Assembly (NCBI GenBank): GCA_015709595.1
Contig: CP054178.1
Coordinates: forward strand, 3,229,205 to 3,293,204
Direction of reading: 5' to 3'
From: Phycisphaeraceae bacterium
Lineage (GTDB): Bacteria > Planctomycetota > Phycisphaerae > Phycisphaerales > SM1A02
Length of the DNA stretch: 64,000 nucleotides
The notes beneath the pieces are model-generated. The model was not told the DNA's origin, did not search any database, and was given only the letters and a program-made list of their open reading frames with translations. The position numbers and the translations under genes were made by a program. Shown piece after piece: positions 1 to 64,000 of this stretch (its first letter is position 1; the number at the start of each line of letters is the position of its first letter).

Positions 1-60
1 GGGCAGGGGCGTCTTGGGAGCGATCTGGGCGTTGTGCTTGGCTCGCTTGGTCAGTGGCAT
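1..60 (-). CDS. rplA: 50S ribosomal protein L1, N-terminal fragment (runs off the left edge)
   Basis: Only the first 20 codons are inside the window, reading MPLTKRAKHNAQ and onward, with the ATG at 58-60. The identification rests on position: rplA normally follows rplK directly, and here the gap after the rplK stop is only 4 nt. The basic, lysine-rich start also fits L1, which binds 23S rRNA at the L1 stalk and represses its own operon. Little else can be judged from so short a piece. Confidence 0.7.
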   Translation of the reverse strand, partial: MPLTKRAKHNAQIAPKTPLP

Positions 61-64
61 GTTG

Positions 65-496
65 TCAGCCCTCCACCACGGTAACGCCCATGGAACGGGC
101 AGTGCCTTCGATGATCCGCATCGCCGCCTCGACCGAACCCGCGTTCAAGTCGGGCATTTTTTCCTGGGCGATGGCCTTGAGCTGGGTTCGGGTGATCTTG
201 CCCACCTTTTCGGTATTGGGCTTGCCCGAGCCGGACTCGATGCCCGCCGCCGACTTGATCAGGACCGACGCCGGCGAGGTCTTGATCTCGAACTCAAAGG
301 AGCGGTCCTGGTAGACGGTGATGATGCAGCCGACCACCTTGCCCGCGAACTCCTTGGTTCGCTCGTTGAACTGCTGAATGAACTGGCCCGGGTTGACGCC
401 ATTGGCGCCCAAGGCGGGGCCGAGCGGCGGCGCTGGTGTGGCCTTGCCCCCGGGGGCCATGACCTTGAATTGCTTGGCGATGGGTTTCTTGGCCAT
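65..496 (-). CDS. rplK: 50S ribosomal protein L11
   Basis: This 143-residue protein has the full usual length of L11, which binds the GTPase-associated region of 23S rRNA with the L10/L12 stalk. The N-terminal part carries the proline-rich [16 protein letters not shown] loop, and the C-terminal rRNA-binding domain includes the [13 protein letters not shown] and [13 protein letters not shown] segments. A clear GGAGG ribosome binding site lies about 10 nt before the ATG. It heads a minus-strand ribosomal operon with rplA 4 nt downstream. The usual upstream nusG/secE is absent, because a divergent plus-strand gene lies there instead. Confidence 0.97.
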
Positions 497-684
497 GAGT
501 GCTCCTACCTCCCACCGTCGTCGTCATTCGCGGATCGAATCCGGGAGTGACTGGGGCGGCCCGGCCAAGGGCGCACGCCCGACGCAGTGGTACACACGGT
601 CTGGGATGAGCAATGAGTCTAGACGCGACGGCAGGGGCGGGCAAGTCAATGATTGCGCGGAACAGTCGATCGGCGACGCTGCGG

Positions 685-690
685 TACAAT
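685..690 (+). promoter_or_regulatory. TACAAT -10-like box, leaderless arrangement
   Basis: TACAAT ends 9 nt before the ATG at 700, so a transcript starting at the usual distance would have almost no leader. The same spacing is seen before the genes at 9624 and 35803 (minus). No convincing -35 element was found. Confidence 0.45.
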
Positions 691-699
691 CGCCCCTTC

Positions 700-2334
700 A
701 TGGCCCCCGGATCGCTCAAACTGGAACTCATCGAAGGCCCCGACCCGGCGGGGGACATGCGAGCCATCGCGGTGGATCGGCGGCAAGGGGCGGTGCTGGG
801 TCGCTCCCGCGAGTGCCAGATCTGCCTGCCCGACCCCACCGTGTCGCGTCGACACGCCGACCTGACCTGTCGGGGACAGCAGTGGTTCGTGCGCGATCTG
901 AAGAGCCGGCACGGCACGTATCTCAACGCGGTGCGTCTGGAGCCGGACTTTCCTCAGGCGATGGCTGACAACGACCTGCTTCGCGTCGGTCCGTGGACCT
1001 TTCGCGTCTTGCTGGGAGATCGTCGGGAGTCGCTGCGAACCGAGGCGGACGATGAGGGGGGCACGACCCGCGGGAGGGGTTCGCGCATCATGCGCGTCTC
1101 GCCGCAGGAACTGGCGGCTCACCGGCTGCACCTGATCCTCGACGGCGCCAGCCGCATCACCAGCGCCCGGGACGAGGCGGAACTGGCTCAGGCGGCGGTG
1201 GACTCGGCCCTGGCGGGCACCGCCTTTGACCGCGCCGCCATGCTGCGCGACATCAACCGGGGCGAAAGCGTGGAAGTGCTCTGCCACCGCTCCAAGAAGA
1301 ATGGAGGGGGCGAGTTCACCTTCAGCCGCTCGCTCATTCGCGCCGCGTCAGAGGGACAGCTCTCTCGCCTGACCTCCGAGCGGAAGGACGTGCCGTTCGG
1401 CGTGAGCATCGAGGAACTGGGCATCACCGACGCACTCTGCGCGCCGGTCATGCTGGGCGGCGCCGTCGCGGCGTACCTGTACCTCGACGCCCGCGACACC
1501 ACCATTCCCGTGCAATCCGACGCGGCGGACTTCTGCCAGGCCATCGCACGCATGTGCGGCATGGCGCTGGCCAACCTCAAGCGCATCGATCTGGAGCGAC
1601 GCCAGCGCGGGCTGGAGTCGCAGCTTTCCGCCGCCCGCGAGGCGCAGCAGATGATCGTGCCCGCCGCCTCGGGCGAGGTGCTGGGTATTCGGTACGCCAT
1701 GCGGATGCAGCCGGGCAGCTTCGTCGCCGGCGACCTGTTCGACGTGGTGCCGCTGGATGACCGCCGCGTCGCGCTCACGATCGGCGACGTGACGGGCGAA
1801 GGCATCGGAGCGGCGATCCTGATGGCCAGCACCCAGTCGCACCTGCACGCCGCCTTGCGCAAACACGCCGATCCCGCCGCCGCGCTCAATGAGGTGAATG
1901 CCTACATCGCCGACCGTTCGCCCGCCAATCGGTTCATCTCGATGTGGGTGGGGGTCTTCGACCGCGAGACGAAACGGCTGACCTACGTGGACGCGGGGCA
2001 CGGGCACTGGATGATCCGCCGGGCTTCGCGCTCCGTGGAGCACGCGCCCCGGCCCAACGGCACGCTGGTGGGAATCGACCCGGGGCTGACGTATGACCAC
2101 CGCGAAATCGATCTGAAGCCGGGAGATCGCCTCATCCTCTACAGCGACGGGCTGCTGGAGCAGTCCAACCCGGACGGCGATCGCTTCGGACGGGACCGCA
2201 TCGCCGAGCAGCTCTACGAATCACGCAGCGAAGGGGACGATGTGGCCCGCATCTTCGCCGCCGTGGAGCGCTTCGCGGGCACCACCACGCTGGCGGATGA
2301 TGCGACCGTGGCGTCGATCGCGGTCGTGGGATGA
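700..2334 (+). CDS. FHA-GAF-PP2C (SpoIIE/RsbU-type) phosphatase
   Basis: This 544-residue cytoplasmic signalling protein has three domains. An N-terminal FHA domain (about residues 8-105) shows the phosphothreonine-binding GRSRECQICLPDPTVSRRH and SRHGTYLN motifs. A GAF-like sensor domain spans about 150-290. A C-terminal SpoIIE-type PP2C phosphatase shows GDLFDV, IGDVTGEGIGAA, DAGHG and YSDGLLEQ, which carry the metal-binding aspartates. Family members dephosphorylate anti-anti-sigma factors or other phosphoproteins in stress and partner-switching pathways, but no partner gene lies nearby, so the target is unknown. The ATG at 700 was chosen because the FHA domain starts at once and a -10 box lies just upstream; an in-frame ATG at 613 would add 29 residues of unconvincing sequence. 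Confidence 0.9.
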   Translation: MAPGSLKLELIEGPDPAGDMRAIAVDRRQGAVLGRSRECQICLPDPTVSRRHADLTCRGQQWFVRDLKSRHGTYLNAVRLEPDFPQAMADNDLLRVGPWTFRVLLGDRRESLRTEADDEGGTTRGRGSRIMRVSPQELAAHRLHLILDGASRITSARDEAELAQAAVDSALAGTAFDRAAMLRDINRGESVEVLCHRSKKNGGGEFTFSRSLIRAASEGQLSRLTSERKDVPFGVSIEELGITDALCAPVMLGGAVAAYLYLDARDTTIPVQSDAADFCQAIARMCGMALANLKRIDLERRQRGLESQLSAAREAQQMIVPAASGEVLGIRYAMRMQPGSFVAGDLFDVVPLDDRRVALTIGDVTGEGIGAAILMASTQSHLHAALRKHADPAAALNEVNAYIADRSPANRFISMWVGVFDRETKRLTYVDAGHGHWMIRRASRSVEHAPRPNGTLVGIDPGLTYDHREIDLKPGDRLILYSDGLLEQSNPDGDRFGRDRIAEQLYESRSEGDDVARIFAAVERFAGTTTLADDATVASIAVVG

Positions 2335-2392
2335 GCGGGTTCAGCACGAGAGGAGCACAAGCTCGATTCCGTTCATCGTTTCACGTGCATCC

Positions 2393-3643
2393 TCACCCTT
2401 CCAGCGCCAGTCGCACGAACAGCTCGATTCCCGTCGCCATGGCGTCATCGTTGAAGTTGAACTTCGGGTGGTGCAGCGGCGCCATGGGCGGCTGACCCGG
2501 CGCCTGGAGCCCCAGAAAGAAAAAGCACGAAGGAACCTGCTCGCAGTAGTATGAAAAATCCTCCGCGCCCATCACCGGCTCCGCGACGCGGACGACGCGG
2601 TCACCGCCCAGCGTGGCGCGGGCGACGCGGTCGAACGTGTCCGCCGCGTGCTCGTCGTTGCGGGTGACGGGGTAGCCATCGCGGTAGTCGAGCGCGCCCT
2701 CGCAGCCGTGAGCGCGGGCGACATGCTCGACGAGTTCCATCATGCGTCCGCGAACCAGCATCTGCGTCGGCTTGCGGAGCGTGCGCACGGTGCCTCCCAG
2801 CGTGACTTCCTCGGGGATGACGTTGGTCGCCGTGCCGCCGTGAAACATCGTGACGGAGATCACCGCCGAGTCGAGGGGGTCCACCGTGCGGGAGACGATG
2901 GACTGGAGCGCCTGGACGATCGCCGCGCCGGTGACGATCGGATCCCGGTTGAGGTGGGGCATGGCGGCGTGTCCGCCCCGCCCGCGGATGGTGATGGTGA
3001 AATTGTCCGCCGCCGCCAGCAGGGGGCCGGGCTTGGTGCCGACGATCCCCAGCGGCATCATGGGCCAGCCGTGCAGCCCGTACATGGTGGTGATGGGCGT
3101 GCCGATCCTGGAACCGTTGAGGCAGCCGTCCTCCACCATGCGCCTCCCACCGCCCCATCCCTCCTCCGCCGGCTGGAACACGAACGACACGGGATTGGGA
3201 AGGGTCTGCTGCCCGGCCAGTTTCGCCAGCACGCGGGCGGTTCCGATGAGCATGGTCGTGTGTCCGTCGTGGCCGCAGGCGTGCATCATGCCGGGCTTCG
3301 TCGAGGCGTACGGCACGCCCGTCTCCTCTTCGATCGGCAGGGCATCCATGTCGGCGCGCAGACCGATGGTGCGATCGGACGCGCCCCGCAGGTGCGCCAG
3401 CACGCCCGTGCCGCCCGCGAGTCCGGGTGCGAATGTCACGCCCGCGCGGGCCAGTTCGCGCTGGACGACTTCGCTGGTGTACCGCTCCTGAAAGCCGATC
3501 TCGGGGTGCCGGTGCAGGTCGTGCCGGATGGCGACAAGGTCAGGCAGTTCCGCGGCGATCAATTCGCGAATGAGTGCGGCCGGTGCGACGGGTGACACGG
3601 CGGAACGGGCGGCGGTTGGGGAGGTTGGGGCCATGATGGGCAT
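2393..3643 (-). CDS. M20-family amidohydrolase/peptidase
   Basis: The protein has 416 residues, normal for the M20D hippurate hydrolase/amidohydrolase group, which hydrolyses N-acyl amino acids with a dinuclear metal centre. Visible motifs are RHDLHRHPEIGFQE at the start of the catalytic domain, ADMDALPI, MHACGHDGHTTMLIG with metal ligands, QPAEEGWGGG with the catalytic acid, and a final LHHPKFNFND supplying a ligand. A lid/dimerisation domain (AMPHLNRDPI region) lies between. Substrate cannot be told from sequence. It is the last of four co-directional genes. The start at 3643 could instead be the ATG at 3634, which has a TACCAT box 7 nt upstream; longer in-frame extensions overlap the neighbouring gene and look non-coding. 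Confidence 0.92.
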   Translation of the reverse strand: MPIMAPTSPTAARSAVSPVAPAALIRELIAAELPDLVAIRHDLHRHPEIGFQERYTSEVVQRELARAGVTFAPGLAGGTGVLAHLRGASDRTIGLRADMDALPIEEETGVPYASTKPGMMHACGHDGHTTMLIGTARVLAKLAGQQTLPNPVSFVFQPAEEGWGGGRRMVEDGCLNGSRIGTPITTMYGLHGWPMMPLGIVGTKPGPLLAAADNFTITIRGRGGHAAMPHLNRDPIVTGAAIVQALQSIVSRTVDPLDSAVISVTMFHGGTATNVIPEEVTLGGTVRTLRKPTQMLVRGRMMELVEHVARAHGCEGALDYRDGYPVTRNDEHAADTFDRVARATLGGDRVVRVAEPVMGAEDFSYYCEQVPSCFFFLGLQAPGQPPMAPLHHPKFNFNDDAMATGIELFVRLALEG

Positions 3644-3747
3644 GGTATGCGGGGGCCTCGGCGTTTCGGCGGGAACGCATCCCCGGCGCGGATGTTGCAC
3701 CGTCTGAAGAATCACAGGCGGGACGCCCGCGCCACCAGTCCGTGCGC

Positions 3748-4239
3748 TCACTTCAACGGATGCAGCCCGCGTTCTTCGCGGCCGCGATTGACGAGCGCGT
3801 GCGTCGCCTTGTCGTGACGGATCAGTTTCGCCAGTTGCGACATGGTGATGCCCAGCACGCCAGCGGCTCCGGCCACATCGAAGCCGCGGGCGATGATGAC
3901 ATCCAGCGCCTCGGCCAGCAAAGCGGGGTAGTCGCGGTGCTCGGGGTTGATGGGCAGCTTCTCCCCCTGACGGCGGGTGCGCCACAGTTCGCTGGGCTGG
4001 TGGCGGTCGGGGTCCACATGACGCCGCACATCCCGCGCCAGCCGCAGGCGAAGCCGGAAGATCGCCTCGTGCCGGTTCTGCGCCTGGTGACGCCGCTCGG
4101 TGGCGCTGGCGCTGACGCCCGTTGGGGTGTGCGTGATGGTGACGGCAGTCTCCACTTTGTTGCGATGCTGCCCGCCGGGGCCGGAAGCGCGGCCGAACTC
4201 CACCGTGCACTGCTTCATCAGCGTGTCCGGCTCAAGCAT
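3748..4239 (-). CDS. GGQ release-factor-like protein (RF-1 domain, ArfB/Pth4-like)
   Basis: This protein of about 163 residues carries the GGQ motif in the context GRASGPGGQHRNKVETAV, the hallmark of the peptidyl-tRNA hydrolysing domain of class I release factors. The codon-recognition domains of RF1/RF2 are missing, so it resembles stand-alone GGQ proteins used in ribosome rescue (ArfB) or related small RF homologues. The basic ATERRHQAQNRHEAIFRLRLRLA stretch after the motif matches that family, while the C-terminal 60 residues are an extra alpha-helical part. ATG at 4239 is preferred; an ATG at 4311 would add a low-complexity Thr/Pro stretch. It lies 91 nt after tsaD, probably in the same transcript. 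Confidence 0.8.
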   Translation of the reverse strand: MLEPDTLMKQCTVEFGRASGPGGQHRNKVETAVTITHTPTGVSASATERRHQAQNRHEAIFRLRLRLARDVRRHVDPDRHQPSELWRTRRQGEKLPINPEHRDYPALLAEALDVIIARGFDVAGAAGVLGITMSQLAKLIRHDKATHALVNRGREERGLHPLK

Positions 4240-4330
4240 GGCCGGGTGAGGCGGCAATGTGGTGGGGGGAGTTGTGGGTAGAGTCGTGGGGGGGCGACGC
4301 GCGGCGGTCATGGGCGATCGTAGGGGCGGG

Positions 4331-5389
<1,059 letters not shown>

Positions 5390-5405
5390 CGGGAACCTTC
5401 GGGGG

Positions 5406-7025
5406 TCACCGCTCGATCTTCTCGACGCGCGCGACGGCCAGGGCCTGCTCCACGTCGCCGCCGGGTCGGACGCGATACGCGCCGATCACCCTGCCCGAGG
5501 CGTCGGTGACGGTGATGACCGCACCGGCGGTGTCCGCGTCGGAAGGCACCAGGCGCTCGCGACCCGCCTCTTCGGCGCGCTGGCGCATCTCTCGCACGCG
5601 TTTGTCCGCCTCCTCCAGTTGAGCGGCGAGGCGGTTGCGAAACTCGATGGCCTGCTCGAACTCGTCATCCAGCGCCGCCAGGTCGCCAGTGGCTTCGCCG
5701 ACGCGGGGCCATGTTCCCGTTCGAAGATTGGTCTGGATGGCGGTCAGCGCCCGGGCCAGTTGGATGTCTTTCACCTCGTTCTCGATCCACGCAGGATCGT
5801 TCCACTTCTGGTCGCCGTTGACTGGCCTGTTGATGACCTCGTACTGCCTTCTCGCCTGGATCATCGCCCGGTACTGATCGTTGGTCATGGGTACGCGGAA
5901 GCCGTCGTCCGGGTCCACGCCCCACATGGTGCTGTCGGGCTTGCGATGCAGGTTGCGCCCGCTGGGCAGGTGGTAATAGGCGGCGGTCATCTTGAGCTGG
6001 CCCATTCGATTGGGCAGGATGCGCACTTCCTGCACGCTGCCCTTGCCGTACGTGCGCTCGCCCAGCACCTTGGCGCGGCCGTTGTCCTGCAACGCGCCGG
6101 CGAGAATCTCGCTGGCGCTGGCCGACGTTTCGTTGACCAGCACCACGATGGGGAAGCCGGTCAGCGTGCCGGGCGCCGTCGCCTCATAGACACGTTCGTC
6201 GTTACGGGCCTTGATGGACACCACGCGCCCGGATTCAAGGAACATGTCGGCGATGGCCACCGCCGCGTCGAGCTCGCCGCCGGGGTCGAAACGCACGTCG
6301 AGAATGAGTCCTTTCAGATCCTGCTTCGCCAGTTCGGAAAGGGCCTTGGCGGTGTCCTCGGTGGTCGTGGAGACGAACTGGGTGATGCGGATGTAGCCGA
6401 TACCCATTTCAGGGTCGATTCGATAGTCCCACGCCTCCCCGATGCGGCGCATGCCCTTGACCGTGTGCGTGACGATGCGCCGGCGCGTGATGGTGAGCAG
6501 TTCCTCCTCGCCGGTGACGCGGCGGACCTTGATCGTCACCTGCGTTCCCGGCTCGCCGGTGAGGATGGCGATGCATTCCTCCGCGCTCTTGCCGCGCGTC
6601 GATTCGCCTTCGATCTCCAGCACGGTGTCGCCCGCCATCACCCCCGCTTCGAGGGCGGGCGAGTCGTCCATCGGGGTGACGATGGTGAGGTAGTCATTGA
6701 CGATGTCGATTTCCGCCCCGATGCCCACGTACGTGCCGCGCAGCTGCTTGTCGAAATCCGCCATGCGCGAGGCGGGTACGAACTCGGTGTACGGGTCGCG
6801 CAGCGAGCCGACCATCGCGCCGATGGTGGCTTCCTGCATGCGCTGCAGCGTGGGGGCGTCTGGCTTTTCGACGAAGTTCTCCAGCAGCAGCCCGCGCACG
6901 ATGACGATGGGGTCGAACCACTCGTAGTCATCCGCCCTCGAGGCGATGGCCAGAGGCAATTGGATGAACAGCGACCCCAGCAGCAGGGCGAGCAGCACCG
7001 GGGCAACCTTGGACTTGAGTCGCAT
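5406..7025 (-). CDS. S41-family C-terminal processing peptidase (CtpA/Prc-like)
   Basis: The 539-residue exported serine protease begins with an N-terminal membrane/signal segment (about residues 6-28). A PDZ domain follows (about 85-180, with TYVGIGAEI, PALEAGVMAGDTVLEI). The peptidase core has the catalytic Ser in NETSASASEILAGALQD and the Lys in GERTYGKGSVQEV. The C-terminal quarter is charged and partly coiled coil (QAIEFRNRLAAQLEEADKR) with a beta-rich tail. Such proteases trim periplasmic or envelope proteins. The ATG at 7025 has GGAG 8 nt upstream and a TATCAT -10 box further up, so this gene heads the minus-strand group that continues with tsaD. Confidence 0.93.
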   Translation of the reverse strand: MRLKSKVAPVLLALLLGSLFIQLPLAIASRADDYEWFDPIVIVRGLLLENFVEKPDAPTLQRMQEATIGAMVGSLRDPYTEFVPASRMADFDKQLRGTYVGIGAEIDIVNDYLTIVTPMDDSPALEAGVMAGDTVLEIEGESTRGKSAEECIAILTGEPGTQVTIKVRRVTGEEELLTITRRRIVTHTVKGMRRIGEAWDYRIDPEMGIGYIRITQFVSTTTEDTAKALSELAKQDLKGLILDVRFDPGGELDAAVAIADMFLESGRVVSIKARNDERVYEATAPGTLTGFPIVVLVNETSASASEILAGALQDNGRAKVLGERTYGKGSVQEVRILPNRMGQLKMTAAYYHLPSGRNLHRKPDSTMWGVDPDDGFRVPMTNDQYRAMIQARRQYEVINRPVNGDQKWNDPAWIENEVKDIQLARALTAIQTNLRTGTWPRVGEATGDLAALDDEFEQAIEFRNRLAAQLEEADKRVREMRQRAEEAGRERLVPSDADTAGAVITVTDASGRVIGAYRVRPGGDVEQALAVARVEKIER

Positions 7026-7199
7026 GGGGAAACTCCGAAAGGCGGCCAATGATACGACGCTCCTTTCACCGGCCGGATCGCGCCTGGTTACCATCCTGTC
7101 GCGGAGTGACGCTTGCGGACCACGAAACCCGCGGTCGCGGCGGCGGATTGGTCATGCCTGCCGCGGATGGGCCTGGATCACGACACCGGGAGCACGGCC

Positions 7200-9530
7200 A
7201 TGCTGAATCCTTCACGTCTCCTTCCGAATCCCGCTCTGTGTCTCGCCGTGTTCCTCGGTGTTGAACCCCCCAGCGAACCCGCGAAGCAGGGCTACCTCGG
7301 CGCCAACGTGGTGGACAACGGCTCGGGACAGACAGTTTTCACATGGTTCTTTCCCGGCCCGCTCAACGGAGCATCGCTGCGATCCGGCGCCTTCGACCTG
7401 CAGCGCCCGGATGTGCTGATCGCGGTCGATGGGCGGCCGATGAACGCGGCGGCGTTCAACGCCTACATCGCGTCGCGCGCCCCCGGAACGACCGTCACCA
7501 TCGAGTATGAGCCGGCGACAACGCGCGGCACCGCGAACATTCCCGCGTCGGTGGAGACCACCGGCGAGCGCAGAACCATCGCCGTGACGCTGGAGGACAA
7601 GGATGAGTGGACGGGCACGATCGGCCGCCCGAACACGCTGACGGACCCGTGGCGCTGGCCTGCGGGGCCGCCGCTTCTTGACCCGTTCGACCAGGCGAAC
7701 GTGCTCGGCGAACAGGTGGCCGCGCATGGACTGCGTGAGGATGTGGAGCGGCTGACGGGGGTCTTTCAACAGTGGATCGACAAGACCACGGACACGCACA
7801 TGCTGCCGGTGGTGCGGGCGGGGTTTGAGCGGCCGTTTCAGTTGGCGGAGATTCAGCAAGGGCTGGATGTGCGGCGGCTGATCCCGCGGACGACGCGCGC
7901 CGGGGCGACCGCCTCGCTGACAGCCGATCCAGTGCAGTTCTCACGAGACCTGCTCGAAGTGCTGCTCGGCATGGAGGGCGTCGGCGGCTCGTTCGGGCTG
8001 GGAGGCGAGTTCGCAAGACCCACAACTGCCGTGGCGGCGCATCTGCGGGGCATCGTTGGGTTCTCGCGGGTCTGGCTCGACATGGCTCTCGGAAAGAGCG
8101 AACGCACCGAAGCCGCCGCCCTGCAGTGCATCGAGTTCCTTCGCGTTCCGCGCGGCACGTTTTACATCGGCGGCGAGCACTCCAAACAGCACATCGAGGT
8201 CATTCGACGATCGGTCGAAGTCAACTGGAAACCTCTCGCCAACCTTTTGAGCGGCCTGACCACGCGGTTTCCTGCCGAGGTGGTCGCGCTGAGAGAGCGT
8301 CCATTGGTTGATCCGCCCGCAGCCCTCGCCGGCGCCGTCGAAGGCACGATCATCGAGGCGTTCGAGAGCCGCGACGGCTGGATCATCGTCGGCGGTCCCG
8401 GCCCCAACCGCTACGACATGGCCAAGGTTGTCGCGGTGTACGACATCGGCGGCGATGATGTCTACCACGCCACGGGCCTGCGCCTGGGCACGCGCCTCAT
8501 CATCGACCTCGAAGGCAACGACACCTACACCGGCACGCCCGAGCAGGGGCCGGGCGGTGCGATCTTCGGGCTGTCGTTCATCGACGACCGCGCGGGCAAT
8601 GACCGCTACGAGGGGCAGATGCTCTCCTGCGGTGCGGCGATCTACGGCGTTTCCCTCCTCCTCGACCGCGCCGGCGATGACACCTACATCGGCACGGACT
8701 GGTCGATGGGAGCGGCCGTGTACGGCGCGGGCATGCTCATCGACCTCAAGGGCAACGACACGTACAAGGGCGAGTTCCTCTGCCAGGGCGTGGGCGGGCC
8801 GCGCGGGCTGGGCGCGCTGATTGATGTCGAGGGCGACGACGACTACCAGGCCAACGGGCCGCAGCCGAGCATGTACGGCACGCCCAACGTGTACGCCTCG
8901 TTCTCGCAGGGCGTCGGCTTCGGCTACCGCAACTACGCCGCAGGGGGCGTGGGCATGCTCTCCGATCTGGCGGGCAACGACCGCTACGAATCCGGCGAGT
9001 TCTCGCAGGGTGGGGCGTACTACTTCGCCTTGGGCGTCCTGCACGATGCGGCGGGTGATGATGTTTATGTCGGCAACCGGTACGGACAGGGCTTCGGCGT
9101 GCACCAGGCGCACGGCATCCTCGCGGATGACGGCGGCGATGACACGTACACCTCGATGACCGCCGCGTCGCAGGGGGCGGCGTGGGATATCGGCGCCGGA
9201 CTGCTCATCGACCGGGGCGGAAATGATTCGTACACCTGCGACGGACTGGGCCAGGGCGGGGCGTCCATGCAAGGGATCGCCATGCTCGTCGATCTGGGCG
9301 GCGAGGACCGCTACGAGGCACGGGGCGGGGCAACGCAGGGTGAATCGGGCGGCGACTCGTACCACTACGCCACCACCAAGGCGTTCTCGTTCTCCCTGCT
9401 GCTCGACCTGGGCGCGGCGGTGGACTTTTACTCGCGCAACCGTGCCAATGACGCCGTCACCAAGACGGGGGCGATCAACGAGCAGCAGCCGGAGAACTCG
9501 AGCGCCTGGGGGTTGGTGATCGACCGGTAG
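7200..9530 (+). CDS. exported PDZ protein with a C-terminal GxDxY repeat solenoid
   Basis: I do not recognise this 776-residue protein as a named family. A short hydrophobic N terminus (residues 3-20) may be a signal peptide. A PDZ-like region follows (about 35-140, GYLGANVVDNGSG, DVLIAVDGRPM). The middle is alpha-helical. From about residue 413 to 720 there are at least eleven units of 25-60 residues built on the pattern LxDxxGxDxY followed by QG (for example IDLEGNDTYTG, IDDRAGNDRYEG, LIDRGGNDSY), with a degenerate twelfth. The regular Asp/Tyr/Gly spacing suggests a beta-solenoid, possibly calcium-binding like RTX-type repeats but not the RTX nonapeptide. GGGAG lies 8 nt before the chosen ATG; an in-frame ATG at 7113 is less likely. 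Confidence 0.8.
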   Translation: MLNPSRLLPNPALCLAVFLGVEPPSEPAKQGYLGANVVDNGSGQTVFTWFFPGPLNGASLRSGAFDLQRPDVLIAVDGRPMNAAAFNAYIASRAPGTTVTIEYEPATTRGTANIPASVETTGERRTIAVTLEDKDEWTGTIGRPNTLTDPWRWPAGPPLLDPFDQANVLGEQVAAHGLREDVERLTGVFQQWIDKTTDTHMLPVVRAGFERPFQLAEIQQGLDVRRLIPRTTRAGATASLTADPVQFSRDLLEVLLGMEGVGGSFGLGGEFARPTTAVAAHLRGIVGFSRVWLDMALGKSERTEAAALQCIEFLRVPRGTFYIGGEHSKQHIEVIRRSVEVNWKPLANLLSGLTTRFPAEVVALRERPLVDPPAALAGAVEGTIIEAFESRDGWIIVGGPGPNRYDMAKVVAVYDIGGDDVYHATGLRLGTRLIIDLEGNDTYTGTPEQGPGGAIFGLSFIDDRAGNDRYEGQMLSCGAAIYGVSLLLDRAGDDTYIGTDWSMGAAVYGAGMLIDLKGNDTYKGEFLCQGVGGPRGLGALIDVEGDDDYQANGPQPSMYGTPNVYASFSQGVGFGYRNYAAGGVGMLSDLAGNDRYESGEFSQGGAYYFALGVLHDAAGDDVYVGNRYGQGFGVHQAHGILADDGGDDTYTSMTAASQGAAWDIGAGLLIDRGGNDSYTCDGLGQGGASMQGIAMLVDLGGEDRYEARGGATQGESGGDSYHYATTKAFSFSLLLDLGAAVDFYSRNRANDAVTKTGAINEQQPENSSAWGLVIDR

Positions 9531-9623
9531 TCCGTCCATGCTGCGGGGTGAAGCTCGGTGCCGAAGACTTCGACCGGAGCGACGGAGAGGCGCCTTCCCG
9601 CGACATCCATACACTCCACCCAC

Positions 9624-10901
9624 ATGCGCCTGGTCGCGGACCTGATCTACGTTCTGCTGCTGCTGCTCACCCTGCCGGTGTGGCTGGTGCGTCTGCTGGT
9701 GACGGGCAAGATTCGGACCGATTGGCCGGCTCGCTTCGGACGCGCCGCCGCGCTGCCGCCGCATGATGCTCCAACGGTGCTGCTGCACGCGGTGTCGGTG
9801 GGGGAGGTGAACGCCCTGCGTCATCTGGTGCCGATTCTGCGGGCGCATCCCGATCGACCGCGCGTGGTCATCGCCTGCACCACCGACACCGGCCTGGCGC
9901 GGGCGCGCGAACTGTTCGGGGTGGAGCACGCCATCGTACGTTTTCCCCTTGATTTCTCCTTCGCGGTTCGCCGCTTTCTGCGCGCCATCAACCCCGCCGT
10001 GGTCGCGCTGGTCGAGCTGGAGGTCTGGCCCACGTTTGTCGCGCTCTGCACCAGGCGAGGGATCCCCGTGTGCGTGATCAACGGTCGTCTCTCCGAGCGG
10101 AGCATTGGTCGGTACCGGCGCATCCGGTGGCTGCTGCGCTCCACGTTCGCGCGGCTGGCGGCGGTCGCGGCACAGAATGAGTCGTACGCCGCGCGTTTCG
10201 TCGAGATGGGCGTGCCGGCCGACCGCGTGCGCGTCACCGACACGATGAAGTGGGACGCCGCCACGATCGCGGATGACGTACCCGGCGCCGCCGCGCTGGC
10301 GGAGTCGATGGGCATCGACCGGTCACGCCCGCTGGTGGTGGGGGGGTCCACCGAGCCGGTCGAGCATCGCCTGCTGCACGAGGCCACGCCGTCCGGCGTG
10401 CAGCTGCTGTGCGCCCCGCGGCGTCCTGAGTGGTTCGACGACGCCGCCCGCGACCTGCCGGGATGCGCGCGACGGTCGAAGGGCGATCGAGGCAGCCCCA
10501 CCGGGCGATTCCTGCTCGACACCATCGGCGAACTGCGGCAGGCGTACGCGCTGGCGGACGTGGTGGTGGTGGGGCGGAGCTTCGGCGAGTTGCACGGCTC
10601 GGACATGATGGAGCCGGTGGCGCTGGGCAGGGCGACCATCGTGGGCCCGCGCGTGGATGACTTCCGTGAGACCGTCGCGGCGCTGCTCAAGGGCGGCGGC
10701 ATCATCCAGACCGACGCGGCGGGACTGCCTGGCGTGATCCGCTCACTGCTGGATGATCCCCTCGCCCGCGCGCAGCTGGCCGAGCGAGGACGCACCGTGG
10801 TGCGCCGGCGCCAGGGGGCCAGCGCACGTCACGCGGCGCTGATCCTCTCGCTTGCGAAGAACGGTCCTGGTTCTTCCTGGGAGATCGATCATCATGCGTG
10901 A
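9624..10901 (+). CDS. waaA: 3-deoxy-D-manno-octulosonic acid transferase
   Basis: This 425-residue GT30 glycosyltransferase adds Kdo to lipid A precursor at the cytoplasmic face of the inner membrane. It has an N-terminal membrane anchor (IYVLLLLLTLPVWLVRLLV), the catalytic-base region LLHAVSVGEVNALRHLVP, the conserved VALVELEVWPTFV and VINGRLSERS segments, and a C-terminal CMP-Kdo-binding domain with VVVGRSFGELHGSDMMEPVALG. The gene implies an LPS-bearing outer membrane. The ATG at 9624 sits 9 nt after a TACACT box (9609-9614). Its end overlaps thiL by 8 nt. Confidence 0.94.
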   Translation: MRLVADLIYVLLLLLTLPVWLVRLLVTGKIRTDWPARFGRAAALPPHDAPTVLLHAVSVGEVNALRHLVPILRAHPDRPRVVIACTTDTGLARARELFGVEHAIVRFPLDFSFAVRRFLRAINPAVVALVELEVWPTFVALCTRRGIPVCVINGRLSERSIGRYRRIRWLLRSTFARLAAVAAQNESYAARFVEMGVPADRVRVTDTMKWDAATIADDVPGAAALAESMGIDRSRPLVVGGSTEPVEHRLLHEATPSGVQLLCAPRRPEWFDDAARDLPGCARRSKGDRGSPTGRFLLDTIGELRQAYALADVVVVGRSFGELHGSDMMEPVALGRATIVGPRVDDFRETVAALLKGGGIIQTDAAGLPGVIRSLLDDPLARAQLAERGRTVVRRRQGASARHAALILSLAKNGPGSSWEIDHHA

Positions 10902-11889
10902 GTTCTCCCTGCTCCAGCACGTCTACGCCTCCAATCCGTCGCTGGACCGGCGCGTGCTGATTCCGCCGGGCGACGACATGGCGATGGTGGCGCTTTCAGC
11001 CGCGAGCGGCGGGCGTACGGGTAGCGGATGCGTCCTGGCGGCGGTGGATCAACTCGTCGCGGGGCGGCATTTCGACGCGTCAGTCACGCCCGTCGAGCTC
11101 GTGGGACGCAAGGCGGTGGCTCGTTCGCTCAGCGACGTCGCCGCCATGGCCGCCAGACCGCTCTGCACGCTGGCCGCTGTCACGCTGCCGCCGGAGTACG
11201 GCGAGCCGAACGCCACGCGGCTGTTCGACGCCATGCGTCGCACCGCGGAACAGTTCGAGTGTCCGCTGGTGGGGGGGGACATCGCGTTCCACCCGCGCGG
11301 GGGTCTGCCGCTCGTGTGTTCGGTCACGGTGCTGGCCGAGCCGATTGATGAGGCCCATCCGCCCGTCACGCGCCGCGGTGCGCAGCCGGGCGACGGGGTG
11401 TACGTGACCGGAACCGTGGGGGGGTCGCTCGGCGCCGACCGGCTCGGAAAGCATCTCACCTTCGATCCGCGCATCAACGAGGCCATCGAGATTCGACTGG
11501 CGCTGGGCGATCGGCTGCACGCCATGCTTGACATCAGCGACGGACTGGGACGCGATGCGGCGCATCTGGTCGAGGGTGCGGATCTGACCATCGAAATCGA
11601 GGTGAGTCGAATCCCCCTCACGCCGGGCCGCGCCTGGCGCGAGGCGTTGAGCGACGGTGAGGATTACGAACTGTGCTTTACCGCCGCGGGCCAGGCGCCC
11701 GGGCGCGTGCGCAATCTGCCGGTGACGCGCGTCGGGCGCGTGGTGCGCGGGGGCGGATGCGAAGCCGGACGAGCCATCGCCATCACGCCATCCGGTGAGC
11801 GGGTGGACATTTCCGTTGCGGGATGGGAGCACGCCGACGCCGACCGGGTCGATCGTTCGTCGCGCGACGAAAGGGGTGATGGTTCGTGA
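10894..11889 (+). CDS. thiL: thiamine-monophosphate kinase
   Basis: This 331-residue ATP-dependent kinase of the PurM/ThiL fold converts thiamine monophosphate to the pyrophosphate cofactor. Motifs include IPPGDDMAMV at the N terminus, AAVDQLVAGRHF (metal-binding Asp), KAVARSLSDVAAMAA, LDISDGLGRDAAHL and the GEDYELCFT signature near the C terminus. The start at 10894 lies inside the end of waaA and has GGGAG upstream. The stop overlaps the GTG start of the next gene, so translation of the three genes is probably coupled. Confidence 0.95.
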   Translation: MREFSLLQHVYASNPSLDRRVLIPPGDDMAMVALSAASGGRTGSGCVLAAVDQLVAGRHFDASVTPVELVGRKAVARSLSDVAAMAARPLCTLAAVTLPPEYGEPNATRLFDAMRRTAEQFECPLVGGDIAFHPRGGLPLVCSVTVLAEPIDEAHPPVTRRGAQPGDGVYVTGTVGGSLGADRLGKHLTFDPRINEAIEIRLALGDRLHAMLDISDGLGRDAAHLVEGADLTIEIEVSRIPLTPGRAWREALSDGEDYELCFTAAGQAPGRVRNLPVTRVGRVVRGGGCEAGRAIAITPSGERVDISVAGWEHADADRVDRSSRDERGDGS

Positions 11890-12515
11890 TCTTCGAATAT
11901 CTCACGACCTCGCCGGAAGAGACGTCGCGGCTCGGTGAGCTGCTCGCCGGGTGTCTGCTGCCCGGCGACCTGATCGTTCTGGACGGACCGCTCGGCGCCG
12001 GCAAGACCCGCCTGGTGCGCGGGCTGGCCCGCGGGCTGGGCGCCGATGAGCGATCCGTTTCCAGCCCGACCTTTGTGTTGTGTCAGGAGTACCCCTGCGC
12101 CGACGAGCGCGTACTGGCCCACATCGACGCCTATCGCATGGCGTCAACGGATGACCTTGAGTCCATCGGCTGGTCGGAACTGAGAGCCGATCCCGACACG
12201 ATCATCGCCTTGGAATGGCCCAGTCGCGTGGCCGAAGTCATCGACCGCGAGAGGCCCGTCCGCGTCCTGCTGGAGCACGCGGGCGAAACGGAGCGGCGCG
12301 TGTCCATCGACGTGCCCGACGCCGCGGCGGAACGGTTCGCTCGGCTTGCGCCGCGCACACGCCCGTGTCCGGCGTGCGGCAGGCCGGCCTCGATGCACGG
12401 CCCGGATGCGCCATTCTGCTCCGAGCGTTGCCGCCGGCTCGACCTGGGCGACTGGCTGAGCGAGCGGCATCGCCTCTCGAGGCCGATCAGTCCGGACGAT
12501 GAACCCGGTGCATGA
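11886..12515 (+). CDS. tsaE: TsaE ATPase fused to a YacG-type zinc finger
   Basis: The first 150 or so residues are a complete TsaE, the ATPase that drives tRNA t6A modification with TsaD/TsaB. They include Walker A LDGPLGAGKTRLVRG, SSPTFVLCQEY, HIDAYRM and ALEWPSRV. The last 50 residues form a YacG-like zinc ribbon: CPACGRPAS, then CSERCRRLDLGDWLSERHRL, with all four cysteines and the terminal RRxDLGxWLxE signature. Stand-alone YacG is a 65-residue protein reported to inhibit DNA gyrase in Escherichia coli. The frame is continuous across the join, so this is a true fusion in the sequence given. A GTG start overlaps the thiL stop (GTGA). Confidence 0.92.
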   Translation: MIFEYLTTSPEETSRLGELLAGCLLPGDLIVLDGPLGAGKTRLVRGLARGLGADERSVSSPTFVLCQEYPCADERVLAHIDAYRMASTDDLESIGWSELRADPDTIIALEWPSRVAEVIDRERPVRVLLEHAGETERRVSIDVPDAAAERFARLAPRTRPCPACGRPASMHGPDAPFCSERCRRLDLGDWLSERHRLSRPISPDDEPGA

Positions 12516-12616
12516 GTGACCCGGATTTCGTGAAATCGCCGCCACCTGGAGCGGTGGATGCTCCGCATCATGCAAGGGATGACAATGTCTGGAGCACGTT
12601 GCCCGTCCGTGGCGCG

Positions 12617-13228
12617 TCAACCCCCTCGTCGCACGCGACCGGCCCGGCTCGATCGGCCGCGGGCGCCGCCTCGCTCGGTGGGGGAGGGGAAGGCCTGACC
12701 CGCTTCCCGGGCGTCGGCGCTCTGTTCTCGCTCCATCATGGCGCGCCCCCGGGGACTGATCGCGTAGATCTGGAAGCGGTGACCCACCGCCTCCCAGCCG
12801 TGCAGGCGGGCGACGCGCTCGCGGATGGACACCAGTTCCGGGTCGGAGAACTCCACATGCTCGCCGGTCTTCACGCACACGAGATAGTCGCGCGGCGCCT
12901 TGCCGTAGACGAGTTGATAATGGGCCTGGCGCGAGTCGAAGAGCGCCTGGGTGATGATGCCCGCCTCCTGGAGCAGCTTGATGGTGCGATAGATCGTGGC
13001 CTTGGAGACGCGATAGCCGCGCTGCCGCATCTCCAGCAGCAACTCCTCGGCCTCGAACACACCGTCTCGCTCGATGATGGCGTCGAGCACGTCAGCCCGT
13101 TCGGGCGTGTACTTGAGATTGAGCGACTTGAGGTAGCGCCGGAACACGGAGCACAGCGGCGCCATGGCCGCGGCGGCGTCCGGCAGTCCGGTGGTAGAGG
13201 CCATCGATGGAAGTGGGCGTAAATCCAT
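12617..13228 (-). CDS. Fur-family transcriptional regulator
   Basis: This 203-residue protein has the Fur winged-helix DNA-binding domain (LKYTPERADVLDAIIERDGVFEAEELL, with recognition helix VSKATIYRTIKLLQEAG) and a shortened metal/dimerisation domain. The CxxC pair of the usual structural zinc site is not intact: DYLVCVKTGEHVEF has a single Cys followed by Thr-Gly. Several of the usual His residues are also absent, so which metal it senses (Fe, Zn, Mn or peroxide) cannot be inferred. The C-terminal tail of about 35 residues is low-complexity and basic. The ATG at 13228 is preferred because TACACT lies 6 nt upstream. Confidence 0.9.
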   Translation of the reverse strand: MDLRPLPSMASTTGLPDAAAAMAPLCSVFRRYLKSLNLKYTPERADVLDAIIERDGVFEAEELLLEMRQRGYRVSKATIYRTIKLLQEAGIITQALFDSRQAHYQLVYGKAPRDYLVCVKTGEHVEFSDPELVSIRERVARLHGWEAVGHRFQIYAISPRGRAMMEREQSADAREAGQAFPSPTERGGARGRSSRAGRVRRGG

Positions 13229-13234
13229 GCGCAC

Positions 13235-13240
13235 AGTGTA
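13235..13240 (-). promoter_or_regulatory. TACACT -10-like box before the Fur-family gene
   Basis: On the minus strand TACACT lies 6 nt before the ATG at 13228, again implying a nearly leaderless transcript. A 12-bp AT-rich repeat copy (13280-13291) sits about 40 bp further upstream, where an operator could lie. Confidence 0.4.
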
Positions 13241-13279
13241 CGGGTGCGCGGTAACGCGGTGAGTCGCCATCCTTCGACC

Positions 13280-13291
13280 GTTTTACATAAC
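13280..13291. repeat. 12-bp direct repeat, copy 1 (GTTTTACATAAC)
   Basis: GTTTTACATAAC occurs here and again, identically and in the same orientation, at 13975-13986. The two copies bracket the orphan gene at 13362-13853 and stand out in otherwise GC-rich DNA. They could be remnants of an attachment site or operator sites. Confidence 0.6.
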
Positions 13292-13361
13292 GCTTCCTGG
13301 GTCGACGATCCCAAGGTTCCCAGGCGAGCCGGACTCGGAAGCACGCCCACAGGAGGACAGG

Positions 13362-13853
13362 TCAGTCATCGCGCGATCGGAACTGGGCCTCGCCGTTGCG
13401 CCCGATGTTCGTCCAGACGATGTCGAACTCCCCTTCGCCGGTGGTGAGTATCCAGCGATCATCGGAGTAGCAGTGCAGCTCCGGCATTCGCCCGGTCTCG
13501 GGATTCTTGGAGATGACCAGTCGCCCCTCGACGAGCGTCTCGCCAAAGTCCTCATCCTTCATCCAGTCGAGGAGTTCGGCGGGATACTGCTGGCCCCTGG
13601 GCCCACGAAGCGACACACGGGTCTGGAGTTTCACGGTCACGCCTCCCGCACGAATCGTGCTCAGGTGGTTGGTTTCCGATGATTCAACCGCGTCATCAGC
13701 CGAAGAGACGCGGAACGGTCTCCAAGTCGCCGGATTCTCCCACGTTCCCAGTATCTCATCGGGACGTGGCGTCTTCAATCGTGAATACGCGGAACCGTCG
13801 TCATCTTTGGGCGAAGAAACCTCGGTTTTCACGCCAAACGGGGGATTTTGCAT
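13362..13853 (-). CDS. hypothetical protein, orphan gene
   Basis: I do not recognise this 163-residue protein. It has no signal peptide or membrane segment. The second half looks like a compact beta-rich domain (VTVKLQTRVSLRG, ETLVEGRLVISKN, RWILTTGEGEFDIVW). Its codon use is less GC-biased than that of the backbone genes, which hints at transfer. The longer open frame running back to 14906 is antisense to the element genes and is not credible, so the ATG at 13853 was chosen; a GGAG sequence lies very close to it. It sits between two identical 12-bp repeats. Confidence 0.6.
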   Translation of the reverse strand: MQNPPFGVKTEVSSPKDDDGSAYSRLKTPRPDEILGTWENPATWRPFRVSSADDAVESSETNHLSTIRAGGVTVKLQTRVSLRGPRGQQYPAELLDWMKDEDFGETLVEGRLVISKNPETGRMPELHCYSDDRWILTTGEGEFDIVWTNIGRNGEAQFRSRDD

Positions 13854-13974
13854 ACTCCAAACACCGCAGGGCCTCGAACACGTTGGTCGATCCAGACGGG
13901 AACGCGGGCGGATCGACGCAACGTGTGAATCTGCAATAGGTTGCGTCGATCGAAACGGATCGATCCAGGCGTTG

Positions 13975-13986
13975 GTTTTACATAAC
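13975..13986. repeat. 12-bp direct repeat, copy 2 (GTTTTACATAAC)
   Basis: This is identical to 13280-13291. Together with the next 16 bases it resembles a Xer/dif site layout: an 11-bp arm (GTTTTACATAA), a 6-bp centre (CATATA) and a second arm (TTCTCGGACTT). The first arm matches the reverse complement of the known dif arm TTATGTTAAAT at 9 of 11 positions by eye. Confidence 0.5.
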
Positions 13987-14002
13987 ATATATTCTCGGAC
14001 TT
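13986..14002. repeat. candidate attL of element 1
   Basis: CATATATTCTCGGACTT matches CATATATTATAGGACTT at 25376-25392 at 15 of 17 positions, in direct orientation. The two sites enclose the integrase and the virion-type genes. Typical attachment cores are exact, so only the first eight bases (CATATATT) may be the crossover region. Confidence 0.45.
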
Positions 14003-14238
14003 CAAGCGGTGCGTGATCGCAAGGGCGCGTAGGTGGTGGGATGCCGCCCGCACCGCATTGTGTTGCGCGCTGACGCCGAGGCCGCCGCTCGTAATCCAGT
14101 AACCGTTTCGCACCGAGCGCCAGCCCCGGGTGCTCGTGTGCATCGCACCACGGGGCGACATCCTGATCCGCGTGAACCACCCGACGAGGTTCCAGCCTGA
14201 GACGGTGGCACGCGATCAATCGCACGGAGGCGATTGTC

Positions 14239-15300
14239 ATGACGGTAGCAGCAACGCCCACGCCGGTCAAGAGGTTCAGCCGTTCCGCCCGGCACCTGAT
14301 GCGGTGCCTGATTGCGATCGAAGAAGCTGCGATCCGCGTCGGCAACATCGACGAACAAGGGCGCCCCATCGTCACTCCAAGACAGGCCACCATCGGCGCG
14401 AGGATCGGCGTTTCCGCTCGCCAGGTCCGCAACATCCGCGCCGAGTGCATCGCTGCGGGATGGCTCGCGGTCCAGAAAACCGGCCGCGCCTTGCGGTGGT
14501 TCATCCTGGTGGCGAGGTCATTTTTTACACGTGACCGTTTCCGCTCAGTTTCCGCTCGCGCGCCGCGCCGTATAGAGAGCGCGCGTGCGTCGGATTCCAG
14601 AGAGCACAGAGAGACAAAACCCAATGGGCCTGAACGGCCAATGGGCTCGTGCCGACTGAGTGTGACGAAGACCGACCTGTCGGACCCGCGCCGCCTGCGC
14701 GAGATCGCCGAGACCGCCTCGCGCGACATCGGGCGGCACGGTCGGCTCGTCGCTCCAGGCCGAGACGGACTGCGGAAGATCCTGGAGATGGCGGCGCACG
14801 CACTGCACACCCGCGGCATCAGGGACGCGGTGCGCGCGTTCTGCGCCATGCTCTGGCACCCCGAGAAACGCCGCACCATCACGCTCGCCGACGAGGACCG
14901 CGCCACGGCGATGATGGCCGCGATGGATCGGGAGCGCTATCCGCGCGAAGCGCCCGAGCCAGCCACGCCTCAGCCCAAAACGCCCGAGGAATCCGACGCC
15001 TCGATCGTGCGGAAGGCGGTGCAGCGCGCCACGAGCAGACCACGCCAACCAGTCGATGCACGTACAGCACTGCGCAGTTTCCGAGAAGCTCTCACACAAC
15101 ATCACGGCTGGACCCCCGACCGATGGAAACGTGCCATCGAAGCCGCGGGGTTCGGCTCGCTCGTCACAGACACCGGAGGCCCAGAACATGGCGACCGCAC
15201 GCGCGAAGTACCAACTCCCCTGCCACCGCCCGCCGCACACGCCGAGGCGAGCCACAAGGCCCGCAGCCCCGCGCCAGCTGGGGCTGTTTGCCCCCGCTAA
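14239..15300 (+). CDS. helix-turn-helix protein, possible replication initiator of element 1
   Basis: This 353-residue protein is the first gene of the cassette, with GGAGG 9 nt before its ATG. The N-terminal 90 residues look like a winged-helix domain (TPRQATIGARIGVSARQVRNIRAECIAAGWL at about 46-76, then a beta hairpin RALRWFILV), a layout seen in plasmid and phage replication initiators and in regulators. A basic, Ser/Arg-rich linker follows (about 95-140), then a helical domain and a proline-rich tail. Three copies of GTTTCCGCTC lie inside the gene. Its function as initiator is inferred from domain style and position. It overlaps the next small gene by 113 nt. Confidence 0.7.
   Translation: MTVAATPTPVKRFSRSARHLMRCLIAIEEAAIRVGNIDEQGRPIVTPRQATIGARIGVSARQVRNIRAECIAAGWLAVQKTGRALRWFILVARSFFTRDRFRSVSARAPRRIESARASDSREHRETKPNGPERPMGSCRLSVTKTDLSDPRRLREIAETASRDIGRHGRLVAPGRDGLRKILEMAAHALHTRGIRDAVRAFCAMLWHPEKRRTITLADEDRATAMMAAMDRERYPREAPEPATPQPKTPEESDASIVRKAVQRATSRPRQPVDARTALRSFREALTQHHGWTPDRWKRAIEAAGFGSLVTDTGGPEHGDRTREVPTPLPPPAAHAEASHKARSPAPAGAVCPR
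14410..14557 (+). repeat. three GTTTCCGCTC copies inside the first element gene
   Basis: GTTTCCGCTC occurs at 14410-14419, 14537-14546 and 14548-14557, the last two separated by one base. The pair follows a T-run and a CACGTG-like sequence (14521-14533). Repeats inside or beside a replication-type gene may be initiator binding sites, but three 10-mers are weak evidence. Confidence 0.35.
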
Positions 15301-15364
15301 CAGCGCACTGACCGCCGATCCTGCACGCCCCCAACCGCCACAAAACCGGAGGACGAACCCGTGA
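15188..15364 (+). CDS. small basic proline-rich protein, overlapping frame
   Basis: This 58-residue frame starts inside the end of the previous gene with a good ribosome binding site (GGAGG 8 nt before the ATG). It ends in TGA overlapping the GTG start of the next gene (GTGA). Those two features suggest real, coupled translation despite the 113-nt overlap. The product is rich in Arg and Pro, beginning MATARAKYQLPCHRPPHTP, and has no recognisable domain. Confidence 0.45.
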   Translation: MATARAKYQLPCHRPPHTPRRATRPAAPRQLGLFAPANSALTADPARPQPPQNRRTNP

Positions 15365-16599
15365 CCACGACGACACCCCCCAACACAACACCGAAGCCCG
15401 ACGCGATCGACGAACTCCTTTCGACGCTCGCCGGAGGCGAACACAGCTTGAAGGTCTACCGCGTCGGTCCGCAGGGACTCGAAATCTGCCAGACGTACAC
15501 GGTGGACACGTTCTCCGAGGAGGCCGTGGCACGCACCTGGGGCAGCGGGGCGTATGAGCTCCACATCTACGAGCGCGGCAAGCGCGGGATGCAGGCGAAG
15601 CGCCCGTTCCGAGTCGCCGCGCCACCTGGTGAGTCCTCGCAGTCCATCGCGCCGCCGCCAAGGCCCGCGCCGCAGAACGCGCCCAGCGCCTACACGATGC
15701 CCGCCGAGGCGGGCGTGTTCGGCATGTTGATGCAGATGCAGCAGCAGCAGTTCCAGATGCAATTGGAAGCGGCGAAGGCGGACCGCGCGATGTTCCTGTC
15801 TCTCATCGAGAAGATCGGGCAGAAGTCGGACACCATGCCCGAGATCAACGCAATGGAGCAGATGATGCGGTTCGCCGACAAGCTCACACGCAACCAGGAC
15901 CGCGACGGAGACAGCGCCGACGCCCTGGTCAAGATGGTGCCCGGCATCATCGAGGCGATGAACAAGCCCAGGCAGACGCTGCCACCTTCGATCGCGGTCA
16001 TGTTAGACCATCAGCGACAGCGCCAGCGCCTTCCGCAGCTCACGCGCAGCGGCGCGCCCACGACAAACGGTGCGATGCCCGGACCGCGTCGATTCGAAAA
16101 CGGCCAGCCGGTGGAGCCAGCGCCCGCCGCCACCGAGGGCGCGCCGAGCGCGGCACTCCCCGACTCCGTTCAGACGCTCATCCAGGTGCTGCGCATCGCC
16201 GTGACTCAGCACGATCCCGACCCGGCGACGTACAGCAACGTGGTGATCGACCTGCTCGGCGAGGACACCATCCAGGCGGCGATCGACGGCTACGACGAGG
16301 GGCATTTCGCGGGAATGCTCGGCAACCTGGACCCGGCCCTGGCACAGCGCCGCGACTTCCTGCTGGCCGTGGAGCGGGAGGTCCGCGCCGCATTTCTTGA
16401 CTCCGAGGGCGATCCAGCCGATACTACTTCCGGAGTGAGTCCGGCGAGTGCATCGAGCCCCCCCATCGATGCCGCTGACGCTTCGCACGCATCCCAACCA
16501 GCCGCCCAGCCGACAACTGACGGCGACGCTGCCGCTGCCAAGCGATCCCGACCAAAGGGTGCTCGCGACGTTGCACATAATGCGCGCAGTCGTGCGTGA
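15361..16599 (+). CDS. hypothetical protein with Gln/Met-rich helical middle
   Basis: I do not recognise this 412-residue protein. The N terminus is a small alpha/beta region (HSLKVYRVGPQGLEICQTY, EAVARTWGSGAYELHIYERG). A proline-rich linker leads into a long helix (about 118-175, FGMLMQMQQQQFQMQLEAAK) with coiled-coil character. After a second linker, a helical domain (TLIQVLRIAVTQHDPDPATY to RRDFLLAVEREVRAAFLD) precedes an Ala/Ser/Pro-rich tail. No ATPase motifs are present. It starts with GTG after GGAGG, overlaps the small gene before it, and its 3' end overlaps the transglutaminase-like gene. A scaffolding or assembly role is conceivable but unproven. Confidence 0.8.
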   Translation: MTTTTPPNTTPKPDAIDELLSTLAGGEHSLKVYRVGPQGLEICQTYTVDTFSEEAVARTWGSGAYELHIYERGKRGMQAKRPFRVAAPPGESSQSIAPPPRPAPQNAPSAYTMPAEAGVFGMLMQMQQQQFQMQLEAAKADRAMFLSLIEKIGQKSDTMPEINAMEQMMRFADKLTRNQDRDGDSADALVKMVPGIIEAMNKPRQTLPPSIAVMLDHQRQRQRLPQLTRSGAPTTNGAMPGPRRFENGQPVEPAPAATEGAPSAALPDSVQTLIQVLRIAVTQHDPDPATYSNVVIDLLGEDTIQAAIDGYDEGHFAGMLGNLDPALAQRRDFLLAVEREVRAAFLDSEGDPADTTSGVSPASASSPPIDAADASHASQPAAQPTTDGDAAAAKRSRPKGARDVAHNARSRA

Positions 16600-17023
16600 T
16601 GCCCTGCACTCGCCTCTACTCCACTCGCTCGCCTCGCGCATTTCTTCACACGTTCACAGCCGCGACCCGATCGACCACTTGCGCGCCGTCGCGCGGTTCC
16701 TGGGGGCGGCTGTTTCCTTCAAGGCCGATCCCTTCGGCGTTGAACATCTGCGCACACCCGAGCAGCTGATCGAGGAGATCGAGCAGCACGGCAACGTCGC
16801 CGCCGACTGCGATGACCTGGCCATGCTCGCCGCGGCGCTCATCCGGTCGATCGGATTGGAGCCATACTTCGTCGTGGCCGGCCGCACCCAGCGGCTCACG
16901 CATGTCTTCCCCGCCGCGCGCGTGCGCGGCGGCGCGATCATCCCGATGGACGTGCAGGAAGGCCTGCCGGTCGGACGGTGGCCGGAGGGCGTCGCGCGTC
17001 AAGTCGTATTCAGGGCCATCTGA
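16469..17023 (+). CDS. transglutaminase-like cysteine protease/peptidase
   Basis: The 184-residue product has a transglutaminase-fold core with a complete Cys-His-Asp triad in order: Cys in GNVAADCDDLAMLAAALIR, His in QRLTHVFPAAR and Asp in IIPMDVQEG. In the family this fold serves as peptidase, amidase or cross-linking enzyme; in a phage cassette it could process virion proteins or attack peptidoglycan peptides. The start is uncertain: ATG 16469 overlaps the previous gene by 131 nt, and ATG 16580 would shorten it to 147 residues while keeping the core. The next gene starts 2 nt after the stop. Confidence 0.78.
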   Translation: MPLTLRTHPNQPPSRQLTATLPLPSDPDQRVLATLHIMRAVVRDALHSPLLHSLASRISSHVHSRDPIDHLRAVARFLGAAVSFKADPFGVEHLRTPEQLIEEIEQHGNVAADCDDLAMLAAALIRSIGLEPYFVVAGRTQRLTHVFPAARVRGGAIIPMDVQEGLPVGRWPEGVARQVVFRAI

Positions 17024-17025
17024 CC

Positions 17026-17838
17026 ATGCTCAACTACCTCGGCACGTGCCCCAAGTCGATGCAGAAGCCGCCCACGGCATCCACCCCAGAACAGGTCGCG
17101 CGATCGATCGAGCATCTGACGGTCGAGGCCGAACGTGCGGGCGTTTCACCAGCGCGAGTCGCCGCCGCCCAGCGGATCGCGCTGCTGCAACGCCAACAGC
17201 AACGGCGCGCCGCGGCCCAGCGGACACCCGTCCGCGCCGCGGTGGCCCCGCGGCCGCGCGTGGCGGCACGGCCGCGCGTCGCCTCGCCCAGGCGTCCTGC
17301 CGCCAACGTCAACCTCGCGCCGCTCCGGCAGCGAATCGCCAACGCGGCCAAAATTCTCGCGGGCATCCCCTCGCGGCTCCAGAAGGCGACGCCAGCGCAA
17401 AAAACGAAGCTGCTGGACACGCAGCGGAAGATGCAGGACTTGCTCAGACGACTCCGCGCTCAGCTGGCCAATGCGCAGCGGCGCGGCGGAGGCCTCAGCG
17501 GCTGGTACGACGAGGAGATCGGTTTCATCGATTCGATCTTTGGGGGCATCAGCAACATCTTCGCCGCGAGGGAAGCGCGGAAGGCCGCGGAGAAACAGGC
17601 GAAGGCCGCGGAGCTGCAAGCCCGGCAGGACCGGACGCAAGCCATCTTCGATGCGCGCCGCGAGGCCGATGATCTGCGCATGCAGGTCGCCAAACTCTCG
17701 GCCCTGCCGACGCAGGTGCTGATCCCACCCGCGCCGCCCGCTCCCCCGCCGCCCGCGGCCCCCGCGATGCCGGGATGGGTGATGCCCGTCGCCATCGGCG
17801 GCGCGGCCCTGCTGCTGCTTCCCCGACTTCTCAAATGA
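17026..17838 (+). CDS. coiled-coil protein with C-terminal membrane anchor
   Basis: This 270-residue protein is unrecognised. Residues 20-110 are Arg/Ala/Gln-rich, and about 110-150 is helical (QRIANAAKILAGIPSRLQKA). A Gly-rich turn follows with the motif GGGLSGWYDEEIGFIDSIFGGISNIF, then a charged coiled coil (AREARKAAEKQAKAAELQARQ), a proline-rich spacer and a single C-terminal membrane segment (MPVAIGGAALLLLPRLL). A tail-anchored coiled-coil architecture suits a minor membrane protein of a lipid-containing virion. The stop overlaps the next ATG (ATGA). Confidence 0.72.
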   Translation: MLNYLGTCPKSMQKPPTASTPEQVARSIEHLTVEAERAGVSPARVAAAQRIALLQRQQQRRAAAQRTPVRAAVAPRPRVAARPRVASPRRPAANVNLAPLRQRIANAAKILAGIPSRLQKATPAQKTKLLDTQRKMQDLLRRLRAQLANAQRRGGGLSGWYDEEIGFIDSIFGGISNIFAAREARKAAEKQAKAAELQARQDRTQAIFDARREADDLRMQVAKLSALPTQVLIPPAPPAPPPPAAPAMPGWVMPVAIGGAALLLLPRLLK

Positions 17839-18449
17839 CCGCCTTCCCCAGCCATATCGACGAGTACGGAGAGGCGGTCACGCCGCCGCTGCGCACGCCC
17901 ACGGAGTACGCCGTGCGCGCGGGCTCCCTGCTGGTCGATTGGATCAAGAGCGCCCAGGCGAAGATCAAGGAGTTCCAGGACGCGGCGGCGCGGGACGGCC
18001 GCGCCCTGTCGCTGCCCGAGCGATCGCTCATCAACGCGCTCGGTGAGTTCATCATCTTCGCCCAGCGCGTCAATGAGCTGCAGCGCGAGGCCCTGGTGAA
18101 GGCCGGCGGCGGCACGGTGTTTCCCGACGACGTGGATGCACGCATCCAGCAGATGCCGGTAATCCTGCGACACATGCCTCCGGGCACCTACTACGAGCAG
18201 CTGACGGAACGCGAGCAGGAGCTGCGGCAGCTGTACAACGTGGTGCGCACGTTCCTGCCTGAGCTCTCCGCGCAGTCGTGGACGATTGCCCGCCAGGTCG
18301 CCCAGGACTGGGATCTGACGGCGAAGTCGTGGACGCCCGTCATCGACGGCGCGATGAGCCAGGGCGGCATCCTGGAGCGGCTGGCGGGCTCGGCTGGACT
18401 GATCGCCTTGGCGGTCCTGGCGTTTTTCGCGTGGAGGGCGCTCAAGTGA
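17835..18449 (+). CDS. helical protein with C-terminal membrane anchor
   Basis: The 204-residue product is mostly alpha-helical (AGSLLVDWIKSAQAKIKEFQDAA, NALGEFIIFAQRVNELQREAL, ELRQLYNVVRTFLPEL). It ends with one membrane segment (SAGLIALAVLAFFAWRALK). No family is recognised. Like the gene before it, it places a soluble domain on a C-terminal anchor, so the two may work as a pair in a virion membrane. It starts by ATGA overlap and ends by GTGA overlap, within a strictly coupled gene run. Confidence 0.72.
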   Translation: MTAFPSHIDEYGEAVTPPLRTPTEYAVRAGSLLVDWIKSAQAKIKEFQDAAARDGRALSLPERSLINALGEFIIFAQRVNELQREALVKAGGGTVFPDDVDARIQQMPVILRHMPPGTYYEQLTEREQELRQLYNVVRTFLPELSAQSWTIARQVAQDWDLTAKSWTPVIDGAMSQGGILERLAGSAGLIALAVLAFFAWRALK

Positions 18450-18649
18450 GCAAGCGCACCACCGACAACGGCACCCAGCTGAGCGTCCGCCCCATCGGGC
18501 TGGCCAAGGTCATCGAGTACGTCAAAAACGGCAAGACGTTCCGACACAAGTTCACCAGCGCAAAGTCGGTGCTGTACGCCACGACCGACCGCTCCCACCT
18601 GGTCATCCCGGCCCGCACCAGCAGCCGCGGCGAAATCGAGGACGACTGA
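18446..18649 (+). CDS. small hypothetical protein
   Basis: The 67-residue protein starts at a GTG overlapping the previous stop. It is basic, with a beta-type pattern (LSVRPIGLAKVIEYVKNGKTFRH, KSVLYATTDRSHLVIPAR) and an acidic last few residues. It has no membrane segment and matches no family I know. The tight coupling to its neighbours supports it as a real gene. Confidence 0.6.
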   Translation: MSKRTTDNGTQLSVRPIGLAKVIEYVKNGKTFRHKFTSAKSVLYATTDRSHLVIPARTSSRGEIEDD

Positions 18650-18651
18650 AC

Positions 18652-19299
18652 ATGGCGACGACGCTCCTCCTCAGCAACCCGACCAAGCGACGGCGACGAC
18701 GGCGAAAGACCGCCCGGAGCCGAGCCACCAAGCCACGCACACCGCGGCGCGTCCGCCGCGCTCCCAGGAGAATCACCAGCATGGCACGCAAGCGACGACG
18801 AACACGGCGCGCAGCGCCAACCGTGCGCAGGCGACGGAGCCGCCGAGCTTCCGCGCCGCGCGGCAAGATCGACATGCAGTTCCTCATGCAGGGGGCAGGC
18901 ATCGCGGGCGGCGCCCTGGTGACCGATTTCCTGATCGGGAAAATCCCCATCGCGGCCCTCCAGACATCGCCCTGGGCGCGCGTCGCGGGAAAGGTGGGCA
19001 TCGCCATCGCGGCCAAGATGCTGCTGCACCGCAGCGCGCCGAAGATCGCCAACGCGCTGGCGCTCGGCGCGATCGCGTCCACGACTCTGGATGCGCTCCG
19101 CGCCGCGAATCTCCAGCTGCCGGGCGGCGGCCTCAGCGGATACGACATCGACCCCGACCTGGCCGGATTGATGGGGTACGACCCCGTCACCGGCGAGTTC
19201 ATCGAGGACGAGGATCCCGCCGCGCTGCTCGGCTGCGACAACATGGCCGGGTACGACTCGGAGCCGGGCCTGAATTTCACGGTGGTTGAGGCCGCGTAA
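18652..19299 (+). CDS. highly basic membrane protein, candidate virion core/DNA-binding protein
   Basis: The first 70 of 215 residues hold a dense run of Arg and Lys (KRRRRRRKTARSRATKPR, RKRRRTRRAAP). A hydrophobic region follows with two probable membrane helices (QGAGIAGGALVTDFLIGK and ARVAGKVGIAIAAKMLL), and the C terminus is acidic and glycine-rich (DLAGLMGYDPVTGEFIEDED). Nucleic-acid-binding basic tails on membrane proteins are common in virus cores, where they tether the genome to the inner membrane. That role is inference. It lies 2 nt after the previous stop and before the first candidate capsid gene. Confidence 0.7.
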   Translation: MATTLLLSNPTKRRRRRRKTARSRATKPRTPRRVRRAPRRITSMARKRRRTRRAAPTVRRRRSRRASAPRGKIDMQFLMQGAGIAGGALVTDFLIGKIPIAALQTSPWARVAGKVGIAIAAKMLLHRSAPKIANALALGAIASTTLDALRAANLQLPGGGLSGYDIDPDLAGLMGYDPVTGEFIEDEDPAALLGCDNMAGYDSEPGLNFTVVEAA

Positions 19300-19314
19300 C
19301 GGCGCGATTGCCAT

Positions 19315-19357
19315 GCCTGGGCGGCGCGGGATCTCCCCGGACCGCGACGCCCCAGGC
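19315..19357 (+). promoter_or_regulatory. hairpin upstream of the first candidate capsid gene
   Basis: GCCTGGGCG (19315-19323) pairs with CGCCCCAGGC (19348-19357) around a GC-rich loop. No T-run follows, so it is not a standard terminator. It may stabilise the capsid mRNA or attenuate transcription before the 19400 gene. Confidence 0.4.
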
Positions 19358-19399
19358 CTTCCCGATCCCACTCACACACAATCCCCCGAAAGGTGAACC

Positions 19400-20227
19400 A
19401 TGTCACGCATCTCAGCAGTCAGAGACATCGTGTGCCGACCGGCACGCGCGGGCAACAACGGATTCCCGATGGATGAGCTCGTGCGGCAGCGCATGCGCCA
19501 GATCGCAGGCGGCATCCCGGGCGACGGCGACGCCACGCTCACCACGCCGCAGAGTTACTACCACCGGGTCAACTATCCCACCGCGGGCAGCACGCAATTC
19601 CGATTCTTCAACGAACCGCGAGCCCGCGGCATCACCAACCTGGACACGCCCAATCAGTTCCCAGCCAACTACGGCTTCCTGCTGCGCAGCATCAGCTTCG
19701 ACTTCCTGCCGGCCTTCGATCGCCAGGGCGCTCACTGCAGCGCCACGGTGGCCAACTCGTCCCTCTCGCTGTCGGCGATCGCCGCGGCGACGGCGGACCA
19801 GCTGGCGCGGCCCTGGCGGTGGAATGAGAAGGTGCGCGAGCTGATGAGCCAGGGCGTCGTCACGTTCAAAGTGGGACAGCGCGACATCTTCGAGGTGTTC
19901 GGGCTCACCAACTTCCCCAGCGGCAAGGGCGTCGTGTCCAACCCCGGCGTGTCCAACATGCTCGACACCAGCGCCGCCGCCAACTCCCTGGGCACCATGA
20001 TGAACCAGGTGACCAACGGCGCGCCTGTGTTCTGCAACCGCTGGGAGTTCTACGAGCCGTTCCCCATCGCGCCCAACCAGACCTTCGAGCTCACGGTGGA
20101 CTACCTCACCGCCGTGTCGTTCTCCGAGGCCGGCCGCGGACCGATGGAAGGCGACGCGGGCGCGACGGCGGGCGTTCTCATGTGCGAAATGCTCGGTCAA
20201 CTGGTCATCCCGGCCGCGCAGGGATGA
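19400..20227 (+). CDS. candidate major capsid protein of element 1
   Basis: No named family is recognised in this 275-residue protein. The sequence is beta-rich with short hydrophobic strands and many Asn/Pro/Gly turns. Indicative segments are YGFLLRSISFDFLPAF, GVVTFKVGQRDIFEVFGLTNF, WEFYEPFPIAPNQTFELTV and AGVLMCEMLGQLVIPA. The pattern of a strand ending in an aromatic, then PIAPNQTFEL, resembles edge strands of jelly-roll coat proteins. Length is close to the 269-residue PM2 coat protein, but no similarity is claimed. It has its own upstream hairpin and AAAGGTG ribosome site, as expected for a highly expressed structural gene. Confidence 0.68.
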   Translation: MSRISAVRDIVCRPARAGNNGFPMDELVRQRMRQIAGGIPGDGDATLTTPQSYYHRVNYPTAGSTQFRFFNEPRARGITNLDTPNQFPANYGFLLRSISFDFLPAFDRQGAHCSATVANSSLSLSAIAAATADQLARPWRWNEKVRELMSQGVVTFKVGQRDIFEVFGLTNFPSGKGVVSNPGVSNMLDTSAAANSLGTMMNQVTNGAPVFCNRWEFYEPFPIAPNQTFELTVDYLTAVSFSEAGRGPMEGDAGATAGVLMCEMLGQLVIPAAQG

Positions 20228-20244
20228 TCGCGGGGCCTCTCTCT

Positions 20245-20270
20245 CCTGGCGAGCGGAGACGCCCGCCAGG
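20245..20270 (+). promoter_or_regulatory. hairpin downstream of the first candidate capsid gene
   Basis: CCTGGCG (20245-20251) and CGCCAGG (20264-20270) form a perfect 7-bp stem. Together with the hairpin at 19315 it brackets the 19400 gene, which would suit mRNA protection of an abundant structural transcript. Confidence 0.35.
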
Positions 20271-20306
20271 GCATTCTGACTCACACCCCCAACGAAGGAC
20301 ACCCAC

Positions 20307-20507
20307 ATGGCGAAGAATCGAGCCAGCAGCAAGCCCGCCGCCTCCAACGACTCCGGGTGCGATGACGACATCATCGCGGCGATCGTCAGCAACCCGAACC
20401 TGGTGCGCGTGGACGCATCGGGCGGCGACTTGAAGCCGGTCCTCACGTGCAAGCCAGAAGCGCTGCGGGCGCTCATCGGCGAGCTGAAGGCCGCGCTGCA
20501 GGATTGA
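20307..20507 (+). CDS. small hypothetical protein
   Basis: This 66-residue protein has a Ser/Lys/Ala-rich N terminus followed by a short alpha/beta segment (DDDIIAAIVSNPNLVRVD, KPEALRALIGELKAALQD). An AGGA ribosome binding site lies before the ATG. It sits between two candidate capsid genes. I do not recognise it, and its size would suit a minor virion or assembly protein. Confidence 0.6.
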   Translation: MAKNRASSKPAASNDSGCDDDIIAAIVSNPNLVRVDASGGDLKPVLTCKPEALRALIGELKAALQD

Positions 20508-20530
20508 CCGTTCCGGCGCACTGCGGCCCG

Positions 20531-20579
20531 GAACTGCGGTTGCTCGTGGCACTTTTTTCCAACTTCTCGCGCCACGGGA
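20531..20579. repeat. dispersed ~47-bp imperfect repeat, copy A
   Basis: The segment matches 22891-22939 at about 85% of positions with two single-base gaps, sharing TTGCTCGT-type, GCACTTTTT and ACTTCT-CGCG-CACGGG blocks. Both copies are intergenic and in the same orientation, and they bracket the genes at 20604-22791. Function is unknown; promoter or packaging/processing signals are possible. Confidence 0.6.
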
Positions 20580-20603
20580 TAGGGCGAAGGCAAGGAAAGC
20601 ATT

Positions 20604-21146
20604 ATGCGAAGCTGCATCAATCCAGTCGTGGCTGATGTGCTCGGCGAGCTGGGCGGCCAGGCGGGGAACCCGGTCACGAACGCCTACTACTTCACGTACA
20701 CCAGCGGGCCAATCCTTGCGATCACCGTCGGCCAGGTCGCCAGCCGCTCAATCAACATCACCAGCGGCTACGACTTCATCGTGCAGGGCATCGCGGCCCG
20801 GGCGCGCTTCAACGCGGCCAACACGCCCGCGGGCACCGTGCCCCAGGCGAAGATTCCGCGCATCGTGCGCGACACGCTCGCGGGGCAGACCAACGCCAAC
20901 CTGGGCATGATCCGCTGGGGCTGGTCGATCGCCAACATGCCCTACCAGAACCAGCGCGTTCCGATGGACCTGACGACGGGCGAGCCGGGTGATCCGTGGT
21001 TCCTGCCCTCCCGCGTCTACGTGCCCGCCAACTCCACCATCCTGATCGAGGTGGAGAACAACCTGCCCGCGATCGGCGGCGTGGCCACGCCGATCATCGA
21101 CGTTGAAGTGCTGTTCCAGGGCATCAATGCAACGCCGAGACGATGA
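20604..21146 (+). CDS. candidate capsid or minor virion protein
   Basis: The protein has 180 residues and a strong beta pattern typical of a single jelly-roll. Segments are ILAITVGQVASRSINITSGYDFIVQGIAA, then WFLPSRVYVPANSTILIEVENN and a final IIDVEVLFQGINATPRR. The YVPANSTILIEV plus V-x-V-x-F-x-G ending is the clearest hint of a coat-type fold. I know no named family for it. AAGGAAAG precedes the ATG, and the stop overlaps the next ATG (ATGA). Lengths of this and the following gene recall the paired coat proteins of some tailless phages, but this is inference. Confidence 0.65.
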   Translation: MRSCINPVVADVLGELGGQAGNPVTNAYYFTYTSGPILAITVGQVASRSINITSGYDFIVQGIAARARFNAANTPAGTVPQAKIPRIVRDTLAGQTNANLGMIRWGWSIANMPYQNQRVPMDLTTGEPGDPWFLPSRVYVPANSTILIEVENNLPAIGGVATPIIDVEVLFQGINATPRR

Positions 21147-21901
21147 GCAAGCACCGAGGCATCTTCCGCGACGGATCGCAGGGGCTCGGCCCTGGCGGCT
21201 ACAACGCCGTCGCGGCGGGCTTTCGCCGCCCCTTGCCCATCGACCCCACGAGCAACCCGCCCACGCACGAGAACCGCGAGACCTACTCACCCCTTACGGA
21301 TCTGTTCCCCGAACTGCTCACGCTCAGCGCGAGCTTCACCAGCGTGCCGGTTCCCGCGGGCACTGTGATCGGTGCGGGGCAGGCGGGATGGTTCGGGCTC
21401 GGCGAATGGACCGCCGGTCAGAACCCGGGACAGGACTTCCAGGTGTTTGGGATCAGCATCGAGAATATCAGCTGCAACCACACGCCCGGCTCCGTGCCGG
21501 GCAATGCCTGGGGGAACGCACGCGGGCTGGGCGCTCAGCTGTGGATCGGCACGAATCTGCCCTCTGTCGTCGGCGCGTGGCGCAGCGGACCAGGGCTGAG
21601 CGGAGGCATCGTGTCAACACTGGAGACGAGCGGCGTCGGATCGCTGGGGCTCATCTACCGGCAGTCGTTCCCGCCTGGCAACGCCAGCGACACCGTGCCG
21701 ATGAAGTTCGTGACGCACAAGCACTTCAGCCCCTTCGTCGATCGCATCCCCCTGGCGACGCAGCTCCAGGCGGCGCTTGTGCTGGACGGTGCCAACGTGA
21801 ATCTGATCGGCGTGGCTGGCGGCACGGTGCAGGGCTGGGCCGACATTCAGATCAACGTCGGCCTGGTGAACAACCCCAACACGTTCCGCGGCAACCGCTA
21901 A
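21143..21901 (+). CDS. candidate capsid or vertex protein
   Basis: This 252-residue protein is translationally coupled to the gene before it. After a 50-residue extended N terminus it is beta-rich: SFTSVPVPAGTVIGAGQAGWF, FQVFGISIENISCNH, SLGLIYRQSFPPG, then LQAALVLDGANVNLIGV and a closing GWADIQINVGLVNNP. It shares general style, not clear sequence, with the genes at 19400 and 20604. An adjacent pair of beta-rich proteins produced in equal amounts fits a two-component capsid, or a coat plus penton. Confidence 0.62.
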   Translation: MSKHRGIFRDGSQGLGPGGYNAVAAGFRRPLPIDPTSNPPTHENRETYSPLTDLFPELLTLSASFTSVPVPAGTVIGAGQAGWFGLGEWTAGQNPGQDFQVFGISIENISCNHTPGSVPGNAWGNARGLGAQLWIGTNLPSVVGAWRSGPGLSGGIVSTLETSGVGSLGLIYRQSFPPGNASDTVPMKFVTHKHFSPFVDRIPLATQLQAALVLDGANVNLIGVAGGTVQGWADIQINVGLVNNPNTFRGNR

Positions 21902-21906
21902 CGGCC

Positions 21907-22791
21907 ATGGCGCGGGTGAACCCCAACGATCCTGCATCCTACGGTCGGCTCGTGGAGCACGTGCTTGACGAGGAACGGCGTCGCCGACGGGCCAGGCCGG
22001 AACATGACCAGGGCGGCGGGATGGCCCCAGGCGGCCACCGCAGCGGCGGAGGAGGCAGCGGCGCGGGTGGAGGCGGCGGAGGCGCTGGCGGGGGTGGAGG
22101 CGGCGGAGGTGGAGGCGGCGGAGGTGGAAGGACGATCGGACGCACTCCCCCACCGCTCGGCCATCCCACGCCCGTCATCGGTGTCGAGCTCGGGCCGATC
22201 GCCGCGGGCTACGTGGACAACAGCCAGAACATCCAGGCGCTGATGCAGGCCAGCCGGTTCCATCCGTTCAGCGCCACCACGGGCACATTCGCGCTGACGG
22301 ATTTCGACGTGCTGCGAGGGACATGGGTACTCAACGCGGGCAATCTGCAAAACTCCGTGCTCGGTGCCGTCGGACCCCCCGATCCGAGGAGCGTCGTCAC
22401 CTACAACGGGTTCACCAGTTACACCGATCTTCATGTCCAGGGCAGCAAGACGACTGTCGGCATCAACACCGCCTGCTGGGTTCTTGCTCGGTATAACCCC
22501 GCCACACAGAACGGCTACGCGGTCAGCGCACAACTCGGAACCACCATCCTCATCCAGCGGATTGATGCGGGGGTGCTGGCCACGCTCAGCACCATCCCTC
22601 AGGCCTTCACCGCGGCGGACACGTTCGGCTGCCGCATCGTTGGCTCAACGATCCAGGCCACTCTGAACGGCGTGGGGATCGGCTCGGCGATCGACGCCAC
22701 CTATGGCGCACCGGCCCGTGCGGGAATGGGTGATGCCAGCTCCACCTTGGCAACGAGAATATGGGACTTCTTCAGCATCACGCCGCCTTGA
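21907..22791 (+). CDS. polyglycine-hinged candidate spike/receptor-binding protein
   Basis: The 294-residue protein has a charged N-terminal helix (YGRLVEHVLDEERRRRRAR), then about 30 residues that are almost all glycine (roughly residues 36-75). A C-terminal beta-rich domain of about 200 residues follows. That domain has a laminin-G/concanavalin-like rhythm (LRGTWVLNAGNLQNSVLG, TDLHVQGSKTTVGINTACWVL, DTFGCRIVGSTIQATLNGV, IWDFFSITPP). An anchor, flexible hinge and carbohydrate-binding-like head is a plausible spike. The glycine tract is coded by GGCGGA-type repeats and could vary in length. An in-frame extension back to 21103 overlaps the previous gene and was not used. Confidence 0.7.
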   Translation: MARVNPNDPASYGRLVEHVLDEERRRRRARPEHDQGGGMAPGGHRSGGGGSGAGGGGGGAGGGGGGGGGGGGGGRTIGRTPPPLGHPTPVIGVELGPIAAGYVDNSQNIQALMQASRFHPFSATTGTFALTDFDVLRGTWVLNAGNLQNSVLGAVGPPDPRSVVTYNGFTSYTDLHVQGSKTTVGINTACWVLARYNPATQNGYAVSAQLGTTILIQRIDAGVLATLSTIPQAFTAADTFGCRIVGSTIQATLNGVGIGSAIDATYGAPARAGMGDASSTLATRIWDFFSITPP

Positions 22792-22890
22792 GTGCGATCG
22801 ATCATCGTCGTGTTCGGCGGTGACGATGCCACCTGAGACCGCGGGCATCGTCGAAACTGACGAGAGTGGCCACCAGCCGCGCCGTCGCGC

Positions 22891-22939
22891 AGAAACGCGG
22901 CTGCTCGTTGCACTTTTTCCCGACTTCTTCGCGCACGGG
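22891..22939. repeat. dispersed ~47-bp imperfect repeat, copy B
   Basis: This is the counterpart of 20531-20579, in the same orientation, lying between the spike candidate and the convergent GIY-YIG gene. It overlaps no coding sequence. The conserved T5-6 run inside it is not preceded by a hairpin. Confidence 0.6.
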
Positions 22940-22955
22940 TGGGGGCAAACGAGCA

Positions 22956-23321
22956 TCAGAATGGCGCGGGCTCATCGTCCGCGGGCACGAGTCGATTGTC
23001 GCGCGGGTCAAGCAGCGCGATCAATCGGTCCTGCTCCGGCTCACTCTCGCACGCGCCGCCGCAGAGAACGCGCACCGCGACTTCCACATCATCGCGCCAG
23101 TAGGTCGGCCCCGCGGTGTTCTGACTGTTGTCCCACGCCTGGAAGTGCCGCGTGATCGTGGCGTAGAGACGCCCCGTGTGCGACTCTCCCACGTACAGGA
23201 CTTCGCGCGATGCTCGATCGCGGATGATGTAGACGCCGCTCTCCCCACGCAGCTCGCGAAGCCACGCGGGGTACGGATCGCCCTTGCTCCCTTCAACGGA
23301 TCGGTAGGTGAGACGTTCCAT
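22956..23321 (-). CDS. GIY-YIG nuclease-domain protein
   Basis: The 121-residue product has the two short motifs of the GIY-YIG fold (SGVYII and VLYVGES, 14 residues apart), then GRLYATITRHFQAW with the conserved Arg and His positions. Such small proteins act as structure- or sequence-specific endonucleases, as homing enzymes or repair nucleases. It is the last gene of a minus-strand operon behind a toxin gene, starting 2 nt after the toxin stop with GAGG 7 nt upstream. Why a nuclease is joined to a toxin-antitoxin pair is unclear; element exclusion or mobility are possibilities. Confidence 0.78.
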   Translation of the reverse strand: MERLTYRSVEGSKGDPYPAWLRELRGESGVYIIRDRASREVLYVGESHTGRLYATITRHFQAWDNSQNTAGPTYWRDDVEVAVRVLCGGACESEPEQDRLIALLDPRDNRLVPADDEPAPF

Positions 23322-23323
23322 CG

Positions 23324-23659
23324 TCAATCCTCATCGTCACGCGGCGGGCGATCGGGGTGAAGAATCCGCTCCACGTCGCGCGCGCCATGAAGGACATGAT
23401 GCACCAGCACCTCGCAGTCCGTCTCTTCGTAGACGACGAGATACCCATGCACGTTGAGGAACCGCACCGGCTGAGTCGTCAGGTCATCTCGGAAGTGACC
23501 AACTCCCGGATTGGCTCCGATGCGCCGAAAGGCCGCGGCGAAACTGGTCTGCACCTTCACCGCTCGATCAAACTCGCCCTGGGACAGGTACCAATCGAGG
23601 ATGCTGTCCACTTCAGCAGCGGCGGCGCGGCTTACGGAGACTGCTTTCACGACTGGCAT
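23324..23659 (-). CDS. ParE/RelE-family toxin
   Basis: This 111-residue protein shows the ParE/RelE pattern: VSRAAAAEVDSILDWYLSQG helix hairpin, AFRRIGANPGVGHFRDDL loop, then PVRFLNVHGYLVVYEET and VLVHHVLHGARDVERIL, ending with the typical basic residues. ParE toxins poison gyrase and RelE toxins cleave mRNA; the sequence alone does not decide. The ATG at 23659 overlaps the antitoxin gene by 47 nt, a normal arrangement for these pairs. Confidence 0.85.
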   Translation of the reverse strand: MPVVKAVSVSRAAAAEVDSILDWYLSQGEFDRAVKVQTSFAAAFRRIGANPGVGHFRDDLTTQPVRFLNVHGYLVVYEETDCEVLVHHVLHGARDVERILHPDRPPRDDED

Positions 23660-23909
23660 TCTGCGCGCGTTTGATCTTCGCTTCAAGCCGCCTCATCAGT
23701 TCTTCGACCGGGATCCCCTCGCCCCGGGCAAACGAAGCCCTCGACTCATCGATCAACCGATTGAGGCGCTCCCGCCCCTTCGCCCAGTTCGTGAGGGCGT
23801 CGCGCACAACCTCCGCTTCGCTCTTGTAGTGCCCGGATGCCATGACCTGGCCGATGTGCCGGACGACCCGAACGGGAAGCGTCACCTGGATGGAGTTGCC
23901 TCGTGCCAT
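23613..23909 (-). CDS. ParD/CopG-type antitoxin
   Basis: The 98-residue protein starts with a ribbon-helix-helix domain (NSIQVTLPVRVVRHIGQVMASGHYKSEAEVVRDALTNW), the DNA-binding part that autorepresses the operon. A charged C-terminal helix follows that would wrap the toxin. It is the first gene of the toxin-antitoxin-nuclease operon. Its start lies 48 bp from the divergent integrase start, so its operator may also influence integrase expression. Confidence 0.87.
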   Translation of the reverse strand: MARGNSIQVTLPVRVVRHIGQVMASGHYKSEAEVVRDALTNWAKGRERLNRLIDESRASFARGEGIPVEELMRRLEAKIKRAQNASRESSLRKPRRRC

Positions 23910-23940
23910 GCTGATAGTCTACCATGCAGGCGAGTCGCGG

Positions 23941-23946
23941 CATAAT
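23941..23946 (+). promoter_or_regulatory. CATAAT -10-like box of the integrase
   Basis: CATAAT lies 10 nt before the ATG at 23957, in the short divergent region between antitoxin and integrase genes. This gives a near-leaderless integrase transcript and places its promoter within reach of the antitoxin's autoregulation. Confidence 0.4.
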
Positions 23947-23956
23947 CCTCATCTTT

Positions 23957-24922
23957 ATGCGAGTGCCACGGATGGCCGACACGCAGCTCCTCATCACCGA
24001 CCCCCTGCATCGGCAGATGATGCGCGCCACGCGGCCCGAGGCCGCGCGGGTCATCTTCGAATGGCTGACGGCGGAAATCCGCAACCCCAACACCCGCGCC
24101 GCCTACTACCGGGCGCTCCAGCAGTGGTCCGAATGGCTGGAGGACCAGGGCGGCACGTTTGAGGCCGCGACGACGCTCCAGGTTGCGTCGTTCATCGAGA
24201 CGCACCGCGGCAGCCTCGCGACGATCAAGCAGCGTCTGGCGGCCATCCGCGGGGCCTACGGGCGACTGACGGAGCGCGGGGTGATCGACGAGAATCCCGC
24301 GCTTCGCGTGCGCGGCCCGCGCTTCAAACGGCTGATCGGTGCGACGACGTGCCTCACGCGCGACGAGGCGACGCGACTGCTCAGCTGCATCGACGGCGAC
24401 ACCGACCGCGACTTGAGGGACCGCGCCGTCATCGCCACCATGCTCTACACGTGGCAGCGCGTGAGCAGCGTCTGCGCGCTCGACCTGGCCGACCTGGTGA
24501 GCGACCAGGGCGTGAAGTTCCTTCGCTTCCAGGTGAAGGGGGGACACGCGCACGCCGTGCCCGTTCACTCGAAATTGCGCGTGGTCCTCGACCGCTGGAT
24601 TGAGCGCCGCGGCGAGTGGGCGGGGCCGCTGTTCGTCGCCACCGACCCGACCAACCTCCGAAAACGCACGTTGACCAGGGCGCGAATGAACCGCGCGATG
24701 GTGGCGAACATCATCCGAACACGTTCCAGGCAGGCGGGCATCGAGACGATCGCCACGCCGCACACGATGCGCGCGACCGCCATCACGAATTACCTTGAAA
24801 ACGGCGGCAATCTGGAGGTTGCCCGCCGCATCGCGCGGCACAAGTCGATCAACACGACCCGGCTCTACGACCGCACCGGGGACGAACTGAAACTGACCGA
24901 GGTCGAGCGGGTCAACATCTAG
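23957..24922 (+). CDS. tyrosine recombinase/integrase of element 1
   Basis: This 321-residue protein has a SAM-like core-binding domain (about 40-110) and a catalytic domain with the full tyrosine recombinase set. These are Arg in WQRVSSVCALDLADL, Lys in RFQVKGGHAHAVPV, His-x-x-Arg in TPHTMRATAITNYL, a second His in RRIARHKSINTTR and the Tyr nucleophile in RLYDRTGDE. It lacks the long N-terminal arm-binding domain of lambda-type integrases and looks closer to compact Xer-like enzymes. This fits the dif-like look of the left end. Starts at 23924, 23957 and 23972 are all possible; 23957 follows the -10-like box. Confidence 0.93.
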   Translation: MRVPRMADTQLLITDPLHRQMMRATRPEAARVIFEWLTAEIRNPNTRAAYYRALQQWSEWLEDQGGTFEAATTLQVASFIETHRGSLATIKQRLAAIRGAYGRLTERGVIDENPALRVRGPRFKRLIGATTCLTRDEATRLLSCIDGDTDRDLRDRAVIATMLYTWQRVSSVCALDLADLVSDQGVKFLRFQVKGGHAHAVPVHSKLRVVLDRWIERRGEWAGPLFVATDPTNLRKRTLTRARMNRAMVANIIRTRSRQAGIETIATPHTMRATAITNYLENGGNLEVARRIARHKSINTTRLYDRTGDELKLTEVERVNI

Positions 24923-24985
24923 TGGTCGATCCACCGTCACCCCCCAACTTGACGGTGGTGGGGCACTTACCGTAGGGTTTTGAAG

Positions 24986-25387
24986 ATGGAACACCTCTCC
25001 CTCCAAGCCGCCGTGCTCCTCAACACAATCCGTATCTCGAATGAAACGATGGGGTCGCCGTGGGATGCGGCACACTTAGATCGCCTCGCCAAGTGCTTCT
25101 ATTGGGCCATGCAGGGGAAGGACCCATCAGAGCAAAGTGACGAGAGCCCCGTTCCCGCCGATGTCTTGGAAGAGTTCCATCGCGCCCTGCGCACGCTCAT
25201 GGCCAGGCGAATGATCGATCCAGTCAAGGCGTTCGGGATCGCCAACTTCGCAAAGGCGGACCGAGCCATCAGGAACGCGCGGTCGATGTATGGAGACTTT
25301 CCACTGCTGGCGGACCCGCCACCGTTGGAGGACATCGCCGGTGAGGTCGCGCGACTCCGAGAATCAGGAACGGATCATATATTATAG
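24986..25387 (+). CDS. hypothetical protein at the right end of element 1
   Basis: This 133-residue protein is unrecognised, helical and neutral (SLQAAVLLNTIRISNETMG, HLDRLAKCFYWAMQGKD, EEFHRALRTLMARRMIDPVKAFG). It is the last gene before the right end, and its stop codon falls inside the candidate attachment repeat, so its final codons come from the attachment site. A TTG at 24980 is an alternative start. Confidence 0.6.
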   Translation: MEHLSLQAAVLLNTIRISNETMGSPWDAAHLDRLAKCFYWAMQGKDPSEQSDESPVPADVLEEFHRALRTLMARRMIDPVKAFGIANFAKADRAIRNARSMYGDFPLLADPPPLEDIAGEVARLRESGTDHIL

Positions 25388-25392
25388 GACTT
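25376..25392. repeat. candidate attR of element 1
   Basis: CATATATTATAGGACTT is the partner of 13986-14002. It overlaps the stop codon of the 24986 gene and lies 36 bp before the end of the convergent ggt gene. Its AT content is exceptional for the surroundings. Confidence 0.45.
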
Positions 25393-25427
25393 TATTCTCC
25401 TTGGCCTGATGAACTCGACGACGGCAT

Positions 25428-27182
25428 CTACTCACCAGCAGGTACACCGCCTTTTCGTGGATCGCTGGCGGCGTGGATGACGCCTCCACGAACCACGACC
25501 ATCTGCACCACGCCGACATCCTTTGTCACACTGACCACGTGACCGAACCGTTCGAGCGATGTCGCCAGCCGCGAATCGCTCCAGCGGTCCTCCAAGAGCA
25601 GACGGTGCGGCATCCACTGATGGTGAAACCTCGGATGACCCACGGCTTCCCCGGCCGTTCGGTCGTGAATGAGTGCGTGCAGCAGGCATTGAAACGTGCT
25701 GGTGATGATGCGAGGCCCCCCGGAAGCGCCGGCGACGGCCACGGGTCTGTCGCCTCGCAGCACGATGGTTGGTGACATGCTGCTGAGAGGTCGCTTGCCG
25801 GGGACCGGGCGGTTAGCGTCGGATTGCCGCAGCCCGAAGGCATTGGCCTCGCCGCTCACGGTCGTGAAGTCGTCCATTTCGTTGTTCAGTGCGAAGCCGA
25901 ACCCCGGCACCGTCACAAGTGACCCATAAGACAGGTTGATGGTCTCGGTGCATGCCACCGCCATTCCCTCGGCATCGATGACGCTCAGGTGGCTGGTGCC
26001 GCCATCGTCGGGCGGCCCCAGGGTGGTGCCGTAGGCCTCCGGCTGCATGGTCCAGGTGCGGGAGATTCCCCACGCGAGGCGCTCCAGCGACCCCCGGTCG
26101 AGCAACTGTTCGATGGGAACCGGCACGAACGCGGGGTCGGCGAGGTATCGCGCCCGGTCGGCGAAGGCGTGCTTCATCAGTTCGGCGTAAAAGTGAATCG
26201 ACCCCGCGCTGACTGGCGAGAGCATCCGCACGTCGCTCCATCGCGCCTCGAGCATCGTGAACATCTGCAGCATGGCGACGCCGCCGCTGCTCGGCGGAGG
26301 CATGACGAGAACGTCCATGTCGCGGAATCGGCCCCGCAGGGGCTGAACTTCGCGCACGCGGTATCCAGTCAGGTCATCCTTTGTCAGGACGCCGCCCGTA
26401 TTCTGCGAGGCCTGCACGATGGCGTCGGCGATCTCGCCCCGGTAGAAGGCATCCGCGCCCTGCTCAACGATCAAACGCAGCGCCCTCGCCTGGGCGGGGT
26501 TGCGGATCACGTCGCCCACGCGGACGCGCCCGCCGAGGCACAGGTCGCTCCAGATCTCCTGCGCCATCCGGGCGGCTCGCGGATAACGCGCCATGGTGTC
26601 GGCCAGGGCGCGCGCCGCGGACACGTGATCGGCGTCCGCGGCGAAGCCCTCCTCGGCGGCTCGGATCGCCGGAGCGAGCACCGTGGCCCGGTCGAGCCGA
26701 CCATACTTCTCCAAGGCATGAAGCAGACCGGCCACGGTGCCCGGCACGCCACTGGCCGCTCCTCCGAAGCGGCTGGCGGCGGGGTCGTTCTGTGTTTCGT
26801 AAAACGCGGGGCCGATGCCGGCGGGGCAGGTCTCACGGTAGTTGATGGCGGTGGTAAGGGCTGGCTGGTCGTTCCCTGCGGGCCGGTGGATGAGCATGAA
26901 CCCCCCGCCGCCAATGCCGCAGGAATAGGGTCGAACCACTGACAGGCAGAAACTGGTCGCAACGGCGGCATCCACGGCATTGCCCCCCCGACGCAGCATC
27001 TCTGCTCCGGCCTGGGAGGCCACCGGGTGATCCGCGGCGACGGCGAATCGCGTGAACATGTGATTGGGCGTCTCGATGCCGCCCACGCCGACGGCGGCCG
27101 GGGCGTGACACCCGGTCAGCGCCGTCGCCACTCCCAGCGTCGCCGCGGCGATCAGACGATTCAACTGAACGATTCGTCGCAT
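25428..27182 (-). CDS. ggt: gamma-glutamyltranspeptidase
   Basis: This 584-residue Ntn-hydrolase is made as a precursor that cleaves itself before a catalytic Thr, here in DDGGTSHLSVIDAEG at about residue 388. It removes gamma-glutamyl groups from glutathione-like compounds outside the cytoplasm. The N terminus has a lipoprotein-type signal with LTGC, so it is probably membrane-tethered. Other family segments are AADHPVASQAGAEMLRRGGNAVDAA, CGIGGGGFML and KRPLSSMSPTIV. GGAGG lies upstream of the ATG. It follows the Gfo/Idh gene by 24 nt. Confidence 0.95.
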   Translation of the reverse strand: MRRIVQLNRLIAAATLGVATALTGCHAPAAVGVGGIETPNHMFTRFAVAADHPVASQAGAEMLRRGGNAVDAAVATSFCLSVVRPYSCGIGGGGFMLIHRPAGNDQPALTTAINYRETCPAGIGPAFYETQNDPAASRFGGAASGVPGTVAGLLHALEKYGRLDRATVLAPAIRAAEEGFAADADHVSAARALADTMARYPRAARMAQEIWSDLCLGGRVRVGDVIRNPAQARALRLIVEQGADAFYRGEIADAIVQASQNTGGVLTKDDLTGYRVREVQPLRGRFRDMDVLVMPPPSSGGVAMLQMFTMLEARWSDVRMLSPVSAGSIHFYAELMKHAFADRARYLADPAFVPVPIEQLLDRGSLERLAWGISRTWTMQPEAYGTTLGPPDDGGTSHLSVIDAEGMAVACTETINLSYGSLVTVPGFGFALNNEMDDFTTVSGEANAFGLRQSDANRPVPGKRPLSSMSPTIVLRGDRPVAVAGASGGPRIITSTFQCLLHALIHDRTAGEAVGHPRFHHQWMPHRLLLEDRWSDSRLATSLERFGHVVSVTKDVGVVQMVVVRGGVIHAASDPRKGGVPAGE

Positions 27183-27206
27183 GACGTGTTCCTCCGCTGC
27201 TTCCGC

Positions 27207-28238
27207 CTACCGCGACGCTGGTGCGAAGTTGACGGGTCGTCCCGTGCGAATCGACTCGCGCTCGCATTCAATCAGACGCACGGCCTCCGCGCCGTCATGC
27301 ATGGACACCTGCGGCACGGGAGTCCCCTGCTCGATGGCGTCAAGGAACGCCCGCACCTCGTATCGGTAGCCATCGCCGGGTGGCAGCTCGACGGGCTCGT
27401 CGTCGCCGCCGCGCCTCAGCCGCAGAACTGGCGTCTGGGAAAGATCGAACACCGCCTCGGCCTGCTCGAAACGGACGTGAAATCGCATCACGAACGGGGC
27501 CTCGGCGTCACGACGCCACCCCCCTTCCGCGGTGATCTCGACATGCGGCATGGCGTCGAAGCGGTAGCGCGTGACCACGTGGTCCGTGCCGGTGGGATCT
27601 TCATCGCCGGGGCGGGACTCAACCGTCCGCGGGTTCCCGAAGCAGGATCGTACGAAATCCGCGTCGTGGATGTGCAGGTCGAGCATCGCGCCGCCCGACT
27701 GGGCCGGGTCGGTGTAGAACGACGACCAGCCCGGCCTCGCCCCCATGCGAAGAAACGACGCCGCCTGCACGGGACCGTACGGCTCTTCGCGGATGATCTC
27801 GCGCAGCCACGACCAGCCGGGCCAGAAGCGCATGCACATCGCGGGCATGGCGACCAGACCGGGATGGCGCGAGGCCTCGTCCACCGCGAGCCGCGACGCC
27901 GCAGACGAAAGCCCCAGCGGCTTCTCCACCATGACGTGCTTGCCTGAGCGAAGCGCCGCGATGGTCAGATCGACGTGCGTCGCCGTGGGCGTGCAGATCG
28001 AAACCGCCTGCACCGCCGGGTCGTCGAGCAGGGCGGCGACGCTGTCGTGCAGGCGCACCGTGGCGGGGTCGATCTCGCCCGCGCCCAGGCCGGCGATGTT
28101 GCCCTGCACATCCTTTCGCTGGAAGCGCGTGGGGTTCAGGTCGGCGATGGCGCGGAGCTGGGCGCGAAGGTCAATTGCGTACGCCTGGGCGTGCGTCCGA
28201 CCCATGAGTCCGAAGCCGATGATTCCCACGCCGATCAT
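27207..28238 (-). CDS. Gfo/Idh/MocA-family oxidoreductase
   Basis: This 343-residue NAD(P)-dependent sugar or inositol dehydrogenase-type enzyme has an N-terminal Rossmann fold (VGIIGFGLMGRTHAQAY) and the HVMVEKPLGLSSAASR motif with the catalytic Lys. Its C-terminal alpha/beta domain includes SGGAMLDLHIHDADFVRSCFG, with the His/Asp usual for substrate binding. The substrate is not predictable. It overlaps the upstream isomerase gene by 4 nt (ATGA), so the two probably act in one carbohydrate pathway. Confidence 0.94.
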   Translation of the reverse strand: MIGVGIIGFGLMGRTHAQAYAIDLRAQLRAIADLNPTRFQRKDVQGNIAGLGAGEIDPATVRLHDSVAALLDDPAVQAVSICTPTATHVDLTIAALRSGKHVMVEKPLGLSSAASRLAVDEASRHPGLVAMPAMCMRFWPGWSWLREIIREEPYGPVQAASFLRMGARPGWSSFYTDPAQSGGAMLDLHIHDADFVRSCFGNPRTVESRPGDEDPTGTDHVVTRYRFDAMPHVEITAEGGWRRDAEAPFVMRFHVRFEQAEAVFDLSQTPVLRLRRGGDDEPVELPPGDGYRYEVRAFLDAIEQGTPVPQVSMHDGAEAVRLIECERESIRTGRPVNFAPASR

Positions 28239-29086
28239 GCGATGGCTCCCGGCGCCGCCAGCAGTCGTCGGACGTGATCGCGGGCGACGGCAATGTCGTG
28301 CTCACGATGCTCCCCCGCCTCCCGCTCGATGATCAGGTCGACAGGTCGAGGCAGATCGCGCACGATGCCGAGAAACGCCGGCCAGACCACGGCGCCCTCC
28401 CCCACCGGCGTCTCGGCGCCCCAGGTGCCGGGCTTCGTCGTTGGACGCGCATCCTTGACATGAACCTGCACCACGTGGTCGGCCAAGGCCCGCAGCGAGG
28501 TGACGGGGTCACCCATGCCGTAGAGGATCATGTTGGCGGGATCAAAGTTGACATGCACGTTGGGGGCGTCCAGTTCAGCCAGCACGTCAAGCAGCGTGTC
28601 CGCCGTCTCCTGACCGGTTTCCAACCCCAGTTGCACGCCGGCCTGGGCGAAGGCGGCGGCGACCGCTCGAAGCCGCTCCAGCATCACGCCGCGCCGCGGG
28701 TCGGCCGCCTCATGAGGCAGGAATCCCGCGTGAAACGTGACGAGTGGAATGCCCTCCCCCGCCGCCAGGTCGGCGACGCGTCTGGCGCGGTCGAGATTGG
28801 TCGGCCAGAGGGCGTCGCTGGCCACGCCTCCTGTCTCGCGGATCGAGTCGAGCGTGGAGTAATCCTCTCCCAGCATCGACAGCATGCCTGAAACGACGCG
28901 AACGCCCGCGTCGCGCAGCAGCTCGATGGCGCTTGCCCAGTTTGCCGGGTCATCCACGATGGGGGTCAGCGCCAGTTGACAGGCGTCCAGGCGGAGTCGG
29001 TTCAGCGCGTCTCGCAACGCCGCGGGATGCTTCGGACGAAGACTCCAGCTGCAGACGCCGACGGTTTGTCGGGAATCACGTCGCAT
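28235..29086 (-). CDS. sugar phosphate isomerase/epimerase-like TIM barrel
   Basis: The 283-residue protein belongs to the AP-endonuclease-2/xylose-isomerase-like TIM-barrel superfamily. It shows GVCSWSLRPKHP at the first strand, LVTFHAGFLPHE, LGLETGQETADTLLDVL, VNFDPANMILYGMGDP and VVQVHVKDARPT, and ends with VDLIIEREAGEHRE, which supplies metal ligands. It starts a three-gene minus-strand operon with the oxidoreductase and ggt. Proteins of this type usually isomerise or epimerise keto sugars or inositols. Confidence 0.92.
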   Translation of the reverse strand: MRRDSRQTVGVCSWSLRPKHPAALRDALNRLRLDACQLALTPIVDDPANWASAIELLRDAGVRVVSGMLSMLGEDYSTLDSIRETGGVASDALWPTNLDRARRVADLAAGEGIPLVTFHAGFLPHEAADPRRGVMLERLRAVAAAFAQAGVQLGLETGQETADTLLDVLAELDAPNVHVNFDPANMILYGMGDPVTSLRALADHVVQVHVKDARPTTKPGTWGAETPVGEGAVVWPAFLGIVRDLPRPVDLIIEREAGEHREHDIAVARDHVRRLLAAPGAIA

Positions 29087-29228
29087 CGACGCACCCCGGG
29101 TGGTGTTTGACCGATATCATGGACGGATTGGAACGGATTTGGGAGGTTCCTGCAACCGGTGGAAGCGGGCTCCCAAGCCGTGTAGGATCGCCGACCTTTC
29201 CCTGAAGCCCCGGCGCTCAAGGTGGGAC

Positions 29229-29876
29229 GTGTCAACGACGCGCATCGAAACCGCACTGACCGATCCGATCAATGGCGAGCGACAGCTTGTGGTGAGTGGT
29301 CCGCGCGCCTGGGCGGGAACCGAGAAGAAGCGCACGCTCGGGCAGCGGCTTGAGGCGTACATCAGTCGTCTGAGCACCAAGAACAACTTCTGGCACAAGA
29401 TGTGCTCGATGATCTGGCTGCCCTACGCCTTCTCCTCGGGCATCCGGATGAAGCGGCTCGACTCCAAGCGCTTCCGGGCGGTGCTGCCCTTCAAGCGATT
29501 CAACCGCAACTGGTACAACGCCATGGCCGGAGCCGCCCTGCTGGGCAACTCCGAGGTGGCGGCGGGCATGTATCTCTTCGCCGAGATCGGCAGCGACTAC
29601 ATCGTGGTCTGCAAGGAGATGCAGTACAAGTTCCTGCGCCCGTGCATGGGGCCGGCGGTGTACACGGTCGTTTCCAGCGAGGATCTCAAGGAAAAGGTCG
29701 CTGCCGGCGGCGAGTTCAACATCCGGCTCGAGATGGAGATCCGCCAGCAGCTCAGGAAGCGGGGCAAGGAAATCCGCGTCGGCCGGTGCGACATCACCTT
29801 CCACTGCACGCCCAAGGCGCAGCATCGTGCCCGCGACGAGCGGCGCTCCACCCGTTCCAAGACCAAGTCGAAGTGA
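29229..29876 (+). CDS. DUF4442/hotdog-thioesterase-like protein
   Basis: This protein of about 215 residues resembles DUF4442-type hotdog proteins related to PaaI thioesterases: a helical N terminus, then FSSGIRMKRLDSKRFRAVLPFKRFNRNWYNAMAGAALLGNSEVAAG, matching the central helix and strand of the fold. A basic C-terminal tail of about 25 residues follows. Activity on acyl-CoA is an inference. The start is uncertain: GTG 29229 has GGTGGGA upstream, while the ATG at 29100 would add 43 residues lacking any domain. Confidence 0.75.
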   Translation: MSTTRIETALTDPINGERQLVVSGPRAWAGTEKKRTLGQRLEAYISRLSTKNNFWHKMCSMIWLPYAFSSGIRMKRLDSKRFRAVLPFKRFNRNWYNAMAGAALLGNSEVAAGMYLFAEIGSDYIVVCKEMQYKFLRPCMGPAVYTVVSSEDLKEKVAAGGEFNIRLEMEIRQQLRKRGKEIRVGRCDITFHCTPKAQHRARDERRSTRSKTKSK

Positions 29877-29982
29877 TCGCGCATGAAGCGTCCGCGGTGA
29901 TGACCGAACCGCGCTTCGCCCCGGCGCGATCCCTGCCGGAATCGTCGATGCCCTTCTCCACCCGCTCCCCCGCTCCCGCGAC

Positions 29983-31143
29983 ATGAAAGCCCTGCACACC
30001 GTACTCTGGGGCCTGTTCTGTGCGTGCAGCTGGACGTGGTGCATCGGCATGTACCTGCCCATCCTGCTCATGGAGCGATGGGCCTGGCCGGGTTTTGCGG
30101 TCTTTCTGATCGCCAATGTTGTGGGATGTGCGGCGTTCGGATACATCGTGCGCACCCCGGCGCGAAGCGAGCGGATGATCCGCGACCACGCCCCCGCGAT
30201 GGTGGGTTTCTCCGTCGTGGCGATCGCATTCCACCTGTTCTTCATCACCTACCTGTTCACCGACATCGTTCGACTGGACGCCAATCGGACGCTTCCACTG
30301 CTGGCGGCGATCGGCGTCTACGTCGTCGCCTCCGGACTCTCCTGGCTGGGCGATCGCGCCTGGCTGGTGCTGGCCGTGGTGACCTACACCGCGTCCATGT
30401 GGCTCATTGCGGGATGCGGCGGAGAGACCCGCGCGCTGGAGCGGATCGCCGGGTGGAACCAGCCGGAAACGCTGCTGATGATGCTGCCGGTGCTGGTGGC
30501 GGGGTTCTGGTGCTGCCCGCGGCTGGACCTCACGTTCCACCGGGCGCTGCAGCGCAGTCCGTCGCGTCACGCCTTCCTCGTGTTCGGGGTCGCCTTCGCC
30601 GTGCTGGTGGCCGGAACGTTGTTCATCTGGCGCGGGCCGGAGGATCTGGCTGTGGTGCGGCTGGGCGCGGCGCACCTGCTGGCCCAGAGCGTGTTCACGG
30701 TGGGGGCGCACCTGCGGGAAATCCGGCTTGTTCCCGCTTCCGGCGGCGCGCCGGCGCGGTCGGTTGTGTTGCTGATCCCGCTGCTGGCGATCATGCTGCT
30801 TCCGGCCTTCAAGTCGATCGTCTCGGGCGTCCTGCGCCCGGGCGAAGACCTCTACATCCGATTTTTCGTCTTCTACGGACTGATCTTTCCGGCGTACGTG
30901 ATGGCGTTCATGACGTCGGACGCGTCCGGCGCGCCTCGCCCGCGCGGGTGGATCATTCTGGTCATGGTCGTCATGCTGCTGGCGCCGATCTATGAAATCG
31001 GATTCATCCACGAACGGTATGCGTGGATGCTCGTGCCGACGGGGATTGCCGCGGCGTGGCTGGTGATGCGGCGACGGGTCGCGCCGTGGGGAATGAAAGC
31101 GCCCGTCGATGAAGCGACGGGCGCGGGTTCCAATGGCTCTTGA
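29983..31143 (+). CDS. multi-pass integral membrane protein of unknown function
   Basis: The 386-residue protein contains about ten hydrophobic segments, starting VLWGLFCACSWTWCIGMYLPILLM and ending YAWMLVPTGIAAAWLVM, with short polar loops. No transporter or enzyme motif stands out. It is flanked by the thioesterase-like gene and the convergent secA, with no operon partner. Confidence 0.8.
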   Translation: MKALHTVLWGLFCACSWTWCIGMYLPILLMERWAWPGFAVFLIANVVGCAAFGYIVRTPARSERMIRDHAPAMVGFSVVAIAFHLFFITYLFTDIVRLDANRTLPLLAAIGVYVVASGLSWLGDRAWLVLAVVTYTASMWLIAGCGGETRALERIAGWNQPETLLMMLPVLVAGFWCCPRLDLTFHRALQRSPSRHAFLVFGVAFAVLVAGTLFIWRGPEDLAVVRLGAAHLLAQSVFTVGAHLREIRLVPASGGAPARSVVLLIPLLAIMLLPAFKSIVSGVLRPGEDLYIRFFVFYGLIFPAYVMAFMTSDASGAPRPRGWIILVMVVMLLAPIYEIGFIHERYAWMLVPTGIAAAWLVMRRRVAPWGMKAPVDEATGAGSNGS

Positions 31144-31206
31144 GCGCTGCGGGTCGGTGGATGACTCGTGATCCACCGTTCCCTCATGGTCACGGCCTGA
31201 CCACGC

Positions 31207-35331
<4,125 letters not shown>

Positions 35332-35434
35332 CGGACACCTCTTGACGAATGGGAACCTCGACGGAGCGTGCAAACCCGACACCCGCCGCGACGAACGCGG
35401 ACAGGCGGCGACGGATCAGCGGCCAAGGCCGCGA

Positions 35435-35803
35435 TCAGCACGTCGGAGGCGGAAGATCGATGAATGCCGGAAGAAGCGTCGGCAGCCCGGACGGGCGCGT
35501 CTCGCTCCGGTTGACCGGGGCGGTCTGATGGACCGTCGGCGTCAATCCCCCCGTGCGTCCCGGGACCAGGAAGACGGTGGTCGCATGGTCCAGCCCGAAA
35601 AGGTCTCGCGCCGCGTTGACCGCGGCCGCCACGATGCGCACGGCCTGATCGTCCACCAGCCGCGTGCGGGCCTCGGGATTTCGCATCAGCGACCCGGCGC
35701 GGGCCTCGGGGGTGACGCACACCGCCGTCAACGCCAGCGCAAAGGCCACCGCCAGCGTGGCGTTGGCCGGGGATCGATCGGTTGTGCGGAAGAGGGAGCG
35801 CAT
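35435..35803 (-). CDS. small secreted hypothetical protein
   Basis: This 122-residue protein has an N-terminal signal peptide ([25 protein letters not shown]). The rest is a short helix ([18 protein letters not shown]) and a low-complexity Pro/Thr tail. It lies 103 nt upstream of secA on the same strand, and a GATACT box ends 9 nt before its ATG. No family is recognised. Confidence 0.55.
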
Positions 35804-35934
35804 CGACCCAGAAGTATCGGCGTGAAACCCATGCGGGGCAACTGGAATCTACAGGGATGGCGTCAGGAGGGCGGCACGGGAGCAAGGCATCGAAGGATCA
35901 AGGACCGAGGCGCCAGGCCAGAGACGAGGCAACC

Positions 35935-38187
35935 ATGACCGCCACGCACGCCCATGACGAAGTCCGGCTCCGGGTTTCCGGCATGTCCTGCACCAGTTGC
36001 GCGGCAACGGTCCGGCGGGCGATCGAGCAGCAGCCGCAGGTCGAATCCGCCACGGTGAACTTCTCGGACGGTCTGGCCATTGTGCATGGGCGTCATCTGG
36101 ACCCCGCCCACCTTGCCCACGTCGTCGCTGAAACCGGATATGACGCCGCCCCCATCGCGTCGGATCGCACGGCGGGCGAACAACTGAGCGACATCGAGCA
36201 CCATCACGCCCACAGCGAGCGGGCATGGCGCCGGCGCGCCTTCGTCGCGCTGGCGCTCTTCGTCCCGCTGGAGCTGATTCACTGGTTCGCCCCTCACGGC
36301 TGGCACGGGTGGCTGCCCTGGCTGCTGGCGGCCGGCTCCGCCGTCGTGCTGGTGACGGCCGGTGGCGGGTTCTACACCTCCGCGTGGGCGGCGGCGAAGC
36401 GGCTCACCACCAACATGGATACGCTCATCGCGCTCGGCGCGACGACGGCGTTCGTCTACTCGCTCGCTCAGTTGCTCTGGCACGCGTGGCGTTCCAGCGC
36501 CGGCGCCGAAGCCGCCGAGCCGGTGCTGTATTTCACCGAGACCGCTGGATTGCTTGGTCTCGTCTCGCTCGGCCACTGGCTCGAAGCCCGCACCAGCGCC
36601 AGGGCCGGTTCAGCCGTGCGCGAACTCCTGCGGCTTCAGCCAGACGAGGCCGAGCGACTCATGTCCGACGGCGCCAGCGCCAGCATCCGGGCGTCGGATG
36701 TGGTCCCCGGCGACCGGCTGCGCGTGCGGCCAGGTGGACGCATCCCCGTCGATGGGCGCGTCGTTGACGGTCGGTCGGAGATCGACGAGTCAGTCGTCAC
36801 CGGCGAGTCGCTTCCAGTTCCCAAACAGGTCGGCGACAGCGTGGTGGCGGGCTCCATGAACACCACCGGGGCGCTGATCATTGAGGCCACGGTGGATGGT
36901 CGCCACACCACCATCGCGCGCATCGCCGAACTGGTGCAGCGGGCGCAGTCCAGCAAGGCGGACGTGCAGAAGCTGGCCGACGCGGTGTCTTCGATTTTCG
37001 TGCCCACGGTCATCGGCATCGCCGCCATCACGCTGCTCGGCTGGTGGCTGCTGGCCGGCGACGTGCCGACGGGAGTCATTTCGGCCGTCACCGTGCTGAT
37101 CATCTCCTGCCCTTGCGCCCTGGGGCTGGCGACGCCGATGGCCGTCATGGTCGGCGCCGGCGCGGCGAGTCGGCGGGGTATTCTCATCAAGTCCGCCCAG
37201 GCCCTCGAACGGGCGGGCAAGGCCACGCTCGTGATCTTCGACAAGACGGGTACCCTCACGGCGGGACGGCCCGTGGTGGTGGGGATCGAAGTGGAAGACG
37301 CTGGGCGTCAGGCATCGGGCGCCGAGCGAAAGCGTGCCAGTGACGGAATCGTCCCGGAGCCGCCATCCCACGCCCAGCACTCGGAAAATGACATCCTCGC
37401 CCTCGCCGCGGCGGTGGAGCAGCCCAGCGAGCATCCCATTGCGCGGGCGATTGTGGAGGCGGCGCGAAACCGAGGTCTCGCCATTCCGCCGGTGGTCGAC
37501 TTCCGGGCCATTGCGGGAGAGGGCGTCGAGGGGCGCGCGAGCGGTCGATGGGTCCGCGTGGTGCGCGACGATGACGCCACATGCCGCGTCGAGGTGGACG
37601 GCGTTGTGATGGGCCGCATGACCCTGCGCGACGAGCCGCGTCCGGATGCACGCGAGGCGATCCGACGCCTGCGGAGTCAGGGGCGTTCGATCCTGATGCT
37701 CACCGGCGACTCCTCCGGTCCGGCGGGCATCGTGGCGGCGGAACTGGGCCTCCCCCCCACCGCCGTCGTGGCCAAAGCCGATCCGAACCGCAAGGCCGCC
37801 ACGGTGCGCGAGCACGCGGGCAGGCCGGGCGAGACGGTGCTCATGGTGGGCGACGGCATCAACGACGCCGCCGCTCTGGCTGAAGCGCACGTGGGAATCG
37901 CCATGGCCTCGGGCACCAACATCGCCATCGAGTCGGCGGACGTGGTGATTCCCGGCGACCGCGTCACGGCGGTGCCGGAAACCATCGACATCGCGCGGGC
38001 CACGCTGCGGACCATCCGACAGAACCTGTTCTTCGCGTTCTTCTACAATGCGGCGGCCATTCCCGCGGCGGCATTCGGGCTGCTGGGACCGATCGGCCCG
38101 TTGATCGCCGCGGCGGCCATGGGGCTGAGCGATCTGACGGTGGTCGGCAACGCGCTTCGACTTCGCTGGATGCTGGGACGACGATGA
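35935..38187 (+). CDS. copA: heavy-metal P1B-type ATPase, copper-exporter type
   Basis: The 750-residue transporter has an N-terminal heavy-metal-associated domain with MSCTSC (CxxC at about 19-22). It also has a His-rich stretch (IEHHHAHSE), eight predicted membrane helices with the intramembrane CPCALG motif (about 392-397), the phosphorylation site DKTGTLT (about 436) and the hinge [12 protein letters not shown] with one HMA domain indicates Cu(I) or Ag(I) efflux. The next gene, overlapping by ATGA, encodes a lipoprotein with its own metal-binding domain, so the pair may pass copper across the envelope. GAGG precedes the chosen ATG; no metal-responsive regulator is adjacent. Confidence 0.95.
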
Positions 38188-38564
38188 CATCAATGATCAG
38201 CAGTTCACGACTCGTCGTTCGCGGATCATGGCCTGCCTCCGCGGCGGCCGCCATGCTGCTGCTTGCGTGCTGCGGTCGTGACGCGGCGCCCCCGCCGCCC
38301 GCGCCGTTGACGGTGGAGCAGGCCCGTCTCGCTCACCCTGAGGCGGCGCTTCTGCGATTCTCCATCGATGGCATGACCTGCCAGCAGTGCGTGCGAGCGG
38401 TCATCGAGGCGATTCTCCAGACGGACGGGGTGATCGCGTGCGATGTGTCGCTTGAGGATGGAACGGCCGTGGTCGTGTCACGGGACGCGAAGGTCGGCGA
38501 CAGGATCACCGCTGCGCTGGTCGCCCTGCAGTACAAGGTCCGGCCTCTGTCCGATCAGCCCTGA
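38184..38564 (+). CDS. lipoprotein with heavy-metal-associated domain
   Basis: This 126-residue protein has a lipoprotein signal ([15 protein letters not shown]) and a proline-rich spacer. An HMA domain follows with the metal-binding motif [18 protein letters not shown] and the usual V[14 protein letters not shown] strand pattern. The anchored domain would sit in the periplasm facing the P-type ATPase encoded by the overlapping gene, as a copper acceptor or chaperone. Its 3' end overlaps the convergent nrnA gene by 10 nt. Confidence 0.85.
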
Positions 38565-39619
38565 GTCGATTCCAGCGTTCGGAGCACGGCGTCCACCACC
38601 CGCTTCCGGGCGGCCGCCAAGGGTTCGCGGATTCGCGCCCCGGCGGCGTGAAAGTGCCCGCCGCCACCGAACTGGCCGGCCAGCCGATTGACGTCGATGC
38701 CGGGGCGCATGCCGTCGCCCAGATCAACCGGCGCCTTGGACCGCAAACTGACCTTGGTCACGTTCTCCTCCACCGAGGTGACGAGAATCGACACCAGAAC
38801 GCTTCCGATAGTCATGGGCTCATTGACGATGCCGGTGAGTTCCTCCGGTCCGCCGCCGGTGGTTCTGAAGTCCTCGGGCGTCAGCGTCATCAGCGCCGCC
38901 CGACCACCGGCGAGCATTTCGATCGACGCCAAGGCCCGGGCGGTCAGGGCCAGCCGCGTGGGCTGGGCGTTCTCCTCGGAGAGGGCGAAGATGCGATCCT
39001 TGTCCGCGCCGGCCTCAAGCAATCTCGAAGCCGCGCGGAACACCGCCGCATCCGCATTCACGAAGCGAAACCAGCCGGTATCGGTGGCAAGGCCGAGAAA
39101 CACCGCTTCCGCGATGCCGAACGGTCCGCCGCTGATCGGCACCTTCATCCTCTCGACGACTTCCAGAACCAGCTGGGCGGCGGCGGCGTACCGCGTCTCG
39201 ACGATCCGCGTCTCGGCGATGGGATCGACCTGCGTGTGATGATCGAGCACGATGACCTTGGCCGACCGGGCCGCCAGCCATTCCCCGAGGGGTTCGAGCT
39301 GGCTCTTGGCGCCGGTGTCGCAGACCACGATGAGGTCAAAGGCGTCATCCGGGGGCGTCTCCGCCAACTCGATGATTGGATTCGGCCCCAGGAACGCCCG
39401 CATCGGCCCTGGGATCGGACCCTTGAGAAAGATCGCCGCGTCCGACCCCGCGGCCCGACAGGCGCGGGCCAGCGCCAGCACGCTGCCGATGGCGTCGCCG
39501 TCGGGCTTGGCGTGCGTGGTCAGCATGATCCGCCGCGCCGCCAGCAGTCGCGCCGCCACCTCGGCGGGCGTCGCGTTGGTCACCGGCGGTGAGGCAGACT
39601 GGGCGTGCGACGAGTTCAT
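38555..39619 (-). CDS. nrnA: DHH-family phosphoesterase (nanoRNase/pAp phosphatase)
   Basis: The 354-residue protein has the DHH domain motifs THAKPDGDAIGSVLAL, IVVCDTG and VLDHHTQVD, and a DHHA1 domain ending GGGGHFHAAGARI. NrnA-type enzymes degrade 2-5-nt RNAs and dephosphorylate 3'-phosphoadenosine 5'-phosphate. The pAp role is of interest because a PAPS-dependent sulfotransferase lies at 46788. It overlaps ribF by ATGA, a pairing seen in many bacteria around rbfA/truB. Confidence 0.93.
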   Translation of the reverse strand: MNSSHAQSASPPVTNATPAEVAARLLAARRIMLTTHAKPDGDAIGSVLALARACRAAGSDAAIFLKGPIPGPMRAFLGPNPIIELAETPPDDAFDLIVVCDTGAKSQLEPLGEWLAARSAKVIVLDHHTQVDPIAETRIVETRYAAAAQLVLEVVERMKVPISGGPFGIAEAVFLGLATDTGWFRFVNADAAVFRAASRLLEAGADKDRIFALSEENAQPTRLALTARALASIEMLAGGRAALMTLTPEDFRTTGGGPEELTGIVNEPMTIGSVLVSILVTSVEENVTKVSLRSKAPVDLGDGMRPGIDVNRLAGQFGGGGHFHAAGARIREPLAAARKRVVDAVLRTLESTQG

Positions 39620-40536
39620 GCGGCGATCGTCTCCAGGTCCACCAGGGTTCGGATGCGCTCCACGTCGCGCTTGATCTGCGATGTCAGCGAGGCCATCGAA
39701 TCAAAGCGAATCTGATCCCGCACCCACGATTCGACGCGCAGCCGGATCGTCCAGCCATACGAGTCGAGCGGACCGTCATGATCCAGCAGGTGGGCTTCGC
39801 ACCGGCGCGACTGCCCCGGGAACGTCGGGTTGTCCCCCACGCTGATGGCGGCGGGAGCCAGACGCCCGTCCGGGAGTTCCGCATGACCGGCGTAGATGCC
39901 GTCTGCGGGCAGAAGACACCCGTTGGGCGCCAGGTTGGCGGTCGGGAAGCCCAGGTCGCGCCCCCGCTGGGCGCCCCGGATCACGGTGGTCTCGATTTCA
40001 AACGGCCTCCCCAGGAGCAGCGCGGCATCCCGCATCCGTCCGCGGGCCACCAGCCACCGGATCAGGGTGCTGGATGCCCGGTGCAGGGAATGGTCCGAAA
40101 TCGGCGCCTCGACGGGGTCCAGGACGATGGTCTCAAAACCATGTTGATCCCCAAGACGCCTCAGCATGCGGATGTCGCCACGGCGATCACGACCGAACCG
40201 GAAATCAGGCCCTTCGACCACGAACCTGGGGCGAAACCTTACGGCGAACTCCGAGACGAACGCCTCGGGTGAAGTCGCCAGCAGGTCGGGCGTGGTCGCC
40301 AGGTGGATTACCTCGTCCGCGCCGCTCTCGAGAAGCCAGCGACGCCGCTGACTCAGGGTGGAGAGGGGCGCCGGGGCTGTCTCCGGTTTCAGGATCGCCA
40401 GCGGATGAGGGTCGAACACCATGCCGATGACCCGCCCCCCCTCGCCTGCGGCCCGTCGGGCCTGCCGTATGAGGGCACGATGTCCGCAATGAACGCCGTC
40501 GAACGTGCCGATAGTCAGGGCGGTGCAGCCGGGCAT
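39616..40536 (-). CDS. ribF: bifunctional riboflavin kinase/FAD synthetase
   Basis: This 306-residue protein makes FMN and FAD. The N-terminal nucleotidyltransferase domain has IGTFDGVHCGHRALIRQA and FDPHPLAIL and the FGRDRRGD loop. The C-terminal flavokinase domain has RGRDLGFPTANL and the ISVGDNPTF strand. The ATG at 40536 starts directly before the first strand; an upstream ATG at 40572 would add 12 residues. It is co-transcribed with nrnA. Confidence 0.95.
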   Translation of the reverse strand: MPGCTALTIGTFDGVHCGHRALIRQARRAAGEGGRVIGMVFDPHPLAILKPETAPAPLSTLSQRRRWLLESGADEVIHLATTPDLLATSPEAFVSEFAVRFRPRFVVEGPDFRFGRDRRGDIRMLRRLGDQHGFETIVLDPVEAPISDHSLHRASSTLIRWLVARGRMRDAALLLGRPFEIETTVIRGAQRGRDLGFPTANLAPNGCLLPADGIYAGHAELPDGRLAPAAISVGDNPTFPGQSRRCEAHLLDHDGPLDSYGWTIRLRVESWVRDQIRFDSMASLTSQIKRDVERIRTLVDLETIAA

Positions 40537-40610
40537 GAAAGCACGGTAGGGATGTCGATCCCCCTCGGCCAAGCACTTCTCCCGTCTTGATCCCCTTCCG
40601 ACACCCTCCT

Positions 40611-43592
40611 ATGACCCTGCCTATGACCACCCACGCGCCATCGGCCACCGCAGTCAAGACGGACGATCCCCGGCACCTGATGGACGAGGTGATGGACGGG
40701 CTGCGCGAGACGGCCGAGGAGGTCGTTCCGTGGTTCGTCGAGCAGATGCCGGGGGTGTACTTTCTTGACACCGATCATCGCACGCGACTGGCCCACCTGC
40801 GGGCGATTCTGGCGGCCCGCGCTTCCGGACAGCCGCCCAAGCTGACGCTCAAGTCGGCGGATGGCCTGCAGTGGACCATGATCCGCCCGATGGATTACCC
40901 CGGCGTGCTGGCGGAGCTTGTGCATGAACTGCCGCAGGAGCCGCCTCTTCGCTCGGCCAAGATTCACACCGCCGCCGACGGCAAGCTGGTGCTCAACGTC
41001 TTCGAGTTCGGCGAGGCGGCCCAGTTCGACGCCTCGAAACCTGAACAGGCGCGCAAGCTCGAAGAGGTCGTGGCCTACGCCCGTGAGCATGCGCCGGACT
41101 GGCCCGAAGCCGAGATTCGCGCCCACGTGGCCCGCTGCGACGCCGAATACGTGCTGACTCTGACCCCGCTGCGGCTGCACAAGCACTGGCAGCTCTTCAA
41201 GTCGCTCAGCGGCACCGACGGCTGCGCCGTCGAACTGGAGCGTGAGACGGACCCGGCGTTCAGCCGAATCATCGTGGCGGTGGGCAATTCGCGCACGCGC
41301 ACGATGATCGAGCGCATCGCCACGCGCCTGAGCCGCTACGCCATCAACATCCACCGCGCTCATCTGGACCTCATCGACGATCCGGGCAACGGCCAGATCG
41401 GCATCCTTGGCTTCATCGTGCAGGGACCGGACGGCGGAGCGATTGACCCCGCGGGCGAGCTCTGGCGGAGCGTTCGACGCGACCTGCTGCGCATCAAGTG
41501 GATCGATGACGCCGCGCTGACCTTGTCCGACGCCCATGCGGAGCTCGGCATACGCCGCGCCGAGGTCATTCTCGCGCTGTGCAATCTGGTGCATCAGGTG
41601 CTGGTGAAGACCAACCCCTACGCCTTCGCCCGCGACCGGCTGTTCCGTCTGGCGGACCGGCACATGACGCTGACGCGGCGCATCGCCGACCTGTTCATGG
41701 ATCGCTTCAACCCGGAGCGACCGCTGACGGACGCCGAGTACGACGCAAGGGCCAAGGCGCTGCGGAGCGACATCGCCACCGAAATCGACCCCGAAGATGC
41801 GCGCACGCTCCTGTCGCGCATGGTGGACGCGGTGGACGCCACCCTGCGCACCAACGTCTATCTGGAGCAGCGATACGCCCTGTCCATGCGGATTGACCCG
41901 GCGCTGCTGACGACGCCGGAACGGGAGGAGCCGCCCTACGGGGTGTTCTTCATCCACGGACGCGGCTTCAACGCCTTCCACGTGCGCTTCCGCGACATTG
42001 CCCGCGGCGGGGTTCGGGCGGTCAGGCCGGCGGGTCTGGAGCAGCACGCCCGCGAGGCCGAACGGCTGTATGACGAGTGCTACGGTCTGGCCTTCGCCCA
42101 GCAGCTCAAGAACAAGGACATTCCCGAGGGCGGCGCCAAGGCCGTCATCCTGGTTGAGCCGGGCAACCCGGTGGCACGCTGCTTCAAGGCCTTCGCCGAT
42201 TCGCTGCTCGACCTGATCGTGCCGGCGCCCGAGGTGAAGGCCCAGGTCTTCGACCGCTTCGGACGCGAGGAAATTCTCTACCTCGGTCCGGATGAGAACA
42301 TCACGCCCGACCTGATCGAGTGGATCGTGGACCGCGCCGGTCGGCGCGGCTACGGTCTGCCCAACTCGTTCATGAGCTCCAAGCCGGGGGCGGGCATCAA
42401 CCACAAGGAATACGGCGTCACCAGCGAAGGCGTCACCGTGTTCCTGGACGTCGCCCTTCGCGCCGTCGGCATCGACCCGAAGCAGCAGCCCTTCACGGTC
42501 AAGATCACCGGCGGGCCCGATGGCGACGTGGCCGGCAACGAGATCAAGATCCTGCATCGCGAGTATGGCGAGAACGCCCGCATCGTGGGCATCGCCGACG
42601 GCAGCGGCGTGGGCGAGGATCCCGACGGGCTCAATCACGCCGAACTGCTGCGGTTGGTGTCGAAGTCGCTTCCAATCGCCCAGTTCGACCGCTCCAAACT
42701 GGGGCCGCGAGGCCGAATCGTGAGCGTGGACGAGCCGGACGGGATCCACCTGCGCAACACGCTGCACAATCGCATCATCGCCGACGCATTCGTCCCGGCG
42801 GGCGGTCGTCCTCGCACCATTCACGAGGGCAACTGGCGGCAGTACCTGACGTCCGGCGGCAAGCCGTCCAGCAAGGTGATCGTGGAGGGGGCCAACCTGT
42901 TTCTCACGCCCGGCGCTCGACGCGAGTTGTCTGACGCCGGCGCCCTCATCTTCAAGGACTCCTCAGCCAACAAGTGCGGCGTGATCTGCTCCAGTTACGA
43001 GATCAGCGCCAGCATGGTGGTCTCCACCCAGGAGTTCCTGGCGATCAAGAAGACCTTCGTCGAGCAGGTGCTGGTCAAGCTGCGCGACCTGGCCCGCAAG
43101 GAGGCGGAGCTGCTGATGCGCGAGCACCAACGGCAGCCGCACGTGCCGTTGGCCGAGATGAGCATCCGGCTCAGCCGCGTCATCATCCGGGCCAGCGACG
43201 CCATCGAGAACGTTCTGGACGGTCTGCCTCAGCAGGACTGGCTGCTGGTGCGCGGGCTGGCGCTGGAGCACCTTCCAAGGGTGCTGGTGGACCATGTGGG
43301 CGAGGCGCTGTGGGAGCGGATGCCCAGGGCGTACCTCAAGGGCATGGTCGCCGCCTCGCTGGCGTCTCGCATCGTCTACAAGGAAGGACTGGACTACCTG
43401 GAGTCGATGCCCATGGCCGCGGTCGCGGAGTTCGCCATTCGATACCTGCGGCAGGAACGTCAGACCGCCGTCCTGCGCGACGAGGTGCTGGCGTCGAACC
43501 TCCCCCACCGGGCCCGCATCGCCGAACTGCTGGCCCGCGGAGGCACCCGGTCGGCGCTGGGGGATATCGGGCCTGCCGGCGAGATGGGATGA
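40611..43592 (+). CDS. NAD-specific glutamate dehydrogenase, large type
   Basis: This 993-residue enzyme interconverts glutamate and 2-oxoglutarate and belongs to the large NAD-GDH families (115-180 kDa). The catalytic half includes FRDIARGGVRAVRP, KNKDIPEGGAKAVILVEPG (substrate Lys), PNSFMSSKPGAGINHKEYG and the Rossmann-domain piece IVEGANLFLTPGAR. The N-terminal 350 residues, with ACT-like features, are the regulatory part of the family. The ATG at 40611 was chosen; ATGs at 40587 and 40623 are in frame. It is transcribed alone, divergently from ribF. Confidence 0.92.
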   Translation: MTLPMTTHAPSATAVKTDDPRHLMDEVMDGLRETAEEVVPWFVEQMPGVYFLDTDHRTRLAHLRAILAARASGQPPKLTLKSADGLQWTMIRPMDYPGVLAELVHELPQEPPLRSAKIHTAADGKLVLNVFEFGEAAQFDASKPEQARKLEEVVAYAREHAPDWPEAEIRAHVARCDAEYVLTLTPLRLHKHWQLFKSLSGTDGCAVELERETDPAFSRIIVAVGNSRTRTMIERIATRLSRYAINIHRAHLDLIDDPGNGQIGILGFIVQGPDGGAIDPAGELWRSVRRDLLRIKWIDDAALTLSDAHAELGIRRAEVILALCNLVHQVLVKTNPYAFARDRLFRLADRHMTLTRRIADLFMDRFNPERPLTDAEYDARAKALRSDIATEIDPEDARTLLSRMVDAVDATLRTNVYLEQRYALSMRIDPALLTTPEREEPPYGVFFIHGRGFNAFHVRFRDIARGGVRAVRPAGLEQHAREAERLYDECYGLAFAQQLKNKDIPEGGAKAVILVEPGNPVARCFKAFADSLLDLIVPAPEVKAQVFDRFGREEILYLGPDENITPDLIEWIVDRAGRRGYGLPNSFMSSKPGAGINHKEYGVTSEGVTVFLDVALRAVGIDPKQQPFTVKITGGPDGDVAGNEIKILHREYGENARIVGIADGSGVGEDPDGLNHAELLRLVSKSLPIAQFDRSKLGPRGRIVSVDEPDGIHLRNTLHNRIIADAFVPAGGRPRTIHEGNWRQYLTSGGKPSSKVIVEGANLFLTPGARRELSDAGALIFKDSSANKCGVICSSYEISASMVVSTQEFLAIKKTFVEQVLVKLRDLARKEAELLMREHQRQPHVPLAEMSIRLSRVIIRASDAIENVLDGLPQQDWLLVRGLALEHLPRVLVDHVGEALWERMPRAYLKGMVAASLASRIVYKEGLDYLESMPMAAVAEFAIRYLRQERQTAVLRDEVLASNLPHRARIAELLARGGTRSALGDIGPAGEMG

Positions 43593-43702
43593 CCGTCGCC
43601 TCTCGATCAACCGACGGGAATGGCCGATAGTCCTGTTGAACCCGAACGCCCGGCGGTGAGTACCGTTGTGCGCGGGTGGCTCCCGCCTGATCCGGAGAGA
43701 CG

Positions 43703-45070
43703 ATGGCCGACCTGCTCGGGACATTCCTCATCCTGCTGGCGCCGGCGCTCATGCTGCTGATGCTCCTGCAGCAGATTCGCGGCACGCACCCCCTGATGAG
43801 TCTGCGCAACTACGCGATCGTGGGCGCGATCATCTACATCGTCATCAGTCCGGGGCGAGCCCTGATCACGGAGTACTTCGGCAACTACCCGGTGACCAAC
43901 CCGGTCGCCGCCGGGTTGGAGTACACGGTGCTGCTGCTGATCTTCATGGCGGCGTTCAACCTGTTCTATAACAAGGGCTGGGGCAGCCAAGTGGTGCTGC
44001 GGCATGTTCCGGTCCCCACGTACCAGCCCAGCGTGTCGGTGATGATGGTGCTGGCGGTGATCCTGACCATCATGGGCTTCGGCCTGCGCATGACGCTCAA
44101 ACTGCCCGTCATCGGCACCATTACAGACAAGTGGGGCATGGTGTGTTCGGCCATGGCCTGCGGCATCGTGGGGTGGATCTGGGGTCCCCGCCTGCTCAAT
44201 CCCGCCATCGCCTGCTTTTCGGCCTTTATTCTCGCCGCCAACGCGGTGAACGCCATTACCGACTACTTCAGCCGTCGTCCCCTGATCGCCGTGGCCGCCG
44301 CGCTGCTGTGGGGCATGTACTACGCTTCGTGGCGTTTCATGCCCACGCGCCGGGTGGTGGCGCAGATGGCCGCCATCGCCGTGGTGCCGGTGCTGTTCGT
44401 CGCGCTGTACACCGCGGCGCGCAAGGCGCAGGAGTTCGACCGCACCGCCGCTCAGCAGATCGCGGAAATGCGCACGGCCAACGTGTCGGAAGGACTGCTG
44501 GCGCTCTTCGAAGGCCAGGCCGTCGGGCCGGTCAGCATGTGGCTCATCGAGTCCTATCCCGAGCGGCTGGAGTATCGCCACCTGCTCGCCCTGCGCTGCC
44601 TGGTGGCCATGCCGATTCCGCGACTGTTCTGGGAGGGCAAGCCGGAACCGTTGTCCACCATGATCGCCAAGGACGCCTCGCTTCAGCAGGTCAACCGCAG
44701 TCTGGTGAAGATCAGCCCCGGCATCATCGGGCAGTCCGCCGCGGAAGGCGGGCTGTACGCGCTCATCATCTACGCCTTCATTGGCGCGATGCTTCTACGG
44801 CTCGGCGACGAGATTGTCTGGCGTCACCCCGAGAAGCCCCTGGCGGTGCTGGCCATCGGATCGACCATGGGCGACGTCATGGGCCTGCCGCGCGGCGAGT
44901 CGGTGCTGATGACGTTCAACATGCTGCTCGGGCTCGCGCTGGCCTACCTGACGGCCATGGCGATCGGACGCTTCGTCGGACGGGCTCCGCTGGTCCGCGC
45001 CGTCCCGCTGGGGGGGCGGCCGATGGAGCCCGCGCCGGATGCGGCCCTGGTCGATCAGCCCGCCGGATGA
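43703..45070 (+). CDS. polysaccharide polymerase-like (O-antigen ligase/Wzy-type) membrane protein
   Basis: The 455-residue protein has about eleven membrane segments with one larger loop (about 240-345), where EFDRTAAQQIAEMRT and RLFWEGKPEP are found. Wzy-type polymerases share this architecture, with little sequence conservation. It is assigned by shape and by the next two genes (flippase and sulfotransferase). GGAGAG lies before the ATG. Confidence 0.65.
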   Translation: MADLLGTFLILLAPALMLLMLLQQIRGTHPLMSLRNYAIVGAIIYIVISPGRALITEYFGNYPVTNPVAAGLEYTVLLLIFMAAFNLFYNKGWGSQVVLRHVPVPTYQPSVSVMMVLAVILTIMGFGLRMTLKLPVIGTITDKWGMVCSAMACGIVGWIWGPRLLNPAIACFSAFILAANAVNAITDYFSRRPLIAVAAALLWGMYYASWRFMPTRRVVAQMAAIAVVPVLFVALYTAARKAQEFDRTAAQQIAEMRTANVSEGLLALFEGQAVGPVSMWLIESYPERLEYRHLLALRCLVAMPIPRLFWEGKPEPLSTMIAKDASLQQVNRSLVKISPGIIGQSAAEGGLYALIIYAFIGAMLLRLGDEIVWRHPEKPLAVLAIGSTMGDVMGLPRGESVLMTFNMLLGLALAYLTAMAIGRFVGRAPLVRAVPLGGRPMEPAPDAALVDQPAG

Positions 45071-45137
45071 CCCGCTTCACGCACGCCGATTCGTCCCCCT
45101 TGTTCCGCGTGACCCGCACCACCCTCGAGACACGTCG

Positions 45138-46787
45138 ATGCCCAGCGAAGTGAAACGCGGGTTCGTGCGGATCGCCACCAACTACGTGCGACTGTTCGCC
45201 TCGGTCGTGCTGGGGCTGTTTCTCGTGCGCCTGCTGCTGCGAAGCGTGGGCGAGGACGGCTTCGGCCTGGTTTCATTGTTCGGCTCCACCGTGGGCCTGG
45301 CGGCGATGTTCAAGGAGATCATCCGGGCCAGCATGATCCGCGAACTGGGATCGGCATACCACAGCGGCGACCCCGGTCTGTTCCGCGGCGTCTACAACAC
45401 CGCCCTGGCCATCACCTGCACCGTCGGCGCCTTCGTGCTGGTGCTGTTCGTGCTGATCTGGATCTTCATCGACCTGTTCGAGATCAACGGCATGGTGAGC
45501 GCCGCCCGCGGACTGGTCGCGGCCAGGGCGCTCGAGGTCTTCTGCACCATCGCCTTGGCGCCCACCTTCAACATGTATCTCGTCTCGGAACGGATGACCG
45601 AGCACAACCTGTGGCTGCTGATGGAGCAGCGCCTGGCGCAGTTCATCGCCGCCCTCTGGGTGGTATTTCTGGCTTCGCCCGCCAGCGCCTCCGAGGCGCT
45701 CATTCTCTTTTCGTGGTCATCCTCCCTGCTGACCGTGGCCGGCCTTCTGATCGCCTGCGGCGTGATGGTGCATCGTGACCGCCGACTGGCGCCGGCGCCC
45801 CGGCTGGTCAACCGCGCGGCGCTGCGGTCGATCCTGGGCATCGGCGGCTGGAACATCGCCGTCGTGACCGCCATGAACCTGCACATCCGGGTCAACGCCG
45901 TCATCATGAATCTGGCCTTCGGGCTGCTGGCCAACACCATCTTCGGGCTGGCGGTGCAGCTCACCAGTTACACGCGCCGGTTGGCCGTCGGCGTGACCGA
46001 CGGGCTTGATTCCGTCTCGGCTCGCATGACCTCCGGCCCGGAGAGCGAATCGGGCCGTCTTTCGCGGCTGATACACCATTCCACGCGGCTCAACGGCTTC
46101 GTGACGTTTCCCTCCACCGTGGCGGTGGTGCTGCTGGCCGGCCCCATGCTGCAGGTGTGGGTGGGCGATCGGTTGGACAACCCGCTTCAGACCATCCCCC
46201 CTGCCGCACAGATGATCGCCATTCTCAGCATCGGCATCGCCGTCCGAAGTGTGGCCGATGGCTGGACGCGCATTCTCTACGGCGCCGGGCACGTTCGTCA
46301 GTACGCGCCGTGGGTTCTGGCGGGCGGGCTGGCCAATCCGGTGCTCTGTTTCCTGCTGATCTGGCTGCTGCAGGGCGGGACGGCGGAGTGGAACGCCCCC
46401 GCCTGGGCCTTCACGCTCAGCGTGGGCGCCGTGCATGGCGTGATCATTCCGTGGATCGGCGCGCGGCTGGTGTCTCTCCGCGCCCGCGACCTGCTGGCGC
46501 CGCTGATCCGCCCGTTGATTGCGTCACTGCTGGCGATTCCCGTCCTGTGGGGCGTGATGGAGTTCATCGAAGCATGGACGCTCTGGACGCTCGGCTTGGC
46601 TCTCGGGGTGTACGGCGTAACCTACGCCCTGCTCTCGTGCTTCATCACGCTCACCGCCTCGGATTGGCAACTGCTGAAGCGCCTCGTGCGAGGCGGAGGG
46701 CGTGGCGACGGCGCCGGGAGGAGCCGACCGCGCCGCCGCTCCGCCGAGTCGGGCGATGATGTTCGCCCCGGCATTGGATTCGACTGA
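45138..46787 (+). CDS. polysaccharide flippase (Wzx/MOP-type membrane protein)
   Basis: This 549-residue protein has twelve or so membrane helices and the MOP-superfamily start (FVRIATNYVRLFASVVLGLFLVRLLL followed by GEDGFGLVSLFGS). Such proteins flip lipid-linked oligosaccharides across the inner membrane. The basic, disordered C-terminal 35 residues are unusual. It lies 67 nt after the polymerase-like gene and directly abuts the sulfotransferase gene, forming an exopolysaccharide or O-antigen cassette. Confidence 0.82.
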   Translation: MPSEVKRGFVRIATNYVRLFASVVLGLFLVRLLLRSVGEDGFGLVSLFGSTVGLAAMFKEIIRASMIRELGSAYHSGDPGLFRGVYNTALAITCTVGAFVLVLFVLIWIFIDLFEINGMVSAARGLVAARALEVFCTIALAPTFNMYLVSERMTEHNLWLLMEQRLAQFIAALWVVFLASPASASEALILFSWSSSLLTVAGLLIACGVMVHRDRRLAPAPRLVNRAALRSILGIGGWNIAVVTAMNLHIRVNAVIMNLAFGLLANTIFGLAVQLTSYTRRLAVGVTDGLDSVSARMTSGPESESGRLSRLIHHSTRLNGFVTFPSTVAVVLLAGPMLQVWVGDRLDNPLQTIPPAAQMIAILSIGIAVRSVADGWTRILYGAGHVRQYAPWVLAGGLANPVLCFLLIWLLQGGTAEWNAPAWAFTLSVGAVHGVIIPWIGARLVSLRARDLLAPLIRPLIASLLAIPVLWGVMEFIEAWTLWTLGLALGVYGVTYALLSCFITLTASDWQLLKRLVRGGGRGDGAGRSRPRRRSAESGDDVRPGIGFD

Positions 46788-47660
46788 ATGCTGACCCCCC
46801 CGGAATCACCGTTCTACGCCCGGCTGCGCACCGTGTCACACCATGTGACGTGGTGGATGGGCCAGCGCTTCACGCGCGCCATTCCGATGGTCTTTGTCCT
46901 CGGCTTTCCCAAGAGCGGGACCACGTGGGTCAGTCAGATCACGGCGGACTACCTGCAGCTGCCGTTCCCCAAATTTTCGCTTCTGCCGATCGGTTTTCCC
47001 GCGGTGGTTCACGGGCACGAGCGCGTCACCAGGCGATACCCGCGTGGCGTCTACGCCATGCGCGACGGGCGGGATGCGCTGACCTCCATGTTCTTCTACG
47101 TGCTTCGACGCATCCCGGAAGGTCAGCGGCGAAAACTGAGCCGGAGACAGCGCCGGATCTTTCCGGGCTTCACCAGCCATGCCGACAAGCAGGGTAACTT
47201 CAATCGTTTTGTCGAGGCGCAGATGAAGCGCCCCCACATCGGCATCAACTGGGGCGACCACGTGCTGTCCTACTACGAGGCCGCCAATCCAGGCATGGTG
47301 CTGCTGAAATACGAGGACCTGCGACTGGATGGACCTCGCACCTTCGCCAGCGCCATGCGCGATCTGACTGGGCGCGATCCGGACATGGACCGGATACAGG
47401 TCACGCTGGATCGATTCTCCTTCGACAAGCAGTCAGGCCGCAAGGCCGGTCAGGAGGACGCCAAGAGCTTCCTGCGCAAGGGGCAGGTTGGCGACTGGCG
47501 GAATCACTTCACCGTCGAGGCGGCCGAGATGTTCGCCGAACATTGCGGCGACGCATTGATCCGAGCCGGTTATGAGCCCGACGCGGCCTGGCTTGACCAG
47601 TTCCGTCGTGAAAGGCAGGCGGCATCTCCTGCCGCCACGCCGATTTCCGCAGCGCCGTAG
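46788..47660 (+). CDS. sulfotransferase
   Basis: The 290-residue protein has the PAPS-binding 5'-phosphosulfate loop FVLGFPKSGTTWVSQI, a 3'-phosphate region around YAMRDGRDALTSMFFY and a C-terminal FLRKGQVGDWRNHFT segment matching the conserved RKGxxGDWKxxFT. It would transfer sulfate to a polysaccharide or glycolipid made by its cassette. The ATG immediately follows the flippase stop, so translation is likely coupled. The tail is Ala/Pro-rich. Confidence 0.92.
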   Translation: MLTPPESPFYARLRTVSHHVTWWMGQRFTRAIPMVFVLGFPKSGTTWVSQITADYLQLPFPKFSLLPIGFPAVVHGHERVTRRYPRGVYAMRDGRDALTSMFFYVLRRIPEGQRRKLSRRQRRIFPGFTSHADKQGNFNRFVEAQMKRPHIGINWGDHVLSYYEAANPGMVLLKYEDLRLDGPRTFASAMRDLTGRDPDMDRIQVTLDRFSFDKQSGRKAGQEDAKSFLRKGQVGDWRNHFTVEAAEMFAEHCGDALIRAGYEPDAAWLDQFRRERQAASPAATPISAAP

Positions 47661-47840
47661 CCGCTGGTAATCCACACCGGTTGACTCGGTCAGGGAATCC
47701 TTGCCGTCTGGATCAGCCGACGGCGGTGGGATTCTCTGTCTTCGCTGCCCTTCCCCATTTGCCAATGTCACACTTGAAGAGGCCCGACCCCACGTTGCGT
47801 CCGGGTCACGTCCGATTGGCACTCAAGGCAGGATGCTGAC

Positions 47841-49631
47841 ATGCGTCGAATTACCTCCTCATCCGATCTGTCACGGCCGCGTGGCCACTGGCTTGGCCGA
47901 ACCATCACGGCAATTGCTGCGGCTCTTACCATCCCGACCCTGGCGATCGACCTGGAGCATGTGAAGGAACCGATCCTCGTCGAGGTCCGTCCGGGTGGCG
48001 TCGTCAACGTCGTCTCCATGACCGTGCGCGAGCGGCAGGAACTCGCTGCACACTACGCGGCGGAAGCAGCGCGGGCAGCCGCCGAGCAGCAGGGCCGTCT
48101 GATCGCCTTTCAGGTTCGCGGCGGCATGCTGTCCTCGGCCACGCTTTCCGCCGAGCAGCGCCAGCTGCTGAGCGCTCACCTGAATCTTGCCTCGCCCGAC
48201 GACGTTGCGCGTGAATACGACCGGGCGATGAATCGCCTCCTCCGCGTCCTGATGACCGAGGCGAAGAACCGAGCGACCGGCTCGTCACTGAGCGTGTATG
48301 GGCTGCCCATCGAGAGTTCAACGTCCACGCAGGCCAACCAGATCAACAACCGGTTCGAGGATACGCTGGCGCTGCTGGACGTTCTGGTCTCGTCACACTC
48401 GCTGATTCTGGGCTCCGGCGTCAATGAACTGCAGGCGGCCAGAAACGCGCTGACCCAGGCCCTTTCACGCTCAGGCGAGCGCCGCGTGATGCTGCGCGTC
48501 AACGGCAACTGGCGATCGCTGAAGGCGGTCCCGGGCGGCCACGCGGGTGGCGGAACGGTCGTGACCATGGATCTCAAGGGCGAAACCCTCTCCAGCGGCG
48601 GCTCCGGCCAGACAACCGGAGGCGAGCCCGGCGGAGGCGGCGTGGGTGGATCGTCCGGCGGAGCCGGTTCCGGTTCCGGGGGAGTTTCTGGGGGTGGCTC
48701 CGGCGGCGGTTCCGGGGGCGGCAATGAAGGCGGCGCCGGACAAGGCGGAGAAGGCGGTCAGACCAACGAGTTTGTCCCCATCAAACGCCGAGGCCTGTTG
48801 GTGCCTTGCGCCGGAGCCATGAGTACATCCCTGAACCCCCTGGGGCTCCGGGGCAATCAGTGGCGCTCGCTGGACCACGCACGGCAGTTCTACCGGCAGC
48901 ATTACCTGCGAGCGGAGCAGATGGGAATCACCCGCGTCGTCTGGCACATGCCTGCGGGATTCCAGGAATCCGGCATGCGAGGGCGATTCGCCGTGCTCAG
49001 CGTGATGGGCGAGCGAGCCGACGTCTTCATTCAGGAGACGCGTGCGTTCCTGGACCGGAACCCCGATGCATCCATCGGTGTGTACGTCTCCGCCTACATG
49101 CCTCAGCGCATCGATCGATGGCGCGATGAGGACATCCTGCCCTACGAACCCTACGACCACGAGAACTCCGCCCACCGCATGATGGTGGATCAGGTGGCGG
49201 CGCCGCTGGTCGAGGCGGGCATTCGTGAAATCTGGCTCGACAACTCCGCGCCCACGGAGTACCGCGAGAACATGCTGGCCTTGGCGAACTACCTGCGCGA
49301 GCGCTATGGCGTGTACACGGTGTTCGAGGGTGTTCCCAACACTCGGACGCGAGGAAGCTCCACCCGCTCGCTGGACATGTCGGTGCTGAACAACTTCGCC
49401 GCCATGGGCATCCACCGGCTGCTGCTGGTCCGCGACCCCGGCTCACAGTGGGTCATTCCCGCCGACACCGAAGTGATCGCGGTGCTCACGGACCACGACG
49501 TGAATCGGGCCGGCGGCTCAACTCCCCCCACCGAGGAGGAGGTGCGGAACTACATCCGCCGGGGATTCACCCTGTTCAGCATGGCCCCTGAGTTTGACGG
49601 ACACCTGGCGCTCCCATCGCACCTGGAATGA
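47841..49631 (+). CDS. exported protein with Gly-rich linker and C-terminal TIM-barrel-like domain (paralogue A)
   Basis: I do not recognise a named family. A basic N terminus and hydrophobic segment (GRTITAIAAALTIPTLA) form a signal peptide. A helical domain (about 45-240), a long Gly/Ser linker (about 250-310) and a conserved C-terminal domain of about 280 residues follow. That domain starts RRGLLVPCAGAMSTSLNPLG and has alternating strands and helices (RVVWHMPAGFQESGMRGRFAV, ASIGVYVSAYMP, IREIWLDNSAP, YGVYTVFEGVPNTR, TEVIAVLTDHDVNR), resembling glycoside-hydrolase-like barrels. The Asp/Glu in WLDNSA and FEGVP are candidate active-site residues. A second copy of the domain is encoded at 50211. 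Confidence 0.8.
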   Translation: MRRITSSSDLSRPRGHWLGRTITAIAAALTIPTLAIDLEHVKEPILVEVRPGGVVNVVSMTVRERQELAAHYAAEAARAAAEQQGRLIAFQVRGGMLSSATLSAEQRQLLSAHLNLASPDDVAREYDRAMNRLLRVLMTEAKNRATGSSLSVYGLPIESSTSTQANQINNRFEDTLALLDVLVSSHSLILGSGVNELQAARNALTQALSRSGERRVMLRVNGNWRSLKAVPGGHAGGGTVVTMDLKGETLSSGGSGQTTGGEPGGGGVGGSSGGAGSGSGGVSGGGSGGGSGGGNEGGAGQGGEGGQTNEFVPIKRRGLLVPCAGAMSTSLNPLGLRGNQWRSLDHARQFYRQHYLRAEQMGITRVVWHMPAGFQESGMRGRFAVLSVMGERADVFIQETRAFLDRNPDASIGVYVSAYMPQRIDRWRDEDILPYEPYDHENSAHRMMVDQVAAPLVEAGIREIWLDNSAPTEYRENMLALANYLRERYGVYTVFEGVPNTRTRGSSTRSLDMSVLNNFAAMGIHRLLLVRDPGSQWVIPADTEVIAVLTDHDVNRAGGSTPPTEEEVRNYIRRGFTLFSMAPEFDGHLALPSHLE

Positions 49632-50210
49632 CCATTCGACGGTCTGGTCTGAACCCCGCCGCGCGGTCGATGCCCATCGGCCGCGCGGCTTCGTTGAGGA
49701 CTCCCCCGCTTGCGCGGCCCACGAGACATCAATCAGGGCCGCGGAAGCAGCACCGAACGTCGGTGATGGTCAAACTTGGCATTTTTGCAGGTTTTTGCTT
49801 GGACCGCTGACGCCAATCGGTACCATGCCGCACACTGACCACCAGCGCCCGCTCGAACAGGAGGTTCAGCGAGGCGGGTCGGTACGCATCGTCCGGCGTG
49901 TGGGGCGCGGGCTTGGCGGATGATCTCGATTGCTGGGGGTGTGATGGAGCGTTTCTGACCTCACCGAACCCCAGCCGACACGTCTGATCAATCAAACGCC
50001 GACGCACCGGATGGATGTCTTCCGGCGATGTTCTCGTCGGAATCTGCGCGCACGGACATGACCGCTTGTGATGCGAGTCCTGCGCTGGATTTCACCGGCG
50101 TCGTGCATGTTTCCCCGTGCGGGCATGCTCTGCTGATCGCCCTGCCGTCCACGGACTCACCGCGATGGATGCGGCTGAGTTGTTCCCTTCCCCCCTTTCA
50201 GGATGTCTCC
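49632..50210. other. intergenic region between two paralogous genes
   Basis: These 579 bases hold short open frames without domain or ribosome-site support. An AT-rich T-run patch (about 49770-49800) stands out and may be a promoter or UP-type region for the 50211 gene. I see no RNA gene or clear terminator. Confidence 0.4.
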
Positions 50211-51239
50211 ATGAACTTGAGCATCGTTCACCCCTCGTTCGCCGCACTCCGTCGTCCATGTCGCCGATCGAAGTCCCCGGCCCGTCTGAGATCATTCCTT
50301 GCGCTGGTCGCGGCCATTGGAGCGTTGATGACGCTCTCGGCCGCGATCGCTCCCTCGCCTCGAGTCCCGGCGGCCCCGTCCATGGACGGTTTCTCGCCCA
50401 TTCGCGCACGGGGACTCCTGGTTCCCTGCGCCGGAGCGGCCGGTACGGAAATCAACCCCCTCGGCCTGCGTGATCGGCAGCATCGCTCGCTGGAAGACGC
50501 CCGCCGGTTCTACCGCAAGCACTACGACAGGGCCGAAGCGCTGGGGATTCGGCGCGTCATCTGGCACATGCCCAACGGCTTCCAGGAATCGGGCATGCGA
50601 GGCCGATTCGCCGTGCTCACCGTCATGGGCGATCGAGGGCAGATCTGGTTGGAGGAGCTCGCCCGGTTTCGACAGCGCCAGCCGGACGCCTCCGTCGGCG
50701 TGTACATCTCGGCCTACCTGCCCCGAACCATTGACTCCTGGCGTGAGGAGGACATTCTTCCCGCCGAACCGTTCAATGTGGCCGACGCGCGGCATATCGA
50801 CATGGTGGATCGCACGGTCCGCCCGCTCATGCAGGCCGGCGTCCGCGAGATCTGGCTGGACAACTCCGCCCCGACCGATCATCGCGCCGCGATGTTGGCG
50901 CTGGCCAACCTGATCCGGCTGAAGTACGGCTTGTACGTGGTGTTCGAAGGCGTGCCCAACATCCGCGTCCGCGGCACCACGCAGCGGCAACTGGACTGGT
51001 CCGTCCTGACCGACTTTGCCGCCATGGGCACCCATCGCCTGCACCTGCTGCGCGATCCGAACCGGCAGTGGATCATTCCCCAACATGCCGAGGTGATCGC
51101 CGTGCTCGCCGACCACGACATCAACCGCTCCGGCGGCGAAACGCCCCCGACCTCCGATGACGTGCGGAGCTACATCGACCGAGGCATGACGCTGTTCAGC
51201 ATGAAGGAGCTCTACGACCACTTCCTGCTGCTGGAGTAA
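50211..51239 (+). CDS. exported TIM-barrel-like protein (paralogue B)
   Basis: This 342-residue protein has a signal peptide (FLALVAAIGALMTLSAAIA) followed directly by the same C-terminal domain as the 47841 gene, beginning RARGLLVPCAGAAGTEINPLG. About two thirds of positions match by eye, including VIWHMPNGFQESGMRGRFAVL, EIWLDNSAPTDHR, FEGVPNIRVRG and ADHDINRSGGETPPT. It lacks the helical domain and glycine linker of its neighbour. AGGA precedes the ATG at 50211, and longer frames back to 50028 are unlikely. The pair arose by tandem duplication; function unknown. Confidence 0.8.
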   Translation: MNLSIVHPSFAALRRPCRRSKSPARLRSFLALVAAIGALMTLSAAIAPSPRVPAAPSMDGFSPIRARGLLVPCAGAAGTEINPLGLRDRQHRSLEDARRFYRKHYDRAEALGIRRVIWHMPNGFQESGMRGRFAVLTVMGDRGQIWLEELARFRQRQPDASVGVYISAYLPRTIDSWREEDILPAEPFNVADARHIDMVDRTVRPLMQAGVREIWLDNSAPTDHRAAMLALANLIRLKYGLYVVFEGVPNIRVRGTTQRQLDWSVLTDFAAMGTHRLHLLRDPNRQWIIPQHAEVIAVLADHDINRSGGETPPTSDDVRSYIDRGMTLFSMKELYDHFLLLE

Positions 51240-51283
51240 CCTCGCCAGAGGTCGGCGACAGTGCGACAGGTGACCTGGAAACA

Positions 51284-51315
51284 ACAAGCCCCCGCTCCAC
51301 GGAGCGGGGGCTTGT
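51284..51315 (-). terminator. strong hairpin, original tRNA-Val terminator
   Basis: ACAAGCCCCCGCTCC pairs perfectly with GGAGCGGGGGCTTGT around a 2-nt loop. On the minus strand it is followed by TGTTGTTT, so it reads as a terminator for minus-strand transcription. It lies 3 nt outside the attachment core, so before integration it ended the tRNA-Val transcript. Today it may also stop transcription from the 50211 gene on the other strand. Confidence 0.75.
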
Positions 51316-51318
51316 GCC

Positions 51319-51341
51319 AGTGGGCCGTACTGGACTTGAAC
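51319..51341. repeat. attL core of element 2 (partial tRNA-Val 3' end)
   Basis: The 23 bases are identical to 58017-58039, the 3' acceptor and T-arm portion of tRNA-Val. Similarity stops on both sides at once, as expected for site-specific integration. Confidence 0.9.
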
Positions 51342-51541
51342 ACCCCGCGAAAACCCCGAGGAAAACGCGGGTCCACGAGTCAGGCGGCGCAAATTGCGGC
51401 GCACTTTCCGGCGATTCCGGCGCGCCGGCGGGTCCGGTTCCGCCCCCCGATCCCGACCTGGCGGCGGTGGTCGCGGCGTGGCCCGGACTGCCCCCGGCGA
51501 TCCGGGCGGGCATCGTGGCGATGGTGAAAGCGGGCCGGTGA
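51342..51541 (+). pseudogene. stranded native C-terminal tail of the element 2 integrase
   Basis: This open frame continues the attachment core as HPAKTPRKTRVHES, then SGGANCGALSGDSG, and ends DLAAVVAAWPGLPPAIRAGIVAMVKAGR. It is in the same frame as the integrase crossing the other core copy (GTG GGC CGT at both sites). In the excised circle the integrase would read through the core into these 66 codons. It has no start of its own when integrated. It also carries the GANCGA peptide found twice in the integrase's own C terminus. Confidence 0.8.
51386..51402. repeat. candidate integrase arm site, copy 1
   Basis: GGCGCAAATTGCGGCGC lies 45 bp inside the left attachment core. Two exact copies lie near the right core (57865-57881 and 57888-57904). 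Exact 17-bp copies confined to both ends suggest arm-type binding sites for the integrase. Confidence 0.65.
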
Positions 51542-51936
51542 GGCGGAGAGCCGCCACGACGGGCGTTGTGGTGCCGGAGACGCGGGGGATTGCCCCGCCC
51601 CGGCCCGGCGATCGACTGGGCGGCATCCTGCTGGCCCACGGGGCAAGCGGACGCGATGACCCCTTGACCCCCCGCGCCGAGAGGGGGGAGGGGGGATCAA
51701 ATCCTCCAGCGGCCCCGGCGTGAACCGAGGGGTGAGCAACGGAAAAAAAGTCACGGGTTTGCGGCTTTTTCCTGCGCTGTGGATTGCCTGACGCTGACCG
51801 CATCGCCCATGCGGATCGGCGATACTTCGGTGAACGGGCGTCGGGCTTGATCCCCCGATGAACGGACGGGCAGGGGTCCGGGTGTCACTCGCCCCAGGAC
51901 TCCCGCCCGACCGGCCCGAGAAAGGCGAGTGAACCA
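51542..51936. other. gene-free stretch at the left end of element 2
   Basis: I see no convincing gene in these 395 bases. A hairpin can form between TTGACCCCCC (51664-51673) and the G-run plus ATCAA at 51690-51700, with one bulge. A short A-run follows at about 51743. The region probably carries the promoter of the 51937 gene. Confidence 0.4.
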
Positions 51937-52971
51937 ATGGCACGCATGAGTCTGACCGCGATCGCGCGGGGGTTTCGGGCGCTGGCGGAGCGATACACCG
52001 GCGACGTGGAACGCGATACAAAGGCCGGACACTTGGCGTTCAATGTGCGGGCTCGAAACATTCAAGCATCGCGCTTGCTGGTGGCCGCGATCGACGCGGG
52101 TGCGTTTCCGAAAGTGCGGGCCGAACTCAATGGCGCTTGGTGGGATCGCGCAACCGGACGCCTGCCCGGAGGCGTGCTCACGATCTACGGCACGATAACA
52201 TGGAAGCAAGGCGAACCCTTGCCCGATGATCGACCGGAATATCTGGCCGATGCGGCAAAGCCGCTCACACCGGAACAGCACGCAATGTGCTGGGTTCACG
52301 CTCTTACTTCTTGGCTTTATCCGAAATTTCAACCGCGGTTCCGCCACGATGCGAACAAACTCGACTGGTCACACTGCGCGACTGACGCGGAGGGGAAGCC
52401 CGTCGATCGGACTGGCCGAACGCTCGAAGCGCACTGGTACCGTAATGGCGAGCGCCTTCCCGACGGCTGGAATCCCGCAAACGTGTGCGATGGCGCGCAC
52501 TACGAACTGAAACTCGACGGAGAGATTGCGAAACGCGAGGACTTCTACAGCGAAGTCGATTGGCTCGCACACCATCGCGTCCGCGCGGAGGTTCACGGAG
52601 ACGCCTGCCGCTTGTTGGCAGAACTCATTGATGCGGGTATCCAACTGGCTCCACCCGCTGGCGCACGGGGCGACGCTGGCGGTAACGACGACGCGAGGCC
52701 CCCGGCCCTTCCAACTGCTGCGGCGATCGAAGAGAACGACGTGGCCATACTGGAGTTTCTCAATCGCACGCCGTCCCTGCGGCGGAAGATCGCCGACGTA
52801 CTGCCAGATGAAGGTCCGGGCGATCGCAAGGCGGTGGCGAGGCGGCTCCGGAAACTCGCCGATCGAACGCCCCCGCTGGTGGACTACCCGTTGCGTGGAC
52901 GATCGGGCGTGGCGATCCTTCCGGCTGGCGTTGAAGCGTTGAAACGAGCGACCGCGCCGATGCCGCGCTAA
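51937..52971 (+). CDS. hypothetical element protein with C-terminal winged-helix
   Basis: This 344-residue protein is unrecognised. The N-terminal half contains AIARGFRALAERYTGD and GAWWDRATGRLPGGVLTIYGTITWK. Cys/His residues are scattered (MCWVHALTSW, DWSHCATDAEG). After a disordered linker, the last 100 residues look like a winged helix (NDVAILEFLNRTPSLRRKIADVL, KAVARRLRKLADRTPPLVDYPL, RSGVAILPAGVEALKRA). It is a likely regulatory or replication accessory protein. Its codon use is less GC-rich than the rest of the element. ATG 51946 is an alternative start. Confidence 0.7.
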   Translation: MARMSLTAIARGFRALAERYTGDVERDTKAGHLAFNVRARNIQASRLLVAAIDAGAFPKVRAELNGAWWDRATGRLPGGVLTIYGTITWKQGEPLPDDRPEYLADAAKPLTPEQHAMCWVHALTSWLYPKFQPRFRHDANKLDWSHCATDAEGKPVDRTGRTLEAHWYRNGERLPDGWNPANVCDGAHYELKLDGEIAKREDFYSEVDWLAHHRVRAEVHGDACRLLAELIDAGIQLAPPAGARGDAGGNDDARPPALPTAAAIEENDVAILEFLNRTPSLRRKIADVLPDEGPGDRKAVARRLRKLADRTPPLVDYPLRGRSGVAILPAGVEALKRATAPMPR

Positions 52972-53010
52972 TGCCCCCTTACTGCCGCGCAGAATACCCA
53001 CGGTAGAAAC

Positions 53011-53032
53011 GCCCACGCGCTTTCGTGTGGGC
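53011..53032 (+). promoter_or_regulatory. hairpin directly before a small HTH gene
   Basis: GCCCACGCG and CGTGTGGGC pair (8 of 9) around a CTTT loop and end right at the ATG at 53033. It could act as an operator or mask the ribosome site of the excisionase-like gene. Confidence 0.4.
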
Positions 53033-53251
53033 ATGAGTGAAGAAAACAAGAAACCGTTGTACCTGGGAGCAATGGCGCGGCGGCTGCGCGTTCCGGCGAC
53101 GTGGCTGCGGGCCGAAGCCGAAGCGGGACGAATCCCGCACCTGCGCGCGGGTAGTGCGCTGCTCTTCAATCCCGAAGTAGTGGAGCGGATCGTGTTCGAT
53201 CGGCTGCGCGAATCGTCCACGCCGGCGAAGGGGGTGGCCCGTGCGAAGTGA
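53033..53251 (+). CDS. small MerR/excisionase-like helix-turn-helix protein
   Basis: This 72-residue protein has a DNA-binding domain of the excisionase/MerR-N type (LYLGAMARRLRVPATWLRAEAEAGRIPHLRAGSALLFNPEVVERIV), with the helix-turn-helix followed by a wing. Such proteins direct excision or regulate element genes. The stop overlaps the next gene's GTG. It is the first of a coupled run leading to the primase-helicase. Confidence 0.75.
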   Translation: MSEENKKPLYLGAMARRLRVPATWLRAEAEAGRIPHLRAGSALLFNPEVVERIVFDRLRESSTPAKGVARAK

Positions 53252-53453
53252 TAGCCCCCTGACCCCCGCCCCCCTGGCCCTGCGCCCGCGCGACGCGGCG
53301 AAGGCGCTGGGCATCGGCCAGCGCAAACTGTGGGAACTGACAAGCCCGCGCGGCCCGATCCCCTGCGTTCGCGTCGGCTGCTGTGTGCTGTACCCCTATC
53401 ACCTGCTGCAAGCGTGGTTGGCCGAGCAAGCGGCCAAGGGGGGCGAGCAATGA
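53241..53453 (+). CDS. second small helix-turn-helix (excisionase/AlpA-like) protein
   Basis: This 70-residue protein shows the same domain style (LRPRDAAKALGIGQRKLWELTSPRGPIPCVRVGCCVLYPYHLLQAWLAEQ), typical of AlpA/Xis-type proteins. It begins with GTG inside the previous gene and its stop overlaps the primase-helicase ATG (ATGA). One of the two small proteins is probably the recombination directionality factor for the integrase; which one cannot be told. Confidence 0.75.
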   Translation: MRSDSPLTPAPLALRPRDAAKALGIGQRKLWELTSPRGPIPCVRVGCCVLYPYHLLQAWLAEQAAKGGEQ

Positions 53454-55624
53454 ACTCACCCCTTGAGCGCGTGCTGTCGGCCCTACGCGAACGCGGCCAC
53501 GAACCGAAGCGAGCCGGCGCGGGCTGGTGCTGTCGGTGTCCCGCCCACGATGACCGCACCCCGAGTTTGAGCATCCACGCCGGCGACGACGGGCGGGCGC
53601 TGCTTCATTGCCACGCCGGCTGCGAATCTCCCGACGTGCTGGAGTCGATCGGGTTGCAGGCGGCGGACCTGTTCGCCGATGATCCGCGCCAGACGGCGCG
53701 GCGGAACGGACACGGCCCGCCGAGAAAAAAAGCCCCGGACGCGCGGACACGCGAGGGGGCGAATCAGACCGAGAAAGTCTACGCCACGGCCCGCGACGCG
53801 GTGGCCGAGTTGGAGCGACGGCACGGCCCACGATCGACGACCTGGACGTACCACGACGCCGGCGGCGAGCCGGTGGGGCTGGTGGTGCGGTGGAACACGC
53901 CCACGGGGAAAGACGTGCGCCCGGTGAGCAAGACCCCGGCGGGTTGGATCATCGGCGGGATGCCCACCCCCCGACCGCTGTACGCCCTGCCCGACCTGCT
54001 GGCGACGAAGCCCGGCGATCGGGTGTACGTCGCCGAAGGCGAGAAGGCGGCGGATGCGGCCCGCGCGGTCGGGCTGGTGGCGACGACAAGCCCGCACGGG
54101 TCGAAGTCGGCGGGCAAGGCGGATTGGTCCCCGGTGTCTGGGCGTGAAGTTGTGATCCTCCCCGACCACGACGACGCCGGCGAGCGGTACGCGGCGGACG
54201 TGGCTCGGCTGGCGACGGCTGCGGGCGCGAAGTCGGTGCGAGTGGTGCGGCTGGTTGAACTCTGGGCGGGGATGCCCGAAGGCGGCGATATGGCGGACCT
54301 GGTGGAGCATCGCGGCGGGGACGTGACCGGGGGGGCGATCCGCGCGGAAGTCGAAGCCCTGACGCCCAAGCCCGCGCCGACCACGCCCAAGCCCGCGCCG
54401 ATTGACGGCGGGCCGGTGGTGGTGCGGCTGTCGGACGTGCAACCCGAGCCGGTGGCGTGGTTGTGGCCCGGTCGGTTCGCCCTGGGCAAACTGACCCTGA
54501 TTGCCGGCGATCCCGGTTTGGGGAAATCGTTTCTGACGTTGGATATGGCGTCGCGGGTTTCGACGGGCGCGGGCTGGCCCGATCATCGCGGCGAGCGAAT
54601 CACGCCCGGCGGCGTGGTGCTGCTGAGCGCTGAGGATGCGATCGCGGACACAATCCGCCCGCGCTTGGACGCGGCGGGCGCGGACGTGGCCCGGATCGTG
54701 GCGCTGGAAGCGATCCGATCGGTTGGGGACAACGGGCGAGAGTCGGCCCGCGCGTTCGACCTGTCGCGCGACTTGCCCGCGCTGGAAGCGGCGATCCGAT
54801 CGGTGGAGGGTTGCCGGCTGGTGGTGATCGACCCGGTGACGGCGTACCTGGGCGGCGTCGATTCGCACAAGAACGGGGAGATACGCGGGCTGCTGGCCCC
54901 GCTGGGAGCGATCGCGGAGCGGCATCGGGTGGCGGTGGTCGCGGTTACCCACTTGAACAAGTCGGCCGGCGGGCCGGCAATCTACCGGGCGATGGGATCG
55001 CTTGCGTTCGCGGCGGCGGCGAGGGCGGCATGGGCCGTGGCCAAGGACCGGGACGATCCGCGCCGGCGGCTGCTGCTGCCGATCAAGAACAACATTGCCC
55101 CGGACACGGGCGGGCTGGCATACCGGATCGAACCCCTGGGCGTCGATGGTTGCCCGGCGGTGGCGTGGGAACCCGACCCGGTGAACGTGAGCGCCGATGA
55201 TGCCCTTGCGGGTGATCGTGACGACGGCGGCGGGCGCACCGAGCGCGACGACGCGGCGGAATGGCTGGCCGACCTGCTGGCCCACGGCCCACGCGCTGCG
55301 CGTGACGTGGAGCGCGATGCCCGCGACGCGGGGTATTCGATCGCCACGGTGCGGCGGGCAAAGGCGGCTATCGGGGTGGTGTCCCGCAAGCCGGCTTTCG
55401 GTGGTCCCTGGGAATGGACCCTCCCCGCCCAAGATGCTCAACCCCCGAAGATGCTCACCGAAGATGCTCACACCCCGGCAAGTGAGCATCTTGGGGAGAA
55501 ACACGCGGGATTCGACGGGAATCCGTCCAAGATGCTCAACGGTGAGGGAGTGAGCGCCTTGGGCGATGGTGAGCGCCTTGGGGACACGGCCACGGACGCC
55601 GGCGACGGCTGGGGGGAACTGTGA
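53450..55624 (+). CDS. primase-helicase (CHC2 zinc finger, TOPRIM, RepA-like ATPase)
   Basis: The 724-residue replication protein begins with a CHC2-type zinc finger (CRCPAHDDRTPSLSIH, then HCHAGCESPDVL, about 25-65). A TOPRIM domain follows (VYVAEGEKAADAAR and VVILPDHDDAGERYA, about 190-250) and then a RecA-like helicase of the RepA/AAA_25 type (Walker A IAGDPGLGKSFLTL about 345; Walker B LVVIDPVTAYLGG about 460). A winged-helix part lies at about 600-650. The last 70 residues are coded by an iteron-like array. The fusion supplies both primer synthesis and unwinding, so the element can probably replicate autonomously after excision. Confidence 0.92.
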   Translation: MNSPLERVLSALRERGHEPKRAGAGWCCRCPAHDDRTPSLSIHAGDDGRALLHCHAGCESPDVLESIGLQAADLFADDPRQTARRNGHGPPRKKAPDARTREGANQTEKVYATARDAVAELERRHGPRSTTWTYHDAGGEPVGLVVRWNTPTGKDVRPVSKTPAGWIIGGMPTPRPLYALPDLLATKPGDRVYVAEGEKAADAARAVGLVATTSPHGSKSAGKADWSPVSGREVVILPDHDDAGERYAADVARLATAAGAKSVRVVRLVELWAGMPEGGDMADLVEHRGGDVTGGAIRAEVEALTPKPAPTTPKPAPIDGGPVVVRLSDVQPEPVAWLWPGRFALGKLTLIAGDPGLGKSFLTLDMASRVSTGAGWPDHRGERITPGGVVLLSAEDAIADTIRPRLDAAGADVARIVALEAIRSVGDNGRESARAFDLSRDLPALEAAIRSVEGCRLVVIDPVTAYLGGVDSHKNGEIRGLLAPLGAIAERHRVAVVAVTHLNKSAGGPAIYRAMGSLAFAAAARAAWAVAKDRDDPRRRLLLPIKNNIAPDTGGLAYRIEPLGVDGCPAVAWEPDPVNVSADDALAGDRDDGGGRTERDDAAEWLADLLAHGPRAARDVERDARDAGYSIATVRRAKAAIGVVSRKPAFGGPWEWTLPAQDAQPPKMLTEDAHTPASEHLGEKHAGFDGNPSKMLNGEGVSALGDGERLGDTATDAGDGWGEL
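55431..55579. repeat. iteron-like array in the 3' end of the primase-helicase gene
   Basis: AAGATGCTCA occurs directly at 55431-55440, 55448-55457, 55461-55470 and 55529-55538, and inverted at 55483-55492. Two degenerate inverted copies (TGAGCGCCTT) lie at 55551-55560 and 55570-55579. Flanks are also partly conserved (CC before, C after). The clustering suggests initiator binding sites and a possible replication origin. Confidence 0.7.
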
Positions 55625-55657
55625 ACCCAAACCCCCCACGAACTCGCCCCGCTGCTG

Positions 55658-55972
55658 GTGGCCCTTGCGCGGGCGGGGATCGAACTGGCCCCGCACCCGA
55701 CCGACCCGGCCCGGCTGCGGCATCGCCCGGCGGACCTGCCCCCCGACCTGTCGGCGCGGCTGCGGATACACCGGGCGGCGGTGGTGGGGCTGCTGGTGGA
55801 CGGGTACGCCCCCGCTGACGATGACGCGGGGTACGTCTTGGGCGAACGGCTGGGCATCGCCGACGACCTGGGGATGCCCACCCACCCCGGCGCGCCCGCG
55901 TGGCTGGTGGCGGTCGGGGAGTCGATGACGGCGGCCCTTGACGGCGCGTCTAGAGTCGAGTATAGTCGGTAG
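55658..55972 (+). CDS. small TubC-N-like protein, probably frameshifted at its start
   Basis: The open frame from the GTG at 55658 gives 104 residues resembling the TubC N-terminal-type helical domain often found beside such replication genes (ALARAGIELAPHPTDPARLRH, LRIHRAAVVGLLVDG). The natural start seems to be the GTG at 55621, overlapping the primase stop (GTGA). From there the frame is lost at a run of six Cs (55632-55637). With five Cs it would read MNPNPHELAPLLVALARAG, continuing in this frame. It is therefore a real 1-nt frameshift, a programmed shift or a sequence error. Confidence 0.6.
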   Translation: MALARAGIELAPHPTDPARLRHRPADLPPDLSARLRIHRAAVVGLLVDGYAPADDDAGYVLGERLGIADDLGMPTHPGAPAWLVAVGESMTAALDGASRVEYSR

Positions 55973-55981
55973 GACCGGACG

Positions 55982-56284
55982 ATGAACACCAACGCCACGC
56001 GCGCCCATTCCACGATCCGACGCTGCATCGAAGCCGAGCGGTTCCGGCTGAGCGAACACTTCGCCAAGCGGATGGATGACCGGGGGCTGTTCTGGGCCGA
56101 CGTGCTGGCGGCGATCGACGCCCCCACGCGCTTCGAGCCGGACGGGTTCGACGCGGCGTCCCGCGCCCGCTGGATCGTCGAAGGCCCCTGCGCGGATGGC
56201 GCGCCGATCGGGATCGTGTGCGCCATCGGGCGCGATGACGCGGGCGAGTTGACGGTGTTCGTGACGCTGTACTGGGAGCGATAG
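55982..56284 (+). CDS. DUF4258-type protein, possible toxin
   Basis: The 100-residue protein matches the DUF4258 pattern: an N-terminal helix with FRLSEHFAKRMDDRGLFWADVLAAI, then a beta sheet with DAASRARWIVEGP and ELTVFVTLYW. DUF4258 proteins are related to small RNase-type toxins. The next gene, 2 nt downstream, encodes an XRE-type repressor, the usual toxin-then-antitoxin order of HigBA/MqsRA systems. Confidence 0.75.
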   Translation: MNTNATRAHSTIRRCIEAERFRLSEHFAKRMDDRGLFWADVLAAIDAPTRFEPDGFDAASRARWIVEGPCADGAPIGIVCAIGRDDAGELTVFVTLYWER

Positions 56285-56286
56285 CC

Positions 56287-56700
56287 ATGCCGAAGAAAAC
56301 GACCACGCCACGCGGATCGCATCGAGCGACCTTCACGGACGACGTGCCCTACACCATGCGGCTGCCGGACGGGCGCACGCTGTTCGTGCTGCTGCGCCCC
56401 GAGTGGTGCGAACTGGACGTGACCGGGGAACTGCTGTTCAAGCCCGAGGCGGCGCGGTTCCTTGATCGGATTCGCGTCATGGCGATGAAGACGCCGAAAG
56501 CCCCCACGCCGGGGTACGTTCGCACGCTCCGCAACGCCCTGGGGCTGACGCAAGTTGAGTTGGGGGAGCGGATCGGCGTCGCGTCGATGACGGTTTCACG
56601 ATGGGAGCGCGGCACGCTGAGGCCCGGCCCGGAATCGGCGGCGGCGCTGGACAAACTGCGGCGCGAGGCAGGCCGGCGCGGCGTGGCGATCGCGGCGTGA
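56287..56700 (+). CDS. XRE-family helix-turn-helix protein, possible antitoxin
   Basis: This 137-residue protein has an N-terminal small beta domain (YTMRLPDGRTLFVLLRPEWCEL) and a C-terminal XRE-type helix-turn-helix (VRTLRNALGLTQVELGERIGVASMTVSRWERG). The layout is like MqsA/HigA-type antitoxins, which have an N-terminal toxin-binding part and a C-terminal DNA-binding part, but no zinc-binding cysteine pair is seen. It probably neutralises the DUF4258 product and autorepresses the pair. Confidence 0.8.
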   Translation: MPKKTTTPRGSHRATFTDDVPYTMRLPDGRTLFVLLRPEWCELDVTGELLFKPEAARFLDRIRVMAMKTPKAPTPGYVRTLRNALGLTQVELGERIGVASMTVSRWERGTLRPGPESAAALDKLRREAGRRGVAIAA

Positions 56701-56739
56701 CGGGACGGGATTCAACGGACCACGAAGGGACGGTGACGT

Positions 56740-58221
56740 ATGGCGAGCGTTTCACGCGACCGGAACGGAACCAAGCGGGTGCTGTTCACCGACCGCGACG
56801 GCGAGCGGAAGGCGGTGCGGCTTGGCGCGGTGTCGGCCAAGACCGCCGAGGCGTTCCGGCTGAAACTCCAAGACCTGATCGCGGCCCGGTTCACCGAAAC
56901 CGCGATCGACGCGGAAACCGCCCGCTGGCTGGCGGACCTGCCCGACCGTATGTACGCCCGGCTGGTGCGGGTGGGGCTGGCCGAACCCCGCGCCAGCGCA
57001 TCGCGGGTGACGCTGGGCGGGCTGCTGGCGGCGTTCTTCGCGTCGGTGGACGTGAAGCCCGCGACGCTGGTGCGGATGAAACAGGTGGAAGCGGCGCTAG
57101 TGGGCTGCTTTACGAAGGAACGCGACGCGGCGACCATCGGCGAAACCGACGCGGACGGCTGGCGAACGTGGCTCAAGGAACAGGGATACGCGGCGGCGAC
57201 TGTCAGCCGGTCGGTGATCTACGCCCGGCAGGTGTTCAAGTGGGCCATGCGGCGTGGCATGGTCGCGTCCAATCCGTTCGCGTTCGTGAAGGCGGGTTCC
57301 CAGTCCAACCCGGCGCGCGCGGCGTTCATCGACCGCGACACGATCGCCAAGGTGATCGACGCGGCCCCGGATGCGGAGTGGCGGCTGCTGATCGCGTTGT
57401 CGCGGTTCGGCGGGCTGCGCGTGCCGAGTGAAGCGCTGGCCCTGCGGTGGTCGGACGTGAACTGGGAGCACAACCGGCTGACGGTGCGAAGCCCCAAGAC
57501 CGAACACCACGAAGGCAAGGGGGAGCGGATCATCCCGCTGTTTCCCGAGATTCGGGAGCACCTGCAAGCGGTCTTTGACGCGGCCCCGGTCGGGTCGGTG
57601 AATGTGATCGGGCGCTACCGGGTTGGCGCGAACCTGAACCCGCACTTCCGGCGGATCATCCGGCGCGCCGGCGTCGCGCCTTGGCCCCGGACGTGGCACA
57701 ACCTGCGGGCGAGCCGACAGACTGAACTGGCGGCGACGTTCCCCCTTCACACCGTGTGCGCGTGGATCGGCAACAGCAAGGCGGTGGCGGCGGGCCACTA
57801 CCTGCAGGTCACCGACGCCGACTGGGTGCGTGCGATCGGGGGCGCGGAACGCGGCGCACAAAGCGGCGCAAATTGCGGCGCGCCTGAGGCGCAAATTGCG
57901 GCGCAGCACCCGTTCGCATCCTGTTGCGCCGATTCGCACGAACGCACAAAAACCCCGAGAAACACCGAAGGTTCACACACCGACGCGAACGAGCGCGAAA
58001 GCGTGCGAACCTTCCAAGTGGGCCGTACTGGACTTGAACCAGTGACCTCCTGCGTGTCATGCAGGCGCGCTAGCCAACTGCGCCAACGGCCCGAAACGTC
58101 AACGGACGAGGATACGCGCGAACAGCGGCGTCAACAAGCCGCGAGGCGGACGACCGCCGTGAATCGTCGGCTCACTCGTCGCCGACGGGCATCATCGAGT
58201 AGTTGGGCGATTCGCGCGTGA
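56740..58221 (+). CDS. tyrosine integrase of element 2, C terminus replaced at the attachment site
   Basis: This tyrosine recombinase has an N-terminal part, a core-binding domain (about 90-170) and a catalytic domain (about 195-360). The catalytic domain shows Arg in [13 protein letters not shown], His-x-x-Arg in [11 protein letters not shown], and [14 protein letters not shown], where the Tyr is present but the usual second His position is Asn. From codon 427 the frame crosses the attachment core (VGRTGLE) and then reads antisense through tRNA-Val and into the end of guaB. Residues 434-493 are therefore a host-derived artefact. The native tail lies at 51342-51541. Confidence 0.92.
57865..57881. 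repeat. candidate integrase arm site, copy 2
   Basis: This is an exact copy of GGCGCAAATTGCGGCGC, within the integrase reading frame where it codes G-A-N-C-G-A. Copy 3 starts 23 bp further on, about two helical turns away. Confidence 0.65.
57888..57904. repeat. candidate integrase arm site, copy 3
   Basis: This is an exact copy of the same 17-mer in a different reading frame from copy 2. DNA sequence, not peptide sequence, is therefore conserved. It lies 113 bp from the right attachment core. Confidence 0.65.
58017..58039. repeat. attR core of element 2
   Basis: Identical 23 bases to 51319-51341, located at the 3' end of the intact tRNA-Val gene and inside the extended integrase frame. Confidence 0.9.
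58019..58092 (-). tRNA. tRNA-Val (anticodon GAC)
   Basis: The 74-nt cloverleaf has acceptor GGGCCGT/ACGGCCC, a D-arm GCGCAGTTGGCTAGCGC and anticodon stem-loop CCTGC-ATGACAC-GCAGG with GAC, reading the valine codon GUC. The T-arm is ACTGG-TTCAAGT-CCAGT, with discriminator A. CCA is not encoded. Element 2 is inserted at its 3' end, restoring the gene but separating it from its terminator at 51284. Confidence 0.95.
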
Positions 58222-59653
58222 TCTGGATGTCGTGCGGGTGAGATTCGATCACGCTGGCGGGGGATACGCGGACGAATCTCGCATCCCGACGGAGTTCCTC
58301 GATGGAGGCGCAGCCGCAGTAGCCCATGGCGGCACGAAGCCCCCCCACCATCTGGTACACGAATTCCGAGAGAGGCCCCTTGTAGGGAACGCGCCCCTCG
58401 ACCCCCTCGGGCACGAACTTGCGGGATTCCGTCACGCCGCCCTGGGCGTAGCGGTCGGCGGAGCCGGCGGCCATGGCGCCTTCGCTCCCCATGCCGCGGT
58501 AACTCTTGAAACGGCGTCCGCGGTGGAGCACCAGCTCGCCGGGGCTTTCATCCAGCCCGGCGAAGAGCCCGCCCATCATCACCGCCGAGGCCCCGGCGGC
58601 GAGGGCCTTGGCGATGTCCCCGCTCTGACGGATGCCGCCATCCGCGATGACGGGCACCCCGGCGTCATCCGCCACGGAGCAGGCGGACATGATGGCGGTC
58701 AATTGGGGCACGCCCACGCCCGTCACCACGCGGGTGGTGCAGATGGAGCCGGGACCGATGCCCACCTTGACGGCGTCCACCCCGGCTTCGATCAGGTCAC
58801 GGGCGGCCTCGGCGGTGGCGATGTTCCCCGCGATCAAGTCGATGTCGTACCGTGAACGAATGGCCTTGACCGTTTGAAGCACATTGCGACTGTGTCCGTG
58901 GGCGGTATCGACCACGATCACGTCCACTTCAGCGTCGATCAGGGCCTGGACGCGATCCAGTTGGTGAACGCCCACCGCTGCGCCCACTCGCAGGCGCCCG
59001 CGGGCGTCCCGGCAGGCACGAGGGTGACGTCGGGTGTTCTCGATGTCGCGCATCGTGATCAGTCCGGCGAGGGCGCCATCCGAGCCGATGAGCAGCAGTT
59101 TCTCCACGCGGCGACTGGTCAGAAGCCGCTCCGCCTCATCCAGCGTGGTCTCGGGGGGCGCGGTGACCAGGTTTTTCTGGGTCATCACGTCGCCCACCCG
59201 GCTGTCGGCGGAGGTGCTGAGGAACTTCATGTCACGCCGGGTCAGGATGCCCACCACGCGCCCGCGGCTGGTTCCGTCGGCGGTCACGGGGAAGCCGGAG
59301 ACGTTCTGCTCGGCCATCAGGCGGCGGGCCTTGGCGATGGTGTCATCGGGGCCGAGGGTGATCGGGTCGGCGATGACGCCGTTCTCCGACCGCTTGACCT
59401 TGGCGACCTCGCGGGCCTGGGCATCGGGCGGCAGGTTCTTGTGAATGATGCCGATGCCCCCTTCCTGGGCGAGGGCGATGGCGAGCCGCGATTCCGTCAC
59501 CGTGTCCATGGGGGCGGAAACGAGCGGCAGGTTGAGCGGGATATTGCGGGTCAGGCGCGACGTGGTGGACACGCTGTCAGGCGTGACGGCGCTGAGTCGG
59601 GGGATCAGGAGGACGTCGTCGAAGGTGATGCCGTCGGAAACGATCTTCTCCAT
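58172..59653 (-). CDS. guaB: inosine-5'-monophosphate dehydrogenase
   Basis: This 493-residue enzyme oxidises IMP to XMP, the first committed step to GMP. A TIM barrel starts with [17 protein letters not shown] and is interrupted by two CBS domains (about 95-215). It contains the phosphate loop [22 protein letters not shown] with the catalytic Cys, [13 protein letters not shown] and the flap RYAQGG region. Full normal length. Its last 50 bases overlap the artificial extension of the element 2 integrase on the other strand. Confidence 0.97.
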
Positions 59654-60119
59654 CCGATCATCTTGGCCATCCCGGCGATCGTGTCAAGACAGGCGAGGAT
59701 GGCGAGGCGCCGCGTCCTGTCGGCCTCCGACCCGTCGAGCATTCGCGGGAAAACCCGTCGTCTTCTCCCTCTTGGGGGCTTCCCACAAGGCCCCGGTATC
59801 TGCTACACTGGTGAGTCTTGGCCCGCGTCATGGAGGCGTTTCCGTGCGGCGGGCGAAACGCTGTCGGCAGGGAATCGATCGGTCCGAATGTTCGGATTGA
59901 GGAACCAGACAGCCGGCTTGGCGTCTGCAACTTCAATGCACGGGAGTGCGAACAGTCGAGACGGGGTTGAGACGGGGTTGCCCACGGGATGAAACGCCCG
60001 GACGCACTTCGGCGAACGATACGGTCCACGGCTGACACGACGACGCCCGGGGCGGGCCGATTTGGCGGCTCCAAACCCAGGCGGGATGTGAGGTTGGGTT
60101 TCGACCCAGGAGACACGAC
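59654..60119 (+). promoter_or_regulatory. promoter (TACACT 59804-59809) and long leader of the pilT operon
   Basis: No gene is seen in these 466 bases. TACACT at 59804-59809 would give a leader of about 300 nt. In the leader, GCCCGC/GCGGGC (about 59821-59855) and GCGTTTC/GAAACGC (about 59836-59861) are overlapping, mutually exclusive stems. An 11-bp tandem repeat GAGACGGGGTT lies at 59958-59979. I match no known riboswitch. Confidence 0.4.
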
Positions 60120-61250
60120 TTGATCCAGGAACTGATCGCTGATCCGGTGCACCACGATCGCGGCACCCGTCCGGGCGAAGGCAAGCCGATCTTCATGTCC
60201 TACCTGGAGGCCGCCATCAAGCACGCGGCGTCCGACCTGATCATCAAGTCGGAGCACCACCCGCGCATCCGCGTCCGCGGCACGCTGCGCACGCTGCAGA
60301 CCGACCTGTGCACGACCGATCTGATGTTCCAGATCGCCAAGGACGTGCTCGACGAACGCCAGTACGCCCACTTCCAGAAGCATGGGTCGTACGACTTCGC
60401 CTACGACTTCGACGAGAACCACCGGTTCCGCGTGAACCTGTTCATGGCCCGCGGCAAGCCGTCGCTGGCGGCGCGTCTCATCACGTCCGACATCAAAACC
60501 TTCGAGTCGCTGCACCTGCCGCAGATTCTGGGCGACATCTCCATGAGCGCGCAGGGGCTGATTCTCTTCTCGGGCGTCACCGGGTCAGGCAAGTCCACGT
60601 CGATCGCCTCGATGCTGCAGTACGTGAACGAGCGCAAGCGCGTTCACATCGTGACCATCGAGGATCCGATCGAATACATCTTCAAGGACGACAAGGCGAC
60701 CATCAACCAGCGCGAGGTCGGCATCGACTGCGTGAACTTCAACGAGGCGCTGCGAGCCCTGGTGCGTGAGAACCCGGACGTGGTGCTGGTCGGCGAAATG
60801 CGCGACTACGAGACGTTCGAGGCCGCCATCCGCGCCGCCGAAACCGGCCACCTGGTGTTCGGCACCATTCACGCCTCGTCCGCGTGGCAGACCTTCGGGC
60901 GCATCTACGACCTGTTCCCGCCCGACGAGCGCGAGCAGATCCGCAAGCTGCTGGCGTACAACCTGCGGGCGATCATCTACCAGAAGCTGCTTCCCACGCT
61001 GCGTCCGGAGATCGCGCGCATCCCCGCGCTGGAGATTCTCATCAACACGCCCATCGTGCAGAAGTACGTACTGGAGGGACGCGAGGGCGAACTGCTGGAG
61101 ATCATCAAGCGCAGCCGCGAGGAAGGCATGATCGACTTCACCTCGTCGCTTGTGGACCTGGTGGAGAAGGAATACATTCACCACCGCGTGGCGATGGAAG
61201 CCACGCCCAAGCCCGAGGAGCTCAAGATGCGCCTCAAGGGCATTCAGTGA
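60120..61250 (+). CDS. PilT-like type IV pilus retraction ATPase
   Basis: The 376-residue protein has an N-terminal PAS-like domain (IKHAASDLIIKSEHHPRIRVRG) and a RecA-like ATPase core. The core shows Walker A SGVTGSGKSTSIASML, Asp box region HIVTIEDPIEYIF, Walker B DVVLVGEMRDYETFEAAIRAAETGHLVFGTIHA and the His box. PilT hexamers depolymerise pili and drive twitching. The TTG start has AGGAG 8 nt upstream; an ATG at 60195 would also keep all domains. A second secretion ATPase follows 22 nt downstream. Confidence 0.92.
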   Translation: MIQELIADPVHHDRGTRPGEGKPIFMSYLEAAIKHAASDLIIKSEHHPRIRVRGTLRTLQTDLCTTDLMFQIAKDVLDERQYAHFQKHGSYDFAYDFDENHRFRVNLFMARGKPSLAARLITSDIKTFESLHLPQILGDISMSAQGLILFSGVTGSGKSTSIASMLQYVNERKRVHIVTIEDPIEYIFKDDKATINQREVGIDCVNFNEALRALVRENPDVVLVGEMRDYETFEAAIRAAETGHLVFGTIHASSAWQTFGRIYDLFPPDEREQIRKLLAYNLRAIIYQKLLPTLRPEIARIPALEILINTPIVQKYVLEGREGELLEIIKRSREEGMIDFTSSLVDLVEKEYIHHRVAMEATPKPEELKMRLKGIQ

Positions 61251-61272
61251 TCACCGGGCGGAACCGCACACC

Positions 61273-62973
61273 ATGCAGACATACCTGACTATCTTCGCCG
61301 CCCAGTCGGTTGAGAACGCCATGCTTCTCAGCCCGGTGAAGCCGATCCTGACCCTCGCCACCTTCCTCCCCTGGGCGTGGCTGGTGTCGAGCAAGCTGGA
61401 CAAGGACGCGGCGTACTTCCACCTCAATCGCCCGGCATGGAACGGCTGGTTCATGGCCGGAGCCGTGGCGGCAGCCGCGTCCATGCTGCTGATCCCCATC
61501 TACTGGATCGGTTGGCCCGTCGGCATCCTGCTGCTGCTGGCCCCGATCCTGGCGTACTGGAAGGTGCGCAACGCCGCCGTGCCCGAGAATCGCCGGTTCT
61601 ACATCACCAGCGATACCATCGGCCAGTGGCTGGAGTCGAGGCGGAAGTCCGCGGCGACGCGTGGAGCGCTCATCACCTTCGTTGATTCCGCCGGCAAGCG
61701 ACGGGACGTTCCCCTCAAGGAGGAGCCCCTCTTCCCCACGCACCTGCTGGCGGAGGATCTGCTGGGCCCCGCCATCGATTCCCGCGCTTCACGCATCGAA
61801 CTCAGTCCAGGCCAGAGCGGCTTCGTGGTCACCCAGACGATCGACGGCGTGAAGTACCGGCGCGACCCGGTCGCCGCCGACGCGGGCAACGCCCTGATCG
61901 ACTACTTCAAGTCGCTGGCGGGGCTGGACGTGCAGAATCGTCGCCGACGCCAGGTCGGCAAGCTGAAGATGGAAGGCCCGCCCGGGCTGCACGAGATTCA
62001 TGTCACGACCGCCGGGTCGTCGGCGGGGCAGGAAATGCGGATTGAAATCGACCGGTCGAAGCGGATGGACATTCCCTTCGACGCCCTGGGCTTCCTCAAG
62101 CCGCAGATGGAGTCGCTGGCCAGGTTCGTGGAGCCGGTGGAGCGTCACGGCATCATTCTCATCGGTGCGCCGCCCGGCAACGGCCTGACCACGCTGGGGT
62201 ACAGTCTCATCGGTCGCCACGACGCCTACACCACGAACATCAAGACGCTCGAGCGCGAGATCATGCTGCGGCGCGACGGCGTCGATCACACGCAGTTCGA
62301 CGCCGACAACCCCGATCTCGACTTCGCCACGAATCTGCAGTCCATTCTGCGCCGTGACCCCGACGTGGTGCTCATCAGCGACATCATGGACAAGGACACG
62401 GCCCGGGTCGCCGCCGAACCCGGCAATGATGGTCCGCTGATCTACGTCCCGCAGCGCCTGCCGGGGGTCAAGGAGCAGGTGGTGGACTGGGTGAAGCGCG
62501 TGGGCGACCTGAACAAGGCCGTGCGAGCGCTGCTGGCGGTCATCAACGGGCGGCTGGTGCGCACGCTGTGCCCCAACTGCAAGCAGGGCTTCCGCCCCGC
62601 GCCGGACCAGATCAAGAAACTCGGCCTGCCGGCCACGGTGGCGCAGCTCTTCAAGGCGGGCGGCAAGGTGCAGGTCAAGAACAAGATCGAAAACTGCCCC
62701 GTCTGCCAGGGGACCGGGTACTTCGGTCAGGTCGGCGTCTACGAGGTGATGGTGCTGGATCAGCAGGCCCGCAAGATGGTCGCCGGGAACGACCTGCAGG
62801 GCGCCTACACGCACTGCCGTCGCAACAAGATGATCTTCCTGCAGGAAGCGGCGCTCCAGAAGGTGGTGGAGGGCGTGACCTCGCTGGAAGAGCTGGCCCG
62901 CGTCATCACCCCGCCCAAGCAGGGGCCGCCGCCGGCGTCGCCCCAGCCGCAGCCGGTCGCCGCCAAGTCGTAA
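61273..62973 (+). CDS. PilB/GspE-like secretion ATPase with degenerate Walker A and membrane anchor
   Basis: This 566-residue protein has two N-terminal membrane segments (about 56-97), unusual for this family. A GspE/PilB-type core follows. The P-loop reads IGAPPGNGLTTLGYSLIG (about 297-314): the invariant Lys of GxxxxGK[ST] is Leu. The Walker B-like strand DPDVVLISDIMDKDTAR lacks the usual Glu. The C-terminal four-Cys zinc site (CPNCKQGF, CPVCQGTGYFGQVGVYEVM) is intact. It is probably ATPase-dead or of altered activity, perhaps a structural partner of the PilT-like protein encoded upstream. Confidence 0.88.
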   Translation: MQTYLTIFAAQSVENAMLLSPVKPILTLATFLPWAWLVSSKLDKDAAYFHLNRPAWNGWFMAGAVAAAASMLLIPIYWIGWPVGILLLLAPILAYWKVRNAAVPENRRFYITSDTIGQWLESRRKSAATRGALITFVDSAGKRRDVPLKEEPLFPTHLLAEDLLGPAIDSRASRIELSPGQSGFVVTQTIDGVKYRRDPVAADAGNALIDYFKSLAGLDVQNRRRRQVGKLKMEGPPGLHEIHVTTAGSSAGQEMRIEIDRSKRMDIPFDALGFLKPQMESLARFVEPVERHGIILIGAPPGNGLTTLGYSLIGRHDAYTTNIKTLEREIMLRRDGVDHTQFDADNPDLDFATNLQSILRRDPDVVLISDIMDKDTARVAAEPGNDGPLIYVPQRLPGVKEQVVDWVKRVGDLNKAVRALLAVINGRLVRTLCPNCKQGFRPAPDQIKKLGLPATVAQLFKAGGKVQVKNKIENCPVCQGTGYFGQVGVYEVMVLDQQARKMVAGNDLQGAYTHCRRNKMIFLQEAALQKVVEGVTSLEELARVITPPKQGPPPASPQPQPVAAKS

Positions 62974-63024
62974 GCCCGTCCGCCAACGCCGCCTCGTTGC
63001 GGCCGCGGCCGAGAGGATCGAACG

Positions 63025-64000
63025 ATGTATTTCTTCTTCCAGATCGCCGTGGTCTTCTTCGTCGGGCTGATCGCCTACTGGTGGGCCAACCAGGGGCTGT
63101 TCAGTTCGCTGCTGCACTTCATCTGCGTGGTGTGCGCCGGGGCGCTTGCCCTGGCGGTGTGGGAGCCGCTGGTGGGCGGCCTGGCGCTTCGCAACACGTT
63201 CTTTGACCAGTACGCCTGGGGCTTCGGCCTCATCGGACTGTTCGCCATTTCGCTGGCGCTCATGCGACTGGCCGCCGACAAGATCGCTCCGGCCAACGTG
63301 ATGCTGCCGGACTGGGCGAACCTGGCGTTCGGCGGCCTGCTCGGCGTGGGGTCGGGAATCATCTCCATCGGCATTCTGATGATCGGTCTGGGCATGACGC
63401 AGATGTCCAACGAGTTCATGGGCGTCAAGCTCTGGACGCGCGAGAACCGGGGCATCAGCAACATTCACGACAACCAGGCCCAGTCGCTGTGGGTTCCCGC
63501 CCACGAGTGGACGGCCCGCTTCTACGAGTTCATCAGCGCGGGCTCGTTCTATCCCGAGTTCACGCGCCAGCCGATGGCCAAGGTGTATCCCAAGCTGGAC
63601 ATGGTGGCCTTCTCGCTTCACCGCGACTCGTTCGCCAACGGTCAGGGGCGCACCACGATCGTGCCCGAGGCGGTCGGCATCATCAAGACGGGCATCTTCG
63701 GCAACGTCTTCACCGTCGATATCCGCGTGAACAACGAGGCGTACGACCACGCCCAGCAATTCACCATGTCCAGCGCGCAGGTGCGCGTGCTGGCATACGA
63801 GGGCGGCGACGAGCGGCGCGGTCGTGTCGCCGTCTCTCACCCGGTTCGCTGGACCCAGCCCACCCCGCAGGGGCCCACGCGCAAGTTCGAGTTCGACGAC
63901 GTCAGCCACTTCGTGACGAGCATTCCGGGTCAGTCGGAGGTCGTCTTCCAGCTGGAGTTCCCGATCGGCAATGGCGACTTCCAGATTCCGCCCGGCTACA
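63025..64000 (+). CDS. membrane protein, C-terminally cut by the window end
   Basis: About 325 codons are visible with no stop. There are four N-terminal membrane segments in a CvpA-like arrangement (YFFFQIAVVFFVGLIAYWWANQG, LLHFICVVCAGALALAVWEPLV, AWGFGLIGLFAISLALMRL, LAFGGLLGVGSGIISIGILMIGLGM). A large soluble beta-rich domain follows (MVAFSLHRDSFANGQ, VFTVDIRVNNEAYDH). It follows the degenerate secretion ATPase by 51 nt with GAGAGGA before the ATG, so it is probably part of the same operon. Confidence 0.75.
   Translation, partial: MYFFFQIAVVFFVGLIAYWWANQGLFSSLLHFICVVCAGALALAVWEPLVGGLALRNTFFDQYAWGFGLIGLFAISLALMRLAADKIAPANVMLPDWANLAFGGLLGVGSGIISIGILMIGLGMTQMSNEFMGVKLWTRENRGISNIHDNQAQSLWVPAHEWTARFYEFISAGSFYPEFTRQPMAKVYPKLDMVAFSLHRDSFANGQGRTTIVPEAVGIIKTGIFGNVFTVDIRVNNEAYDHAQQFTMSSAQVRVLAYEGGDERRGRVAVSHPVRWTQPTPQGPTRKFEFDDVSHFVTSIPGQSEVVFQLEFPIGNGDFQIPPGY

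Follow-up and report, generated by a model that had tools for sequence, protein, structure and literature searches.

Three linked genes for beta-rich proteins as candidate shell genes of a tail-less virus integrated at a planctomycete dif site

Do three neighbouring genes for beta-rich proteins in a planctomycete chromosome together encode the shell of a virus? The window, that is, the whole 64,000-nucleotide stretch analyzed here (positions 3,229,205 to 3,293,204 of contig CP054178.1 from a Phycisphaeraceae bacterium), contains open reading frames for proteins of 275 residues (19400..20227, + strand), 180 residues (20604..21146, +) and 252 residues (21143..21901, +), which an earlier note had described, with peptides quoted from them that we find in the translations, and had read as a possible multi-component capsid. 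The 180- and 252-residue genes overlap by an ATGA at 21143-21146, as the note had it, and GAAAGGTGAACC is a plausible ribosome site directly ahead of the ATG of the 275-residue gene. A hairpin can also be drawn upstream of this gene, but folding of the 100 nt upstream of the start does not exceed that of their dinucleotide shuffles (z = -0.06, with 92 of 200 shuffles folding as well), so the part of the note that gave the gene its own hairpins is a weak claim. A 66-residue ORF (20307..20507, +) is an open frame only, with no phmmer relative among the six elements described below.

The Asn/Pro/Gly and beta-strand bias that the note had seen in the three proteins exceeds chance when they are set beside 27 host ORFs of the window, chosen mechanically by length and codon-position GC and without annotation. 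Asn makes up 6.2%, 7.8% and 6.7% of the 275-, 180- and 252-residue proteins, respectively, values reached by none of the 27 host ORFs (mean 2.0%, maximum 4.2%); their summed Asn, Pro and Gly contents are reached by 2, 0 and 0 host ORFs, and their Chou-Fasman beta-minus-alpha values by 3, 0 and 0. The three families are mutually dissimilar, again in line with the note: profile-profile probabilities of 0.5%, 0.1% and 0.2% rule them out as sequence-recognizable paralogues.

All three genes are genuine and keep together from genome to genome. When 400 genomes of the same order were searched with a two-row profile of the 252-residue family, nine matched, of which three (G554, G626 and G084) were dropped as chance matches (E = 0.002-0.006, internal stops), leaving six clear carriers, the window's own genome included. 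Another genome search matched 2 of 392 genomes, one of which (G268) was dropped (E = 0.002 over 73 positions), and further searches of overlapping genome draws (2 of 101, 1 of 392, 4 of 163 and 2 of 397 genomes matched) added no carriers. Across the genome and viral collections searched, all relatives came from bacteria of a single planctomycete order, the Phycisphaerales; one of them is contig JAGLTS010000039.1 from a Phycisphaerales MAG (L003, within which L002, from genome G062, falls). An all-against-all phmmer comparison of 676 ORFs from the six elements and their flanks (ORFs of 50 aa or more in every frame, clustered by single linkage at E < 1e-4) places each of the three families in all six elements, always in the order 275-180-252, with identities to the window proteins across the five relatives of 23-33% (275 residues), 14-25% (180 residues) and 26-32% (252 residues). 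Two relatives of the 275-residue protein are only 221 residues long, and the one in L014 is a partial copy because that contig starts within the gene. By the same comparison, a transglutaminase-like gene and a spike-like gene are each present in five of the six elements, and an Arg-rich gene and a gene for a 412-residue protein in four. The spike-like gene follows the 275-180-252 block in five elements, with none recognized in L014, and the Arg-rich gene lies ahead of the block in four elements by phmmer, to which L015 can be added on gene position.

The block sits in an integrated element of about 11.4 kb (13976..25392), which is delimited by sites at its ends and shares its gene block with the five relatives. 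At the left end is a dif-like XerC/XerD site with both arms (13975..14002, - strand), the sole match in the 3.84-Mb genome at up to three mismatches; at the right end is a half-site (25376..25392, -) in which the XerC arm and the central bases match the left site with 2 mismatches in 17 bases and the XerD arm is not kept. A full site at one end and a half-site at the other fit integration at the chromosomal dif site. With two mismatches allowed, the dif-like motif is present in 50 of 101 related genomes, as a single copy in 45 and more than once in 5, and has no match in the other 51, while a reversed control pattern gives three matches in total across the same 101 genomes; the counts are roughly those expected of dif, that is, one per chromosome. 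The element in L015 (14.2 kb) likewise has a full site and a half-site, and in L016 two sites lie 12.0 kb from each other, the XerD arm of one of them being weaker. L014 has one site, its contig beginning inside the element, and L017 has one site and no second one before the contig ends. In the window element, the direction of the genes relative to the sites is reversed. No dif-like site was found in the 10.8-kb L003 contig, whose host carries one on a different contig (G062:C117). Since its two ends are identical 21-bp stretches and the rep frame stays open through the join, L003 is probably a free circle; it should be noted that the same 21 bases recur once near the start of the contig.

What else does the element encode? 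At its left end are a winged-helix replication initiator-like protein of 353 residues (14239..15300, +; weak PHROG match to a replication protein, E = 4.3e-4) and the 412-residue protein (15361..16599, +). The latter gene is overlapped by that for a transglutaminase-like cysteine protein of 191 residues, start uncertain (16448..17023, +; sub-threshold Pfam E = 0.038), whose Cys121, His152 and Asp168 are retained in L003. Two proteins with a C-terminal transmembrane segment by hydropathy scan follow, of 286 residues (16978..17838, +) and 204 residues (17835..18449, +; L003 relative at 24% identity), and then a 67-residue protein (18446..18649, +; L003 relative at 37% identity) and a 215-residue protein (18652..19299, +) that may bind the genome, Arg and Lys making up 44% of its first 75 residues. 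Downstream of the block lies a 294-residue protein with a Gly-rich N-terminal half (21907..22791, +), without a Pfam match and, judging from its position, possibly a spike. The right part holds a 123-residue protein labelled GIY-YIG-like by eye (22956..23327, -), with relatives in L003 (48% identity) and L017 (GIY-YIG match sub-threshold only), a pair resembling a ParE toxin and a ribbon-helix-helix antitoxin (23324..23909, -; Pfam ParE_toxin E = 1.3e-10, RHH_1 E = 0.008, sub-threshold) and a tyrosine recombinase (integrase; 23924..24922, +; Pfam Phage_integrase E = 1.2e-23). Replication genes vary: the winged-helix initiator-like proteins are found in the window and in L003 (weak PHROG matches), L015 carries an HUH rolling-circle Rep (Pfam E = 2.3e-11), the only one recognized in the six elements, L017 and L015 have small winged-helix proteins elsewhere, and L016 has no assigned replication gene. 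No packaging ATPase motif is recognizable: the 10 Walker A pattern matches among the 676 ORFs include none judged by context to be a P-loop, in a search in which Pfam covered part of the ORFs and from which an ATPase without the usual motif could escape.

To what fold might the 275- and 252-residue proteins belong? AlphaFold models of the 275-residue protein (pLDDT 57.5, pTM 0.58, 10 strands) and the 252-residue protein (pLDDT 68.9, pTM 0.69, 9 strands), built from six-row alignments, are of moderate confidence and suggest one jelly-roll each; we infer a single barrel per model from the strand counts and because single-barrel chains align along the length of the model, residues 10-275 of the larger protein aligning to the 178-residue single-barrel chain of SPV1. 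All fold scores are modest. In VIA searches, a best Z of 7-8 is typical of models that have no true match, and the best values here are 8.8 (275 residues) and 7.2 (252 residues), so the jelly-roll fold class of the two proteins is probable and any choice of a nearest structural relative tentative. Virus families outside the fold lists may also be related.

For the 275-residue model, the PR772 coat (Z = 8.8, rmsd 6.7, 158 residues) and the SPV1 coat (Z = 8.7, rmsd 3.9, 146 residues) tie for the top of the VIA list, and the HHIV-2, SH1 and HCIV-1 rows stand at Z = 6.6-6.8. Among the 50 VIA matches listed, 38 are viral proteins of the capsid, scaffold, cement, protrusion or turret type (vaccinia D13 alone, repeated, accounts for 14), 2 are phage tail or baseplate proteins and 10 are non-viral. 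The best Foldseek match in the PDB is again the SPV1 coat (E = 1.1e-3, TM 0.29 by query), with no PDB match passing E = 0.001; in BFVD, 36 matches pass 0.001, many named capsid proteins, at low TM-scores. The 252-residue model is closest in VIA to nanovirus and satellite-virus capsids (Z = 7.2 and 7.0); 39 of the 50 matches listed are capsid or cement proteins (many of them polyomavirus VP1), 1 is a baseplate protein and 10 are non-viral, and 181 BFVD matches pass 0.001. On these comparisons, the 275-residue protein has the most coat-like match.

The earlier note had named models lacking a jelly-roll, or enzymatic folds with conserved active sites, as evidence against a capsid; what we find is two proteins that model as single jelly-rolls and no catalytic-looking set of conserved polar residues in any of the three families. 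Few polar columns are kept in five rows or more (N71, T79, N80, R146, R161, N206 and N213 in the 275-residue family, T33 in the 180-residue family, and T60, D183, K188 and R201 in the 252-residue family), which argues against reading the proteins as enzymes. A hydropathy scan of the three proteins gave no membrane or signal-like segment.

Searches for known relatives of the three proteins were negative. PHROGs and Pfam name none of them (one PHROG match at E = 0.14), and with all six members per family PHROGs returned two matches only, at 0.08-0.09, in either case with a single relative of the 275-residue protein; the remote-homology route that the note had proposed gave nothing in PDB profile searches (best E = 0.22). 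Tblastn found no relative in the phage collection with the 275-, 252- and 191-residue queries, or in the plasmid collection with the 252-residue query. ZRK32, described in a passage of PMC10945688 as a Poriferisphaera phage from a cultured planctomycete, is filed in that phage collection as Caudoviricetes and was unmatched by the same three queries. Viral-contig scans, which may miss distant relatives because the patterns are short exact peptides, gave no relative of the three proteins, their sole match being a 54-residue transglutaminase-like stretch in a 169-kb contig (L004). A tailed-phage head was rejected, since terminase, portal or similar genes are absent from the ORFs scanned. No description of the group was found in the largely open-access literature searched.

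With a probability of roughly 0.6, we read the three genes as encoding the shell of a temperate, tail-less virus that has inserted at the dif site of its host. The note's multi-component capsid stands to this extent: two single-jelly-roll models, fold neighbours dominated by capsids and a block conserved in dif-bounded elements speak for it, and the modest scores throughout hold it back. The 275- and 252-residue proteins, one predicted jelly-roll each, and probably the 180-residue protein as well, would jointly build an icosahedral shell, the 180/252 pair being made, through translational coupling, in probably matched amounts. The best reading is a shell of two or three separate single-jelly-roll proteins, the virus's own packaging ATPase being absent as in FLiP and SPV1. 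In it, the 275-residue protein is the candidate major coat, the 252-residue protein would be a second coat or a penton, and the 180-residue protein may take either of these two parts. In two-coat viruses, the genes for the smaller and the larger coat are adjacent, an arrangement that the coupled pair recalls. According to a passage in PMC6414509, the building block of such viruses is a heterodimer. The Arg-rich protein would bind the genome, the membrane-anchored proteins would line an internal membrane or the vertex, and the 294-residue protein would be the spike; two proteins with C-terminal transmembrane segments and an Arg/Lys-rich one would fit a virion that contains a membrane. Packaging would proceed without an ATPase of the virus's own, and Xer recombination at dif would maintain the element, with a full site and a half-site as the result.

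An unlikely alternative is that no virus shell is made from these genes by the element itself, which would be plasmid-like or a satellite, its beta-rich proteins serving at the surface or in adhesion, or forming a helper-dependent shell set. The three proteins have no relatives in the viral collections searched and no recognized virus hallmark, the window element includes both an integrase and a toxin-antitoxin pair, and a neighbour gene is Gly-rich, all of which would suit such an element; capsids, however, dominate the fold lists, membrane or signal-like segments are missing from the three proteins, and Arg-rich, membrane and spike-like genes lie within the block.

It is improbable, on present models, that the element is a phage like FLiP and PhiCjT23, in which the coat would be the 275-residue protein, folded as a compact double jelly-roll, with the 180- and 252-residue proteins as minor proteins of the vertex. 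The top VIA rows for the 275-residue model include tectivirus double-jelly-roll coats, FLiP has no packaging ATPase (PMC7654751), and PhiCjT23, as portrayed in part of PMC9719478, is matched by similarly small size, dif-bounded prophages and a rolling-circle Rep. The 10-strand model, aligned over nearly its whole length to a single-barrel chain, nevertheless points to one barrel, two relatives seem short for a double one at 221 residues, and the protein is unmatched in the phage collection.

Microviridae have a jelly-roll coat and spike, a basic protein, an HUH Rep, known dif prophages and a genome of 4-7 kb. An enlarged relative of these, with a coat, a jelly-roll spike and a basic DNA-binding protein, would account for the jelly-roll proteins, the basic protein, the dif-like integration and the one HUH Rep, but is very improbable given bounded elements of 11.4, 12.0 and 14.2 kb, a different gene set, an HUH Rep recognized in one element of six and no match in the phage collection.

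If the shell reading holds, the elements could tentatively be taken, at less than even odds, as an undescribed family of bacterial viruses, known only from this planctomycete order, with three separate single-jelly-roll capsid proteins and ATPase-less packaging, i.e., as a bacterial counterpart of the SPV1-like state from which two-coat viruses may descend, combined with FLiP-like dif lysogeny. In the scenario of capsid origin put forward in PMC8812541, an SPV1-like virus that had a single-jelly-roll protein as its only coat and lacked a packaging ATPase gave rise to the two-coat viruses, and FLiP represents the corresponding intermediate on the double-jelly-roll side. Bacterial viruses that combine several separate single-jelly-roll proteins with the lack of an ATPase would supply a missing combination and make this scenario testable; the Phycisphaerales would gain a recognizable group of temperate viruses, and the three linked genes beside dif would be a marker with which to find more members.

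How does the element compare with known systems? The Helvetiavirae (SNJ1, SH1, HHIV-2, HCIV-1 and P23-77) build their shells from two separate vertical single-jelly-roll coat proteins, to which the two proteins modelled here at moderate confidence (275 and 252 residues) may correspond, and their internal membrane would have its counterpart in the predicted transmembrane proteins. SNJ1 is temperate and circular, replicates by an HUH Rep and has a putative packaging ATPase, SNJ1-like genomes being 16-19 kb (PMC12642351); SNJ1-like proviruses are episomes, whereas most elements here are dif-bounded, and because no packaging ATPase is recognized here the element cannot be filed in the Helvetiavirae. 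With the Finnlakeviridae, it shares small size and the lack of a recognized packaging ATPase (676 ORFs), and PhiCjT23-like prophages, according to a section of PMC9719478, are flanked by dif motifs and encode a rolling-circle Rep, as L015 does here. Finnlakeviridae, in contrast, have a one-gene double-jelly-roll coat, Flavobacterium hosts and demonstrated ssDNA genomes; these are circular, a form that the probable L003 circle would share. Since the one-barrel 275-residue model and the 221-residue relatives lean against such a coat, the element probably does not belong there either. SPV1 (Portogloboviridae) has a single-jelly-roll coat and no packaging ATPase, as stated in part of PMC8812541, and its coat is the best Foldseek PDB match of the 275-residue model; its host is archaeal, whereas here there are at least two predicted jelly-roll proteins in elements of 10.8-14.2 kb, with no sequence similarity shown. 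By fold and missing ATPase, the element would work like SPV1, and by life style it would resemble PhiCjT23.

The block of genes that runs from the 180-aa gene for a beta-rich predicted shell protein to the spike-like gene is bracketed by a repeat, GCACTTTTTYCCNACTTCT with flanking bases, one copy of which lies 5′ of the 180-aa gene (window 20549-20567) and the other 3′ of the spike-like gene (22910-22928). The two matches in the 64-kb window compare with 0.02 expected; a search of the whole host genome gives 2 copies, and the repeat is absent from the genomes of the five relatives, all of which were searched. The window element also carries a ParE-like toxin and ribbon-helix-helix antitoxin-like pair (23324-23909), and a tyrosine recombinase gene (23924-24922) belongs to it despite the Xer-type sites at its bounds.

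In the related element L015, the gene after the spike-like gene (L015:7528-8472, -) matches Glyco_hydro_56 (Pfam, E = 4.7e-6, just above the cut-off), and its product is possibly a polysaccharide-degrading virion enzyme. Close to the left end of this element lies the gene of a small protein (L015:19492-19827, -) whose match to an OB-fold is below threshold (E = 0.007); this protein may bind single-stranded DNA and so accompany the HUH Rep. When the host genomes of L015 and L017, another related element, are compared, homologous genes are found to the left of both insertions, and the surroundings of the insertion site are therefore conserved.
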